A stretch of 53,116 nucleotides of DNA from Oscillospiraceae bacterium (GTDB taxonomy: Bacteria > Bacillota > Clostridia > Oscillospirales > Acutalibacteraceae), in the NCBI GenBank assembly GCA_015066385.1, contig SVOJ01000019.1, positions 1 through 53,116 of the forward strand, written 5' to 3'. The translations under genes and the position numbers were made by a program. Below, piece after piece: positions 1 to 53,116 of the stretch (position 1 is the stretch's first letter; every line of letters starts with the position of its first letter). The notes beneath the pieces are model-generated. The model saw only the letters and a list, made by a program, of their open reading frames with translations, was not told where the DNA came from and did not search any database.

Positions 1-107
1 GACTTAAGTCAGTAAGACCCCTCAAGGACTATGAGGTTGATAGGCTGCGTGTGTAAGCGTGGTGACACGTTCAGCTAAGCAGTACTAATAGGTCGAGGGC
101 TTGACCT
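1..107 (+). rRNA. 23S ribosomal RNA, 3' end (partial)
   Basis: The first ~107 bases match the conserved 3' terminus of bacterial 23S rRNA, including the GGTTGATAGGCTG and AGTACTAATAGGTCGAGG stretches of the last helices. The gene starts outside the window. The exact 3' end is estimated from the usual ending after the GGCTTGACC segment. No 5S gene follows within the next 180 bases; a terminator follows instead, so this 23S is not followed by 5S in the usual way. Confidence 0.95.
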
Positions 108-190
108 CTTGATTCAAGGTTCAAGTTTCTACACTTCCAGCTTCCCATCCATTGTTCAGTTTTCAGGGTGTATCCACATATTTGATTATT

Positions 191-220
191 ACAGTCTTAC
201 TTCGGTGAGGCTGTTTTTTT
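191..220 (+). terminator. Intrinsic terminator after 23S rRNA
   Basis: A stem ACAGTCTTAC / GTGAGGCTGT (with G-U pairs) closes on a TTCG tetraloop and is followed by a run of seven T. It ends the rRNA transcript before the ABC transporter gene. Bases 108-190 hold only the trailer and no recognisable tRNA or 5S. Confidence 0.85.
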
Positions 221-289
221 GTTTTGTCTGATACGGAATGGTTTGTTCAGTTTGTCAATATGAAATAATTTAAAACGAAGGGTGATTAT

Positions 290-2083
290 ATGATGCAAAA
301 GCCGGCGAAAAAATTATCAAAGATAAAATATATTTTATTCCTGTTAAAACCTTATTGGAAATACGGAAAAGGCTATGTGCTTACTGTTCTTCTTATGTCG
401 GTGGTTCTGCAACCTGTATCCGCATATCTGACAGCCATTTTACCGCAAAAGGCAATTGATGCTGTTATGAATGATACACCGCACAATGAGGTTATTTACA
501 TAATCATCATGTTCACCCTGTTTATTGTTTTTGTTTCTGCCCTGGAGAAAGTCATTCAAATGGCATATACACAGATGACACTTGTTAAGGTGAGTAACAG
601 AATTAAAAACGATGTGAACGAAAAAGCCTTGAGCACGGATTTTAAGTATTATGACAAGCCTGATTTTTTTATAAAGTTTATTTTTGCGCAAGAAAATTAT
701 CCTGTTCACGCGCAGAATGTTGTGATGATATTGCCGGATATTCTGCGCGGAATTGCAACCGTGATTGCCATGGTTGCAATCATTGCCACCACGGGACCTG
801 TTTTGCTCGGCATTACAGCCTTTTTTGTGATATTGAATGCAATTGCAGGACTTCCTGCTATAAAACCTACTGCAGATTACGAAGAAAGTCTTGTTGATGC
901 CTGGCGGCCGATGGAATATTCGGGCAGGGTGCTGAAAACCAAAGAAAATGCCGCTGAATTGCGTGCATCTGATGCCGGATTAAAGCTGTTAAACACAATC
1001 AATGCGGCGATGAACCATTTTCAGACGGTATACAAACAGTTTATTAAAAAAGTTGCACCTTTTCATCTTTTGCAAGGTGCCGTTTCACCCATTCAGGCGG
1101 CATGCATTCTTGCGTATATTATTTTTTTTGTCATTGACGGTGATAAATCACAGATCGGTCTGTATGCATCGCTGACCGTTGCTTCTGCGGCTTTGGCTGA
1201 GGGGCTCAATGATGCGGCAAGCAGTGTCATGCAAATCTTGCAATGCATTGCAAACGGTGAAAAAGTTGCCGCGTTTTTTGAAGCGGAATCGGAAATTGAA
1301 CCGAAAAAGGAGAATGCGGTTGCGGCTCCCGAAGGAAGGTACGAAATTGAATTCAAAGATGTTGCTTTCGGTTACGATGAATCCGCGTTGTTGTTCAAAA
1401 ACTTCAATCTGCACATTAAAGCCGGTCAAAGAATCGCCATTGTGGGTGAAAACGGTGCCGGCAAAACCACATTGACGAAACTGCTGTTGCGTTTATATGA
1501 TGTGAATAACGGTGAGTTGCTTGTGAACGGAAAGAATATAAAAGAGTATGACATTCACGACCTGCGACTGCACACAGGTGTCGTATTTCAGGATATTCGT
1601 GTGCTTGCCATGAGCCTGCGTGACAATCTGACGGTATATCGTGATGTGTCGGATGAAAAATTGATTGAAACACTGGATAAACTTGGCTTGTCGGAAGTTC
1701 TCAAAAGAGCAGACGGCAATCTTGACACCATGGTTTCGCGTGAATTTACGGAAGACGGCATCGCGCTTTCCGGCGGCGAAGCACAAAAGTTAATGCTTGC
1801 AAGATTGTTCACATCCGACTTCGGATTGTTGATTCTCGATGAACCCTCATCCGCGCTTGACCCATTGGCAGAAGTGAAATTGATGCAGAATATTCTTGCT
1901 ATCTCAAACACAGCAACAACGATTATGATTGCGCACCGTCTTTCCACTGTACGGGATTTTGATTGCATTTATCATATTGAGAACGGTGCAATTATTGAAA
2001 GCGGCACACATGATGAACTGATGTCCCGCAAGGGTAAATACTATGAAATGTTTGTTAAGCAAGGTGAAAATTATCAGAAATAA
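290..2083 (+). CDS. ABC exporter, fused permease-ATPase
   Basis: A 597-residue half-transporter of the ABCB/MdlB type that would work as a dimer in the membrane to export an unknown substrate. Residues ~20-330 form the membrane domain with hydrophobic segments. The nucleotide-binding domain covers ~350-590, with Walker A GENGAGKTT near 386, the signature LSGGE near 493, Walker B LLILDEP near 515 and the switch histidine in IAHRLST near 547. All catalytic motifs look intact. The start is ATG at 290, which is followed by a second ATG at 293. The gene stands alone just downstream of the rRNA terminator and is followed by an AT-rich 104-base gap. The substrate cannot be told from sequence; drug or peptide export is common in this family. 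Confidence 0.9.
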   Translation: MMQKPAKKLSKIKYILFLLKPYWKYGKGYVLTVLLMSVVLQPVSAYLTAILPQKAIDAVMNDTPHNEVIYIIIMFTLFIVFVSALEKVIQMAYTQMTLVKVSNRIKNDVNEKALSTDFKYYDKPDFFIKFIFAQENYPVHAQNVVMILPDILRGIATVIAMVAIIATTGPVLLGITAFFVILNAIAGLPAIKPTADYEESLVDAWRPMEYSGRVLKTKENAAELRASDAGLKLLNTINAAMNHFQTVYKQFIKKVAPFHLLQGAVSPIQAACILAYIIFFVIDGDKSQIGLYASLTVASAALAEGLNDAASSVMQILQCIANGEKVAAFFEAESEIEPKKENAVAAPEGRYEIEFKDVAFGYDESALLFKNFNLHIKAGQRIAIVGENGAGKTTLTKLLLRLYDVNNGELLVNGKNIKEYDIHDLRLHTGVVFQDIRVLAMSLRDNLTVYRDVSDEKLIETLDKLGLSEVLKRADGNLDTMVSREFTEDGIALSGGEAQKLMLARLFTSDFGLLILDEPSSALDPLAEVKLMQNILAISNTATTIMIAHRLSTVRDFDCIYHIENGAIIESGTHDELMSRKGKYYEMFVKQGENYQK

Positions 2084-2109
2084 TCTGCTTTTCTGATTTA
2101 TTTACTAAA

Positions 2110-2154
2110 TTGTAAAAAAAATTACAAACATTATAACCATCGATATGGTATGAT
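2110..2154 (+). promoter_or_regulatory. Candidate promoter/operator of five-gene run
   Basis: A perfect inverted repeat TTGTAA-N6-TTACAA (2110-2127) is followed by two possible -10 boxes, TATAAC at 2132 (16 bp after TTGTAA) and TATGAT at 2149. A second short repeat ACCAT-N4-ATGGT lies at 2137-2150. The layout fits a regulated promoter for the genes starting at 2188, but which boxes are used is unclear. Confidence 0.4.
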
Positions 2155-2187
2155 GTTTTTACTCTATTTAAAGAATAAGGTGATTTT

Positions 2188-2556
2188 GTGACACATTCAG
2201 AATTGCTTCAATTCTGTCTTGCAAAAAACGGAGCTTATGTTGACCATCCGTTCGGGTCTGACAGCGATATCATCAAGGTGGAAGGAAAAATATTTGCGCA
2301 ATTGTTTGTTTTGCGCGGTAAAGAAACCGCAACACTGAATTGCGAACGCATGACGGGGGATTTTTACAGGCAGATGTTTCCCGGTGTTGTTGTCAGAGGC
2401 TATCATTGTCCGCCTGTGCAGCAACCGTATTTCAACACTTTTCCTTTGGACGGTGTGCCGGATGCATTGATTTATGAAATGGCAGACCACAGTTATGCGA
2501 CGGTTGTCGGGAAATTGCCTAAATATAAGCAAAAAAAATTGTTGGAAGAAGTCTGA
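2188..2556 (+). CDS. MmcQ/YjbR family protein
   Basis: A 122-residue protein resembling the MmcQ/YjbR family, which has a CyaY-like fold and is often annotated as DNA-binding without a firmly known role. The start is GTG at 2188, placed by an AAGGTGA ribosome site six bases upstream. It is the first of five closely packed genes (gaps of 26, 17, -4 and 12 bases), so it is probably co-transcribed with the transglutaminase-like, Nudix, CHAT-like and GNAT genes. The family assignment rests on overall resemblance (the GKIFA and ERM segments and the C-terminal LPKYKQKKL helix), not on a catalytic motif. Confidence 0.7.
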   Translation: MTHSELLQFCLAKNGAYVDHPFGSDSDIIKVEGKIFAQLFVLRGKETATLNCERMTGDFYRQMFPGVVVRGYHCPPVQQPYFNTFPLDGVPDALIYEMADHSYATVVGKLPKYKQKKLLEEV

Positions 2557-2582
2557 AAATATTATCAAAGCAGGTGGCAAAC

Positions 2583-3386
2583 ATGAACATAAAAGCATAT
2601 TTTACTTCACTGCCGTTGCAGAAAAATCCAAAAAAGTATGAGCAGTTTGTGAGCAATCTTGATTATAAAAAACTGCTTGCGGAAGATCCTGCTTGTGCAA
2701 AGGACAAGTTTTTTAACGATCAGGATTTAATTGCAACCGACCTTGAAAAAACGACCGCATATTTTGAATTGCACAGCCAACTGGGCGGCAAATATCATCT
2801 TTCGGATATTGCCACGGCGGAAACGGATTTTGAAAAGGTGTTGCAGATTTTGCATTGGCTGACTGAGCATACCTTTTATAACGGTGCGCAGATGCACATG
2901 TTGACGGATAATACCGTGGATATTCTGCAATATGCGTTCGGGAAGCCGTTCAAAAATGCAATCAATTGCAGGGCGAAAGCCATTGTTTTTGCGGATTGTC
3001 TGGTGACGGTCGGCATCAAAGCCTATCCCGTTTGTATGATGTCAACTGCATTTAAAAACTGTCACTTTACCTGCCGTGCATACATAAGTGAACTTGATAA
3101 GTGGTGTGTTTTTGATCCCTCGTTCGGCTGTTGGTTTTCAGATGAAAATGGAAATCCGATTGACATTTTTGAAATGCGGAAACTGTTTTTGGTCGGCAGT
3201 GAACCTGTTGTCAACGGGTATAGTTTCAACGGCACAACGCAGTGTCAGGCGATTTATGTGAATGCGTTTCTGAAAATGTGCATTTCCAATCTTTCAACTT
3301 GGCAAGATAATTCGATGGATAGAAGAGACTCAAAAAAAATCTCCGACAGAAAAGTATTCAATGCAAAATTGCCCGATCTTGTTTGA
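2583..3386 (+). CDS. Transglutaminase-like cysteine protein
   Basis: A 267-residue protein with the transglutaminase/papain-like core. Cys129 in NCRAK, His161 in NCHFTCR and Asp178 in VFDPSFG are in the order and spacing of the Cys-His-Asp triad, so it is probably an active peptidase, amidase or transglutaminase. There is no signal peptide, so it should act in the cytoplasm. The start is taken as ATG 2583 because AGGTGG lies five bases before it; an in-frame GTG at 2574 lies within that ribosome site. Residues ~1-100 form an unrecognised helical N-terminal part. It lies in a five-gene run with a second cysteine-peptidase-fold protein two genes away. The substrate is unknown. Confidence 0.75.
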   Translation: MNIKAYFTSLPLQKNPKKYEQFVSNLDYKKLLAEDPACAKDKFFNDQDLIATDLEKTTAYFELHSQLGGKYHLSDIATAETDFEKVLQILHWLTEHTFYNGAQMHMLTDNTVDILQYAFGKPFKNAINCRAKAIVFADCLVTVGIKAYPVCMMSTAFKNCHFTCRAYISELDKWCVFDPSFGCWFSDENGNPIDIFEMRKLFLVGSEPVVNGYSFNGTTQCQAIYVNAFLKMCISNLSTWQDNSMDRRDSKKISDRKVFNAKLPDLV

Positions 3387-3403
3387 TTTGCGGAGGAATG
3401 TAT

Positions 3404-3838
3404 ATGCAAGGCTATAATGCAATTGTTGTTTTTAATAAAGAAGCTGATAAAATGCTGATGTGCAAAAGACGCAGAAATCCTTATAAAGGGCTTTCCAACT
3501 TTGTCGGCGGTAAGATAGAAAAAGATGAAAACGGCCTTGATGCTGCATACAGGGAACTGGCAGAAGAAACGGCTATCACAAAAAATGATATCGTTCTTAC
3601 CCATCTGATGGACTTTACATATCATCTTGGGAATTGTTATCTTGAGGTGTATGTCGGCAAACTGAACAAAGCTGTCACTGTTGTCGGAGATGAAAATGAT
3701 CTGTACTGGTCATCCTTGGAACACAACTTTTTTGATGCTTCGCAGTATGCAGGTGAGGGTAACATCGGGCATATCATGATGCATGTGGAAATGTTCAAAG
3801 ATAAACTTTTGCTGCAGGACGGTGAAAATGAAAATTGA
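3404..3838 (+). CDS. Nudix hydrolase
   Basis: A 144-residue single-domain Nudix protein. The Nudix box is complete: GKIEKDE, then seven residues, then RELAEETAI, giving the metal-binding glutamates. The family hydrolyses nucleoside diphosphates linked to another group, and the MutT/ADP-ribose branch is typical of this size. The start ATG 3404 is chosen because GGAGGA sits at the right distance; ATG 3398 would touch that site. Its 3' end overlaps the next gene by 4 bases (TTGA), a sign of translational coupling. The substrate cannot be predicted. Confidence 0.85.
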   Translation: MQGYNAIVVFNKEADKMLMCKRRRNPYKGLSNFVGGKIEKDENGLDAAYRELAEETAITKNDIVLTHLMDFTYHLGNCYLEVYVGKLNKAVTVVGDENDLYWSSLEHNFFDASQYAGEGNIGHIMMHVEMFKDKLLLQDGENEN

Positions 3839-4362
3839 AAAACATTTTAATCCTTGTAATCGGCGGCACGGGAAATGAACCGGAAGCTTTACGGCAGGCG
3901 CTGGAATATTTTGGTTTCTTTGTTGCCGTTAAATATATAGGCAGGCCCAATGATCTGATTTCTGCCTTGCAAGGTAATTTGCCTTTTGAGCCGGATTGCA
4001 TCATTCTTTCCTGCCATGGGGAAGACGGAGAAATCATAATGCCTGTTCTTGGTGAGGCTGTCTATGAGGCGGATGAACCGAGAGGGAATATGACCGCTTC
4101 GGATATTGATAAGTATCTGAATTTGCAGGGCAAATTGATTCTGAACTTGGGGTGCGCAACAGGTGAAAAGGCAATGGCAACGGCTTTTGCAAAACAAAAC
4201 ACTTATATTGCATCAAACGATTATACCGAGGGAAATGCGGCATTGTATTTTGCCGTGACCTTGTTTTATGAGCTGTCCAAGGACGGTGTCAGCGTGGCGG
4301 AAGCGTTCAAAAAGGCAAAGTCCACAGACAGTGAAACACGGTTGTTTCAGATTTACAGTTGA
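3835..4362 (+). CDS. Stand-alone CHAT/caspase-like protein
   Basis: A 175-residue protein that resembles a bare CHAT (caspase HetF-associated with TPRs) peptidase domain. His61 in LSCHGEDG and Cys107 in LNLGCATGE occupy the places of the catalytic His-Gly and Cys-x-x-Gly of the family. They are followed by the usual helix-strand pattern IASNDYTEGNAALYF and the SVAEAFKKAK helix. CHAT domains are normally fused to TPR or other sensor parts; none is present here, so a partner would have to come from a separate gene. The start is an uncommon TTG at 3835 overlapping the Nudix stop. The assignment is by motif and order of secondary structure, and the target is unknown. Confidence 0.6.
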   Translation: MKNILILVIGGTGNEPEALRQALEYFGFFVAVKYIGRPNDLISALQGNLPFEPDCIILSCHGEDGEIIMPVLGEAVYEADEPRGNMTASDIDKYLNLQGKLILNLGCATGEKAMATAFAKQNTYIASNDYTEGNAALYFAVTLFYELSKDGVSVAEAFKKAKSTDSETRLFQIYS

Positions 4363-4374
4363 AAAAGGAGTAAA

Positions 4375-4839
4375 ATGATGATCCGTTTAGCAGAAGAAAA
4401 AGATTTTTTGCAGTTGGCAGAAATGAAATGGGAGCATTCCGCAGAGGATGATGTGACCTATGGGGAATCAAATATTGTCGGGGTTGACAAGCAGCAATTC
4501 ATTGATGAATTTGTCGAATTTCTGAAAAATGATACCACCTATACCGTTTTCGTGATGGAGCTTGACGGCATTGTTGTTTCTGCGATGTATGTTGCCATCG
4601 TCAACAAGGTGCCAAAGCCCAAGGTGAACAATTATTGTCTTGCCTACCTTACCAATGTGCACACCCTCGAAGCGTACCGCAACAAGGGCTACGGCACGCA
4701 GCTTCTGACTTACATCAAGAATTATCTGAAAGAAAGAAACTGTGAAATGGTCATCGTCTGGCCGAGTAAAAATTCAGCTCGTTGGTATGAGCGAAATGAA
4801 TTCAACCCGGACAACAGCATGATGCAGTATGATTTTTGA
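4375..4839 (+). CDS. GNAT family N-acetyltransferase
   Basis: A 154-residue acetyltransferase of the GNAT fold. The acetyl-CoA binding motif A appears as VHTLEAYRNKGYGTQLLTYI (R/Q-x-x-G-x-G/A type) around residues 97-115, followed by the motif B segment MVIVWPSKNSARWYERNEF. AGGAG at 4365-4369 precedes ATG 4375 (a second ATG follows at once). It is the last gene of the packed run that begins at 2188. The acceptor may be a small molecule or a protein and cannot be inferred. The 103 bases after it hold no recognisable feature apart from the next gene's AAGGAGGG site. Confidence 0.85.
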   Translation: MMIRLAEEKDFLQLAEMKWEHSAEDDVTYGESNIVGVDKQQFIDEFVEFLKNDTTYTVFVMELDGIVVSAMYVAIVNKVPKPKVNNYCLAYLTNVHTLEAYRNKGYGTQLLTYIKNYLKERNCEMVIVWPSKNSARWYERNEFNPDNSMMQYDF

Positions 4840-4942
4840 GAGAAAAGTTATTCATTCTGAAAGACCGACCATATTCCGCACATAATGTCGGGAAATCTTT
4901 TCAGCCTTCTGTTAGAATTAAGACAGACAAGGAGGGATAACG

Positions 4943-5806
4943 ATGGATTGGATTACTGGAATACAACAAGCGATTGATTATATTGAGGATAATCTGACTG
5001 AAACAATTGACTATGAAGAAGTTGCAAAGCGGTGTTATTCTTCAAGCTATCATTTTCAGCGTGTGTTCAGTATTCTTTGCGGTTATACTTTGGGTGAATA
5101 TATCCGTAACCGAAGACTTACTCTTGCCGGCAGAGAGCTTGCAACCACCAATGCCAAAGTCATTGATGTTGCAATGAAATACGGTTATGAAAGTCCTGAC
5201 AGCTTTGCAAAAGCGTTTCAGAAGTTTCACGGTATATTGCCATCACAAGCTCGAAATAACGGTAGTAATCTCAAATCCTTTTCCCGTCTTGTACTGAAAT
5301 TTTCTTTGGAAGGCGGTACAACGATGAATTACAGAATAGTGGACAAAGAATCGCTTGTTCTTTTAGGGCACGGTATTAAATGTTCAGGTTGTCCCACGAA
5401 TGCGGATAACACCTATGAAGAAACAAAAAGACATTGGCAGAAAAGTAAAGACATTATTCGTAAATTAAAAACCTTTCGGAATGATGCACCGGTATGGTAT
5501 GATGTTTATACTGACTTTGTAAATGATGAATTCACACACATCATTGCTGTCGATAGTTCAACAGCACACACTGAGAAGGACTTGATAAATATTTCAATAC
5601 CAGCACATAAATACGCAGTGTTTGAAACGAGTTGTTGTGAGTCACCTGATGATGAATGGGTTTTGCTTATGAAGAAAATTGTAGCGGAATGGTTGCCTAC
5701 AACACAATACAAAATATCCGAACATCCGCAAATCAACAGGCTTTTTTTTAATGATGATTATTCTGAAAGATATATGGAAATATGGATCCCAATTGAAGAA
5801 AAATAA
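4943..5806 (+). CDS. AraC regulator with GyrI-like effector domain
   Basis: A 287-residue transcription factor. Residues ~5-105 hold the two helix-turn-helix motifs of the AraC/XylS family, with the conserved MKYGYESPDSFAKAFQKFHGILPSQAR segment here shown by YGYESPDSF and HGILPSQAR. Residues ~128-287 resemble the GyrI-like/BacA-type small-molecule binding domain, starting at MNYRIVDKESLVLLG. This layout is that of Rob/BltR-like activators that sense hydrophobic drugs or metabolites. AAGGAGGG precedes the ATG. It is followed by its own terminator, so it is probably a single-gene unit; neighbouring targets are not evident. Confidence 0.85.
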   Translation: MDWITGIQQAIDYIEDNLTETIDYEEVAKRCYSSSYHFQRVFSILCGYTLGEYIRNRRLTLAGRELATTNAKVIDVAMKYGYESPDSFAKAFQKFHGILPSQARNNGSNLKSFSRLVLKFSLEGGTTMNYRIVDKESLVLLGHGIKCSGCPTNADNTYEETKRHWQKSKDIIRKLKTFRNDAPVWYDVYTDFVNDEFTHIIAVDSSTAHTEKDLINISIPAHKYAVFETSCCESPDDEWVLLMKKIVAEWLPTTQYKISEHPQINRLFFNDDYSERYMEIWIPIEEK

Positions 5807-5812
5807 TGTTTT

Positions 5813-5846
5813 CTGCTCTCACTTTTGTGGGGGCAGTGATTTTTTG
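5813..5846 (+). terminator. Intrinsic terminator after AraC regulator
   Basis: Ten paired positions CTGCTCTCAC / GTGGGGGCAG (some G-U) enclose a TTTT loop, followed by TGATTTTTT. It separates the AraC gene from the DUF3990 operon promoter. Confidence 0.8.
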
Positions 5847-5876
5847 TATCACTCCGGCGATATATACAAATCAAAT

Positions 5877-5911
5877 CCTTGTTGACAAGGCTATCACTAT
5901 GGTGATATAAT
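5877..5911 (+). promoter_or_regulatory. Promoter with embedded palindromic operators
   Basis: The -35 TTGACA (5882-5887) and -10 TATAAT (5906-5911) are perfect consensus boxes with an 18-bp spacer. The -35 box lies inside the palindrome CCTTGT-TG-ACAAGG (5877-5890), and the -10 box overlaps TATCAC-TATG-GTGATA (5892-5907). A protein bound to either repeat would cover the promoter. The likely ligand is the helix-turn-helix protein encoded second in this operon, in the manner of antitoxin autoregulation (inference). Confidence 0.75.
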
Positions 5912-5942
5912 ACAAGCAGAAGATGAATCGGAGGAATTGCAA

Positions 5943-6635
5943 ATGGATAAAATAATGACTGTGTATCACGGTTCAAGACAAATTGTTGAGAATCCGACCT
6001 TCGGCAAAGGAAAAAAGAACAATGATTTCGGATTCGGTTTTTACTGCACGCAGAATGAAGACCTTGCAAAGGAATGGGCGGTTTCATCGCTTCATAACGG
6101 CTTTGCCAACCGATATTCGTTGGATACCGAACATCTGACAGTGCTGAATCTGAACAGTTCCGATTATACGATTCTGAATTGGATTGCGGTGCTTGTGGAG
6201 CATCGGCTGTTTGCAATCAAAACACCCGTTGCAAACAGAGCAAAACGATATCTGATTGACAATTTCGGTATCAATGTCAATGCTTACGATATTATAACAG
6301 GTTACAGGGCTGACGATTCTTATTTTGATTATGCAGAAGCATTTCTGAATAATTCCATTACGGTTGAGCAATTGGCGCGTGCCATGCAGCTCGGCAAGCT
6401 CGGGGAGCAGATTGTAGTCAAATCGCAGTTTGCTTTTTCAAAGCTGCGTTTTGAAGGTGCAGAGGTTGCTGACAAGCAGACCTGGTATGTGCTGCGAAAA
6501 GCAAGGGATCAGCAGGCAAACAACCTTTATTTTGAAATTCTTGAAGAAGAAAGTGACGGTTTGTATATACAGGATATTATGAGAGGAGGCATTCGCAACA
6601 ATGACCCACGCATACCGGGAAATATATTTGAATAA
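5943..6635 (+). CDS. DUF3990 protein, ADP-ribosyltransferase-like, putative toxin
   Basis: A 230-residue protein that resembles DUF3990 family members. The N-terminal VYHGSRQIVENPTF and NDFGFGFYCTQNEDLAKEWA segments are the hallmark; the Y-H-G and G-F-Y-x-T positions recall the NAD-binding core of ADP-ribosyltransferases, to which this family has been linked by fold. The C-terminal part is less conserved. ATG 5943 is chosen with GGAGGA seven bases before it; an upstream TTG at 5937 is less likely. It overlaps the next gene by 35 bases, so the two are translated together. With the self-repressing promoter this suggests a toxin with its antitoxin, but enzymatic activity is not shown by the sequence alone. 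Confidence 0.7.
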   Translation: MDKIMTVYHGSRQIVENPTFGKGKKNNDFGFGFYCTQNEDLAKEWAVSSLHNGFANRYSLDTEHLTVLNLNSSDYTILNWIAVLVEHRLFAIKTPVANRAKRYLIDNFGINVNAYDIITGYRADDSYFDYAEAFLNNSITVEQLARAMQLGKLGEQIVVKSQFAFSKLRFEGAEVADKQTWYVLRKARDQQANNLYFEILEEESDGLYIQDIMRGGIRNNDPRIPGNIFE

Positions 6636-7239
6636 TGCACAATCTGCACTGGGCGATGCCTTTGATTATGCTGTGAACATTTGCGGCATCCCGGGCGGTG
6701 AGTTTGTAAAGCTGTTCGTAGTAAGCAGTGTTGCCGTACAAATGGAAAACGGAGAGCCTGCATTTGTGGCAGGAAAAAGCGGAATTGAAATTGCAAAAGA
6801 GGTTGTTTGGGAAACCAAACGCGAGGAGCTTGCAATGCAACCGCAAAATCGTTTTGCACGGTCAAAGGAATATTGGATCGGTTGGGCAGTGGCTTATTAC
6901 CAATGGTATTCCGGCAGAAAATACAGCGATATTTTCAAGGTTGTTTCCTTTGATGCTTTGGAAAAAATGTATTACACACTTCACGAAGCGGACATTTCAA
7001 AATTTGTGCAGATAACGGATGCACTTGTAAGAGAGCATTTTTCCGAAACAAACTTAAAACGGATTCGCACGGCTTACGGTTGCTCGCAGTCGGAGCTGGC
7101 GGCACTTTCGGGGGTCAGTTTGCGTTCTGTGCAGATGTATGAGCAACGAAAAAAGGATATCAATAAGGCCGGTGCTGAAACCGTTTTTCGCCTGGCAAAA
7201 ACACTCGGCTGCACGGTCGAGGATTTGATTGAAAAGTAA
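6601..7239 (+). CDS. DUF3791-like plus XRE helix-turn-helix, putative antitoxin
   Basis: A 212-residue two-domain protein. Residues ~10-75 resemble the small DUF3791 proteins often found next to DUF3990 genes (AFDYAVNICGIPGGEFVKLF, then VAGKSGIEIAKEV). Residues ~140-210 form an XRE/Cro-type helix-turn-helix, visible in LKRIRTAYGCSQSELAALSG and VSLRSVQMYEQ. The middle segment (YWIGWAVAYYQWYSG) is aromatic-rich and seen in similar regulators. The fusion of the partner domain to a DNA-binding domain fits an antitoxin that both neutralises DUF3990 and represses the operon through the palindromes at 5877-5907 (inference). Its start lies inside the toxin gene, with GAGAGGAGG just upstream. Confidence 0.7.
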   Translation: MTHAYREIYLNNAQSALGDAFDYAVNICGIPGGEFVKLFVVSSVAVQMENGEPAFVAGKSGIEIAKEVVWETKREELAMQPQNRFARSKEYWIGWAVAYYQWYSGRKYSDIFKVVSFDALEKMYYTLHEADISKFVQITDALVREHFSETNLKRIRTAYGCSQSELAALSGVSLRSVQMYEQRKKDINKAGAETVFRLAKTLGCTVEDLIEK

Positions 7240-7259
7240 TGAATGACCGAGGCTGAAAG

Positions 7260-8171
7260 ATGAATATCAATCAATTGATTGCAACTGCAATACAAAAAAA
7301 TACGGCTTGTGCTGTTTGTGATATTGTACGCATCGGTAAGGGTGCCAGCGGAGCGGTTTATCGAGTGACCTGTGATGGAGAATTAAAAGAAATGGCAGTT
7401 AAGATTAGCGAGCACCCGGAGCTGATGCAAGAAGAATATAAGATGCTGTCTTTTCTGAAAGAAAAAACGGAGAGTAAGATTCCGGCGGTGTATTTCTGCG
7501 AGACGGTTGATAATAACGGCATTATTGCCATGGAGTACATTAACGGTATCAGCGGAACTGACAAGAAACTGCAATATCGCTTCGGGAAAAAGCGTCTTGC
7601 GCACAGCATAGTGGATAATCTTCTTGTTCTGCAGCAAGCGCATAATGATAAATTCGGTCCGATTGACCGTGCGGTTTATGACACTTGGCAGGCTTATTAC
7701 AAAGAATTTGCAGATGAGATTTTTGCTTTTTCCGAAAAGATGTTTGCTGAAAATAAGCTCGATCAAAAGGTGATGCATGCAGTGGAATTGTCCTATCGGA
7801 GCATTGACAGGATATTTGCAGAGGACAGGTCTGTTCCGACGCTCATTCATGGAGATTACTGGATGCCGAATTTTATTGTTGACCCGAAAAAGATGGAACT
7901 GCTTGCAGCAGTAGATCCATTCAACGTGATGTGGGCAGATCCTGAATACGAGCTGTTTGCAATGACAGTCGGTTACGGTAAAAAACTTCATTTGTATGAA
8001 ATATATAAAAGAAAAATCAATGTGTCAAAGTATTGTGACTTAAAAGTCGAACTGTATGCACTTTACTCGGAGCTGTTGTGGTATAAAAAGCTCGGAACAA
8101 TCGGACATGATTATCTTCAATTTCGTTCTGAAAGGTTGCTTAAACAAATGCAAAAGAATAAAATGACTTAA
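7260..8171 (+). CDS. APH/fructosamine-kinase-like phosphotransferase
   Basis: A 303-residue protein kinase-like enzyme of the aminoglycoside phosphotransferase/choline kinase/fructosamine kinase superfamily. It has a glycine-rich GKGASGAVYRV loop near 22-32, the ATP-binding lysine in MAVKI near 44, the catalytic IHGDYWMPNF near 198 (Asp and Asn) and the metal-binding AVDPFNV near 220. The small-molecule substrate is not clear; the HGDYW form is closer to fructosamine kinases and general APH proteins than to known drug-resistance enzymes. It begins 20 bases after the DUF3791-HTH gene, so it may share that operon. There is no evident terminator between it and the next gene. Confidence 0.75.
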   Translation: MNINQLIATAIQKNTACAVCDIVRIGKGASGAVYRVTCDGELKEMAVKISEHPELMQEEYKMLSFLKEKTESKIPAVYFCETVDNNGIIAMEYINGISGTDKKLQYRFGKKRLAHSIVDNLLVLQQAHNDKFGPIDRAVYDTWQAYYKEFADEIFAFSEKMFAENKLDQKVMHAVELSYRSIDRIFAEDRSVPTLIHGDYWMPNFIVDPKKMELLAAVDPFNVMWADPEYELFAMTVGYGKKLHLYEIYKRKINVSKYCDLKVELYALYSELLWYKKLGTIGHDYLQFRSERLLKQMQKNKMT

Positions 8172-8252
8172 ATTTTTTCCATAGTGAAAAATGCGGATTT
8201 TTTTATTTTGCTTGATTATCATAGAAAGATGAATTTTGGGGAGTGTGTATTT

Positions 8253-9017
8253 ATGACCACTGACAACACGCAAAAATTCAGCGGCATTGCACGGGAATAC
8301 ACCCAAAGCAGACCCGGGTATGCACAGGCGCTGTTGGATTGCCTGTTTGAAAACTACGGTTTTTCAGCTTCTTCGGTTGTTGCCGATGTCGGCTCGGGTA
8401 CGGGTAAATTTGCAAAACAGCTTCTTGAAAAAGGCTGTTTTGTGTTCGGTGTGGAGCCGAATGCAGATATGCGCGGTATTGCCGAAAACGAATTGTGCAG
8501 ATTTGATAACTTCAAATCTGTGGACGGTACGGCAGAGCATACAACCCTGCCTGACGGTTCGGTTGATTTTGTCACCGTTGCGCAGGCGTTTCATTGGTTT
8601 GACGGGGTGCGGTTCAAAGAAGAATGCCTGCGGATTCTCAAGCCCGACGGCGTTGTTTGTCTGATCTGGAACACAAGAAAAGAAGATGCGGACATTAACT
8701 GTCAGTTATATAAAATCTATGAAAAATACTGCCCCGATTTCAAGGGATTTCACGGCGGCATAAAAACGCATGATGAACGCATACGTTCCTTTTTTGATGA
8801 CAATTATGAATATCTGACCTTTGAAAATCCCTTGTATTCTGATCGGGATAAGTTCATAAAACGCAGCCTGTCGAGTTCGTTTTCGCTGAAAAAAGGGGAT
8901 CGGGATTTTGATTCCTATATTGCAGAGTTGAACGCACTTTTTGACAGGTTTGAGGTTGACGGTATTGCACAAGTGGCGAATCAGACCGTGTTATATGTCG
9001 GAAAAATACAAAAATAA
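8253..9017 (+). CDS. Class I SAM-dependent methyltransferase
   Basis: A 254-residue Rossmann-fold methyltransferase. Motif I is VVADVGSGTGKFAKQL near residue 38, followed by the acidic end of strand 2 (VFGVEPNADM), then VDFVTVAQAFHWFD at motif IV. The AQAFHWF form is typical of the Methyltransf_11 family with small-molecule acceptors. ATG 8253 is chosen because GGGGAG lies ten bases upstream; upstream in-frame starts at 8184 and 8229 lack a site. It is probably transcribed with the beta-lactamase-fold gene 12 bases downstream. The substrate is unknown. Confidence 0.85.
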   Translation: MTTDNTQKFSGIAREYTQSRPGYAQALLDCLFENYGFSASSVVADVGSGTGKFAKQLLEKGCFVFGVEPNADMRGIAENELCRFDNFKSVDGTAEHTTLPDGSVDFVTVAQAFHWFDGVRFKEECLRILKPDGVVCLIWNTRKEDADINCQLYKIYEKYCPDFKGFHGGIKTHDERIRSFFDDNYEYLTFENPLYSDRDKFIKRSLSSSFSLKKGDRDFDSYIAELNALFDRFEVDGIAQVANQTVLYVGKIQK

Positions 9018-9029
9018 AAGGAATTGAGT

Positions 9030-10103
9030 ATGTTTGATTCTGTTTTGCAACTTGTGCAATCGGGTGTGGGGTCGGCATACCCCTGTGCTGCGGTGGCGAT
9101 CGGGCAGGGACACCGGGTGCTTGTGCGTGCATTTTTCGGACAAAGGCAGGTTCTTCCGACAGTGCTTGATCTCACGGAAGACACGCTGTTTGACCTTGCA
9201 TCACTGTCAAAACTTGTGTCAACCACCATGGTTGCGCTGAAAATGATTGAAAACGGTAAACTGCATCTGCATGACAAAATCGGGAAATATCTTGATTTTG
9301 CCGGCAATTTTGCGGATTGTGAAATTTATCATCTGCTGACGCATACATCGGGACTGCCTGCAGGGATTCCTTTATATAATGAGGAATATAAAAACAGAGA
9401 CGTTTTGCAAATCATTCTTTCTTCTGAAAAGTGTTATGAAACAGGCAAAGAAGTCTGTTATTCCTGCATGGGGTATCTTGTTTTGCAACGTATTCTTGAA
9501 GCAGTCGGCGGGGAAACACTCGATAAACTTGCACGAAAATATGTTTTTGCTCCGCTCGGGATGAAAAACGCCTGTTATAATCCCGATAAAATAAAAACAC
9601 CGATTGCCGCAACTGAATTGTATGCCCATAACGGTGAATGGGCCACGGGGTATGTGCACGATGAGAATGCACATTATCTTGGCGGTGTAGCGGGAAATGC
9701 AGGCGTTTTTGCTACGTTGGATGATATGATTTCGTTTGCGGGAATGTGTGCAACAAACGGAATTGCAAAAGACGGAGAAGAGTATCTTTCAAGCCGGATG
9801 TTTGATCTTGCAATACATAATTACACCCCCGACAAAAAGGAATCCCGCGGCCTTGGATTTCAGTTGAAGGGAAGGCAGGATTCGCCGATGGGTGAATTGC
9901 TGTCGCAAGGCAGTTACGGTCATACAGGGTTTACGGGGACAAGTCTTTATGTCGATAAGGACACGGGATTGTGGGGAATTTTGCTGACCAATGCCGTGCA
10001 TTACGGCAGGGAAAACAGGGGAGCATATTTTGCACTCCGCAGAAAATTTTATGATTCGTTGATACGGAAATACAAAATATTGCAGGCAGAAGAGAAAATT
10101 TAA
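9030..10103 (+). CDS. Beta-lactamase-fold serine hydrolase
   Basis: A 357-residue protein of the serine beta-lactamase/class C-like family (PF00144 type), whose members include esterases, D-aminopeptidases and peptidoglycan enzymes. The SxxK nucleophile motif is SLSK near residue 61, the Tyr motif is YSCMGY near 148, and the third motif is HTGFTG near 300. The Tyr motif reads Y-S-C instead of the usual Y-S/A-N, a deviation worth noting. No signal peptide is evident, so a cytoplasmic role is more likely than antibiotic resistance. ATG 9030 follows AAGGA by eight bases. A terminator follows the gene. Confidence 0.8.
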   Translation: MFDSVLQLVQSGVGSAYPCAAVAIGQGHRVLVRAFFGQRQVLPTVLDLTEDTLFDLASLSKLVSTTMVALKMIENGKLHLHDKIGKYLDFAGNFADCEIYHLLTHTSGLPAGIPLYNEEYKNRDVLQIILSSEKCYETGKEVCYSCMGYLVLQRILEAVGGETLDKLARKYVFAPLGMKNACYNPDKIKTPIAATELYAHNGEWATGYVHDENAHYLGGVAGNAGVFATLDDMISFAGMCATNGIAKDGEEYLSSRMFDLAIHNYTPDKKESRGLGFQLKGRQDSPMGELLSQGSYGHTGFTGTSLYVDKDTGLWGILLTNAVHYGRENRGAYFALRRKFYDSLIRKYKILQAEEKI

Positions 10104-10123
10104 TACTGTATTTTGTGCTTTTT

Positions 10124-10172
10124 AACCACTTCGCGGACGTGTATTTTTTTTCGTCCGTCGAGGTGGTTTTTT
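10124..10172 (+). terminator. Intrinsic terminator before dcw cluster
   Basis: Stem AACCACTTCG-CGGACG pairs with CGTCCG-TCG-AGGTGGTT around an eleven-base T-rich loop and ends in TTTTTT. It closes the accessory region. Bases 10173-10275 are AT-rich and show no gene. Confidence 0.8.
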
Positions 10173-10275
10173 GCGTTTTTCGGATGTGATTTTTTGCCGT
10201 TGCAGGCTCTTGTTTTTTTGTTTTTTGGGACGTGAAAAAAGATGAAAAATAATTAAAAAAATTGTGTTTTTACTC

Positions 10276-10304
10276 TTGCTTTTTTTAAGAAAACCATGTA
10301 TAAT
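10276..10304 (+). promoter_or_regulatory. Promoter of the dcw cluster
   Basis: TTGCTT (10276) and a perfect TATAAT (10299) are spaced by 17 bp. Downstream, GTGGTG near 10313 and GTGGGG near 10342 recall the repeated GTGG-type boxes bound by MraZ upstream of its own gene, which would give autoregulation (inference). The leader to mraZ is ~110 bases. Confidence 0.65.
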
Positions 10305-10423
10305 GACAGAGTAGTGGTGAAAAATCCATGCTCATCCCATAAAGTGGGGCGAGATAAACAACAGAAATTAAATAGTGTTGATTATCTTGTGAAAATGAAA
10401 TTTTCTTGAAAGGAGTCGTGCCG

Positions 10424-10837
10424 ATGCAAGCCATAGGAACATTCAGACATACGATTGATGCCAAATCACGCATGGCAATGCCGGCACAATTCCGTGATGA
10501 ACTTGGCGAGTCTTTCATCATCATGAAAGGGCCGGACAAGTGTCTGTTTGTGTATGATCAGGAAGGCTACAATGTAATTGCCGAGCAGTTGGCACGCAAA
10601 TCCGCCACAAGTGACGATCGTAACAAGCAGAGAAAAAGATTTTCCGGTGCATTCAAACCTGAAATGGACAAGCAGGGCCGTTTTGTTCTGCAGCAGGAAC
10701 TCATTGCACATGCAGGTCTTCAAAAGGATGTCGTTGTGTTCGGTTGCAACAGCCGAATCGAAATCTGGGATGCTGCCACATGGGATGCGCTCATGGCTGA
10801 GGAAGACGATGCCGATTTCGATGACATCATCTGGTGA
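10424..10837 (+). CDS. mraZ: MraZ, dcw cluster regulator
   Basis: A 137-residue protein with the two SpoVT/AbrB-like half-domains of MraZ: FRHTIDAKSRMAMPAQFRDEL at the N-terminus and MDKQGRFVLQQEL near the middle, each with the DxKxR-type loop. MraZ forms a ring-shaped DNA-binding oligomer that controls its own operon. AGGAG is eight bases before ATG 10424. It is the first gene of the division and cell-wall cluster, and its stop overlaps a possible GTG start of rsmH. Confidence 0.97.
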   Translation: MQAIGTFRHTIDAKSRMAMPAQFRDELGESFIIMKGPDKCLFVYDQEGYNVIAEQLARKSATSDDRNKQRKRFSGAFKPEMDKQGRFVLQQELIAHAGLQKDVVVFGCNSRIEIWDAATWDALMAEEDDADFDDIIW

Positions 10838-10842
10838 CGGGT

Positions 10843-11766
10843 ATGGCATTCAAACACATCCCCGTTCTGTTCAATGAAACCATTGATTCCTTGCAGATCA
10901 AGCCCGACGGTGTGTATGTGGATTGCACATCCGGCGGCGGCGGTCATAGTGCGGCAATTCTTGCACGCCTTGAAAACGGCAGACTGATCTGTCTGGATCA
11001 GGATCCGCAGGCGATTGAAACCTTGCAAAAACGTTTCGGCGAAGACAAGAGAGTAACGGTTGTTAAAACCAATTTTTCGGATATTAAAACTGTTTTGCAG
11101 AGCTTCGGCATGGATGCCGTGGACGGTGTGCTTGCAGACCTCGGTGTCAGTTCGCATCAGCTTGACACTGCGGAAAGAGGGTTTTCATTCCACAGCGATG
11201 CACCGCTCGATATGCGTATGAGCATGCAGGGGATGAGTGCTGCGGATGTGGTGAATACCTACTCCGAGCCCGAGCTTGCAAATGTTATTTTTCGTTACGG
11301 GGAAGAAAAATATTCCCGTTCCATCGCCCGCGCCATTGTCAAGGCAAGGGAAAAGAAGAGAATTGAAACCACATTTGAACTGACCGATATCATCAAAAGT
11401 GCCATGCCTGCAAAAGCCATGCGTGACGGGCACCCGTCGCGAAAAACGTTTCAGGCAATCCGCATCGAGGTCAACGGCGAGCTGTCGCGGCTGCCCGATG
11501 CAATCGGCAATATGTTTGACTGCCTGAAAATCGGCGGTGTTTTGTCAATTATCAGCTTCCATTCGCTGGAAGACGGTGTTGTCAAAACAAAATTCAAGGA
11601 ATTTACCCAAGGGTGTATCTGCCCGAAAGAATTTCCCGTTTGTATCTGCGGTAACACACCGCGCGGGGCCTTGGCGTTCAGGGGTAAAACGCCGTCCGCG
11701 GCTGAATTGGAGGAAAATCCGAGGAGCCGCAGCGCAAAACTGCGCAGCATTGTGAAACTCAAGTAG
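10843..11766 (+). CDS. rsmH: 16S rRNA (cytosine1402-N4)-methyltransferase
   Basis: A 307-residue RsmH (MraW) enzyme, which methylates N4 of C1402 in the ribosomal P site using SAM. The hallmark FKHIPVLFNE N-terminus and the SAM loop VDCTSGGGGHS are present, as are DLGVSSHQLDTAERGFS and the C-terminal RSRSAKLRS segment. The start is ATG 10843, which gives the usual MxFKH N-terminus; GTG 10834, overlapping the mraZ stop, is an alternative. It is the second gene of the cluster and is followed 16 bases later by ftsL. Confidence 0.97.
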   Translation: MAFKHIPVLFNETIDSLQIKPDGVYVDCTSGGGGHSAAILARLENGRLICLDQDPQAIETLQKRFGEDKRVTVVKTNFSDIKTVLQSFGMDAVDGVLADLGVSSHQLDTAERGFSFHSDAPLDMRMSMQGMSAADVVNTYSEPELANVIFRYGEEKYSRSIARAIVKAREKKRIETTFELTDIIKSAMPAKAMRDGHPSRKTFQAIRIEVNGELSRLPDAIGNMFDCLKIGGVLSIISFHSLEDGVVKTKFKEFTQGCICPKEFPVCICGNTPRGALAFRGKTPSAAELEENPRSRSAKLRSIVKLK

Positions 11767-11782
11767 AGAAAGGTGATCCATC

Positions 11783-12340
11783 ATGGCCGGATATCAGAGT
11801 GCTGAGGCTTATGATTTTGCAACATTTGAACCCAAAGACGGCTCTGCCGCAAGACAATTGAATAACGCACAGCCGGTTGGGGAACCGTTGCGCAAAAAAA
11901 ATGTACGCCCGAATCCGAATCTGAAAATTGTCGAACCCAACGCCCGTCAGGCGGTAAAGCAACAGGCAAGTGTCAGTGCGAAAAAGGTATTTGCCGTTTT
12001 GTTCTGCTGTGTTATGATGTTCGGTTTTATTGCCATGTTTATCAATAATTCCGTTAAGAGCACGGAATTGATGAATTCCATCAATGAAATGGAAGTCAAT
12101 ATTGCCAACGCGCAGAGTGAAAATGTACGTCTGAGTTCCGCAATTGACAGTATGTTCAGCATTGCAAAGGTCGAAAATTATGCCACGAATGTTCTTGGTA
12201 TGGCAAAAATGGAAAATTATCAGATTCAGTATGTGGATCTTTCTTCAGATGATCAGGTTCTTTATGCAGGAGAAGATTCTGCATTCGGGGGAGATCTTGT
12301 TGAGCGTGTGACGGAATATTTTAACGGACTTTTTGCATAA
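11783..12340 (+). CDS. ftsL: FtsL-like septum protein
   Basis: A 185-residue bitopic membrane protein in the ftsL position. A long cytoplasmic N-terminus (~65 residues, Pro/Asn/Lys-rich) precedes one membrane segment VFAVLFCCVMMFGFIAMFI at ~69-87, then a coiled-coil-like stretch (STELMNSINEMEVNIANAQSE region) as expected for the FtsL/DivIC family. In the family this part pairs with DivIC and DivIB to activate FtsW-FtsI. Sequence identity in this family is low, so the call rests on topology and position between rsmH and the PBP gene. Confidence 0.85.
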   Translation: MAGYQSAEAYDFATFEPKDGSAARQLNNAQPVGEPLRKKNVRPNPNLKIVEPNARQAVKQQASVSAKKVFAVLFCCVMMFGFIAMFINNSVKSTELMNSINEMEVNIANAQSENVRLSSAIDSMFSIAKVENYATNVLGMAKMENYQIQYVDLSSDDQVLYAGEDSAFGGDLVERVTEYFNGLFA

Positions 12341-12343
12341 AAT

Positions 12344-12398
12344 GGGCTGACAGCCCTTATATTTCATAAAACAAAGGGCGAAGAATACCTTCGCCCTT
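12344..12398 (+). promoter_or_regulatory. Tandem hairpins between ftsL and spoVD
   Basis: Two stem-loops follow ftsL: GGGCTG-A-CAGCCC (12344-12356) and the perfect 10-bp stem AAGGGCGAAG-N5-CTTCGCCCTT (12374-12398). The second is not followed by a T-run, so it is a weak terminator at best and may be an RNA processing or attenuation element. The following 55 bases are extremely AT-rich and could include a promoter for the PBP gene. Confidence 0.6.
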
Positions 12399-12453
12399 CG
12401 ATTCACTTAATTATAATAATTATATTATTTTATATATGAATGGATGGATTTGA

Positions 12454-14673
12454 ATGAGGAAATCAATCACCGCCAAGCGGGGCGTGTTGTTTCTGATTAC
12501 ACTTACGACACTTCTGTTTGTTGTTTGTTTCGGAAGTGTTATCAGAATTGCAATCATCAACGGTGACAAGTATAAGGCTAAAGCTGAAAGTCAGCAATTG
12601 AGTGTTACCACCAACAAAGCCCTGCGCGGAACGATCTATGATCGCAATATGCATGTGCTTGCACAGAGTGCATCGGTCTGGCTTGTGTATGTCAACCCGT
12701 CTAAAGTAACGAATGAAAACATGGAAGCCGTTATTGCGGGGTTAACGACGATTCTCGGTCTTGACGGCAATGAGATGCGTGAAAAAATTCTCAAGAATGC
12801 AGACTACGGATATCTGGAAGTGGCGGGACAGGTCGAATACGAAAAAATGTCCGCCATGAAGGAGTACATCTATGCCAATGATCTGTACGGCATTGTGAGT
12901 ATTGATGAGGACACCATTCGCTATTATCCGAACGGCAATCTCTGTTCGACGATGCTCGGATTTACGGGAAAGGACGATGTCGGTCTTGCCGGTCTTGAGT
13001 ATTACTACAACGATGAACTGACCGGTGTGGACGGCAGAACCGTTACCGCGCAGGACGGACAGCAGCAACCCATGCCGGGGCAGTTTATGACCCAGTATGA
13101 GGCTCAGCAGGGATTGAGTCCTATTCTGACGGTGGATGCGGAAATTCAGACGATTCTTGAAAATGCACTTTACACGGCATTGATTGAAAATGATGCACAA
13201 AATGTTTACGGTATCGTCATGGATGTGGAAACGGGCGCAATTCTTGCCATGGCAAATCTGCCCGACTATGATCCCAATGATCCATACACGCTTGATGAAC
13301 TGGCACTCGCTGAAATTGCGGCTTTGCCGGAAGAAGAACAGTCTGCTGCCTATTCTGCGACACAGAACAACCGTTGGAAAAACAAAGCGATTGCAGATTT
13401 CTATGAACCGGGTTCGGTTGCAAAGGTTTTTCTGGTTGCCTCCGCGCTTGAAGAAGGTGTGATCGACACAGCGGAAACCTATGAGTGCGGTGGACGTATT
13501 CAGGTTGGCGACCGTTCCATCAAGGACTATAATCCCATCGGGCACGGTCTTGAAAATCTTGAAAAGCTGTTCATCAATTCCTGCAACACTTTTTCGGTGC
13601 ATATCGGTGTTGAGCATCTCGGCAAAGAGTTGTTCTATAAATATTTCCAGGCATTCGGTTTTGCGGAACGCACCGGCATTGACTTGTCGGGTGAAGGAAT
13701 TCCCGTTGCATCAATTACTTACCATGATCCGGAAATTTCATTTTCCACCTCTGACCTTGCGAGTTCTTCTTTTGGTCAGTCATTCACCGTAACGCCGTTG
13801 CAGATGATCACTGCAATTTCTGCAGTTGCAAACGACGGCAAACTGATGACTCCGTATATTGTCGAAAAATGGCTGGACGGCGACGGAAATACCGTTGATG
13901 AAACACTGCCGAATGTACGCCGTCAGGTTATTTCGGCTAAAACGGCAACTACCATACTTTCGTACATGGAAGAGGTTATCAAGCAAGGTACCGGTACAAA
14001 TGCCTATGTGCCCGGTTACCGCATTGCGGGTAAAACGGGTACGAGTGAAAAACTCGGAACGGAAGAAGTCGTTTATATTGCCTCATTTGCAGGTGTTGCA
14101 CCCGCGGATAATCCTGAAGTGGCCGTGCTTATCATTATCGATGAGCCCGGCGGGGTCGATTACAGCGGCGGTGTTATTGCCGCTCCCGTCGGCGGTGAGG
14201 TCTTCGGCAAAGTTCTTCCGTATCTCGGAATTGAGCCTGTTTACTCGGATGATGAATTGGAAGATATGTCTAATGTTGTGCCGTCTGTTATCGGCGATAC
14301 GCTTGAACAGGCGCAGGAAAAACTGGATGCTGCAGACCTTGAAGTACGCGTAATCGGCAACGGTGAATCGGTCATTTCGCAGACTCCCAACGGCGGCAGA
14401 ACACTGATGTCCGGCGGTACGGTTATTCTGTATACCGAAGCCGATGTGCCGGCTGAAAACGCAGAAGTGCCTGACTTTACGGGTATGTCGGTCAGCGAAG
14501 CAAATTATTATGCGAGCCTGTACGATCTGAATATCGAAATTTCGGGCAGTGCCATGATGACATCCGATGTCGTGGCTTACCGGCAGTCTGTTGAACCGGG
14601 TACTTCGGTTGAATTGGGAAGCATCATTACGGTGGACTTCCGTTCCAATTCGGCATACGATGACGGATATTAA
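12454..14673 (+). CDS. spoVD: Class B PBP, SpoVD/FtsI type with two PASTA domains
   Basis: A 739-residue transpeptidase that cross-links peptidoglycan. One N-terminal membrane anchor (~10-30) is followed by the PBP dimer domain and the transpeptidase domain with Ser321 in PGSVAK, SCN at 376-378 and KTGT at 527-530, all intact. Two PASTA domains (~607-664 and ~668-732) end the protein. In Bacillus this layout is shared by the spore-cortex enzyme SpoVD and, with differences, by division PBP2B. Only one such gene is in this cluster, so it may serve vegetative division, sporulation or both. The next gene's ribosome site lies ~70 bases downstream. Confidence 0.92.
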   Translation: MRKSITAKRGVLFLITLTTLLFVVCFGSVIRIAIINGDKYKAKAESQQLSVTTNKALRGTIYDRNMHVLAQSASVWLVYVNPSKVTNENMEAVIAGLTTILGLDGNEMREKILKNADYGYLEVAGQVEYEKMSAMKEYIYANDLYGIVSIDEDTIRYYPNGNLCSTMLGFTGKDDVGLAGLEYYYNDELTGVDGRTVTAQDGQQQPMPGQFMTQYEAQQGLSPILTVDAEIQTILENALYTALIENDAQNVYGIVMDVETGAILAMANLPDYDPNDPYTLDELALAEIAALPEEEQSAAYSATQNNRWKNKAIADFYEPGSVAKVFLVASALEEGVIDTAETYECGGRIQVGDRSIKDYNPIGHGLENLEKLFINSCNTFSVHIGVEHLGKELFYKYFQAFGFAERTGIDLSGEGIPVASITYHDPEISFSTSDLASSSFGQSFTVTPLQMITAISAVANDGKLMTPYIVEKWLDGDGNTVDETLPNVRRQVISAKTATTILSYMEEVIKQGTGTNAYVPGYRIAGKTGTSEKLGTEEVVYIASFAGVAPADNPEVAVLIIIDEPGGVDYSGGVIAAPVGGEVFGKVLPYLGIEPVYSDDELEDMSNVVPSVIGDTLEQAQEKLDAADLEVRVIGNGESVISQTPNGGRTLMSGGTVILYTEADVPAENAEVPDFTGMSVSEANYYASLYDLNIEISGSAMMTSDVVAYRQSVEPGTSVELGSIITVDFRSNSAYDDGY

Positions 14674-14752
14674 GACAACATTTACTGATAAGGGATTTGA
14701 AAGGGAAGGATTCAATAAAAGTGTCTGTTTGATTGAAACGGAGGGCTGATCA

Positions 14753-16186
14753 TTGAATCTTACAAAACTTCTCATCGGATCGGATGCCGTTTACAACGGC
14801 AAAGATCCGGACATCCGGTTTATTACACACAAACTTGACGAAACGGCAGACGGTGCACTGTTCGTCTGTATCAGAGGTGCACATGCGGACGGGCACGATT
14901 TTGCGCAATCTGCATTGCAGAAAGGCGCGGCGGCCGTGGTGTGTGAACGTGATCTCGGCATTGCCGAACAGGTGATTGTGCCGAACAGCCGTGCGGCGTT
15001 ATCCTTGCTGAGTTGTGCATTTTACGGACATCCGTCGCAGAAAATGGTTCTCATCGGTGTAACGGGCACAAACGGCAAAACTACAACTGCTTGCTACATA
15101 CGCAATATTCTTGAGCAGGCAGGCAGACAATCAGTGCTGATCGGAACATTGGGGGCAGACAGCGGCAACGGAACGGAACTGACCGATTATACTACCCCCG
15201 AAGCCGTAGTGTTCAATCGCAAATTGCAAGAAGGACTGCGGCGTGGCTGTGAATATGCGGTTGCGGAAATCTCTTCGCAGGCACTCAGTCAGGATCGCTG
15301 TGCAGGCTTGGATTTTGATGTTGCTGTCTTTACGAACCTAAGCCCCGAACATCTGGATTACCATCAGAGTATGGAGGAATATGCGCAGCAGAAAGCAAAA
15401 TTGTTTGCTTGTACAGAAGCCGCGGCAGTGAATAAAGATGATGAATATGCGTCATTGATTCTGTCGCATTGCAAGGGAAGAACCGTTACATTTTCTTTAC
15501 AGGATGATGCGGATCTGACGGCGAAAAATGTAAAATGTACGGCAGATGGTGTTTCTTATATTCTTGTCAGTCGGGAAGGTATTGAGCGAATACACATTCC
15601 GGCATTGGGAATTATCGCGGTTTATAATTCCATGGCTGCAGTTGCCGCCTGTATGGCCGCGGGAATTGATTTTGAAGATGCCTGTGCATATGTTTGTCAT
15701 GTTGATGCGGTGGAGGGACGATTGCAGAAAGCAGAAACACAAGCCCCGTTTTCAGTGTTCGTAGATTATGCACACACGCCTGCGGCTCTGTATGAATCGC
15801 TGTATGCGGTGCGGCAGATCACAGAGGGAAATGTCATTGTCGTCTTTGGTTGCGGCGGCAACAGAGATCGCAGTAAACGCCCCCGCATGGGGGAAATCGC
15901 TTCTTCGCTTGCGGATATAACGGTGTTGACCAATGATAATCCGCGCTCGGAAGACCCGCAACACATTCTTGCGGATATTGCCGCAGGATTCAACAGTAAA
16001 AAAGAATTGGTTATTTGTGCCGACCGGCATAAGGCGATTGAAACCGCCCTGCAAAAGGCACAACCCGGTGACAGTGTTCTGATTGCGGGAAAAGGGCATG
16101 AGAAAACGCAGCACACCGCAAACGGCGAAGTCTTTTTTGATGATGCGGCTGTCGTACGGGAATATTTTACGGTAAAACATGCGTGA
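14753..16186 (+). CDS. murE: UDP-MurNAc-tripeptide synthetase
   Basis: A 477-residue Mur ligase adding the third residue to the peptidoglycan stem peptide. The ATP loop GVTGTNGKTTT lies near 102-112, the carbamylated-lysine region follows, and the substrate motif DNPRSEDP starts at Asp395. DNPR is the form found in enzymes that add meso-diaminopimelate, so the wall is predicted to be DAP type. The start is an unusual TTG at 14753, set by GGAGGG seven bases upstream. The murF and murD genes that normally accompany it are absent from this cluster. Confidence 0.96.
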   Translation: MNLTKLLIGSDAVYNGKDPDIRFITHKLDETADGALFVCIRGAHADGHDFAQSALQKGAAAVVCERDLGIAEQVIVPNSRAALSLLSCAFYGHPSQKMVLIGVTGTNGKTTTACYIRNILEQAGRQSVLIGTLGADSGNGTELTDYTTPEAVVFNRKLQEGLRRGCEYAVAEISSQALSQDRCAGLDFDVAVFTNLSPEHLDYHQSMEEYAQQKAKLFACTEAAAVNKDDEYASLILSHCKGRTVTFSLQDDADLTAKNVKCTADGVSYILVSREGIERIHIPALGIIAVYNSMAAVAACMAAGIDFEDACAYVCHVDAVEGRLQKAETQAPFSVFVDYAHTPAALYESLYAVRQITEGNVIVVFGCGGNRDRSKRPRMGEIASSLADITVLTNDNPRSEDPQHILADIAAGFNSKKELVICADRHKAIETALQKAQPGDSVLIAGKGHEKTQHTANGEVFFDDAAVVREYFTVKHA

Positions 16187-16228
16187 ATGCATAAACGCAA
16201 ATAAAGGACTCCGAAAGGATGATACGAT

Positions 16229-17260
16229 ATGGAGCTTTGGATAGGAATTTTAATGACGGTTGTGATCGGTTTCCTGACCACATTTTTACTTGGGTTCGTA
16301 ATTGTTCCTATGTTGCAGAAACTGAAATTCGGGCAGGTTATTCTGGATATCGGGCCTGTATGGCACCGTTCCAAGCAGGGTGTGCCTACCATGGGCGGTA
16401 TTCTGTTTATGATCGGTTTTGCTTTCGCCACAGGGGTTACTTTGTTGACAGATCATCTGCTCGGTGGCGATATACTTGTTTATTTGAGTGAAAAGCCCGA
16501 TCAGATCCGAATCAAAGTCCTTGCGGGGATTCTGATGGCGGTCGGTTTTGGTCTGATTGGTTTTATGGATGACTATATCAAGGTCAAAAAGAAAAGAAAC
16601 CTCGGTCTGACGGAATTGCAGAAGACCTTGATGCAGTTGATTGTCATTACGGCATTTCTTGGTGTTTTGTATTTCAACGGCTGTGATTACATGTTCATTC
16701 CGTATTATGGCATCTGGGCTGATATGGGGGTCTGGTTCTGGCTTCTCGGCTATGTTGCCATCTGGTGTACGGTCAATGCGGTCAATTTTGCAGACGGTAT
16801 CGACGGTCTTTGTCCCTCTGTTACAATGGTTGCCTGTGTGTTCTTTGCAGTGACGGCAGTACTTCGCGGTTACGGCGGTGTCAGCCTTGTGGCAGCTGCT
16901 ACCTTCGGTGCGTTGGCAGGTTTCCTTGTATGGAACTGGTATCCCGCAAAAGTGATCATGGGGGACATCGGCTCACATTTCCTCGGCGGCATTGTTGTAA
17001 CGCTTGCTTATACACTGGATGCACCGTGGTTGATCCTTGCCATCGGTATCATCTATGTCGCGGAATTTTTGTCGGATGTTATTCAGGTTTTCTATATCAA
17101 GACCCACAACGGGAAAAAGCTCTTCAAAATGGCTCCTTTGCACCATCATTATGAAATGTGCGGATGGAACGAGAAAAAAATCGTTTGTGTATTCTGCATA
17201 GTCGGCGTCATCGGCGGTATTGTTGCGGTTGCTTTGACCTGGTTCGGCAGACTGCAATAA
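16229..17260 (+). CDS. mraY: Phospho-MurNAc-pentapeptide transferase
   Basis: A 343-residue polytopic membrane enzyme with about ten membrane segments that makes lipid I on the cytoplasmic face. Conserved elements are PTMGG (~50), FMDDYIKV (~112, catalytic Asp pair), NAVNFADGIDGL (~184) and the loop HHHYE near the C-terminus. The start is ATG 16229 with AAAGGA nine bases before it. It lies directly after murE, with 42 bases between. Confidence 0.97.
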   Translation: MELWIGILMTVVIGFLTTFLLGFVIVPMLQKLKFGQVILDIGPVWHRSKQGVPTMGGILFMIGFAFATGVTLLTDHLLGGDILVYLSEKPDQIRIKVLAGILMAVGFGLIGFMDDYIKVKKKRNLGLTELQKTLMQLIVITAFLGVLYFNGCDYMFIPYYGIWADMGVWFWLLGYVAIWCTVNAVNFADGIDGLCPSVTMVACVFFAVTAVLRGYGGVSLVAAATFGALAGFLVWNWYPAKVIMGDIGSHFLGGIVVTLAYTLDAPWLILAIGIIYVAEFLSDVIQVFYIKTHNGKKLFKMAPLHHHYEMCGWNEKKIVCVFCIVGVIGGIVAVALTWFGRLQ

Positions 17261-17283
17261 ACAATTGAAAGGTAGATTTGAAA

Positions 17284-18576
17284 ATGTCCCAGTCCGTAAA
17301 ACGCAAAGAAAGTAATTTCAAGCGTATGATAAGACTGCTGACCGTGAACGGCGCACCGGATGTTATTTTCTTTGCATTGGTGTTGATTCTTGTAACGGTC
17401 GGGCTGATTGCCATGTATTCAGCCAGTTATCCTTATGCATATGCCAACAGAGGCGGCGATTCTTTTTTCTATGTCAAAAGGCAGGTTATCTATTGTATAG
17501 CAGGCGTTTTTGCAATGCTTGCTATTTCAAAAATAAGATATCAGCGCATTCAATATCTCGGTGCGCTCGGCGGTTTTGCACTGTCCATGATTTTGTTGAT
17601 TCTCGTGCTTCTTATGCCGTCTGAGGATGGATCCATCCGCCGCCGTATGATTATTTTCGGCATAGAATTCCAGCCGTCGGAAGTTGCGAAATTTTGTCTG
17701 ATTCTGATTTGTGCGTATTTTCTTGCAAAATATTATAAAGATCTGCTCGGTAAAGAGCCTTTGCGCTATCCGTGGGCAAGAAAAGTCAATTCTCTTGTCC
17801 GTATGCCGCTGATGAATCGTTCGTTGATTCCGATTATCCTTTGCGGCGGTTGTACAGTTATTTTTGCGGGATTGGTTTTCCTTGAAAGCCATCTGTCGGG
17901 TGCCATCATCATGGCAATCATCGGTCTGGGCATGCTTTGGTTCGGCGGTACGCGGAACAAATGGTTTGTGATCGGAATTATACTGGTGGTTGTCTCTGCA
18001 TATGTTCTTTATAATTACACGGATTTCTTCCGTGATTATATGATGGAACGAATTGAACTGTGGAGAGATAAAGATGCCGATCCGCTCGGCGGTCGTTGGC
18101 AGACCAATCAGGCTTTGTATGCAATCGGTTCCGGTGGATTTTTCGGCACGGGTCTGGGCGGTTCAAAACAGAAACATCTGTATGTTTCCGAACCGCAGAA
18201 CGATATGATCTTTGCCATTTTCTGTGAAGAAAACGGTGTGATCGGTGCCTTTATCCTCATTCTGCTGTTTGCTTTGCTCATCTGGCGCGGCATTGTCATT
18301 GCAGTCAATGCAAAGGATCATTACGGAATGCTGGTGGTGCTCGGCATTATGCTGCAGGTCGGTTCGCAGGTATTTCTGAATCTGTGCGTCGCGACGGATA
18401 CTTTGCCGAATACGGGTGTTTCGTTGCCGTTTTTCAGTTACGGCGGTACGTCCCTTTTGATGTTGATGGGTGAAATGGGGATCGTGCTGAGCATTTCAAG
18501 GCAATCGAATCTCAAACGCTCCGCAGGGGCAGAAAAAGCATCTGCAAACAAAAAAGCAACGGAGGAAACAGCATGA
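17284..18576 (+). CDS. ftsW: SEDS glycosyltransferase, FtsW/SpoVE type
   Basis: A ~430-residue SEDS-family membrane protein with around ten membrane segments that polymerises glycan strands with a class B PBP, here presumably the SpoVD-like protein encoded upstream. Conserved pieces are SFFYVKRQ, EFQPSEVAKF, YQTNQAL-like RWQTNQALYAIGSGG, AIFCEENGVIG and LPFFSYGGTSLL. ATG 17284 is chosen; a TTG at 17278 is possible given AAAGG upstream. Whether it is FtsW or the sporulation paralogue SpoVE cannot be told from one copy. The gene overlaps murG by 4 bases. Confidence 0.93.
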   Translation: MSQSVKRKESNFKRMIRLLTVNGAPDVIFFALVLILVTVGLIAMYSASYPYAYANRGGDSFFYVKRQVIYCIAGVFAMLAISKIRYQRIQYLGALGGFALSMILLILVLLMPSEDGSIRRRMIIFGIEFQPSEVAKFCLILICAYFLAKYYKDLLGKEPLRYPWARKVNSLVRMPLMNRSLIPIILCGGCTVIFAGLVFLESHLSGAIIMAIIGLGMLWFGGTRNKWFVIGIILVVVSAYVLYNYTDFFRDYMMERIELWRDKDADPLGGRWQTNQALYAIGSGGFFGTGLGGSKQKHLYVSEPQNDMIFAIFCEENGVIGAFILILLFALLIWRGIVIAVNAKDHYGMLVVLGIMLQVGSQVFLNLCVATDTLPNTGVSLPFFSYGGTSLLMLMGEMGIVLSISRQSNLKRSAGAEKASANKKATEETA

Positions 18577-19697
18577 AAGTTGTGATTGCCGCAGGCGGCA
18601 CGGGCGGACACATCAACCCCGCTTTGTCGGTCGCAGAAGAATTAAGGCGGCGTGATCCGGATATTGAAATTCTGTTTATCGGAACAGCGGATCGCATGGA
18701 AGCCAATCTTGTTCCAAAAGCGGGCTTTGACTTTGCAACCATCGAAATCAGCGGTTTTATGCGGTCGTTCAGTCCCGCAGATATAAAAAAGAATTTACTG
18801 ACACTGAAAAGGCTTTTGTTTGTCAGCGGTCAGGTTGAAAAAATACTCAAACCCTTTGCCCCGGATGTAGTGGTCGGTTTCGGCGGTTATGTCAGCGGCC
18901 CTGTTGTCAGAACTGCGCATAAACTCGGTATCCCCACCGCTATCCACGAACAGAATGCTTTTCCGGGTAAAACCAATATTGAATTAAGTAAATATGCCGA
19001 TGCCGTTATGCTGACGGCAGAAGAGGCAAAAAAACATATGCATGCAGATGAGCGTGCCGTTGTCACGGGGCTTCCCGTGCGGGATGATATTCTGACTTCC
19101 GACCGCGATTTCGCGCGGGCAAAACTCGGACTTGATAACAAACCGTTGATTTTCTCAACGGGCGGTAGCTTGGGCTCTGCAACGATCAATGATTGTATGA
19201 AGCAGGTTATTCTGAAACTTGCTGATCGTCATGCGGTTCGTTTTGTACACGGTTGCGGAAAAAACGGAACGGACATGATTGAAGAGCTCAAAGCAAGCGG
19301 AATTACCCCCGGAACGCACCCGGAGGTAACCATAACCGACTATATTTATGACATGGCTTCGTACCTTGCGGCTTGTGATTTGTTTATCAATCGCGCAGGT
19401 GCGAGTTCGCTCGCTGAAATACAGGCACTCGGCGTAACTTCATTGTTGATTCCCTCGCCGAATGTTACGGAAAATCATCAGTATCACAATGCAATGGCTC
19501 TGGTCAATAAGGATGCCGCATTGATTCTTGAAGAAAAAGATTTGACTGCAGAAAAAGTTGTTGAAGTAATTGAGATGTGCATAGCCGATCCCGAAAAATG
19601 CAGGAAGATCGGGCTGAATGCAAAAAAAATGGGAGTTCCCGACGCAAAGAAAAAGATTGTTGATATCGTTTTGCAGTTGGCGGACAAAAAGAAATGA
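18573..19697 (+). CDS. murG: Undecaprenyl-PP-MurNAc-pentapeptide GlcNAc transferase
   Basis: A 374-residue GT28 enzyme that converts lipid I to lipid II at the inner face of the membrane. The N-terminal GGTGGHINPALSVAEEL loop, GFGGYVSGP and the C-terminal INRAGASSLAEI donor-binding motif are intact. It overlaps ftsW at ATGA, indicating coupled translation. About 108 bases separate it from murA, with no promoter of note. Confidence 0.97.
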   Translation: MKVVIAAGGTGGHINPALSVAEELRRRDPDIEILFIGTADRMEANLVPKAGFDFATIEISGFMRSFSPADIKKNLLTLKRLLFVSGQVEKILKPFAPDVVVGFGGYVSGPVVRTAHKLGIPTAIHEQNAFPGKTNIELSKYADAVMLTAEEAKKHMHADERAVVTGLPVRDDILTSDRDFARAKLGLDNKPLIFSTGGSLGSATINDCMKQVILKLADRHAVRFVHGCGKNGTDMIEELKASGITPGTHPEVTITDYIYDMASYLAACDLFINRAGASSLAEIQALGVTSLLIPSPNVTENHQYHNAMALVNKDAALILEEKDLTAEKVVEVIEMCIADPEKCRKIGLNAKKMGVPDAKKKIVDIVLQLADKKK

Positions 19698-19805
19698 AGT
19701 TGAAATGAATTTTCACCGTTCGCACCCGGACAAACTCCCTTTCATAGTATGCAGTGAGAATAAAGCGCGTGTAAGGGAGATGCACGTTGCGAAAGGGTGG
19801 AAAGA

Positions 19806-21080
19806 GTGAACGAATACAGAATTGAAGGCGGCCGCCGTCTGCACGGTACGGTACAGGTGCAGGGTGCAAAAAACAGTGCTTTGCCCATTCTTGCGGCATG
19901 TGTGGTCTGCCGCGGTGTTAATGTGATTCACAATTGTCCGCAATTGTCGGATATTGATGCAACCATTAACATCCTGCGCCACCTCGGTTGCAAAGTAAGT
20001 GTTGATGGAAATACTGTCACAGTGGACAGTGCGGATATTGTTACCGATCATGTGCCGGATCATCTGATGCAGGAAATGCGTTCGTCTGTTATTTTTCTGG
20101 GGGCCATTGCCGCACGGACGGGGAAGGCATCCCTGTCTTTGCCCGGCGGATGTGAGATTGGTCTTCGTCCCATTGATCTGCATCTGGATGCTCTTCGCAA
20201 ACTCGGTGCACAGATTACGGAAGAAGGCGGACACATTTATCTGGATTGTCCGCAGGGATTGCAGGGAAATGTAATCTCACTGTCTTTCCCGAGTGTGGGG
20301 GCGACTGAAAATGTACTCATTACCGCTTGCGTTTCAAAGGGCACAACAACTCTGGTCAATGCCGCACGCGAACCGGAAATCAGCGATCTTGCCGATTTTC
20401 TGAATCGTTGCGGTGCACACATCAGCGGTGCGGGGGAAGGGATTATCACCATAGAAGGTGTTTCATCGCTTCACGGCGCGGAACATATCGTCATTCCCGA
20501 TCGTATTGTTGCCGCATCCTATATGATAGCGGCGGCTGTTACACACGGCGATGTGATTTTGCAGAATGTGATCCCTGCACATATCGGTCCCGTAACTGCT
20601 TTATTGCAGGAGGCGGGATGTGATATTGCCGTAAAAGAAAAGAAATTGCGTATTACCGCCACGGAAAAACTGCGTGCAATGTCCACTGTTCGTACCATGC
20701 CGTATCCGGGTTTTCCGACGGATGCGCAGGCCCTTATAATGACCGCTTGCAGTATTGCGGGTGGTACGAGTGTGATTATTGAAACCATTTTTGAAAGCCG
20801 TTTCCGTCATGTTCCGGAACTCTGTCGTTTTGGTGCCGATATTCTTGTGGACGGACGCATTGCCGTGGTGAAAGGTGTTCCGCAGTTGCAGGCTGCAAGC
20901 GTTTGTGCACCGGATCTGCGTGGCGGCGCCGCTCTTGTGCTGGCAGGTCTTGCGGCAGAAGGACAGACGGTTGTGCGGGAATTACAGCATATTGACAGAG
21001 GTTATGAAGCGTTTGAATCCAGACTTTGCAGTCTTGGTGCAGATATTCGGAGGATCGAGGATGAAAAAACAAGCGGATAA
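19806..21080 (+). CDS. murA: UDP-GlcNAc 1-carboxyvinyltransferase
   Basis: A 424-residue EPSP-synthase-fold enzyme making the first committed peptidoglycan precursor from UDP-GlcNAc and PEP. The catalytic cysteine is Cys116 in LPGGCEIG, so the protein keeps the residue that fosfomycin alkylates. Other family marks are QGAKNSALPILAA and PYPGFPTDAQA. The start GTG 19806 gives the typical short N-terminus and has AGGGTGG five bases upstream; GTG 19797 is an alternative. It overlaps divIB by 20 bases. Confidence 0.96.
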   Translation: MNEYRIEGGRRLHGTVQVQGAKNSALPILAACVVCRGVNVIHNCPQLSDIDATINILRHLGCKVSVDGNTVTVDSADIVTDHVPDHLMQEMRSSVIFLGAIAARTGKASLSLPGGCEIGLRPIDLHLDALRKLGAQITEEGGHIYLDCPQGLQGNVISLSFPSVGATENVLITACVSKGTTTLVNAAREPEISDLADFLNRCGAHISGAGEGIITIEGVSSLHGAEHIVIPDRIVAASYMIAAAVTHGDVILQNVIPAHIGPVTALLQEAGCDIAVKEKKLRITATEKLRAMSTVRTMPYPGFPTDAQALIMTACSIAGGTSVIIETIFESRFRHVPELCRFGADILVDGRIAVVKGVPQLQAASVCAPDLRGGAALVLAGLAAEGQTVVRELQHIDRGYEAFESRLCSLGADIRRIEDEKTSG

Positions 21081-22032
21081 AAAAACTGTGACCCATGTAT
21101 CACAGAATGAAAAAATAAAATCCGCGGCAAAAGACCGTAAAAACAAAAAACGGCAGAAAGAGGCAATCATTTCCGTTATTGTCATTATGGTGCTGCTTGC
21201 AACCGTGCTTGTTGCAGGTGCAGCTTTGCTGAAAGTCGGCAGTATTGAAGTGATCGGCAATGACGGATGCTATACAGATGACCGCATTATTGAAATTGCC
21301 GGGATTTCAACCGACAGCAGTATATTGTTGCTGAATGAAGAAAAAATTTCTGCCGCGGTCAGCCTTGCACTGCCTTATATTCAGAGTGTCAGCATTTCAC
21401 GCAGTCTTCCGGATCATGTGCAGGTGGAAGTAACCTACACACAAGCGGCATTTGCTGTGGATTGCGGGCAATTGTGGCTGATTCTGAGTGAGGACGGAAA
21501 AGTCCTTGAGACCACGCAGACTCAACCGGATAATCTGACACAACTGCAAGGAATTCTTGTGAACAGTTATACCGTCGGCAAGGCTGCAGAGTTTGAAGAT
21601 GAACTGTATTTTTCTCATGCCGCTGATATATATACCGCTTGTGCGGAACACGGAATCGGCGAAATCCGTACCCTGAAAACAGATCCTTCCGGGTATGTGA
21701 CGATGAATGTTGAAAATCGTTTCTTTGTACAAAGCGGATCGGTTCATGTTTTGTTGGAAGAAATGGCAGTACTTAAAAAAGTCATGCTTGAACGCGAAGA
21801 AAAGAAAACCGTATTCACCTTTACGCTTGCCACAGACGGCAGTATCACCATCAGTAACAGGGAATCGGTTTCCGATGAAGAAAGCACAAGCATTTTTGTG
21901 GATCCCTATGTGAATATGGATTCGGAACTCGTCGGCGGAGATGATGCGGAAACCGCAACAGGAGAACTGACGGGCGGTCAGTCGACGCAGGAAGCCGAGC
22001 AGACAGCAACCGACGGCGATTCTTTGGGATAA
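21061..22032 (+). CDS. divIB: Cell division protein DivIB/FtsQ
   Basis: A 323-residue bitopic protein. A Lys-rich cytoplasmic start precedes a membrane segment (~37-60, IISVIVIMVLLATVLVAGAA) and a POTRA-like domain beginning VGSIEVIGNDGCYTDDRIIEIAGI, followed by the beta domain and an acidic, Gly/Thr-rich tail of ~40 residues. It belongs to the DivIB-FtsL-DivIC trimer that regulates septal wall synthesis. GGAGGATCGAGG just upstream lies inside the murA gene, so translation is coupled. The 229 bases to ftsZ contain a promoter (22171-22199) and the palindrome GGTAC-N6-GTACC at 22112-22127. Confidence 0.9.
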   Translation: MKKQADKKTVTHVSQNEKIKSAAKDRKNKKRQKEAIISVIVIMVLLATVLVAGAALLKVGSIEVIGNDGCYTDDRIIEIAGISTDSSILLLNEEKISAAVSLALPYIQSVSISRSLPDHVQVEVTYTQAAFAVDCGQLWLILSEDGKVLETTQTQPDNLTQLQGILVNSYTVGKAAEFEDELYFSHAADIYTACAEHGIGEIRTLKTDPSGYVTMNVENRFFVQSGSVHVLLEEMAVLKKVMLEREEKKTVFTFTLATDGSITISNRESVSDEESTSIFVDPYVNMDSELVGGDDAETATGELTGGQSTQEAEQTATDGDSLG

Positions 22033-22170
22033 AAGGTAAAGCGCAGAAAAGTTGCGTTTTTTATCGTGCAAAGCATCAAAAAATATACCATTGACGGTTG
22101 CTTTCGTCAAAGGTACCATATTGTACCCCTTTTTACATTTATTTTTTTTCTTGAACACGCATAATAATTC

Positions 22171-22199
22171 TTGAAATCTTTGTGAAAACATGGTATGAT
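22171..22199 (+). promoter_or_regulatory. Promoter of ftsZ
   Basis: TTGAAA (22171) and TATGAT (22194) with a 17-bp spacer, ~60 bases upstream of the ftsZ start. This gives ftsZ its own transcript in addition to readthrough from the cluster. Confidence 0.75.
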
Positions 22200-22261
22200 A
22201 CAAAAGTGTAAAAATATATCGAGATGTTTATATATCAGGAAAAACAATGGAGGAAAACAAA

Positions 22262-23398
22262 ATGGGATTCGAAATTTCCAATGAAGTCGATCTTGTAACC
22301 CAGATTAAAGTTATCGGTGTCGGTGGCGGCGGCGGAAATGCAGTCAACCGCATGGTAGAATCCGGTGTGCAGGGTATTGAATTTATTGTTGTCAACACGG
22401 ATAAGCAGGTTCTTAACAGTTCCAAGGCTACACATAACATTCAGATCGGTGAAAAAGCCACCAACGGTCAGGGCGCAGGTGCCCGTCCCGAAATTGGCAG
22501 AAAAGCCGCTGAGGAAAGCATGGAAACCATCAACGAAATCCTTGCAGGTACCGATATGGTATTCATCACCGCAGGTATGGGCGGCGGTACCGGTACAGGT
22601 GCAGCTCCTGTTATTGCTCAACTTGCAAAAGACAAGGGTATTCTCACTGTCGGTATCGTTACCAAGCCTTTCCTTTTTGAAGGCCGTCGCAGAATGATCC
22701 AGGCTGAAGAAGGTATTGCCGAACTCGAAAAGCATGTCGACAGCCTTATCATCATCCCGAATGAAAGACTGAAATATGTTTCCGACCAGAAGATCACTTT
22801 CCTCAACGCTTTCTCCATTGCTGACGATGTGCTTCGTCAGGGTGTCAGAAGCATTGCGGAACTCATTAAAGTGCCCGGCATCATCAACCTTGACTTTGCG
22901 GACGTTACCGCAGTTATGAAGGATGCCGGCCACGCTCACATGGGTGTCGGCCGTGCAAAGGGCAAAGAAAAGGCATCTGCAGCCGCTGCAGCCGCTATTT
23001 CCAGCCCCCTGCTTGAAACCACCATCGACGGTGCAAGAGGTGTTATCATTCTTATTTCTGCTTCCGAAGATATCACTCTTGACGATGTTGATGTTGCCGC
23101 AACTCTCATTAAGGATGCCGCTGACATTGATGCAAACATCATCTTCGGTGTGGCTACCGATCCTACGCTGGATGACGAAATGATCGTCACGGTTATTGCA
23201 ACCGGTTTCGGTGCACCTTCTCTTGATGAAATTCCTGCTGCTCCTGTTGCCGCACCTGTTACGGAAAAGCCTGCTTCTGTATTCCCGAATGTAGTTTCCG
23301 CGGCTCCCGTTGCATCTGCAACTTCCGCTTCTTATGAAGATGACAGTGCCGATGATGACATTTCCGACATCTTCAATATGTTCAAGAACAGAAACTGA
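22262..23398 (+). CDS. ftsZ: Cell division protein FtsZ
   Basis: A 378-residue tubulin-like GTPase that forms the division ring. The GTP-binding signature GGGTGTG lies near 103-109, with [17 protein letters not shown] at the N-terminus and the T7 region LDFADV for GTP hydrolysis. The start is ATG 22262 with GGAGG eight bases before it; ATG 22247 is possible. The linker after residue ~315 is Ala/Pro-rich, and the C-terminal peptide reads [15 protein letters not shown], which departs from the common DIPxFLRRR type that binds FtsA and SepF. No ftsA is present nearby. Confidence 0.98.
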
Positions 23399-23427
23399 TT
23401 TCCTGTCCGCACTCAAAATATTGCGCA

Positions 23428-23457
23428 AAGGGGCGGCTGTCCGCCCCTTACTTTTTT
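23428..23457 (+). terminator. Intrinsic terminator after ftsZ
   Basis: Perfect stem AAGGGGCGG-CTGT-CCGCCCCTT followed by ACTTTTTT. The next start codon is only six bases beyond the T-run. Confidence 0.9.
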
Positions 23458-23462
23458 GTGAT

Positions 23463-24086
23463 ATGATTAAGAATATTGTTTTTGATATGGGGAATGTGCT
23501 TTTGTGCTATGATGCCAATGCCATTCTCGGTAAATATCTGGATAATCAGGAAGACATTGACACATTCCGACGCGAACTTATGGGCTCGTTTGAATGGTTT
23601 GAATACGATCGCGGTACGGTTGAGAAAAGCAGTTTTATTCCTGTAATTGAAAAAATGCCTGCGCATCTGCAGTCGCTCGCAAGGAAAATCGTTCTTGAGC
23701 AATGCTTTGCAGAAAAAGAAATGCCTCCTTTCCCGCAGACGGAAGAACTTGTAAAACAACTGCGTGAAAATGGTTACGGTATTTATCTTCTGAGCAATGC
23801 AGGGCAGGATTTTTATTATTATTCCAAATTCAAACCCGCCTTGCAGTATTTTGATTTCTGCTTTGTGTCGTCCGACTATAAATTACTCAAGCCCGAACCC
23901 GAAATTTACGAAAAATTTTTCGCCGTTACGGGGCTCAACAGAAACGAATGTGTGTTTATTGACGATGTGCCCGCCAATGTACAAGGCTCAATTGATGCGG
24001 GAATGGATGCAATCTGTTTCACGCCGTCGAGGCAGGATATTTCCGAATTGTATACTGCACTGCGTGAGCGCGGTGTGAAAATATAA
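23463..24086 (+). CDS. HAD-superfamily hydrolase
   Basis: A 207-residue phosphatase-like protein of the HAD superfamily, subfamily IA. Motif I is VFDMGNVLL (nucleophile Asp8, but the second Asp of DxD is replaced by Gly-Asn as in many epoxide-hydrolase-N/YihX-like members), motif II is LLSNAGQ, and motif III/IV is KLLKPEP then FIDDVPANV. The substrate is probably a small sugar or nucleotide phosphate. There is no room for a ribosome site because the ftsZ terminator ends at its start, so its expression probably depends on terminator readthrough or a short leader. Confidence 0.85.
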
Positions 24087-24115
24087 GAAAAAAGAGAAAG
24101 AAAGGCAGTTTCATT

Positions 24116-25558
24116 ATGGCCGATAATAATAAAAAAATGGTTGAAGAAATCACTTCCATGGAAGTTGATTTCGGCAGATGGTATACGGACGTTGTCAAAA
24201 AGGCAGACCTTGTTGACTATTCCAGTGTCAAGGGTTGCATGATCATCCGTCCTTACGGATATGCAATCTGGGAACTCATTCAGAAACAGCTTGACGAACG
24301 TTTCAAGGCAACGGGACATGAAAATGTCTATATGCCCCTGTTTATTCCCGAAAGCCTGCTGCAGAAAGAAAAAGACCATGTTGAAGGCTTTGCGCCTGAA
24401 GTTGCGTGGGTTACCCACGGCGGCAGTGAACCGCTTGCAGAACGCATGTGTGTCCGTCCCACATCCGAAACGTTGTTCTGCGAACATTATGCAAATATTG
24501 TTCATTCTTATCGCGATCTGCCCAAACTTTACAATCAATGGTGCAACGTTGTCCGTTGGGAAAAGACCACCCGTCCGTTCCTGCGTTCGCGTGAATTTTT
24601 ATGGCAGGAAGGCCACACCGTTCATGCAACAGCTGAGGAAGCACAGGCAGAAACCGAACAGATGCTCAATGTCTATGCCGAATTCTGTGAAAACGTGCTG
24701 AATATGCCCGTTGTAAAGGGCAGAAAGACCGAAAGCGACAAGTTTGCAGGTGCAGTTGCCACCTACTGCATCGAAGCACTTATGCACGACGGTAAGGCTC
24801 TGCAGGCAGGCACGTCCCATTTCTTCGGTGACGGCTTTGCAAGAGCTTTCAATATGACCTATACCGATAAAGAAAATAAACAACAGTTTGTACAGCAGAC
24901 CTCCTGGGGTGTCACCACCCGTCTGATCGGTGCTCTGATTATGTCGCACGGTGACAACAATGGTCTGGTGTTGCCGCCCAAAGTGGCTCCCACGCAGGTC
25001 GTTATCATTCCCATTGCAGCACACAAGCCCGGTGTCATCGAGAAGGCCGATGAACTGACTGCACGCCTTGCAAAATCCTTCCGCGTCAAGGCAGACAAGA
25101 CCGACAATTCCGCAGGCTGGAAGTTTGCTGAATATGAAATGAAGGGTGTTCCGCTTCGTCTTGAAATCGGCCCCAAGGACATCGAAAACAATCAGTGCGT
25201 GCTTGTCCGCCGCGACAACCGTCAGAAATACTTCGTTTCTCTTGACAATCTTGAAGCAGAAATTGAAAACCTGCTCAACGAACTTGGAAAAGCAATCTAT
25301 GCAAAGGCAGCCGCAAATATGGATGCCAAAACTTATGATTGTAAATCCATTGATGAAATCATTTCTGCCCGTGCCGAAAAAGGCGAAGGCTTCGTACGTG
25401 CCATGTGGTGCGGTGAAGAAGCCTGCGAAGACGAAGTCAAGGAAAAAACCGGTGTCGGCTCTCGTTGCATTCCCTTTGCACAGGAAAATCTGTCCGATGT
25501 GTGCGTATGTTGCGGTAAACCCGCAAAACATATGGTTCTGTGGGCAGTTGCATATTGA
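24116..25558 (+). CDS. proS: Prolyl-tRNA synthetase, short archaeal-like type
   Basis: A 480-residue class II aminoacyl-tRNA synthetase charging tRNA-Pro. The length and the N-terminal [18 protein letters not shown] match the short ProS form typical of archaea, eukaryotes and some Clostridia, which lacks the editing insertion of the longer bacterial enzyme. Motif 2 appears as [14 protein letters not shown], motif 3 around [13 protein letters not shown], and the C-terminal zinc-binding-like domain has cysteines in MWCGEEAC and [10 protein letters not shown]. It starts 29 bases after the HAD gene and ends in a terminator. Confidence 0.96.
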
Positions 25559-25572
25559 TCTTGTAAAAGCAG

Positions 25573-25599
25573 AAACCGTCCGAAAGGACGGTTTTTTTT
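25573..25599 (+). terminator. Intrinsic terminator after proS
   Basis: Stem AAACCGTCC-GAA-AGGACGGTTT with an eight-base T-run. Confidence 0.92.
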
Positions 25600-25641
25600 G
25601 ATGTGATGTGTCTGTCCGTGAGCAGACAGATAAACCGTAAT

Positions 25642-26262
25642 TTACTGCCGCACTGCTTTAATCCCGAGTGAAATTGCAGATGCCATCAGGCAGCACCCCA
25701 ATAACAATCTTGCCGCAATATCCGGAACGGGTTGCTGCCAATACGTGCACGCAACACTGCACAGCACAAGAAGCGAAGAAAGACAATCCGACCTGTGGTG
25801 AGCGGCATCGGCAAGCAGTGTTGTGTTTTGCATCTGCCTCGCAATTCTTGCCGTAAAAATGCTCATCAGTGCTTTCACAACCACGCAGAACACTGCTGTC
25901 AGAACTGCGGCGGGGGAATCGGGTTGCGGTTGAGCGATTCCTTGTATCAGTTCAAATGCCGAAATTGCCATACCGATGCCTGTTGCCGCAATGGCAAGTG
26001 CTAAAATAAAAATGACTGCCCGCTGCATTTTTTCGGCGAATGCTCCCGGTTTTTTTGCCTGCAGGCCGATGCCTGATAATACAAGCACCGTGCAGAGTGT
26101 ATCGGCGGCGGAATGAATGCCGTCACGCAGCAATACGCCGCTGTTTGTCAACAAACCTACCGCACCTTTGGCCGCAGATAACACTAAATTTAATATTATA
26201 TTCAGAACGGACACGTGCATGGCTTTTTGCAGTTGCACCTGTCCGTCGGTTGTTGTTTGCAT
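25642..26262 (-). CDS. Cation diffusion facilitator-like protein, membrane domain only
   Basis: A ~206-residue membrane protein resembling the transmembrane domain of CDF cation-efflux transporters (Zn/Mn/Fe export). Recognisable parts are TNSGVLLRDGIHSAADT in helix 2 and LLADAAHHRSDCLSS in helix 5, which carry the metal-site His/Asp residues. The usual C-terminal cytoplasmic domain (~80 residues) that drives dimerisation is missing, so the protein is short for the family. The start ATG at 26262 follows GGAGGGG by five bases. It lies convergent to proS and downstream of the recO terminator, so it is a separate unit. Confidence 0.8.
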   Translation of the reverse strand: MQTTTDGQVQLQKAMHVSVLNIILNLVLSAAKGAVGLLTNSGVLLRDGIHSAADTLCTVLVLSGIGLQAKKPGAFAEKMQRAVIFILALAIAATGIGMAISAFELIQGIAQPQPDSPAAVLTAVFCVVVKALMSIFTARIARQMQNTTLLADAAHHRSDCLSSLLVLCSVACTYWQQPVPDIAARLLLGCCLMASAISLGIKAVRQ

Positions 26263-26341
26263 AAAAACCCCTCCGATAATCACAGTATGCTTGTTTTTCT
26301 GTCTGGTGATATATTTTTAACAAAAGAGGCTTTGCTTGCAT

Positions 26342-26375
26342 AAAAAAACCGTCGGGACAGCATCCCGACAGTGAA
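26342..26375 (-). terminator. Intrinsic terminator after recO
   Basis: Read on the minus strand, ACTGTCGGGA-N5-TCCCGACGGT is followed by TTTTTT. It ends the ylbJ-recO transcript. Confidence 0.9.
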
Positions 26376-26387
26376 TTTTGGTTTTAT

Positions 26388-27131
26388 TTATAAAGCACAA
26401 ACGCTTCTGTAATAGTCAAGCGTTTTGTATTTTTGCTGTGTGACGGACAAAAAGTAGGTTTCTGCACATTGTTCAAGTATGTTGAGTAAGGGTTCACTCA
26501 ATGCAAACGAAAATAACCTTTCGAAGGGGGCAAACACGATGTGCCGCAGGGCGGAAATGACACTCAACGGCAATGCAATTCCGTCCGTTTGTGTGCAATT
26601 ATCGCACAAAAGACGGCCACGCAGGGAATCAAAAAACATCACATCCGTTTCAAATGCACCGCATGCTTCACAGGCAACCAGTGCGGGCATGTAACCCGAC
26701 AAAACCGCAAGCCGCAGTTCAAAAACGGCTTTCAGTTGCCGTCTGTCTTTGCTTTCTTTACACAGAAAATGAAGGCTGTTGAGAAGCAGTCGCAAAAATT
26801 CGTCACCCGTGCCGTCCTCCGGTATCGTCCTTGCGGCGGCATCGCAGAAATACTGTGCCAGTGCCAATGCTTCCAATGAATTGCGCAAATCGAAGAAAAC
26901 TTCCTTGATATCCGCTTCCGAAACAATGTAGCTTTCTTTGGATTTCACAAACGAAAAACGACAGTAGGCAAACATCACGGTAGCAGATTGCAGTTTGCTT
27001 TTGGCACCGCGGGCTCCCTTTGCAAAGGCTCGTATGACCCCGTGTTCGGCGGTCAGAACGGTTATAATGCGGGTGGTTTCACCCGTTGTCTGCACGCGGA
27101 TAACAAGTCCGTCGGCATTGAATTTTTCCAT
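26388..27131 (-). CDS. recO: DNA repair protein RecO
   Basis: A 247-residue RecO. It has the N-terminal OB-fold (MEKFNADGLVIRVQTTGETTRI region) and a four-cysteine zinc motif CEACG then LCDNCTQ in the C-terminal part. RecO loads RecA and anneals single strands in RecF-pathway repair. It starts one base after the era stop codon, the conserved Firmicute order era-recO. Confidence 0.95.
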   Translation of the reverse strand: MEKFNADGLVIRVQTTGETTRIITVLTAEHGVIRAFAKGARGAKSKLQSATVMFAYCRFSFVKSKESYIVSEADIKEVFFDLRNSLEALALAQYFCDAAARTIPEDGTGDEFLRLLLNSLHFLCKESKDRRQLKAVFELRLAVLSGYMPALVACEACGAFETDVMFFDSLRGRLLCDNCTQTDGIALPLSVISALRHIVFAPFERLFSFALSEPLLNILEQCAETYFLSVTQQKYKTLDYYRSVCAL

Positions 27132-27132
27132 A

Positions 27133-28026
27133 TCAATCCAATCCGAAGTTATGAATCAAGGCTTCGCGGTTTCGCCAGTCTTCCTTGACTTTGACCCAAC
27201 AATGCAGGTTGATTTTGCAATCAAAGAATCGTTCCATGTCGATTCGTGCCCTGGTCGAAATCTTCTTGAGCATCGCACCGTTTTTGCCGATGATAATGCC
27301 CTTGTGGCTGTCGCGTTCACAGTAAATAACGGCATCAATGTCGATAATATTGCTGCCGTCATCTCGTTCCTTGAAACTTTCAATGGCAACCGCCGTGCCA
27401 TGCGGAATCTCTTTATCAAGTGAACGAAGCAGTTTTTCACGGATGTATTCGGCGGCAATAACCTTTTCGGGCTGGTCGGTCAGTGTGTCATCAGGGAACA
27501 GGTGCTCGGATTCAAAGGACAGATTTTTCAGTTCTGTCAACAGCGCATCCATGCCGTTGCCGTCGAGGGCACTGACGGGGATGATGGATTCAAAGTTATA
27601 AAGTTGAGAATAATCAAAAATGACCTTCATCAGGCTTTCTTTGTCGGCCACGGTGTCAATTTTATTGATTACAAGAACGGCGGGAATATTTTCTCTTTTG
27701 AATCGCTTGATGAGTTCTTCTTCCGCGGGTTGAATCTTTGAATCGGGTTCCACAACCAGCATGCAGGCATCCATGCTGTGAATGCCTTCGCTGATGGCTT
27801 TGCCCATTTTTTCATCCAATTTGTTGTGCGGTTTGTGATAGCCCGGCGTGTCCGTAAAAACAAGTTGAATGTTATCTTCGGTCAGAACCCCCATAATGCG
27901 GGTTCTTGTGGTCTGCGGCTTGGGGGATACAATGGCAATTTTAGCCCCCAGGAGGCGGTTTAAAATAGATGATTTGCCGACGTTCGGACAACCGACAATG
28001 GCAATAAATGCAGAGCGTGTATTCAT
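27133..28026 (-). CDS. era: GTPase Era
   Basis: A 297-residue ribosome-assembly GTPase that binds the 3' end of 16S rRNA. G1 is GCPNVGKSS, G3 DTPGYH, G4 NKID, and the C-terminal KH domain contains IIGKNGAMLKKI. It lies in the phoH-ybeY-era-recO block; only one base separates its start from the ybeY stop. Confidence 0.98.
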   Translation of the reverse strand: MNTRSAFIAIVGCPNVGKSSILNRLLGAKIAIVSPKPQTTRTRIMGVLTEDNIQLVFTDTPGYHKPHNKLDEKMGKAISEGIHSMDACMLVVEPDSKIQPAEEELIKRFKRENIPAVLVINKIDTVADKESLMKVIFDYSQLYNFESIIPVSALDGNGMDALLTELKNLSFESEHLFPDDTLTDQPEKVIAAEYIREKLLRSLDKEIPHGTAVAIESFKERDDGSNIIDIDAVIYCERDSHKGIIIGKNGAMLKKISTRARIDMERFFDCKINLHCWVKVKEDWRNREALIHNFGLD

Positions 28027-28027
28027 T

Positions 28028-28531
28028 TTATTCTCCGTCCAAAAAATAACTTCCGTTGCGCTTAAGACCGAGTTCGGTCAGCACTTTTTCTTCTTTTTCA
28101 CGCATATGTACCGCTTCTATGCCGCCTGCTTCATGGTCATAGCCGAGCAGATGCAACATGGAGTGTACCGTCAGAAAAGCAATTTCGCGCTGAAAACTGT
28201 GACCGTATTCGAGTGCCTGTTCGTGTGCTCTTTCAGCGGAAATAACAATATCGCCCAACAGACACAGATTGGTTGCGGGGTTGATTTGATAATCGTTTGC
28301 TTCGCACAGCGGGAACGACAGCACATCTGTTGCACGGTCAATTTCACGGTATTCACGATTGAGTTCGCGGATGGATTCATTGTCCACAATACGAACGCTG
28401 ATTTCTGCCGATACGGGGAAGTTTTCCTCTTCCAGAACCGCATGACAGCAACGGCGGATCAAAAGCCGTGTTCCGGAGGGGAGTCTGAAACTCTTCTGAT
28501 CGTCCGTAAAAACTACTTTTACTTTGTTCAT
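28028..28531 (-). CDS. ybeY: Endoribonuclease YbeY
   Basis: A 167-residue metal-dependent RNase for 16S rRNA 3' maturation and ribosome quality control. The metal site HSMLHLLGYDH near 130-140 has the family's H-x3-H-x5-H pattern. It is followed directly by era and preceded by phoH with a 26-base gap that holds GAGAGG. Confidence 0.96.
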   Translation of the reverse strand: MNKVKVVFTDDQKSFRLPSGTRLLIRRCCHAVLEEENFPVSAEISVRIVDNESIRELNREYREIDRATDVLSFPLCEANDYQINPATNLCLLGDIVISAERAHEQALEYGHSFQREIAFLTVHSMLHLLGYDHEAGGIEAVHMREKEEKVLTELGLKRNGSYFLDGE

Positions 28532-28557
28532 CGTTTAATCCTCTCTTTCCGAATCCT

Positions 28558-29520
28558 TTATGCTTTTTTTGTTTTTTCGTTTTTCTCGTAGGCTTTTACA
28601 ATGTCCTGCACAAGCTTATGACGCACAACATCCTTTTCGGAGAATTGCACGCTTGCAATATCGGGAATGTTTTTGAGAATGCGCACGGCTTCTTTAAGCC
28701 CGCTCTTTTTGCCGTCGGGCAGGTCGATTTGTGTGATATCGCCTGTTACAACGATTTTTGAACCGAAGCCCAAACGGGTCAGAAACATTTTCATTTGTTC
28801 GGGGGTAGTGTTCTGTGCTTCATCCAGAATAATAAAACTGTCATCAAGCGTTCGACCTCTCATGTAGGCAAGGGGGGCGACTTCGATGTTGCCTTTTTCC
28901 TGATATTTCTGAAAATTTTCGGCTCCGAGCATATCAAACAGGGCGTCATAAAGCGGACGCAGATACGGGTCAACCTTCTGTTGCAGATCTCCGGGAAGAA
29001 AACCGAGTTTTTCACCCGCTTCCACGGCGGGACGTGTCAGAATAATGCGGTTGACTTCCTTTGCGCGGAAGGCTTTGACCGCCATGGCAACCGCCAGATA
29101 CGTTTTACCCGTCCCCGCGGGGCCGACACCGAATACGATGGTGTTGTTTTCAATTTGTTCAAGGTAGGTTTTCTGACCGAGTGTTTTCGGTTTGACGGGC
29201 TTGCCGCGTGCGGTAATGCAGATGCAGTCCGAAGCAATGGCGGAAAGTCTGTCTTCACTGCCTTCATTGACAAGTGAAATGCAATAACGCACATTCTGCT
29301 CGTTGAGCTGCTCACCTTTGTTGACAAGCATAATAAGCCCTTCAATGGCTTTGCATGCCTGCATCACTTTTTCGGCATCACCGCAGACCTTGAGTTCCGC
29401 ACCGCGGTTGATGACCGTTACGTTGTATTCTTTTTCGATCAGACGAATGTTTTCGTCAAAACTGCCGAACAGACTGACCGCCTGCTCCATTCTGTCAATA
29501 CTGAGTGTTTGTTCAAACAT
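28558..29520 (-). CDS. phoH: PhoH-family ATPase
   Basis: A 320-residue PhoH-like protein with a P-loop GPAGTGKTYLA (~126-136) and the Walker B IILDEAQN (~230), preceded by a small N-terminal domain. The family is an RNA-linked ATPase or helicase of unsettled role that keeps company with ybeY. Its start overlaps the end of the DUF4364 gene by 8 bases. In Bacillus the preceding genes would be yqfC-yqfD; here those are relocated (32504-33972). Confidence 0.94.
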   Translation of the reverse strand: MFEQTLSIDRMEQAVSLFGSFDENIRLIEKEYNVTVINRGAELKVCGDAEKVMQACKAIEGLIMLVNKGEQLNEQNVRYCISLVNEGSEDRLSAIASDCICITARGKPVKPKTLGQKTYLEQIENNTIVFGVGPAGTGKTYLAVAMAVKAFRAKEVNRIILTRPAVEAGEKLGFLPGDLQQKVDPYLRPLYDALFDMLGAENFQKYQEKGNIEVAPLAYMRGRTLDDSFIILDEAQNTTPEQMKMFLTRLGFGSKIVVTGDITQIDLPDGKKSGLKEAVRILKNIPDIASVQFSEKDVVRHKLVQDIVKAYEKNEKTKKA

Positions 29521-30091
29521 TTTCTTCTTTTTTATCCTCTGTCAAAGCATCAATAACGGTTTTGTAAAGGGCGGCGGGATCTGCTTCAAAACGGTCGCAG
29601 ATCATATTTGCCTGTAATGCATCCGTACAGTAAAAACTGAGTTTGAAAACCTCGTCTTCACCGTGGAAAATCCGCATCACAACATCTTTACCGCTGCCGT
29701 GCGGCAGGATTTCCGTTTTGACGCCTTTTTTTCTGCGTTCGGCAAGAGCAATGTGCATTGCTTCGCGAATTACCAACTGGCGAACGGAATAGGGAATATG
29801 AGAATCCAGTTCACGGGCGATAAACTTGCCCGAATCGGTGATGCTGTAATATTCAAGCCCCTCTTCGGTCGTTACCGCAATGTGCCCGGCTTGTACAAGT
29901 TCGTTGAGCGCATTGGAGCCTTCGTAGTAATTGACAAGCTCGTTTTCAAGCAGAAAACGGTCAATGCTTGATTTACATGTGGGATAATCAACACATTTCA
30001 GAATATAGCAAAGCAACACTTTGATGTCGCTTCGGTTGTAAAGGCCGCCGATACGTACACCTGCGGTCATGGCATCTATTTCTTTTGCCAA
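29513..30091 (-). CDS. DUF4364 family protein
   Basis: A ~192-residue protein resembling DUF4364, a clostridial family with a winged-helix-like N-terminal half (SDIKVLLCYILKCVDYP then LNELVQAGHI) and no assigned role. The start is taken as TTG 30091, six bases after AGAAGGA; the in-frame TTG at 30112 or ATG 30070 are alternatives. It overlaps phoH and follows cysK by a short gap, so it belongs to the same transcript. A transcription-regulator role is possible but unproven. Confidence 0.75.
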   Translation of the reverse strand: MAKEIDAMTAGVRIGGLYNRSDIKVLLCYILKCVDYPTCKSSIDRFLLENELVNYYEGSNALNELVQAGHIAVTTEEGLEYYSITDSGKFIARELDSHIPYSVRQLVIREAMHIALAERRKKGVKTEILPHGSGKDVVMRIFHGEDEVFKLSFYCTDALQANMICDRFEADPAALYKTVIDALTEDKKEENV

Positions 30092-30119
30092 AAAAAGTCC
30101 TTCTTTCTGCAAACAGGAG

Positions 30120-31085
30120 TTAATAGTTGAATAAGTCGGTCGATAAATAGCGTTCCCCGCTGTCGGTCAACAATACCACGATGCGAAGTCGCGGGTTTTT
30201 GATTCCTTCGGCTAACTTTTTGCATGCCGCCAGTGCCGCACCGCCGGAGATTCCGACCAATAAGCCGTCCGTTACTGCAACCGTGCGGGCCGCCTGACAG
30301 GCTTCTTCTTCGGTAACGGTAATCACACGGTCAATGATGTGGCGGTTGAGCACTTCGGGGACGAAGCCTGCGCCGATTCCCTGAATGCCGTGTGCGCCTT
30401 TCTGTCCGCCCGACAAAACGGGGGAATTGGCGGGTTCAACGGCAACGATCGTTGCATTTCGGTTGATGGCTTTGATCATTTCGCCGACACCCGTAATGGT
30501 ACCGCCCGTACCGACCCCTGCCACAAAATAATCCACTTTTCCGTAGGTGTCACGCAGAATTTCGGCCGCTGTTGTTTTGCGGTGAATGTCTGCATTGGCA
30601 GGATTGGAAAACTGACCGGGAATCCATGCACTGTAAGAATGTGCTGCAATTTCATTTGCTTTGTCAATACTGCCCTGCATGCCGAGTTCTGCGGGTGTCA
30701 GTACCAGTTCTGCACCCAAAGCGCGCAATAAGTTCATGCGTTCCGTGCTCATGTTTTCAGGCATGGTCAGAATCAGTCTGTAACCTTTGATGGCTGCCAC
30801 AAAAGCAAGGCCGACACCCGTGTTGCCGCTTGTCGGTTCCACGATGACGGTTTCCTTTGTCAGCAGTCCTTTTTGCTCCGCATCTTCAATCATGGCAAGC
30901 GCAACTCTGTCCTTCGCGCTCCCCAACGGATTAAAACTTTCCAATTTAGCAACGAGTTGGCAGGAAATTCCCGCTGCGGCAGCGAAACCGCCCAATTCGA
31001 CCATGGGAGTATGCCCGACCAATTCGGTTAAATTTTTTGCAATGCGTGCATCTTTGTCGATGCCGAGTCCGAAGTTGAATTCCAT
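30120..31085 (-). CDS. cysK: Cysteine synthase (O-acetylserine sulfhydrylase)
   Basis: A 321-residue PLP enzyme making cysteine from O-acetylserine and sulfide. The PLP lysine lies in NPLGSAKDR (~52-60), the Asn loop in EPTSGNTG and the phosphate-binding loop in GTGGTITG. The ending is complete (LLTDSGERYLSTDLF). It sits inside the ylbJ-recO run, between a small Cys-rich protein and DUF4364, with an AAGGAG site upstream of the start. Confidence 0.96.
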   Translation of the reverse strand: MEFNFGLGIDKDARIAKNLTELVGHTPMVELGGFAAAAGISCQLVAKLESFNPLGSAKDRVALAMIEDAEQKGLLTKETVIVEPTSGNTGVGLAFVAAIKGYRLILTMPENMSTERMNLLRALGAELVLTPAELGMQGSIDKANEIAAHSYSAWIPGQFSNPANADIHRKTTAAEILRDTYGKVDYFVAGVGTGGTITGVGEMIKAINRNATIVAVEPANSPVLSGGQKGAHGIQGIGAGFVPEVLNRHIIDRVITVTEEEACQAARTVAVTDGLLVGISGGAALAACKKLAEGIKNPRLRIVVLLTDSGERYLSTDLFNY

Positions 31086-31100
31086 AACCGATCTCCTTTT

Positions 31101-31328
31101 TTAAACGTCTAATGAAAAATCAGCCGCTGTAAGTTCCTGCGTGGCAGGCAGAACAGCCGCCGGGGGCTTGCGTTTGAACGGATCATAGCGGAATGATCTG
31201 CATTTTGAATCGGGGGCGCGTAGCCCTTTTTTGATGCAAAGGATCATTTCTCCGTCAGGAGAAGTTTTCCCCATTTCACAGCAAGCACAGCATTTTTCAA
31301 TTTCAGCGCCGAAAATTTTTTGTTTCAC
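31101..31328 (-). CDS. Small cysteine-rich protein
   Basis: A ~75-residue protein with cysteines in EKCCACCEMG, MILCIKKG and DSKCRSFRYDPFKR, a pattern that would suit metal or Fe-S binding. Similar small proteins are common in Clostridia without a known role. The start is GTG 31328, nine bases after AAGG; ATG 31337 overlaps that ribosome site. It is followed 15 bases later by cysK, which may hint at sulfur metabolism (weak inference). Confidence 0.6.
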   Translation of the reverse strand: MKQKIFGAEIEKCCACCEMGKTSPDGEMILCIKKGLRAPDSKCRSFRYDPFKRKPPAAVLPATQELTAADFSLDV

Positions 31329-31361
31329 GCAAATCATCCTTAAGTTATATCTGTATTTTTC

Positions 31362-32429
31362 TTAATTCTTTTTATTTTCCGTATATTCTTTTATATAATA
31401 GCACATTTTTTTCGGCGGGGCAAGGTCTAAAATAAAAATAAAACAGGCAAACAGAAAAAAGAAGGATGCAGTGGGATTGATACTGTAAGTTTTAATCATG
31501 ACAACATTTTGCGCAATGCCGAAATCCGGGAACAGAAATAATATAATTTTGCAAAAAACCATGGATAACACAGCCTGTAACAGGCGGAAGCGTAAAAAAC
31601 GGACGGCAGATAGTCCTGCTTTTTGCAGGTCAGGTAGCAGTTGGAAAAATATACACAGCCCGCCAAAACCAAGCACCGCCCCGCAAAGCGGAAGATCGGC
31701 ACGTTTTACACATTGCACGGCTCCTGTTGTGACCTCAAAAAGCAAAGAAAGCCCCGCATGTGCGCGTGTGGGCAGAACGGCAAACAGAATGGCTTGCAGG
31801 CTTGCAAATATAGCCATCCATGCTGTCAGTTGCAGGCAGGCCTGCGCCCCTTTACTGACAGACAATGTAAAAATATGTGATAATGGGATATTGTTTTTGA
31901 TTACGGGGGTGGACAGACGGGGATCTTCATCTTTTTTCGGAAAAAGCCCGAGCAGAATTGCCGACAATGTACAACACGAAAACAGCAAAAAACCGATTTT
32001 GTTGTTGCCGAACAGGCCGTTGCCGACTGCGCCGATTGCAAATGCAAGACCGGGAGAAAAACAGAAACAACAAAGTTTCTGTGCTTCCTTTTTTGTGATT
32101 TGTCCGTTGTCATATAATGCCAATGCGGTTTTGCAGCCGGTCAGATAGCCGCCCGTCAGCCCGAATATAACAGCGGGAATGCCCGCCGCAGGAATACCGA
32201 ACAGCCGATGGATGATACGGTTGAACTTTTTATCCGTCTGTACTGTGATTGCATTGCAGGCAAAATCGGACAATACCAGAAAAGGAAACAGTCCCGGAAT
32301 AACGGTGCTGACCGACAAGGAGAAAGCCTGCAGAACAGCATCACGCACCTGTTTCGTAAACAGTAGCAGACTGATCGCCGCAGACAAAATAAAGAGGATG
32401 AGAAAAAAGTTTCTGATTCCGTTTTTCAT
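31362..32429 (-). CDS. ylbJ: Sporulation integral membrane protein YlbJ-like
   Basis: A 355-residue polytopic membrane protein with about eight hydrophobic segments and the FGLTGGYLTGCKTALAL and CFSPGLAFAIGAVG stretches of the YlbJ/nucleoside-gate superfamily. YlbJ is a forespore-engulfment-period protein in Bacillus needed for heat-resistant spores. AGGGAG precedes the ATG. It is the first gene of the minus-strand run down to recO and diverges from yqfC across a 74-base gap. Confidence 0.8.
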   Translation of the reverse strand: MKNGIRNFFLILFILSAAISLLLFTKQVRDAVLQAFSLSVSTVIPGLFPFLVLSDFACNAITVQTDKKFNRIIHRLFGIPAAGIPAVIFGLTGGYLTGCKTALALYDNGQITKKEAQKLCCFCFSPGLAFAIGAVGNGLFGNNKIGFLLFSCCTLSAILLGLFPKKDEDPRLSTPVIKNNIPLSHIFTLSVSKGAQACLQLTAWMAIFASLQAILFAVLPTRAHAGLSLLFEVTTGAVQCVKRADLPLCGAVLGFGGLCIFFQLLPDLQKAGLSAVRFLRFRLLQAVLSMVFCKIILFLFPDFGIAQNVVMIKTYSINPTASFFFLFACFIFILDLAPPKKMCYYIKEYTENKKN

Positions 32430-32459
32430 TGGGTTCTCCCTGTGTTTTTTTGTTCTATG

Positions 32460-32478
32460 TATATGCTGTGTGCATATA
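32460..32478. promoter_or_regulatory. Palindrome between divergent sporulation genes
   Basis: A perfect repeat TATATGC-N5-GCATATA lies in the 74-base gap between ylbJ and yqfC. The GCATATA cores resemble the CATA-type -10 boxes used by sporulation sigma factors on both strands. This is only a resemblance; no -35 partner is certain. Confidence 0.35.
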
Positions 32479-32503
32479 GTTTATCAAACGGGAGGGACTT
32501 GCA

Positions 32504-32806
32504 ATGAAAGAAAAACAACTTTCTTTTTCCGAAAAAATAACCACAACACTTTCACGGGAACTGGAACTGCCGAATCTGTTCACTGAAACGGACATACAGA
32601 TCAGCGTTTCGCAAGGTGTGCGCGTGTGCGGAATCGAAGAAGTTACCGAATACACAGCACAGCGCATTGTTTTTCAGCTCAAACATAACAAACTGATTCT
32701 GGACGGTGATCAGTTGCAGATATCCTGCTGTGAAAACGGTATGGCAATCGTGCACGGCGCACTGCTGAACTTCGGTTTTTCGGAAGGCGGTGCGTTGCGG
32801 TGTTGA
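32504..32806 (+). CDS. yqfC: Sporulation protein YqfC
   Basis: A 100-residue YabP/YqfC-family protein, a small sheet-forming domain (ISVSQGVRVCGIEEVTEYT, then DGDQLQISCCENG and AIVHGALLNFGF) made in the mother cell. GGGAGGG precedes the ATG. The 3' end overlaps yqfD by 7 bases. In Bacillus the pair sits directly before phoH; here it diverges from the phoH operon. Confidence 0.9.
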   Translation: MKEKQLSFSEKITTTLSRELELPNLFTETDIQISVSQGVRVCGIEEVTEYTAQRIVFQLKHNKLILDGDQLQISCCENGMAIVHGALLNFGFSEGGALRC

Positions 32807-33972
32807 GTGAACGCCTGATCCGTTTTGTGCGCGGCGAGGTTCGCTTTTGTGTGCAAGGCGGCTTTATCACGCAATTCACCGATGTTTGCAGGCGGGAAAA
32901 TATAAACCTTTTGCATACAAAAATAAAGGAAGACAGCCTGACGGGGTCGATTATGCGTGAAGACACCGAAAAACTGAAAACGGCGGCGCAGAAAAGCGGT
33001 ATGCAGTTGCAGATTCTGAAAAAACGGGGGTTGTCATTTGTAGTTATCCGCTATCGTTTGCGATGGGGGATTCCTGCGGGGATTTGTCTTGCATTTTTGC
33101 TGTTCGGGATTTTGTCGTCCGTTGTGTGGCAGGTGCAGATAACGGGCTGTGAAACCTTATCGGAAGAATACATTCGTGACTATTTTGATGAACTCGGCGT
33201 GCGACCGGGGGTATTTCAGCGCAGTATTGATATTGTACATTGCCGCGACCGTGCTATGCTGGATATAAAGGAATTGCTGTGGGTGTCGGTGTATCTCAAG
33301 GGGTGTATCGCTTGCATTGAAATCAGCGAACGCAAGGGGGAGGTTTACACGGAAGACAAAAGAAACAGTAATCTGTATGCTGCGTACGGCGGTGAAATTA
33401 TCCGCGCCGATGTTTATGCCGGGGAGAGTTATGTGCAAAAAGGACAGGCGGTGGCGCAAGGGGATCTTCTTGTCGGCGGTGCATTGCCGCTGAAAAACGG
33501 CGGTGTTCGATTTGTGCGCAGTCAGGCGGATATTGTGGCACGGACAAACCGTACCTTGCAGACAGAAATGCCGTTTTCGGCATCCGCACAGATAATTGAA
33601 AAAAGCGGTGTTCGGTATTTCTTGTATTGGTTTACATTGCCCGTTCCGCTTGGGTTTGCGTTCGGCATGCAAACTGCCGAAACGGCAACGTTTTTGCTGT
33701 GTCGTGAAAATGTAATTCTTCCCATTGGGCTGGTACGTCACGGGTGCAGAACATTAACAGAGAATGTTGTGCAATACAGTGAAAAAACGGCATTGTTGTG
33801 CTGTTTTGCGGAATATGCCGTGCTGGAACTGCAGACCATGCACGAAAAAACAATTTTGCAACGAAATCTGACCGTACGGAATCAAGATGGAAAAATCACG
33901 GTCAGCGGAGCGTATATCTGCGAAGAAAATATCGTACAGGAACGAGAATTGCAGATTGAAGATGAAAATTGA
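32800..33972 (+). CDS. yqfD: Sporulation protein YqfD
   Basis: A 390-residue protein of the YqfD/SpoIV-like family. A ~90-residue N-terminal domain precedes one membrane segment (~86-106, IPAGICLAFLLFGILSSVVW), followed by a POTRA-like QVQITGCETLSEEYIRDYF and an extracytoplasmic part. It is co-transcribed with yqfC and required for late sporulation in relatives. The GTG start at 32800 overlaps the yqfC coding end. Confidence 0.9.
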   Translation: MLSERLIRFVRGEVRFCVQGGFITQFTDVCRRENINLLHTKIKEDSLTGSIMREDTEKLKTAAQKSGMQLQILKKRGLSFVVIRYRLRWGIPAGICLAFLLFGILSSVVWQVQITGCETLSEEYIRDYFDELGVRPGVFQRSIDIVHCRDRAMLDIKELLWVSVYLKGCIACIEISERKGEVYTEDKRNSNLYAAYGGEIIRADVYAGESYVQKGQAVAQGDLLVGGALPLKNGGVRFVRSQADIVARTNRTLQTEMPFSASAQIIEKSGVRYFLYWFTLPVPLGFAFGMQTAETATFLLCRENVILPIGLVRHGCRTLTENVVQYSEKTALLCCFAEYAVLELQTMHEKTILQRNLTVRNQDGKITVSGAYICEENIVQERELQIEDEN

Positions 33973-33983
33973 TGTTTTTTGTC

Positions 33984-34012
33984 TTGATTTTTGCATTTCG
34001 GCACTGTATAAT
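33984..34012 (+). promoter_or_regulatory. Promoter of aconitase X operon
   Basis: TTGATT (33984) and TATAAT (34007) with a 17-bp spacer, directly after yqfD and 36 bases before the ATG. GGAGGC lies at the proper distance before the start. Confidence 0.8.
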
Positions 34013-34047
34013 AAACTTTGACAAAAAAATAACGGAGGCAAAAAGCA

Positions 34048-35346
34048 ATGATTGATTACAAAATGGAATTGACCCCCGAACAGATTGACATTCTGTCCGG
34101 TAAGCAGGGCGAAACCCTGCAGAAGGTCATGGAAACCGTTGTCCTGTTCGGTGACATCTTCGGTGCAAAGCGTCTTGTTCCCGTAACCTATAAGGATGCA
34201 CACCTTGTTACCTCGTTCGGTCTTGGTGTTCTCAAGCCGCTGTATGCAACCATGGATCAGCTCATCGCAGCAGGTCTCAAGACGCAGGGCAAATTCACGG
34301 TTGACCCCCGTCCCATCGACTATGAAAACGTGAAGTGCAACTTCCTTGAAAAATTCGTTTTCAATAAGAAAATGTATTCCGAACAGGCAAAGTATGAAGA
34401 TCAGCTTCATAAGATCGGTCTGAAGGATAAAAACGGCTTCACCTGCACCTGTTATTACAAGGAAGTCGGCAATCGTCCCGGTAAGGGCGATATCCTGACC
34501 TGGGCAGAATCGAGTGCTGTTGTTTTTGCAAACTCCGTTCTCGGTGCAAAGTGTAACCGTAACTCCGGTATGCTCGAATTGTTCGGCGCGATTCTCGGCC
34601 TTGTTCCCGAATTCGGTTTCCTCATTGACGAAAACCGCAAGGCACATTGGAAAGTCATTGTCAAGACCACCAAGAAGCCCCTGCCGCAGATTCTCGGTTC
34701 CGCAATCGGCATGAAATGTATGGAAGATGTTCCCTACGTTGTCGGTCTTGATCAGTGGATCGGTACCGAGATTACCGACGATGTCGAAGGTTATCTCAAG
34801 GACTTCGGTGCCGCAACCGCATCCAACGGTGCTGTCGGCCTGTATCATATCGAAAACCTCACGCCCGAAGCCAAAGAACAGGGTGAATCTCTGCTTCGCA
34901 CCGATTACAAAGAATATGTCATCGACGATGCAGAACTTGAAAGAATTTATCTCAACTATCCTATCATGTGGAAAGACGTGAGCGCAAAGCCGCAGCTTGT
35001 TTTCATCGGCTGTCCGCACCTGACCTACAATCAGCTTTGCGACTGGACAGACAAGTTTGTTGCAGGTCTCAAAGAAACCGGCAAGAAAAAGCTGACCGCA
35101 CGCACCGTGCTTACCACCACTCCCGACGTTGCCGACAAGTTCCGTGCAACTGCAAAATATCAGGAACTTCTCAGCACGGGTGCCACCCTTTCGAGCATCT
35201 GCCCGCTGATGTACACCAACAACCCCGTCTGCATGATGCTGCACAGAGTAGCCACCAACTCCAACAAACTTCGTACTTATTCCAAAGCAAGATATTACAA
35301 GGATAACGAACTGCTCAACATTCTTGTAGGCAAGGAGGGCAAATAA
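34048..35346 (+). CDS. Aconitase X catalytic subunit
   Basis: A 432-residue protein of the aconitase X (DUF521) family, the large part of a two-subunit dehydratase. The conserved stretches AESSAVVFANSVLGAKCNRNSG and LVFIGCPHLTYNQL, with cysteines suited to an iron-sulfur cluster, are present. Characterised relatives are cis-3-hydroxy-L-proline dehydratases in bacteria and a mevalonate 5-phosphate dehydratase in archaea. The split two-gene form is seen here. No proline-racemase or mevalonate gene lies near, so the substrate is open, with hydroxyproline the simpler guess. Confidence 0.88.
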   Translation: MIDYKMELTPEQIDILSGKQGETLQKVMETVVLFGDIFGAKRLVPVTYKDAHLVTSFGLGVLKPLYATMDQLIAAGLKTQGKFTVDPRPIDYENVKCNFLEKFVFNKKMYSEQAKYEDQLHKIGLKDKNGFTCTCYYKEVGNRPGKGDILTWAESSAVVFANSVLGAKCNRNSGMLELFGAILGLVPEFGFLIDENRKAHWKVIVKTTKKPLPQILGSAIGMKCMEDVPYVVGLDQWIGTEITDDVEGYLKDFGAATASNGAVGLYHIENLTPEAKEQGESLLRTDYKEYVIDDAELERIYLNYPIMWKDVSAKPQLVFIGCPHLTYNQLCDWTDKFVAGLKETGKKKLTARTVLTTTPDVADKFRATAKYQELLSTGATLSSICPLMYTNNPVCMMLHRVATNSNKLRTYSKARYYKDNELLNILVGKEGK

Positions 35347-35347
35347 A

Positions 35348-35788
35348 ATGAAAGAATTCAAAGGCAGACCCATCGCCGCAGGCAACTGGAAAGGGGAAGC
35401 TGTTGTTTCCCGTCAGGGTGTGAACACCCTTGCAACCTTCCAGAGCAGCGCCATGAACAACAAGCCGGAAGTTATTGTTTCCGACCAGAATAACTCCGAT
35501 ATCTACGGAAAGAACATCACCGGCAAGGCTCTTTGCCTGCCCATCACCATCGGTTCCACCACGGGCGGTCTTGTCATTCAGACCGTCTGCGATATGAAGA
35601 TCAATCCTGCCGCATTCCTGTTCTCCGAACACATCGACTCCCTTGCCGCTTCGGGCATCGTTCTTGCCCGTGTATGGCAGAACAGCCCCGTCATCTGTGT
35701 CGACCAACTCGGCGAAGAATTCCTCAAAACCGTCAAGACCGGCGACCAGATCGAAATCAAAGAAGACGGTACGGTTATCATTCTTTAA
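35348..35788 (+). CDS. Aconitase X swivel-domain subunit
   Basis: A 146-residue DUF126 protein equivalent to the swivelling domain of aconitase. GNWKGEAVVSRQG at the start and PITIGSTTGGLVIQ in the middle match the family; the latter carries the active-site serine region. It starts one base after the large-subunit stop codon, which has AAGGAGGGC just before. The two subunits should form one enzyme. A terminator follows. Confidence 0.88.
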   Translation: MKEFKGRPIAAGNWKGEAVVSRQGVNTLATFQSSAMNNKPEVIVSDQNNSDIYGKNITGKALCLPITIGSTTGGLVIQTVCDMKINPAAFLFSEHIDSLAASGIVLARVWQNSPVICVDQLGEEFLKTVKTGDQIEIKEDGTVIIL

Positions 35789-35805
35789 TTTTTGTGTTTC
35801 ATTTT

Positions 35806-35835
35806 ACAGCTTCGCTTCGGCGGAGCTGTTTTTTT
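35806..35835 (+). terminator. Intrinsic terminator after aconitase X operon
   Basis: Stem ACAGCTTCGC-TTCG-GCGGAGCTGT with TTTTTTT behind it. Confidence 0.92.
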
Positions 35836-35847
35836 GGATAAAAAAGG

Positions 35848-35876
35848 TTGCAAGCGAAAAAGAAAGGTGCTATAAT
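35848..35876 (+). promoter_or_regulatory. Promoter of BspA-like gene
   Basis: TTGCAA (35848) and TATAAT (35871) with a 17-bp spacer. Transcription would start near 35883, exactly where the outer arm of the leader's large inverted repeat begins, leaving a ~190-base untranslated leader. Confidence 0.75.
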
Positions 35877-35882
35877 GGATAC

Positions 35883-36051
35883 ACCACACTAAATTAAATA
35901 TTTTTTTAACGAGCGGAGTGGGCATTTTTATTTTGGTAAAAATGCTGACTTCTATTTTCTCATTTCGCTTGTTGAAAATAAATTTAGTGTGGTAACTAAT
36001 CGAAGTCTGCATTTTTCGTGTGTGCTTACTTCGGTTTGTGCACACTTTTTT
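35883..36051 (+). ncRNA. Structured 5' leader with terminator (candidate attenuator)
   Basis: The leader folds into a long hairpin: ACCACACTAAATT (35883-35895) pairs perfectly with AATTTAGTGTGGT (35981-35993). Inside it AACGAGCG pairs with CGCTTGTT, and GCATTTTTA (35922) pairs with TAAAAATGC (35937). It is followed by a terminator-like hairpin GTGTGC (36020) / GCACAC (36040) with a TTCG-capped inner stem and TTTTTT, only ~12 bases before the AAGGAGG of the next gene. Bases 35998-36006 (AATCGAAGT) can instead pair with 36028-36036 (ACTTCGGTT), which would exclude the terminator. This is the layout of an attenuator or riboswitch, but I recognise no known class. Confidence 0.6.
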
Positions 36052-36072
36052 CTTTTTAAGGAGGAAATCGAA

Positions 36073-39000
36073 ATGAAAAACACAATCAGAAAAGCACTTT
36101 GCATGACCCTTGCGGTGTTGCTTTTACTCACCGTAGCCCCGCTTGCAGGATTTGTCGGATTGAGTCTTACTGCTGATGCGGCTACGGTTGTTGATTCCGG
36201 CAGTTGCGGTGCAAACGTAACCTGGACTTTTGACAGTGACGGTGTATTGACCATATCCGGAATAGGCAGGATGGACGATTATCTATCTTCGAATAATCCA
36301 AGTTGGGCACTTGAATCTTATTGTCCTCTTATTAAAACTGTTGTCATTGAAGACGGGGTGACACACATCGGTGAAGAGGCCTTTCAATTATGTAGTTCAA
36401 TGACTACCGTTTATATTCCGGACAGTGTAACAAGTATCGGAGATAATGCATTTGACCTTTGTAATGCCCTTGCCGAAATTGACCTGCCGGATGGAATGAT
36501 CAGTATAGGGCAAGGTCTCTTTGGGGGATGTCGTACATTGAAATCAATTAAAATTCCTGACACTGTACTGTGTATCGAATCGCATGCATTTACTGGTTGC
36601 ACCTCGCTGACAGATATTGAAATTCCGGACAATGTAGTGAGCATCGGGGATTCTGCTTTTCTCAATACAGCTTATTACAACGATGAAACCAATTGGGCAG
36701 ATGGTGTGTTGTATCTTGATAAACATTTGATTGGGGTAAAAGCCGATTTTGACGGTACATATAAATTTAACGATGAAACACAAACAATTTCCGACGATGT
36801 ATTCACCGACACTGCTTATTATAACGATGAAAACAATTGGACAGATGAGGTATTGTATGTCGCCAATCACCTTGTTGCCGCAAAAAAAGACCTGTCCGGT
36901 GCATATGTCATTCCGGAGGGCACAAAATCAATCGGCGGTTCTGCATTCAGCGGTTGTACAGCACTTACATCAGTTGATATTCCGGATAGCGTGATGAGCA
37001 TCGGGGCTTCTGCATTTTCCGATTGCAATGCACTTACTTCGATAGATATTCCGGCCGGTGTGATGGTGATTGGGGATTTTGCATTCTACAATTGTACATC
37101 CCTTACCGCAATTACCTTTCCTGAAAACAGCCGATTGGCGAGTATCGGAGATTGGGCATTTTCTGATTGTACCGCACTTGCTTCTGTTGAGATTCCGGGT
37201 AGTGTGATGAATATTGGGAGGTGGGCGTTTATCCGTTGCCAATCTCTTACCGCAATTGACCTTCCGGACGGTATTACAGAAATCAAACGTTCTGCATTCG
37301 CCGGTTGTAAATCCCTGCAAGTGATTGATATGCCGGAAAACTTAATGTATATCAACAACGCTGCGTTCGGCAATTGTTCCTCTCTTGCTTCCATTACGAT
37401 TCCGTCCGGGGTGATCAGCATTGATAGTGGAGCATTCCAATTGTGCACCGCGCTGATCTCTGTCACCATTCCGGACAGCGTAATGAGCATCGGTTCTTAT
37501 GCGTTCCGAGATTGCACCTCGTTGAATTCGGTTATCATCCCGGACAGCGTGTCGAGTATTGGTAATAGCGCGTTTTATGGTTGCACCTCTCTTGCTGAGA
37601 TCTCAATTCCTGATAGTGAGATCAATATCGCTGATGAGGCATTTGCCGGATGTACTTCCTTGACTTCTGTTACCATTCCGGACGGCGTGACAAGCATCGG
37701 CAATAAAACATTTGCCGGTTGCACTGCACTTGCTTCCATTGTTATTGCGGATAATGTAAAAAGCATCGGAGAAGATGTGTTCACCGATACTGCTTATTAT
37801 AATAATGAAAGCAATTGGACAGACGGTGTTTTGTATATAGACAATCATCTGATTAAGGCAAACGAAGATCTTGCCGATGAATATGCCATTAACGACGGTA
37901 CAAAATCAATTGCCGACGCTGCGTTCTCCGGTTGCAATTTGCTTACTTCAATTGACATTCCGGACAGCGTGACCAATATCGGCTATAATGCGTTCTATGA
38001 TTGTAAATCGATAAAATCCGTATATGGTACATCACTTACAGCATGGTTAAATTTTGATTTTGAAAATGGATATGCCAATCCGCTGTATAATGGTGCAGAT
38101 TTGTATTTGAACGGAACTCTTGTGACAGCGGTGGCGATTCCCGATACGATAACGGCAATTAAAGCTCATGTGTTTAGCGGATATACGCAACTCAACTCAA
38201 TTGATATCCCGAACGGTGTGACGAGCATCGGAGATAGGGCATTCAACAATTGTAAATCGCTTACCTCAATAGTCCTGCCGGACAGCGTAACGAGCATAAG
38301 TGGCGCATTCTGCAATTGCTCCTCGCTGACATCAATTAATATTCCGGATGGTGTGACGAGCATCGGAGGTGCTACATTTGCCGGTTGCAGTGCGCTTACT
38401 TCGATAGATATTCCGGGCGGTATGACGAGCATTGGGAATTCTGCATTTAGCAATTGCTCCTCGCTGACCTCAATTGATATTCCGGACGGTGTGACGAGCA
38501 TTGGGAATTCTGCATTTAGCAATTGCTCCTCGCTGACCTCAATTGATATTCCGGACGGTGTGACGAGTATCGAGGATTCTGCATTTCGCAATTGCTCCTC
38601 GCTGACCTCAATTGATATTCCGGACGGTGTGATGAACATTGGACATTCTGCATTTTACAATTGCTCCTCGCTGACTTCGGTCTCAATCCCGAACGGCGTG
38701 GCTGCAATCAATATGTACGCATTTTATTCTTGTGTTTCATTGCAAGAGATTTTTATTCCTGACAGAGTAACAAGCATCGGCATCTACGCATTTAAAGGCT
38801 GCTCCTCTTTGACAGATGTATATTATTCGGGCACGAGTGAACAATGGGATGCGTTGATTGCAAACAGCACATCAAAAGAAGGTTCCAATTCGGAATTATT
38901 CAATGCCAACATTCACTGCAATTATCAACTCGTTTCAGATTTTGTTGATACCGACACTATGTTTGTAACAGAAGACGGCAACATTGCAAGTCTTGTTGGC

Positions 39001-39354
39001 ACCACAGCCGATACTCTGCTTGCACAGGCGGGGAACGGTGCAATGGTGGTTAATAAAGACGGCAATGCCCTTTCCGGTGAAGCCAAAATCGGCACCGGTG
39101 CGGTTGTGACCCTTGCTGACGGAACGGAATATACCATCATCGTTCCCGGGGACGTGGACGGTGATGCCGCCATCACTGCCGGCGATGCGAGAGCTGTTCT
39201 GCGTGCATCCGTTGATCTGGAACCGCTGGAAGGTATTTTCCTTACCGCCGCCAAAGTAGAGGGCAATGAAAACATCAGCGCCGGCGATGCAAGACTGATT
39301 CTGCGCGCCTCGGTCGGTCTGGAAGACCCCGCCGACTGGCTGACAAAATTCTGA
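36073..39354 (+). CDS. BspA-like leucine-rich-repeat surface protein with dockerin-like end
   Basis: A 1093-residue secreted protein. A signal peptide (~1-35, ending ADAATV) is followed by a CGANVTWTFDSDGVLTISG module and about thirty 23-residue LRR_5 (BspA/TpLRR) repeats of the form SIGxxAFxxCxxLTSIDIPDxVT. Three repeats are interrupted by near-identical inserts VFTDTAYYN...WTDGVLY. The end (~1025-1090) is dockerin-like: GDVDGDAAITAGDARAVLRA has a good calcium loop, but the second, VEGNENISAGDARLILRA, lacks the first acidic positions. Such proteins bind host or substrate surfaces. The start at 36073 follows AAGGAGG; an in-frame ATG at 35989 lies within the leader hairpin. No sortase signal is seen. 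Confidence 0.9.
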   Translation: MKNTIRKALCMTLAVLLLLTVAPLAGFVGLSLTADAATVVDSGSCGANVTWTFDSDGVLTISGIGRMDDYLSSNNPSWALESYCPLIKTVVIEDGVTHIGEEAFQLCSSMTTVYIPDSVTSIGDNAFDLCNALAEIDLPDGMISIGQGLFGGCRTLKSIKIPDTVLCIESHAFTGCTSLTDIEIPDNVVSIGDSAFLNTAYYNDETNWADGVLYLDKHLIGVKADFDGTYKFNDETQTISDDVFTDTAYYNDENNWTDEVLYVANHLVAAKKDLSGAYVIPEGTKSIGGSAFSGCTALTSVDIPDSVMSIGASAFSDCNALTSIDIPAGVMVIGDFAFYNCTSLTAITFPENSRLASIGDWAFSDCTALASVEIPGSVMNIGRWAFIRCQSLTAIDLPDGITEIKRSAFAGCKSLQVIDMPENLMYINNAAFGNCSSLASITIPSGVISIDSGAFQLCTALISVTIPDSVMSIGSYAFRDCTSLNSVIIPDSVSSIGNSAFYGCTSLAEISIPDSEINIADEAFAGCTSLTSVTIPDGVTSIGNKTFAGCTALASIVIADNVKSIGEDVFTDTAYYNNESNWTDGVLYIDNHLIKANEDLADEYAINDGTKSIADAAFSGCNLLTSIDIPDSVTNIGYNAFYDCKSIKSVYGTSLTAWLNFDFENGYANPLYNGADLYLNGTLVTAVAIPDTITAIKAHVFSGYTQLNSIDIPNGVTSIGDRAFNNCKSLTSIVLPDSVTSISGAFCNCSSLTSINIPDGVTSIGGATFAGCSALTSIDIPGGMTSIGNSAFSNCSSLTSIDIPDGVTSIGNSAFSNCSSLTSIDIPDGVTSIEDSAFRNCSSLTSIDIPDGVMNIGHSAFYNCSSLTSVSIPNGVAAINMYAFYSCVSLQEIFIPDRVTSIGIYAFKGCSSLTDVYYSGTSEQWDALIANSTSKEGSNSELFNANIHCNYQLVSDFVDTDTMFVTEDGNIASLVGTTADTLLAQAGNGAMVVNKDGNALSGEAKIGTGAVVTLADGTEYTIIVPGDVDGDAAITAGDARAVLRASVDLEPLEGIFLTAAKVEGNENISAGDARLILRASVGLEDPADWLTKF
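38431..38637 (+). repeat. Three 69-bp tandem repeats in the LRR region
   Basis: Units starting at 38431, 38500 and 38569 encode three successive LRR units of 23 residues. Units one and two differ only at their last base, and the third differs at a few positions. Such identity implies recent duplication by slippage or recombination, so repeat number may vary between strains. Confidence 0.9.
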
Positions 39355-39380
39355 AACAAAAAAAACACCCGAAACAGGTG

Positions 39381-39409
39381 TTGACAGAATGCAGAAATGT
39401 TGATATAAT
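39381..39409 (+). promoter_or_regulatory. Perfect consensus promoter of small RNA
   Basis: TTGACA (39381) and TATAAT (39404) with a 17-bp spacer, a full sigma-A consensus, lie 27 bases after the BspA-like stop codon. No plus-strand gene follows; the product is the small RNA at ~39415-39508. AACACC-N6-GGTGTT upstream (39365-39382) may end the BspA transcript. Confidence 0.85.
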
Positions 39410-39414
39410 ATAAA

Positions 39415-39508
39415 TGAACAAGGCAGACCGATAGACGGTTAGCCTTCCATATCAGTTAAGAAATAACTACCCTGATTTTGGAAGTGTGAGGGCGGTTATT
39501 TCTTTTTT
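39415..39508 (+). ncRNA. Small RNA, candidate type I antitoxin
   Basis: A ~94-base transcript predicted between the consensus promoter and a strong terminator. It has a 5' hairpin AAGGC-AG-ACCG-N5-CGGT-TA-GCCTT (39420-39446). The 3' end is an intrinsic terminator, AAGAAATAAC-TA-CCCT (39458-39473) pairing with AGGG-CG-GTTATTTCTT (39489-39504), then TTTT. The right arm overlaps, in antisense, the last codons and stop of the small hydrophobic ORF on the other strand. That 3'-to-3' overlap through a shared hairpin is the arrangement of several Gram-positive type I toxin-antitoxin pairs. Not verified by RNA data. Confidence 0.65.
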
Positions 39509-39597
39509 GTTTCAAAAATATGTTTACACACAATGAAAACAAATTCTGCAATTGCAACAAGAAGTCCTAATAATGCAATAAATAATTGCTTCGCCAC
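39496..39597 (-). CDS. Small hydrophobic peptide, candidate type I toxin
   Basis: A 33-codon ORF (GTG start; a TTG at 39612 would give 38) too short for standard gene calling. It begins MAKQLF, has one 18-residue membrane segment (IALLGLLVAIAEFVFIVC) and ends with a charged tail KHIFETKKK. This is the look of Fst/TxpA/CD2517.1-like type I toxins that damage membranes. Its stop codon lies in the arm of the terminator hairpin of the convergent small RNA. It starts right after the terminator of the GPH transporter, so its promoter must lie within or before the end of that gene, which I could not locate. That missing promoter is the main doubt. Confidence 0.5.
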   Translation of the reverse strand: MAKQLFIALLGLLVAIAEFVFIVCKHIFETKKK

Positions 39598-39605
39598 GAT
39601 ATTGA

Positions 39606-39643
39606 CAAACAAAAACGGAACCTGCAACGCAATGCAGATTCCG
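39606..39643 (-). terminator. Intrinsic terminator after GPH transporter
   Basis: On the minus strand CGGAATCTGCA-N6-TGCAGGTTCCG is followed by TTTTTGTTTGT. It lies 17 bases after the transporter stop codon and just ahead of the small hydrophobic ORF. Confidence 0.88.
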
Positions 39644-39659
39644 TCTTTTATTTGTGTTT

Positions 39660-41204
39660 TTACTGTTCCACTCTTTCTTCACGCATGACTTTGAGGTCTT
39701 CGAGGATCTTGTCATGTTCTTTTTCGGTCAGGAAGTAGCCGTGGATGGGAATTGCCTGCAGAACGCAGCCGATGGCGGGCACAAAGGTGATGAGCACCAG
39801 CATGGCGGTGGTGATTTCGGGATAGCTTTGGGCAAAGTTGAGCGTGAACTGCTGTCCTGCCGCTGCAGCGGTGCTGATCTGCTCTGTAAGAGAGTTGATG
39901 GTCTCGGTGTAGTTGACGAACGAGAAAATCAGGTTCGTGATGATCGCCGTGATGGCGGCGGTGAGTTTGGATGTGAAGTTAAGCCCCGAGAAGAACACGC
40001 CGTCGTTTCGTCTGCCTGTTTTGTGCTCCATGTAGTCCACGCTGTCTGCAATCATGGTGGTGTTGTAAACGGTGGAGAAGCCTGTCAGGAAGCCGCAGAA
40101 GAACATGAGAATGCCCATCACAATCAGATGTTCCGCAAACAGGAAAATCAGAACATAAGGCACGGCATTCAGGTAAGAAGTGAACAGATACACTTTCTTT
40201 TTGCCGTATTTTCTGGCAACCTGGGTGCTGATGTTCATGGCAATGATCATGCCCACAAGGAACGGGCCGCCGAGTTTGACAAGCCACAGCGTTTCGTCAC
40301 CGCCGTTGCCGAGAACCCATTTGCAGTAATACATACCTGCGGAAAGCATGAGGGTCTTTGTGCAACCGAGAATGTTGGAAGCAAGCGAACGCAGGAACAG
40401 TTTGTTTTCCCACATCAGTTTCAGGTTTTCTTTCAGTCCCGTGTCCTTTTCTTTGGGTGCCTGGGTGATGCGTTCACGGATGAATGCAAACGGCAGACGG
40501 AACATGATGCCGCCGACAAGAGCAATTGCGGCAACCGCAAGCAGATAGCCCTGCGGTTCGGAGAAGTAGGCAAGGTCGGAGTTGGCTTTGCCTGTGTTTT
40601 CAAACAGACCGAGGTCAAGTGCACCGAATGCATCTTTGATGGGATAGAATGCAACAATCGCAATGCTTCCCACGCTCGAAATGGTTCTGGCGGCGGAAAT
40701 GAGCTTGGCTCTTTTCTGCTCGTCGGGTGTCATCAGGGATGTCACACCCCACAGCGGAATGTCGCCGAGGGTATACAAGGTTTCCCACAAAAGGAAACTG
40801 AAAATAACAAATACCACTTTAAAACTGTTCGGTAAGTTTGTAATCGGCAAGAACAGCAGAATGGTGGTCACTGCAATGGGAATCGGAACGAATTTCAGAT
40901 AGGGTCTGCACTTGCCCCAACGGGTGTGGGTTCTGTCAACCACCGTGCCCATGACGATGTCATTGATGCCGTCCCAGATTCTGGAAACACCCATAATGAC
41001 ACTCACGGCAATGGTCGGAATAATCAGAATGTCCGTGTAAAATACCTGCAGGATAGACCCGATGATTGCATAAATCAGGTTCTGTCCGAGCATGCCGACA
41101 AGATAGACATTGCGTTCACGGTTGGAATAATCGCCGATGTCTTTGGTGGCATTCGGGAAAGACAGGCACAGCAGTTCCTTGACCTTGTTTTTCAAAATGC
41201 ACAT
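39660..41204 (-). CDS. GPH-family sugar transporter
   Basis: A 514-residue, 12-segment transporter of the glycoside-pentoside-hexuronide:cation symporter family (MelB/YicJ-like), itself in the MFS superfamily. Hallmarks are RIWDGINDIVMGTVVDRTHTRWGKCRPYL in loop 2-3 and ADSVDYMEHKTGRRNDGVFFS in the second half. It imports a sugar or glycoside with Na+ or H+. A promoter (TTGATT-17 bp-TACTAT) and AAGGAG precede it. The nearby GH95 fucosidase and aldolase on the other strand suggest a related substrate, which is an inference. Confidence 0.9.
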   Translation of the reverse strand: MCILKNKVKELLCLSFPNATKDIGDYSNRERNVYLVGMLGQNLIYAIIGSILQVFYTDILIIPTIAVSVIMGVSRIWDGINDIVMGTVVDRTHTRWGKCRPYLKFVPIPIAVTTILLFLPITNLPNSFKVVFVIFSFLLWETLYTLGDIPLWGVTSLMTPDEQKRAKLISAARTISSVGSIAIVAFYPIKDAFGALDLGLFENTGKANSDLAYFSEPQGYLLAVAAIALVGGIMFRLPFAFIRERITQAPKEKDTGLKENLKLMWENKLFLRSLASNILGCTKTLMLSAGMYYCKWVLGNGGDETLWLVKLGGPFLVGMIIAMNISTQVARKYGKKKVYLFTSYLNAVPYVLIFLFAEHLIVMGILMFFCGFLTGFSTVYNTTMIADSVDYMEHKTGRRNDGVFFSGLNFTSKLTAAITAIITNLIFSFVNYTETINSLTEQISTAAAAGQQFTLNFAQSYPEITTAMLVLITFVPAIGCVLQAIPIHGYFLTEKEHDKILEDLKVMREERVEQ

Positions 41205-41225
41205 CTCCTTGTGTTTTTTATAATC

Positions 41226-41254
41226 ATAGTAGCATAAGCAGACAAATGAATCAA
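41226..41254 (-). promoter_or_regulatory. Promoter of GPH transporter
   Basis: On the minus strand TTGATT (41254-41249) and TACTAT (41231-41226) are spaced 17 bp, ~20 bases before the start. The bases from 41255 to 41344 are AT-rich with no clear element. Confidence 0.65.
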
Positions 41255-41344
41255 GGAATTTTGTTTCAAAAATGAAAAAATGTTGAAAAAGTTGAACAAA
41301 TTTTTTTAGACGCGGTTGATGGTTTTTATCGTGTTAAGCCTTTG

Positions 41345-41490
41345 TGATTGTTTTAACAATCAACTGATTGTGCAAAATATACAAAAAGCAATCATTGTTT
41401 TTGTATATTTTATTGATGGTGAAAAAGAGTTGTTAACATTTGCATTTATGCATTTTGCACAAATGCAAATATGATACTTTGTGCAAAATG
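41345..41490. promoter_or_regulatory. Cluster of four palindromes (candidate operators)
   Basis: Four inverted repeats lie in 146 bases: TGATTGTT-N2-AACAATCA (41345-41362), AAAATATACAAAAA-N10-TTTTTGTATATTTT (41374-41411, whose loop CAATCATTG is itself a palindrome), ATTTGCATTT-N13-AAATGCAAAT (41438-41470), and CATTTTGCACAAA-N14-TTTGTGCAAAATG (41451-41490). The word TGTGCAAAAT occurs at 41369 and 41480 and inverted at 41452. The last repeat ends two bases before the -35 box of the promoter at 41493. This fits cooperative regulator binding between the divergent transporter and peptide genes. Confidence 0.75.
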
Positions 41491-41492
41491 AC

Positions 41493-41521
41493 TTGACAAA
41501 TGAAAAAAAATTGCGTATAAT
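41493..41521 (+). promoter_or_regulatory. Perfect consensus promoter of small peptide gene
   Basis: TTGACA (41493), 17-bp spacer, TATAAT (41516): a full sigma-A consensus. Transcription should start near 41528 and cover the 43-residue ORF and the structured region downstream. Confidence 0.88.
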
Positions 41522-41554
41522 GAAATCACAACGAAACGAAAGGAGATACACAGA

Positions 41555-41686
41555 ATGCTGACTGAAAAAGAACTGTTCGCACTCGAAAACAAACTGTTCG
41601 CAGAACTTGAAAGTGCAAAGGGTCTCAAGAAGCTTGCTATCATCATGAAGCTTGACGGTCTTATGAGTCTGAAGAACGAACTGTAA
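41555..41686 (+). CDS. 43-residue peptide of unknown role
   Basis: A short ORF with a strong AGGAGA site seven bases before ATG and a perfect promoter. The peptide begins MLTEKELFALENKLF and ends MSLKNEL; it is rich in Leu, Lys and Glu and should form two amphipathic helices, with no membrane segment or signal peptide. No family is recognised. It may be a regulatory peptide, a small protein partner, or a leader peptide for the transporter gene 250 bases downstream, past a terminator. Confidence 0.65.
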   Translation: MLTEKELFALENKLFAELESAKGLKKLAIIMKLDGLMSLKNEL

Positions 41687-41692
41687 GAAAAG

Positions 41693-41788
41693 GGCGGCTG
41701 CCTGAGGTGCAAACGCACCGGACGCAACTGACTCTTTTGATGCCAATCCCCCTTTGGGGTTTACATATAGCCGTTGCGGTTTTCCGCC
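41693..41788 (+). ncRNA. Candidate structured RNA downstream of the peptide
   Basis: The region after the peptide folds into a multibranch shape: closing stem GGCGG (41693) / CCGCC (41784), a hairpin GGTGC-AAAC-GCACC (41706-41719), and a long arm CGCAAC (41723) / GTTGCG (41773) containing CCCC-TTT-GGGG (41749-41759). The structure is followed 57 bases later by a terminator and then the MFS-like gene. I tried to match lysine, cyclic-di-GMP, ZTP, THF, SAM and T-box consensus elements and found none. It could be a regulatory leader or a separate small RNA. Confidence 0.45.
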
Positions 41789-41844
41789 GGCACAATCAGA
41801 ATTTTTCGTCCTTTTTCATAGAATTTCCAACTGTTCCTACAAGA

Positions 41845-41873
41845 AACCGATGCCGTGGGGGTGTCGGTTTTTT
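41845..41873 (+). terminator. Intrinsic terminator before MFS-like gene
   Basis: AACCGATGCC pairs with GGTGTCGGTT (with G-U pairs) and is followed by TTTTTT. It lies between the structured RNA and the MFS-like gene, so it either ends the peptide transcript or acts as an attenuator. Confidence 0.8.
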
Positions 41874-41935
41874 GTTGCTTTTTGCAACAAAAAGTGTTAA
41901 AATGAAATCATGTAAAACGAAAGGGGGCGTTGCAC

Positions 41936-42946
41936 ATGGAAAAACTTTGGTTGCTGCGTATTGCACATTTCTGTGTGGATTTCGGATGTGCGTTTCTGTG
42001 CCTGGGATATGCGGAGGATAATATTCAGTTTTATCTGCTGATTTATAATTTCTGTGCCTTTGCCCTGCAGATGCCGTTGGGACTGCTTGTTGACCGCTTC
42101 GGCAAGCAAATCAAGGTTGCCGGTTTCGGTGTGTTGCTGACGGCAATTGCCATGTTTTTCCTGTATCATCCGTTGCTTGGTTGCATAACAGCAGGCTTGG
42201 GCAATGCACTGTTTCATGTCGGCGGCGGTGTGTATGTGTTGCACGGCTGTGGTGAAAAATGTGCTCCGCTCGGAGAGTTTGTTGCCCCCGGTGCACTCGG
42301 CCTGTTTTTAGGCGGTTATTTTACTTCGCAATGGGCATATATCCGCCCCGTTGCCATTTTCATTCTGTTTGTTATGGCCGCTGTTTTACTGTACGGAAAA
42401 AGCGAAGAACATGCAACTGCTGAGCCGATCACGCCCGTGCCTTTTACAAAAAAGACAGCAGTTGCCTTGGTTTTGCTGTTCCTTGTAGTGTTTTTACGTT
42501 CTGCCGCAGGTTTTCAGTTCACTTTTTCGTGGAAAAAGGGTTCAACTGCGTTTTTGTTTGCAATTGCAGTGATGACGGGCAAGGAGCTTGGCGGTGTACT
42601 GTCTGACCGTTTTGATATGAGCAAAACAAGCCTTGTTTCGTTGCTTTTGGGGGGTGTGCTGTTCTGTTTTTCGCAAAACAGTGCCGTGTGCGGGATTCTT
42701 GCCGTCTTGTGCTTTAATTGTACCATGCCCGTGACCTTGTTTGCGGCATTTAAAATACTCAGAAGGTTGCCCGGATTTTCATTCGGTCTGCTTACGTTTG
42801 CACTGTTTTTAGGTCTTCTGCCGTCTTATTTCGGTTTTGAAATGCCGTCTTATGCATTCCTTTTCGGTGTCGGTGCGTGTGCGGTGTCGTTGTGTCTGCT
42901 TTTGCCCGGATTGCACCTGTTGAAAGCGGAGTGTGAAACTTTATGA
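41936..42946 (+). CDS. MFS-like transporter
   Basis: A 336-residue polytopic protein with about ten to eleven membrane segments. The loop LGLLVDRFGKQIKVAGFGVLLT is the major-facilitator A-like motif between helices 2 and 3. It is shorter than typical 400-residue MFS proteins, and the second half is less typical. The start is ATG 41936 with AAGGGGG eight bases upstream. It overlaps the next gene at ATGA, so the two are translated together. The substrate is unknown. Confidence 0.7.
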   Translation: MEKLWLLRIAHFCVDFGCAFLCLGYAEDNIQFYLLIYNFCAFALQMPLGLLVDRFGKQIKVAGFGVLLTAIAMFFLYHPLLGCITAGLGNALFHVGGGVYVLHGCGEKCAPLGEFVAPGALGLFLGGYFTSQWAYIRPVAIFILFVMAAVLLYGKSEEHATAEPITPVPFTKKTAVALVLLFLVVFLRSAAGFQFTFSWKKGSTAFLFAIAVMTGKELGGVLSDRFDMSKTSLVSLLLGGVLFCFSQNSAVCGILAVLCFNCTMPVTLFAAFKILRRLPGFSFGLLTFALFLGLLPSYFGFEMPSYAFLFGVGACAVSLCLLLPGLHLLKAECETL

Positions 42947-43281
42947 AACCTGTTTTTATGTCGCTGGGCATTTCGCTGATGCTTACATGGTTGCTGGAAA
43001 GTATTGCATATTTGTTTGTGAAAAAGAAAACCCTGCGTGACTACCTTGTATTGCTTCTTGTCAACCTTGTGACAAATCCCGTTGTGGTGCTCATTTCCGT
43101 TTGCACCTCTTTTTCGGGAATGACGGACATTTTGCTGACCGTGGTGTTGGAAGCATCTGCCGTGCTTATTGAATGGCAATTGTATAAAAGATGTGCCCAA
43201 TACATACCCCGTCCCTTGTGTTTTGCCCTGTGTGCCAATCTTTTTTCCTATTTTACGGGGCAGATTTTGCAACTTTTGTAA
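42943..43281 (+). CDS. Small membrane protein, partner of MFS-like gene
   Basis: A 112-residue protein with three or four hydrophobic segments (SLGISLMLTWLLESIAYLFV, YLVLLLVNLVTNPVVVLISV, ILLTVVLEASAVLIEW). No family is recognised with certainty. The tight 4-base overlap with the transporter gene suggests a joint role, for example as an accessory subunit. A palindrome with promoter follows. Confidence 0.65.
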   Translation: MKPVFMSLGISLMLTWLLESIAYLFVKKKTLRDYLVLLLVNLVTNPVVVLISVCTSFSGMTDILLTVVLEASAVLIEWQLYKRCAQYIPRPLCFALCANLFSYFTGQILQLL

Positions 43282-43289
43282 AATTATAC

Positions 43290-43334
43290 TTGATTACGCA
43301 TTCATGTAGGTGTAAAATGAATGCGTAATTTTTT
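43290..43334 (+). promoter_or_regulatory. Promoter inside a 13-bp-arm palindrome
   Basis: A perfect repeat ATTACGCATTCAT (43293-43305) - N11 - ATGAATGCGTAAT (43317-43329) is followed by TTTTT, so it could end the upstream transcript. The same bases hold a promoter: TTGATT (43290), 17-bp spacer, TAAAAT (43313). Both boxes overlap the repeat, so a repressor binding it would block the downstream aldolase operon. The ribosome site AAGGAG of that operon starts ~10 bases later. The dual reading, terminator and operator, cannot be settled by sequence. Confidence 0.65.
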
Positions 43335-43353
43335 ATATAAGGAGTTTTTTGCC

Positions 43354-44250
43354 ATGAAAAAACTGACCGAATACTACGACGGCGTTTATGCCCTTATGCT
43401 GACCCCCTACCACGATGACCTGACCATCGACTACGATGCTTACGAAAAATACTGTGATTATCAGGCTTCCTCGGGTGTTGAACACCTGTTCTGTGTCTGC
43501 GGCACATCCGAAATGTCCGTGCTGACATTGGAAGAAAGAATCAAACTCGCAGAGCTTACCGCAAAGCACAAAAACGATTTGACCATCGTTGCAACCGCCA
43601 ACATGGAACCCTCCTGGTTTGCACAGGTTGAAGAAGTCAAACGCATGAGCCAGACGGGTGTGGACGGTCTTGTGTTCACCACCAAAGGCTTCGGCGAAGA
43701 CCCCGAACGTCTTGTGAATTATGTCGGTGAACTCAAACAGTATACCGATCTTCCCGTATTTATGTATGAATTCCCCGGTTTGCAGCCGCACAAAATTTCC
43801 GGTGAAGCTTACGGCAGACTTGTCCGCGAATGCGGTGTTTACGGCATCAAGGACACCACCTGCACACTCGAAGGTATCGGTGCAAAGATCAAAGAAAAAG
43901 GCGAAAGCTGCATCATTCAGGCAAATATGCCTTATCTGTTTGAATCCTTCAAGATGGGTGCAAGAGGCATTATGTCCACTCCCACCGCCTGCGGTGCTTC
44001 CTTCTTTGCACGTTTTTACGATGCGTTCGTGTCGGGCGACATGGCTCTTGCAGAACGCCGTTACTGGGATATCATGCGTCTTGACGATGCCATCGGAGAC
44101 GGTTTCAACATGACTGCAAAATACCTTGTATCTCTGCAGGGTGTTGAAATGAACTGGATCAACCGCAACAAGGGCAGTCTGTCCGGACAGAGACTGCAGG
44201 CTCTTCGTGCTTTCCATGACTGGGCTGTCAGCGAAGGTCTTATGAACTGA
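43354..44250 (+). CDS. Dihydrodipicolinate synthase-family aldolase
   Basis: A 298-residue TIM-barrel class I aldolase of the DapA/NanA superfamily. The Schiff-base lysine lies in GVYGIKDTTCT (~163), the catalytic Tyr in VFMYEFPGLQPHK (~135), and the pyruvate-binding CVCGTSEMSVLTLEER (~45) reads GTSE instead of the GTTG of DapA. That suggests a sugar-acid lyase or aldolase (N-acetylneuraminate or keto-deoxy sugar acid type) rather than lysine synthesis. The ATG at 43354 follows AAGGAG. It overlaps the phosphatase gene by one base, in an operon with GH95. Confidence 0.85.
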   Translation: MKKLTEYYDGVYALMLTPYHDDLTIDYDAYEKYCDYQASSGVEHLFCVCGTSEMSVLTLEERIKLAELTAKHKNDLTIVATANMEPSWFAQVEEVKRMSQTGVDGLVFTTKGFGEDPERLVNYVGELKQYTDLPVFMYEFPGLQPHKISGEAYGRLVRECGVYGIKDTTCTLEGIGAKIKEKGESCIIQANMPYLFESFKMGARGIMSTPTACGASFFARFYDAFVSGDMALAERRYWDIMRLDDAIGDGFNMTAKYLVSLQGVEMNWINRNKGSLSGQRLQALRAFHDWAVSEGLMN

Positions 44251-44870
44251 TGGAACTGTACATCGTCCGTCACGGCAATACCCCGTTGCAAGGGGATGCG
44301 CAATATCCGTTAGATCCTCGTCTGACCGAACTCGGTGAAAAGCAGGCGCAGGCTTTGGCACTTCGTTTGCAGAATGTGCATTTTGACCGCATTTTTGCAA
44401 GCCCTCTGCAGCGCTGTGTGCAGACGGTGGCCCCCTTGTGCGCCAAAACGGAAATGACCGTGCAGCTGATGTATGCTTTACTCGAAAAAGGAACAAGGGC
44501 AAACTATATCGGTTTGCCTTTTTCCGTTTTACAAACCATTTGTCCGCAGATAAAAGAAAACACGTTTTCATGCTGCGAAAACGGTTTGCCGCCGTACGAA
44601 AAAGATGTGCAGGCTTTTGAACGAGCCAATGCCGTCATTTCGTATGTGCGTTCTGTTTGCAAAGAAGACGATACAGTATTGCTGGTTGCACACGGCACAT
44701 TTAACAACTTTCTCATTCACGCCGCACTCAGGTTTGAAATACGGGACAACTTCAATTTCTCGCAGGACAATACGGGGCTTACCCTGATTCGTTTCCTCAA
44801 TCAGGACGGTAAAAAACATACAAAACTTGCATTTATGAATGATACGACCCATCTTAATAACTTATTGTAA
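44250..44870 (+). CDS. Histidine phosphatase (phosphoglycerate mutase-like)
   Basis: A 206-residue branch-1 histidine phosphatase. The catalytic RHGNT begins at residue 7, then SPLQRCVQT (~48) and the second histidine in VAHGTFNNFL (~148). The acid residue is in the middle. The substrate may be a sugar phosphate or nucleotide; the operon with an aldolase and a fucosidase favours sugar metabolism. It follows the aldolase with a one-base overlap (TGATG). Confidence 0.9.
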   Translation: MELYIVRHGNTPLQGDAQYPLDPRLTELGEKQAQALALRLQNVHFDRIFASPLQRCVQTVAPLCAKTEMTVQLMYALLEKGTRANYIGLPFSVLQTICPQIKENTFSCCENGLPPYEKDVQAFERANAVISYVRSVCKEDDTVLLVAHGTFNNFLIHAALRFEIRDNFNFSQDNTGLTLIRFLNQDGKKHTKLAFMNDTTHLNNLL

Positions 44871-44880
44871 GGAGTAAATT

Positions 44881-47238
44881 ATGAGTCATATTCTTCGCTA
44901 TACGCATCCCGCAAAGGTGTGGGAAGCCGCATTGCCGCTCGGCTCGGGCAGACTCGGTGCCATGGTGTTCGGCGGTACAAAAACAGAAAAAGTGCAACTC
45001 AATGAAATATCTCTCTGGTCGGGCGAACCCTATCCGAATGCCGACCGTCCCGAAGCCTATAAACATCTTCCCGCACTTCGCAAACTGATCGAAGAAAAAC
45101 AGTTTAAACAGGCGGCAGACCTGCTCAATGCCGAATTTACCAATCAGGGCGGCGGTTTTGAGGCGGCGTATTCAGGTTCCTACCAGACCGCAGGTGAATT
45201 GTTGCTGACACTGCAACCGACCCTCGGTACCGTATCGGGGTATGAACATACCCTCGATCTGCAAACGGCAACCGATGCAGTTGCTTACACCAAAAGCGGT
45301 ATCCGTTTTGAAAGAAAAACCATTGCAAGCCGTCCAGATAACTGTGTTTGCATGAAACTGACTGCCGACAAAACGGGTAGTGTTTCCTTTAATCTTCGCT
45401 ATGAACGCAACGACCTCTCGTTCTGTGTGGCAGATGAAAACACCCTTTCTGTAGGCGGTTATTGTGACGGCAACACCGATCATATGCGTTTCGGTATCTG
45501 TATCGTTGTCAAAAACATCGGCGGTACATTGAAGGCTGACAAGGAACGTCTTGAAATCAGAAATGCAGACAGTGCGGAAATTTTTGTCGGTATTCGCACC
45601 GATTATGTGCTTGATCAGAGTCGCAATTTCAAAAGCGGTAAAGTGCCGCTTGAACAAGCATCTGCGGATGCACGCACTGCTGCCGAAAAAGGTTTCGATA
45701 CCGTGTATGCCGATCATTTGAAAGAGTATAAGTCTTTTTATGACCGTAATACTTTGCATCTCGACGGCGAGCACCGTGACGATCTCACTATCCCCGAAAG
45801 ACTGAAAAATTTGCAGAAAGGCGGTAAGGATGTCGGCCTTTGCGAGCTGCTTTATAACTTCGGCAGATATCTGCTGATCTGTTCATCCCGTCCCGACAAT
45901 GCACTGCCTGCCAACCTGCAGGGCGTGTGGTGCAAGGATTATCAGGCACCGTGGCATTGTGACTACCATGCCAATATCAATGTGCAGATGAACTACTGGC
46001 TTGCAGGCCCTGCCAACCTTGCAGACTGCACCGAATCGCTGTGGAAACTTGTGGAAGCCTTGCCTGAAAACGGTGCAAAAACCGCAAAGGCATATTACAA
46101 TGCCCCCGGCTGGACACTGTACACCATCACCAACCCGTGGCTGTGGACCTCGCCCGGATGGGGAGGCGGTTGGTCGCAGTATCCTCTCGGCGGTGCGTGG
46201 ATGTGTCGTCACCTGTGGGAATACTATGCCTACACAGGCGACAAAGCGCAACTTAAAAAATTCTATCCCGTCATGAAAGAAAATCTGCTGTTCAATCTGT
46301 CCATGTATACAACCGATGAAAACGGCAATATTATCACCAATCCTTCGACCTCGCCCGAAAATGATTTCCGCGATGATGAGGGGAATATCGGTTGGGTCTG
46401 CAAAGGTGCTGCGATGGATCTTGAAATGCTGTGGGATAATTTCACCTATATGGCGGAAATCTGCCGTATTTTAGATGTGGATGCAGATCTGCGTGCAGAC
46501 TTGCTTGCCAAACGCGAACAACTCAAACCCTTGCAGATCGGCAAGGCGGGACAGCTTTGCGAGTGGGAAGGCGATTGGGACTGCAATGCACCCGAACCGC
46601 ACCACCGCCATGTCAGCCACCTGTATGCACTGCATCCCGGTTTTCAGATCAGCCCCTTGACGAGTCCCGAGTTTGCATCTGCTTGTGCCAAGACCCTCGA
46701 AATGCGTGGCGACGAAGCAACAGGCTGGTCGCTTGCATGGAAGATGAATTTCCACGCAAGACTGCATAACGGCAATGCGGCCTACCGTCTGCTTGCTCGG
46801 TTGTTAAGACCGCAGCCGACCGTCAAAAAAATCGGCTATTCGGGCGGCGGGGGAGTGTATCCGAACCTGTTTGACGCACATCCGCCGTTTCAGATCGACG
46901 GCAACTTCGGTGCAACGGCAGGTGTTACGGAAATGCTTCTGCAAAGCCATATGCTGACCGAAGACGGCGATTTTATTATTCATCTTCTGCCTGCCTTGCC
47001 CGATGTGTTTGCAAACGGCAAAACCAAGGGACTTCTCGCTCGCGGCAATGTGAATGTGGACATTGAATGGCAGAACGGTAAACTGAAAACCGCCGTGTTG
47101 ACCCCGAAATACAATCAAAAAATTGTACTGTACGGTGAGTATGCAGTTTGTGCAAGCGGTGTGCCCGTTGCAACCGAAACCAAAAACGACTGTACCGTGT
47201 TCAATGCAAATGCAGATACGGCATATGTTATTGTTTAA
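44881..47238 (+). CDS. GH95 alpha-L-fucosidase
   Basis: A 785-residue glycoside hydrolase of family 95, an inverting enzyme for alpha-1,2-fucosyl (sometimes alpha-L-galactosyl) linkages. The catalytic residues known in AfcA from Bifidobacterium are matched here by Asn365/Asn367 in NINVQMNYW, Glu493 in SPENDF and Asp673 in QIDGNFG. The N-terminal [22 protein letters not shown] is typical. There is no signal peptide, so it should act on imported oligosaccharides. AAGGAG precedes it. It is the third gene of the aldolase operon and is followed by a terminator. Confidence 0.93.
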
Positions 47239-47246
47239 ATGAGAAA

Positions 47247-47283
47247 GAACGGATCCGCTTCGGCAGACCCGTTCATTTTTTTG
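47247..47283 (+). terminator. Intrinsic terminator after GH95
   Basis: GAACGG pairs with CCGTTC with an inner CGC-TTCG-GC part; ATTTTTTT follows. It lies between the converging GH95 and DUF3021 genes. Confidence 0.85.
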
Positions 47284-47288
47284 TTGCA

Positions 47289-47714
47289 TCAGAATGTCTT
47301 ATGCAAAACCTTGTTCAGTTTCCTTTCGGCTATCTTGACAGACACAACCACAATGCCCCAGATTGCAAAGAAGCCGACGGCAAAAATGCATGTAAAAATC
47401 AGCACCACTGTTTTTTCAAACGGGATCCACGAATTGAGCAGGTAGCAGCCGACATAAACCACATACAGGCTCAGGAAATGGAAGAACACCGATTTGACCG
47501 TTGACCAGTGCTCGATTTGCTCAAAAACGGTCGAGCCTGCCTGCACGAATGCCAACAAATAAGACGACACAATGCTGAGTAATATCTGCGTGCCGTGCAG
47601 AGAAATATTGCCTGTCACGGTATCGATGATTGCAAGCACAATGCCCACCACGATCGGACCGAAGCCGCCGAACAGCAGACCTCTGTGCAAAAATTCTTTT
47701 ACATAACGATTCAT
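47289..47714 (-). CDS. DUF3021 membrane protein
   Basis: A 141-residue protein with four hydrophobic segments (LLFGGFGPIVVGIVLAIID, QILLSIVSSYLLAFV, FHFLSLYVVYVGCYLL, VVLIFTCIFAVGFFAIWGI), matching DUF3021. It overlaps the LytTR regulator gene by 4 bases. In streptococcal LytTR regulatory systems, a membrane partner of this sort inhibits its DNA-binding partner; the same logic may apply here. Confidence 0.85.
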   Translation of the reverse strand: MNRYVKEFLHRGLLFGGFGPIVVGIVLAIIDTVTGNISLHGTQILLSIVSSYLLAFVQAGSTVFEQIEHWSTVKSVFFHFLSLYVVYVGCYLLNSWIPFEKTVVLIFTCIFAVGFFAIWGIVVVSVKIAERKLNKVLHKTF

Positions 47715-48148
47715 TTTTTCAAACCCATCCTTTCTTTTACCGTTTTTAAGTTTCGTCGGGACACATAATCGCAGAAGCCGTTTTGCAGGGTGACCGACAG
47801 CGTACCTGTGATACCGGTATCAAACCGCTGTATTTTTGCAATGTTGACAATGCAGGACTGATTGATCTTTACAAAGCAGGCAGGTAAGACTTCTTCAATT
47901 TTATAAAGTCTTGCCTTGATCAGAAGCTTGTCCTTGGCTGTGCAGGCAAAAAGACGGTCGTTTTCCACCGTAAAACAGAAAATATCAGCCGTCTGCAACG
48001 GAATTGCCGTTTCGTTTTTGTAGCCGATCAGCGGCTCATTTGCATTCTTTATGAGCTGCTCAATGCTGTCAGTCAGTGCATTTCTTTCATTGGCATACAC
48101 AATGACTTCTTCCGCATGCTGTGTTCCGATATGCAGTGTGAGTTTCAT
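47711..48148 (-). CDS. LytTR DNA-binding regulator
   Basis: A 145-residue regulator without receiver domain. The C-terminal LytTR domain spans ~45-140, with KIEEVLPACFVKINQSCIVNI and the terminal YVSRRNLKTVKERMG. The start ATG at 48148 follows GGGGG; an upstream in-frame extension reads through the 5S terminator and is rejected. Stand-alone LytTR proteins with a DUF3021 partner form a self-contained membrane-controlled switch. Its targets are unknown. Confidence 0.9.
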   Translation of the reverse strand: MKLTLHIGTQHAEEVIVYANERNALTDSIEQLIKNANEPLIGYKNETAIPLQTADIFCFTVENDRLFACTAKDKLLIKARLYKIEEVLPACFVKINQSCIVNIAKIQRFDTGITGTLSVTLQNGFCDYVSRRNLKTVKERMGLKK

Positions 48149-48264
48149 GAAATTCCCCCTTGCAGACTCATCATACACAGCTTTTATGTGTTTTGCAAGC
48201 GTTTTTCGGTAAGCGGTCGGTTTATTCCGGCAAGCGGAAAAGGGGATGGGATTTTCTTTGCAAA

Positions 48265-48293
48265 ACAAAAAAAACCACCCGATTGGGTGGTTT
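48265..48293 (-). terminator. Intrinsic terminator after 5S rRNA
   Basis: On the minus strand AAACCACCC-AATC-GGGTGGTTT is followed by TTTTTG, ending the 5S transcript seven bases after the mature 3' end. Bases 48149-48264 hold the LytTR upstream region. Confidence 0.92.
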
Positions 48294-48300
48294 CGTTTAT

Positions 48301-48416
48301 GTCGGCGACGACCTATTTTCCCGGGCAGCTTCCCGCCAAGTATTTTCGGCACGATTGAGCTTAACTACCGTGTTCGGGATGGGAACGGGTGGAACCTCAA
48401 TGTTATAGACACCGAC
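48301..48416 (-). rRNA. 5S ribosomal RNA (orphan)
   Basis: A 116-base 5S gene. The conserved CCCGTTCCCATCCCGAACACGG and TTAAGCTC parts are present (read on the minus strand), and the closing helix GTCGGTGTC / GACGACGCCGAC-like ends are complementary. No 23S or tRNA gene adjoins it; the nearest rRNA is the 23S end at 1-107 on the other strand 48 kb away, which lacks a 5S. It has its own promoter and terminator. Confidence 0.96.
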
Positions 48417-48452
48417 TGTTCATGAGAGGTGTTACTCCCTCAGTGCTTGGTT

Positions 48453-48481
48453 AGTATAGCACGCAAAAATGCATTTGTCAA
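48453..48481 (-). promoter_or_regulatory. Promoter of the orphan 5S rRNA
   Basis: On the minus strand TTGACA (48481-48476), 17-bp spacer and TATACT (48458-48453), a near-consensus sigma-A promoter. The start point lies ~30 bases ahead of mature 5S. Confidence 0.85.
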
Positions 48482-48511
48482 GCACTTTTTTGATTTTTTT
48501 TAAAACTTTTT

Positions 48512-48547
48512 AAAAAAAAGAGAGACACTTCTTTTTGAAGTGCCTCT
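48512..48547 (-). terminator. Intrinsic terminator after lipoprotein gene
   Basis: On the minus strand AGAGGCACTTC-N5-GAAGTGTCTCT is followed by an eight-base T-run. Confidence 0.88.
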
Positions 48548-48559
48548 TGTATGTTTTTT

Positions 48560-49516
48560 TTAGTAGGTGATGGTCCAGCGCTGTTCACCGAGAAGGCCGA
48601 TGTCGCAGTCGTTAACGGAAACAACAACAGCGGCTGTAACCTTGTCGAAGTGCAGAACGCCGGGCATTCTCAAGTACAGATCGGTAATTCTTCCGGTTGC
48701 CTTGTCGATGGTGGCAGTAACGGTGCAATCACTGTATTTGAGTGCAAGGCCTTCAAATTTGATAATGCCGCCGACAGCATCGGTGATGGATGTGGTTTCA
48801 ATCAGCGGACCGATCTTACCTGCAGAGCCGCCGCCTACCGTCGGGTTGATTTCGGGGTTGGCGTCCGTGCCTGTGGATGTAATGGTCACGGTGTAGGTTG
48901 CACCGTTGTCAACACAGGTTGCACTTGCGATGTCAGCCGCAGTCAGGGGAGAGGTGGTAAGACCTACAGGAGGAACATCGGCAACTGCAAAATCAACAGC
49001 TTCCGTGTTTTCAACCATGAACTTGCCCATCAGGCTTTCCGCAATACCGGAAAGGGTGGAGTTGTTGCCGATTTTGAGAATGTTGTTGTAGTTGCTGGTA
49101 TAATCGTATGTTTTTGTAGCCTTGGTAGCTTCCGAAGCAATCTTGTTGTATGCGGAAACATACAGAGCCACGATTTCTTCATTTGTGGACGGTGTGCCGG
49201 AAGGGGCGGGAACTGCAGTGGTGTCATCAGCTACGGGAGCAGCAGTGGTATCATCTGCAACAGGGGCGGCAGTGGTGTCATCTGCAACGGGTGCAGCGGT
49301 GGTATCAGCCACGGGAGCTGCGGTGGTGTCAGCAACAGCATTGTTGCCGGCGGGAAGCCCCACGGCATTGCCGTTTGCATCAATGTTTACGATTTCATAG
49401 CCGGAGTTGATGGAGTCAACCTGCACATACAGTTTGACCTTTGCACAACTTGTTGCACAAAGCAACATGGCTGCAAGCATGGTAAAGACGAGAGCAACAC
49501 GAAGAATCTTTTTCAT
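48560..49516 (-). CDS. Putative lipoprotein with Asp-Thr-Ala-Pro repeats
   Basis: A 318-residue exported protein. A lipoprotein-like signal ends LLCATSC at residue 23-24 (lipobox slightly off consensus). A low-complexity linker with five ADxTTAAPVA-type repeats (~60-105) follows, then a ~200-residue domain with no family I recognise, rich in beta structure (ATYTVTITSTGT, DCTVTATIDKATGRI). The linker probably spans the wall. A promoter lies at 49563-49592. The function is unknown. Confidence 0.75.
   Translation of the reverse strand: MKKILRVALVFTMLAAMLLCATSCAKVKLYVQVDSINSGYEIVNIDANGNAVGLPAGNNAVADTTAAPVADTTAAPVADDTTAAPVADDTTAAPVADDTTAVPAPSGTPSTNEEIVALYVSAYNKIASEATKATKTYDYTSNYNNILKIGNNSTLSGIAESLMGKFMVENTEAVDFAVADVPPVGLTTSPLTAADIASATCVDNGATYTVTITSTGTDANPEINPTVGGGSAGKIGPLIETTSITDAVGGIIKFEGLALKYSDCTVTATIDKATGRITDLYLRMPGVLHFDKVTAAVVVSVNDCDIGLLGEQRWTITY
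49215..49338 (-). repeat. Tandem repeats in lipoprotein linker
   Basis: Five imperfect ~27-30-bp units encode the repeated ADDTTAAPV segment. The number of copies may vary between strains. Confidence 0.85.
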
Positions 49517-49562
49517 AATTTTTTATCCTCCACACAGCACCATTGGTGCATTATACAAAGAT

Positions 49563-49592
49563 ATAATACTCTAAAATAGTTTCATTTGTCAA
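49563..49592 (-). promoter_or_regulatory. Promoter of lipoprotein gene
   Basis: On the minus strand TTGACA (49592-49587) and TATTAT (49568-49563), spacer 18 bp. The leader holds a small hairpin GCACC-ATT-GGTGC near 49537. Confidence 0.7.
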
Positions 49593-49642
49593 GTGTTTAA
49601 ATTTATTTCATAAAAACTCTGCAGAGTTGACAAAAAGGGGGC

Positions 49643-49671
49643 TTGCAATTTGTGTTTGTTCTGTGTATAAT
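49643..49671 (+). promoter_or_regulatory. Promoter of small secreted protein
   Basis: TTGCAA (49643), 17-bp spacer and TATAAT (49666), ~30 bases upstream of ATG 49702. A further TTGACA at 49627 is too far from the -10 box. Confidence 0.72.
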
Positions 49672-49701
49672 GAATATAAACAATAACAGAGGTGTTTAAT
49701 T

Positions 49702-50253
49702 ATGAAAAAAATTATTTGCATTTTATTAAGTGTTATCATGGCGTTCGGCATGCTTGCCGCTACGGCAGGTGCCGCAGAATCCATCATCCCCGTGCATTAT
49801 GTCTGTCTGGATGATGATGCGGTCGGTTATATCCTGATTCCGCTGAATGAAGACGGACAGTATAATTCCACCTATACCGATGAAGATGACGATATCGAAA
49901 ACGGTTTGTTCTATATTCCCGACGGCGGTACCATCCGTTTTGTTGTTGAGTATGAAGACGGCTATTCCGATAACTTTATGTCTACTGTTCGTTATATGCC
50001 TACCGACCGTTTTCAGGGTTCTTTCAACGGGGATCCTGCTCTTGCCGAAAATGAAGCAAAATTGCTCACACCCGACAAAAACGGTGTGTATACGATCAGC
50101 AATATCGACAGAGCCATCACCGTCACGGTTTATAACACCCAGTCCGAATCCATGTCTTCCATTTTTGATTTCATTAAGGAGCTTATTGCATTTCTGACTG
50201 ATCTGTTGATGAAATTCTTCGGTGTCGATTTTGACCTCGGTGACGAGTATTGA
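49702..50253 (+). CDS. Small secreted protein
   Basis: A 183-residue exported protein. The signal peptide (~1-24, cleavage near ATAGAAES) is followed by a beta-rich acidic domain (YILIPLNEDGQYNS, IRFVVEYEDGYSDNF, ITVTVYNTQSES) and a C-terminal amphipathic or hydrophobic helix IFDFIKELIAFLTDLLMKFFG, as in many clostridial surface proteins, before an acidic end. No family is recognised. It is a single-gene unit with promoter and terminator. Confidence 0.75.
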   Translation: MKKIICILLSVIMAFGMLAATAGAAESIIPVHYVCLDDDAVGYILIPLNEDGQYNSTYTDEDDDIENGLFYIPDGGTIRFVVEYEDGYSDNFMSTVRYMPTDRFQGSFNGDPALAENEAKLLTPDKNGVYTISNIDRAITVTVYNTQSESMSSIFDFIKELIAFLTDLLMKFFGVDFDLGDEY

Positions 50254-50279
50254 TATTCCAATCAATTGTATAAGGGGAA

Positions 50280-50312
50280 AGAGGACTGTGTGCCGCACGG
50301 TTCTCTTTTTTT
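50280..50312 (+). terminator. Intrinsic terminator after secreted protein gene
   Basis: AGAGGACTGTG pairs with CACGGTTCTCT (with G-U) around a short loop, followed by TTTTTTT. Confidence 0.88.
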
Positions 50313-50409
50313 GTCAAGCTTTCAAAATTTGTTCATATACTACAAAAGATCGTGCAAAAAATTTATGATTTTCACGGAAATAAGTATAGAAATTTTTGCA
50401 GATATTTGT

Positions 50410-50428
50410 TATAATGGTTGACGGTCAA
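50410..50428 (+). promoter_or_regulatory. ppdK promoter -10 and adjoining palindrome
   Basis: TATAAT (50410-50415) lies ~55 bases upstream of the ppdK start; the -35 is weak. Directly downstream, at the expected start point, is a perfect palindrome TTGAC-G-GTCAA (50418-50428), a possible repressor site. Confidence 0.5.
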
Positions 50429-50470
50429 ATAATCTTATTATCTATTTGAAAAAGAAAGGACATGATACCA

Positions 50471-53104
50471 ATGAGCAAGAAATTTGTTTACCTGTTCAAA
50501 GAAGGCGACGCTTCCATGCGTGAACTTCTCGGCGGTAAGGGTGCTAACCTCGCTGAAATGACCAAGATCGGTCTTCCCGTTCCCCAGGGTTTCACCATTT
50601 CCACCGAAGCTTGCACCCAGTACTATGAAGACGGCCGCAAGATCAACGATGAAATCCAGGCTGAAATTATGGAATACATCGTTAAGATGGAAGAAATCAC
50701 CGGCAAAAAGTTCGGCGATCTCGAAAATCCGTTGCTTGTTTCCGTCCGTTCCGGCGCAAGAGCTTCCATGCCCGGCATGATGGATACCATCCTCAACCTC
50801 GGTCTGAATGAAGACGTTGTCAACGTTATGGCTGCAAAGTCCGGCAACGCACGTTGGGCTTGGGACTGCTACAGAAGATTCATCCAGATGTACTCCGACG
50901 TTGTTATGGAAGTCGGCAAGAAGTACTTCGAAGAACTCATCGATAAGATGAAAGAAGAAAAAGGCGTTTCTCAGGACGTCGAACTCACTGCTGAAGACCT
51001 CAAAGAACTCGCAATGCAGTTTAAGGCTGAATATAAATCCAAGATCGGCTCCGACTTCCCCAACGATCCCAAAGAACAGCTTATGGGCGCTGTTGAAGCC
51101 GTTTTCCGTTCCTGGGACAACCCCCGTGCAAACGTCTATCGTCGTGACAACGATATTCCTTATTCCTGGGGTACCGCTGTTAACGTTCAGATGATGGCAT
51201 TCGGTAACATGGGCGACAACTGCGGTACCGGTGTTGCTTTCACCCGTGACCCCGCTACCGGCGAAAAGGGCCTTATGGGCGAATTCCTCACCAATGCACA
51301 GGGTGAAGACGTTGTTGCAGGCGTCCGTACTCCCATGCCCATTGCTGAAATGGCTGAAAAGTTCCCCGAAGCTTTCAAGCAGTTCAACGAAGTTTGCGCT
51401 ATTCTTGAAAATCACTACAGAGATATGCAGGATATGGAATTCACCGTTGAAGACGGTAAGCTCTATATGCTCCAGACCCGTAACGGCAAGAGAACCGCTA
51501 AGGCTGCTCTCAAGATCGCTTGTGACCTCGTTGACGAAGGCATGATCGACGAAAAGAAAGCCGTTGCTATGATCGATCCCAGAAACCTTGACACTCTCCT
51601 TCATCCTCAGTTCGATGCAAAGGTACTCAAGGCTGCTGTTCCCGCAGGTAAGGGCCTCGGCGCTTCCCCCGGTGCAGCTTGCGGTAAGGTTGTCTTCACT
51701 GCTGAAGACGCTGTTGCATGGAACGAAAGAGGCGAAAAGGTTGTTCTTGTTCGTCTTGAAACCTCTCCCGAAGACATCACCGGTATGAAGGCTGCTCAGG
51801 GTATCCTGACTGTCCGCGGCGGTATGACCTCTCACGCAGCTGTTGTTGCCCGTGGTATGGGTACCTGCTGTGTATCCGGTTGCGGCGATATCAAGATGGA
51901 CGAAGAAAACAAGAAGTTCGAGCTTGCCGGTAAGGTTTACAACGAAGGCGATTACATCTCCATCGACGGCTCCACCGGTAACATCTATGACGGTATCATC
52001 CCCACTGTTGATGCTGAAATCGCAGGCGAATTCGGCAGAATCATGGCTTGGGCTGATGAATTCAGAACCCTCAAGGTCCGCACCAATGCCGACACACCCG
52101 CTGATGCCAAGAAGGCTCGCGAGCTCGGCGCAGAAGGTATCGGCCTTTGCCGTACCGAGCACATGTTCTTCGAAGCAGACAGAATCGCTGCTTTCCGTGA
52201 AATGATCTGTGCTGACACCGTTGCTGAAAGAGAAGCTGCTCTTGAAAAGATCCTTCCCTATCAGCAGGGCGACTTCGAAGCTCTCTACGAAGCTCTTGAA
52301 GGCAACCCCGTAACCATCCGCTTCCTCGATCCGCCTCTTCATGAGTTCGTTCCCACCGAAGAAGCTGACATCAAGCTCCTTGCAGAGTCTCAGGGCAAGA
52401 CTGTTGAAGACATCAAGGCTCTCATTGCAGGCCTCCATGAATTCAACCCCATGATGGGTCACCGTGGCTGCCGTCTTGCAGTTACCTATCCCGAAATCGC
52501 TGCAATGCAGACCAAGGCTGTCATCCGTGCAGCTATCAACGTTCAGAAGGCACATGCTGACTGGAATGTTGTTCCCGAAATCATGATTCCCCTTGTTGGC
52601 GAAATCAAGGAACTCAAGTTCGTTAAGAAGGTTGTTGTTGAAACTGCTGATGCTGAAATCGCAGCTGCAGGCATCGACCTCAAGTACGAAGTCGGTACCA
52701 TGATCGAAATTCCCAGAGCTTGCATCACCGCAGACGAAATCGCTAAGGAAGCTGACTTCTTCTGCTTCGGCACCAACGACCTTACCCAGATGACATTCGG
52801 CTTCAGCCGTGATGATGCAGGTAAGTTCCTCAATGCTTACTATGATACCAAGATCTTCGAAAACGATCCGTTCGCAAAGCTCGACCAGACCGGCGTTGGC
52901 GCTCTCATGGAAATGGCTGTTGCCAAGGGCAAGGCTTCCGGTAAGGAACTCCACTACGGTATCTGCGGCGAACACGGCGGCGACCCCGTTTCCGTTGAAT
53001 TCTGCCACAAGATCGGCCTCAACTATGTATCCTGCTCTCCCTTCCGTGTGCCGATTGCTCGCCTCGCAGCAGCTCAGGCAGCTATTGCCGATGGCAGGAA
53101 GTAA
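50471..53104 (+). CDS. ppdK: Pyruvate, phosphate dikinase
   Basis: An 877-residue PPDK interconverting pyruvate, ATP and phosphate with PEP, AMP and PPi; anaerobes often run it in the glycolytic direction. The nucleotide-binding domain (~1-340) begins KFVYLFKEGDASMRELLGGKGA. The phosphohistidine is His455 in GGMTSHAAVVARG, the same number as in the Clostridium symbiosum enzyme. The C-terminal barrel holds GTNDLTQMTFGFSRDDA and the PEP-site Cys in YVSCSPFRVP near 855. ATG 50471 follows AAAGGA by ten bases; ATG 50462 is too close. Its codons are strongly biased toward a few synonyms, which suggests high expression. Confidence 0.98.
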   Translation: MSKKFVYLFKEGDASMRELLGGKGANLAEMTKIGLPVPQGFTISTEACTQYYEDGRKINDEIQAEIMEYIVKMEEITGKKFGDLENPLLVSVRSGARASMPGMMDTILNLGLNEDVVNVMAAKSGNARWAWDCYRRFIQMYSDVVMEVGKKYFEELIDKMKEEKGVSQDVELTAEDLKELAMQFKAEYKSKIGSDFPNDPKEQLMGAVEAVFRSWDNPRANVYRRDNDIPYSWGTAVNVQMMAFGNMGDNCGTGVAFTRDPATGEKGLMGEFLTNAQGEDVVAGVRTPMPIAEMAEKFPEAFKQFNEVCAILENHYRDMQDMEFTVEDGKLYMLQTRNGKRTAKAALKIACDLVDEGMIDEKKAVAMIDPRNLDTLLHPQFDAKVLKAAVPAGKGLGASPGAACGKVVFTAEDAVAWNERGEKVVLVRLETSPEDITGMKAAQGILTVRGGMTSHAAVVARGMGTCCVSGCGDIKMDEENKKFELAGKVYNEGDYISIDGSTGNIYDGIIPTVDAEIAGEFGRIMAWADEFRTLKVRTNADTPADAKKARELGAEGIGLCRTEHMFFEADRIAAFREMICADTVAEREAALEKILPYQQGDFEALYEALEGNPVTIRFLDPPLHEFVPTEEADIKLLAESQGKTVEDIKALIAGLHEFNPMMGHRGCRLAVTYPEIAAMQTKAVIRAAINVQKAHADWNVVPEIMIPLVGEIKELKFVKKVVVETADAEIAAAGIDLKYEVGTMIEIPRACITADEIAKEADFFCFGTNDLTQMTFGFSRDDAGKFLNAYYDTKIFENDPFAKLDQTGVGALMEMAVAKGKASGKELHYGICGEHGGDPVSVEFCHKIGLNYVSCSPFRVPIARLAAAQAAIADGRK

Positions 53105-53116
53105 TCTTCACTAAGT

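Follow-up and report, generated by a model that had tools for sequence, protein, structure and literature searches.

A promoter that matches the consensus in full and drives no gene on its own strand, set against a short hydrophobic frame that runs towards it on the other strand, raises the question of whether the two make up a type I toxin-antitoxin pair and whether such a pair is still complete. This arrangement is found at 39.4-39.6 kb of the window, the term used here for the whole 53,116-nucleotide stretch of Oscillospiraceae DNA that was analysed, between a long BspA-type gene and a sugar transporter gene. The locus is probably one decayed copy of a multicopy family of type I toxin-antitoxin modules, in which the toxin mRNA would be controlled in the manner of bsrG/SR4.

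Organization of the Locus

The sequence-only reading had described a full-consensus promoter, a small RNA of ~94 nt with a 5' hairpin and a terminator and, on the opposite strand, a 33-codon hydrophobic frame with a lysine tail whose stop codon lies in an arm of that terminator. All of these parts were recovered (Table 1). The same two hexamers and the same 17-nt spacer precede all 12 copies of the RNA in the genome, and the predicted RNA is ~92-93 nt long, its start being placed from the promoter. The opposite frame contains one hydrophobic stretch (hydropathy mean over 17 residues, 2.85) and ends in KKK, with its stop within the complement of the RNA terminator arm. On the minus strand, a hairpin followed by a T-run, present in 11 of the 12 own-genome copies and absent in L012, forms a putative terminator, which shows that the toxin-strand transcript would end past the RNA promoter. 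In the region alone, neither promoter-like sites (3 versus 2.2 in shuffled sequences) nor terminator-like sites (1 versus 2.5) are enriched; since such sites are no commoner than in shuffles, it is the repeat copies that carry the weight against a chance arrangement. Rfam, searched at the gathering threshold, has no family at the locus.

Table 1. Features of the locus and its surroundings, with positions in the window
Feature	Position	Strand	Basis or remark
Antitoxin RNA promoter, TTGACA-17-TATAAT	39381..39409	+	12/12 consensus bases; -35 at 39381-39386, -10 at 39404-39409
Antitoxin small RNA (predicted)	39416..39508	+	Scores 99.2 bits with R1, being among the 12 rows of that model
RNA 5' hairpin, loop ATAGA	39420..39446	+	Consensus fold of 12 copies
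RNA terminator, stem-loop 39459-39503 plus U-tract	39459..39509	+	Complement codes for the toxin frame's KKK end and stop
Toxin-strand terminator (putative)	39364..39382	-	Overlaps the complement of the -35 box
Toxin remnant, 33-codon frame, GTG at 39597, stop 39496-39498	39496..39597	-	Paralogue match and copy alignment
Terminator-like hairpin plus T-tract of the sugar transporter gene	39607..39643	-	Read in the sequence; conserved in G004
BspA-type leucine-rich repeat protein gene	35989..39354		PF13306, 726 bits
23S rRNA gene, 3' end	1..108		At the contig start
5S rRNA gene	48300..48416	-	

The frame in the window lacks the N-terminus, SD, ATG, leader and promoter of intact paralogues. Its homology to an intact paralogue begins at residue 5 (87%) or, with the toxin model, at model position 8, and residues 7-33 are identical to residues 8-34 of the L003 peptide. 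Directly upstream, the terminator-like hairpin of the transporter gene, which was missed by the consensus scan, separates the transporter from the remnant. The weak point noted when the pair was first proposed, namely that no promoter for the peptide is visible and that its frame begins right at the transporter terminator, is thus explained by 5' truncation of the toxin gene. In the relative G004, the 3' flank of the transporter matches the window from 39605 outward, whereas nothing in the window matches the remaining 183 bases of the G004 contig beyond that point. An element that would have arrived, or been cut, at ~39605 with the 5' part of the toxin missing is consistent with this. The locus thus has the look of a solitary antitoxin gene next to what is left of a toxin gene; it would be a working pair only if read-through, together with a start lacking an SD, yielded some peptide. 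As to the type I layout that had been proposed for it, the assignment holds in that the RNA and the peptide belong to a large set of bsrG/SR4-like convergent modules, and fails in that the peptide gene at this site is 5'-truncated.

The C-terminus of the neighbouring BspA-type protein is similar to a type I dockerin, scoring 20.0 bits, slightly under the cut-off of 22.9, and the genome has further occurrences of short stretches of the DNA that encodes this C-terminus.

Intact Modules in the Same Genome

When the own genome (52 contigs, 3.17 Mb in all) is searched at the DNA level, the stretch ~39359-39580 is found at 12 sites, the window included, with 74-100% identity, alongside five further, shorter matches. 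The RNA model R1 was built from these 12 RNAs, so that the 80-102 bits that they reach are scores of the model's own rows; the next match in the genome scores 33.9 bits. A full toxin gene, with ATG, SD and 33-35 codons, lies opposite nine of the 12 RNAs. The other three, namely those of the window, L006 and L008, are orphans that keep promoter and fold intact (93.7-99.2 bits). Two further states of decay are represented by L011, with a full toxin, ATG and SD and with the normal leader and promoter lost, and by L013, a toxin N-terminus without RNA that has lost the C-terminal half.

The aligned copies share a set of conserved parts. The toxin leader starts GGGCAAGGCAGACC...ACGGTAGGCGGTTACCTTCC, a CCCTCC...GGAGGG hairpin holds the SD, and the ATG and the peptide come after it; the toxin stop is located in the antitoxin terminator arm, and beyond it the toxin strand continues through the complement of the whole RNA and of its promoter before reaching the terminator. 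A promoter-like TTGCAA-17-TATAAT is found on the toxin strand of L003. The 5' 33 nt of the RNA are almost invariant among the copies, and all 18 aligned peptides end in KKK. In the intact peptides of L002 and of the relative L098, hydropathy means over 17 residues are 2.75 and 2.51, as in a putative membrane helix.

The toxins of the genus are under coding constraint, with a pooled pN/pS of 0.45 when the last five codons are left out and pN below pS in 101 of 108 pairs, which are non-independent. A check by toxin profile and RNA in four genus genomes (G000, G003, G004 and G007) found the RNA with every full-length toxin (21 of 21, a count that leaves out the contig-edge piece G007:C86:2-46, E 0.27), and 6 of the 27 RNAs are present without a full toxin. 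Such a direction of loss fits a toxin that could not outlive its antitoxin, in a comparison where the numbers are small and where loss of the RNA would usually also remove the overlapping toxin C-terminus.

Distribution and Peptide Types

The search of related genomes that had been suggested for the RNA gave copies above 60 bits in five of the 26 genomes of the genus (G000, G003, G004, G007 and G012). In the family, covariance-model matches, listed to E<=1e-6 and fetched in part, occur in 43 of the 397 sampled genomes (the own genome included) and in 33 of 135 genera. A phylum sample has matches in 5 of 398 genomes, three of them outside the family; three phylum loci were found with a looser RNA pattern. 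Applied to a collection of named genomes, an RNA-only pattern matched at least 110 stretches, with 80 loci listed and used, and among the matches listed are Oscillospiraceae, Ruminococcus, Lachnospiraceae (also Eisenbergiella tayi and Pseudobutyrivibrio), Emergencia and Anaerovibrio lipolyticus.

It had also been proposed to look for the peptide wherever the RNA occurs. The own, genus and family genomes provided 98 parsed sites (95 matches, less 4 duplicates and 5 that hit the reverse strand of the same modules, plus the 12 own copies), and at 69 of these an ATG frame with SD lies opposite the RNA; 68 of the 69 end in K, with Lys in any case a likely last residue where a frame stops inside a U-tract's complement. 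The remaining 29 sites are without such a frame, and some of the weak ones may be false. The hairpin core CCGATAGACGG is present at 66 of the 98 sites. The RNA-pattern set gave a comparable picture: 72 of its 90 sites have an ATG frame with SD and K is the last residue in every one of them, while 8 have no ORF and 10 more no ATG with SD.

The peptides that face the RNA are of several types, represented by MVTYEELF..KKK (the type of L098 and the similar L085), MEYLVMFAVILVFATGYIYTIKKK, MSIADLIAVLSFGIGCF.. and MTWNDFFQF... For the last three types, neither PHROGs nor NCBIfam has a significant match, and the two of them searched against Pfam (MSIADLI.. was left out) have none there. Weak links below the NCBIfam cut-off connect the L199 peptide to ComI (5.5e-6) and the L098 peptide to PepG1 (5.7e-4). 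The RNA pattern also matches three IMG/VR viral contigs (L297, L298 and L299), each with at least one complete module. A tblastn search of plasmid and phage collections with the 28-residue peptide of one relative, which is a weak test, gave no match. No description of this RNA family was found in the open-licence literature, surveyed mostly by title listing.

Some modules stand in tandem, as two or three copies ~0.35-0.4 kb apart (L136, L140, L134, L101 and L205), and those of L140 carry identical peptides. A T-box leader-like element lies close to the module of L098 (2028-2275; 75.6 bits, below the 93-bit cut-off). The viral contigs L297 and L298 share one peptide, which is one residue different from that of L186, a contig labelled as Melainabacteria.

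Predicted Pairing between the Ends of the Toxin mRNA

The start of the toxin mRNA leader is a same-sense near-copy of the 5' end of the antitoxin RNA, and it is therefore complementary to the 3' end of the mRNA itself. In the predicted folds, the first 45 nt pair with the last 50 nt in all 58 modules folded, over 18-37 bp (median 28); these 58 are the 69 modules with ATG and SD minus 11 whose leader or RNA anchor was unrecognised, some leaders having been replaced. Removal of duplicates left 56 modules for an energy comparison. The closing duplex has -45.3 kcal/mol, versus -33.2 with swapped 3' ends, and 0 of 20000 permutations were as good, with swapped-partner controls that leave some relatedness in place. 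Ranked against the others, the module's own 3' end comes first in 24 of the 56 and within the top five in 39. The corresponding values of the RNA-pattern set are -46.1 and -33.3, with z below -3 in 69 of 71 modules; the 58 pattern-set modules that lie outside the first set (14 of 72 are shared) give -45.1 versus -33.1 and again 0 of 20000.

This pairing is also accompanied by covariation. An arm of 11 nt varies in sequence from species to species, but in step between leader and RNA. With one module taken per distinct arm and the best register fitted in data and control alike, at least 10 of the 11 positions are paired in 48 of the 54 arms, against a mean of 7.1 and a maximum of 15 in 500 swaps. 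Simple gene conversion between the arms was considered and fits poorly, because fixed differences remain between them (an insertion, and A-to-G changes giving G-U pairs).

The mean probability that the SD is unpaired, over the 58 modules, is predicted at 0.12 in the coding part alone, 0.17 in the full mRNA and 0.12 with the 3' end blocked, and the highest single value is 0.57. The SD is more open by over 0.2 in the full mRNA than in the coding part alone in 5 of the 58 modules, and less open in 1. Free and antitoxin-blocked mRNA thus hardly differ in predicted SD opening; accessibility does not distinguish an ON from an OFF role for the closure, and such calculations agree only weakly with SD closing of the bsrG kind.

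An RNA pseudoknot between the linker and the terminator loop was rejected as a candidate: none of 80 modules had its own loop as the best partner, and the median rank of that loop was 22.5. Linker-loop pairs average -8.5 kcal/mol with the own partner versus -6.8 with swapped ones (0 of 20000 permutations).

Comparison with Known Type I Systems

The closest known system is bsrG/SR4 of the Bacillus phage SPbeta (TxpA/BsrG group; Rfam RF01412). Both bsrG/SR4 and the modules have a convergent 3' overlap, a short hydrophobic peptide ending in KKK, an SD held in a hairpin and an mRNA closed from its 5' end to its 3' end, and in both the KKK-stop is the complement of the U-run behind a hairpin of the opposite strand. 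The bsrG locus of SPBc2 (L318) folds with a 5'-3' closing helix of 36 pairs and an SD hairpin, in a fold that is the best of 81 choices of start and length, the start being unmapped. Unlike bsrG/SR4, the modules have the shared hairpin core, 12 dispersed copies and several peptide types on one RNA scaffold, and their RNA, at ~92 nt, is shorter than the 180-nt SR4.

Searches with the Rfam BsrG model point in the same direction. Eight of the 12 matches in the own genome at E<=10, including the best five, fall on the toxin strand of modules or L013, and none of the 12 is over the cut-off; in a control with 14 named genomes the model matches in seven, and over the cut-off in one. At the same E-value, 13 of 20 loci match, all 13 on the toxin strand of the module, and seven have no match. 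The best score over the loci is 30.4 bits, below the Rfam cut-off of 55 bits, and no Rfam family reaches its cut-off over any module. From their sequences, the modules can be read as a compact, multicopy BsrG/SR4-like type I family that is absent from Rfam. For SR4, PMC6562991 reports binding to the bsrG 3' end, where the 3' part of helix P1 is also covered; SD sequestration grows from 4 to 8 bp, and decay, initiated by RNase III, is promoted. Given that reported action and the likeness to bsrG, the same sequence of events is expected here.

The txpA/RatA and bsrE/SR5 pairs of Bacillus subtilis are alike by description, with an antitoxin that binds at the 3' end and a small membrane peptide. 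PMC6562991 gives their complementarity as 100-140 bp and names Bacillus, Paenibacillus, Lactobacillus, Halobacillus and Enterococcus, and PMC6563280 mentions that Clostridium bolteae has a TxpA-like sequence. The cut-off of the Pfam profile PF16935 Hol_Tox (23.3) is passed by the peptides of two relatives, L098 (27.9) and L085 (24.2). Three of five intact own-genome peptides score 11.0-13.9 with this profile and two have no match, none being over the cut-off; of two genus-relative peptides, one scores 16.7 and one has no match. Across the family, 4 of 100 genomes match Hol_Tox, one of them over the cut-off (29.9), and G000 has no match at E<=0.01. Several pairs of Clostridioides difficile (CD2517.1-RCd8 and others) are also similar as described in PMC6563280, with a convergent small RNA, a membrane peptide whose tail is rich in Lys and many copies per genome. 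Long-distance pairing between the 5' and 3' ends of the toxin mRNA is a feature in common with aapA1/IsoA1 of Helicobacter pylori, for which PMC8167048 describes 5'-3' pairing that shuts the SD and 3' processing that opens it. In hok/Sok, which also has a coupled leader peptide, the antisense RNA targets the leader, whereas the module RNA is antisense to the 3' end of the mRNA, and Fst/par of pAD1 has complementary direct repeats in both RNAs, whereas the 5' ends of the modules are same-sense copies.

Proposed Mechanism and Alternative Explanations

The sequences themselves display conserved parts, a potential for pairing, covariation and constraint on the coding frame; we infer in addition that the modules are transcribed, that their RNAs bind each other, that the peptides are toxic and that the toxin mRNA is subject to decay. 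An intact toxin mRNA would start from its own promoter with a structured leader, followed by an SD hairpin and a Lys-tailed membrane peptide of ~21-37 codons; its further course would cover the complement of the antitoxin RNA, ~92 nt long, whose own strong promoter lies in that 3' region. The leader, a near-copy of the antitoxin 5' end, would let the mRNA close its 5' end to its 3' end. The antitoxin, as the perfect complement of the mRNA 3' end, would displace the leader and form a duplex of up to ~92 bp, which would lead to decay of the mRNA, with RNase III as the expected nuclease, and to closing of the SD, in the way SR4 acts on bsrG. In the window, the RNA half is intact and the 5' end of the toxin has been lost, leaving an orphan RNA that might bind the mRNAs of paralogous toxins in trans.

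A broader version of this scheme is advanced here tentatively, as a possibility. In it, the antitoxin would mimic the leader, both would compete for one 3' end, and the leader would be the weaker competitor owing to G-U wobbles at fixed places (CGGTAGGCGGTT vs CGATAGACGGTT), so that control would amount to strand exchange between the cis and the trans copy of a single sequence; many Clostridia would have loaded the scaffold with different peptides, and solo antitoxins like that of the window would stand guard in trans against paralogues.

That the orphan RNA of the window has been retained for its own sake, as a protective (anti-addiction) RNA acting in trans on the other copies or on incoming elements, is a rather unlikely explanation. 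It would agree with the preserved promoter and fold of the three own-genome orphans, with the near-invariant 5' end of the RNA and with the duplexes of -102 to -139 kcal/mol predicted between the window RNA and eight paralogous mRNAs. The eight cognate pairs (without L011), however, form stronger predicted duplexes, of -168 to -187 kcal/mol, and trans action on the paralogues is thus possible in the model and weaker than cognate action. The remnant is also near-identical to an intact paralogue, so that its decay may be just recent, the orphan L113 of G004 has a decayed promoter, and the antitoxins of C. difficile are characterized in PMC6563280, where it treats them, as mostly cognate-specific.

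It is very unlikely that the window copy is itself a working type I pair, with an mRNA made by read-through of the transporter terminator and a toxic peptide started at GTG. The frame has indeed remained open and hydrophobic, and it keeps the Lys tail and the residues identical to those of L003, but it has no SD, ATG or leader, a terminator-like hairpin with a T-rich tail stands directly upstream, and all nine intact copies of the genome have ATG and SD. The 12 dispersed copies, and the homology of the transporter flank to G004 that stops beside the element, might instead be taken as marks of a small mobile or regulatory element (MITE-like) with an incidental peptide, a highly improbable reading in view of the purifying selection on the peptide and of the SD-ATG frames found across many genera despite the differing peptide types. 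An Fst/par-type antitoxin (RNAII of pAD1), which would likewise be a small RNA that converges on a hydrophobic peptide gene and has terminator sequence in common with it, is hardly credible, as the par direct repeats of the two RNAs pair together in the account given by PMC4147584, whereas the module repeats are inverted, so that both RNAs start alike, and no Fst profile is matched by the peptides searched against Pfam and NCBIfam.

Significance

The reading of the locus as a decayed copy of a bsrG/SR4-like family bears on how such systems are thought to be distributed. BsrG-type systems are placed mainly in Bacilli in the corresponding section of PMC6562991, and among Clostridia a 2019 review credits C. 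difficile alone with type I systems that have been validated by experiment (PMC6563280). The lysine tail of the toxin is the complement of the antitoxin terminator U-tract, which suggests one reason for the lysine ends of these peptides; the Lys tails of convergent type I toxins, SPBc2 bsrG included, may be by-products of antitoxin terminators. A compact RNA scaffold that carries several peptide types in many gut Clostridia, with up to 12 copies per genome, would yield a covariance model for annotation, and its intact, decayed and solo copies would form a natural collection in which to study cross-talk, addiction and the role of chromosomal type I systems.
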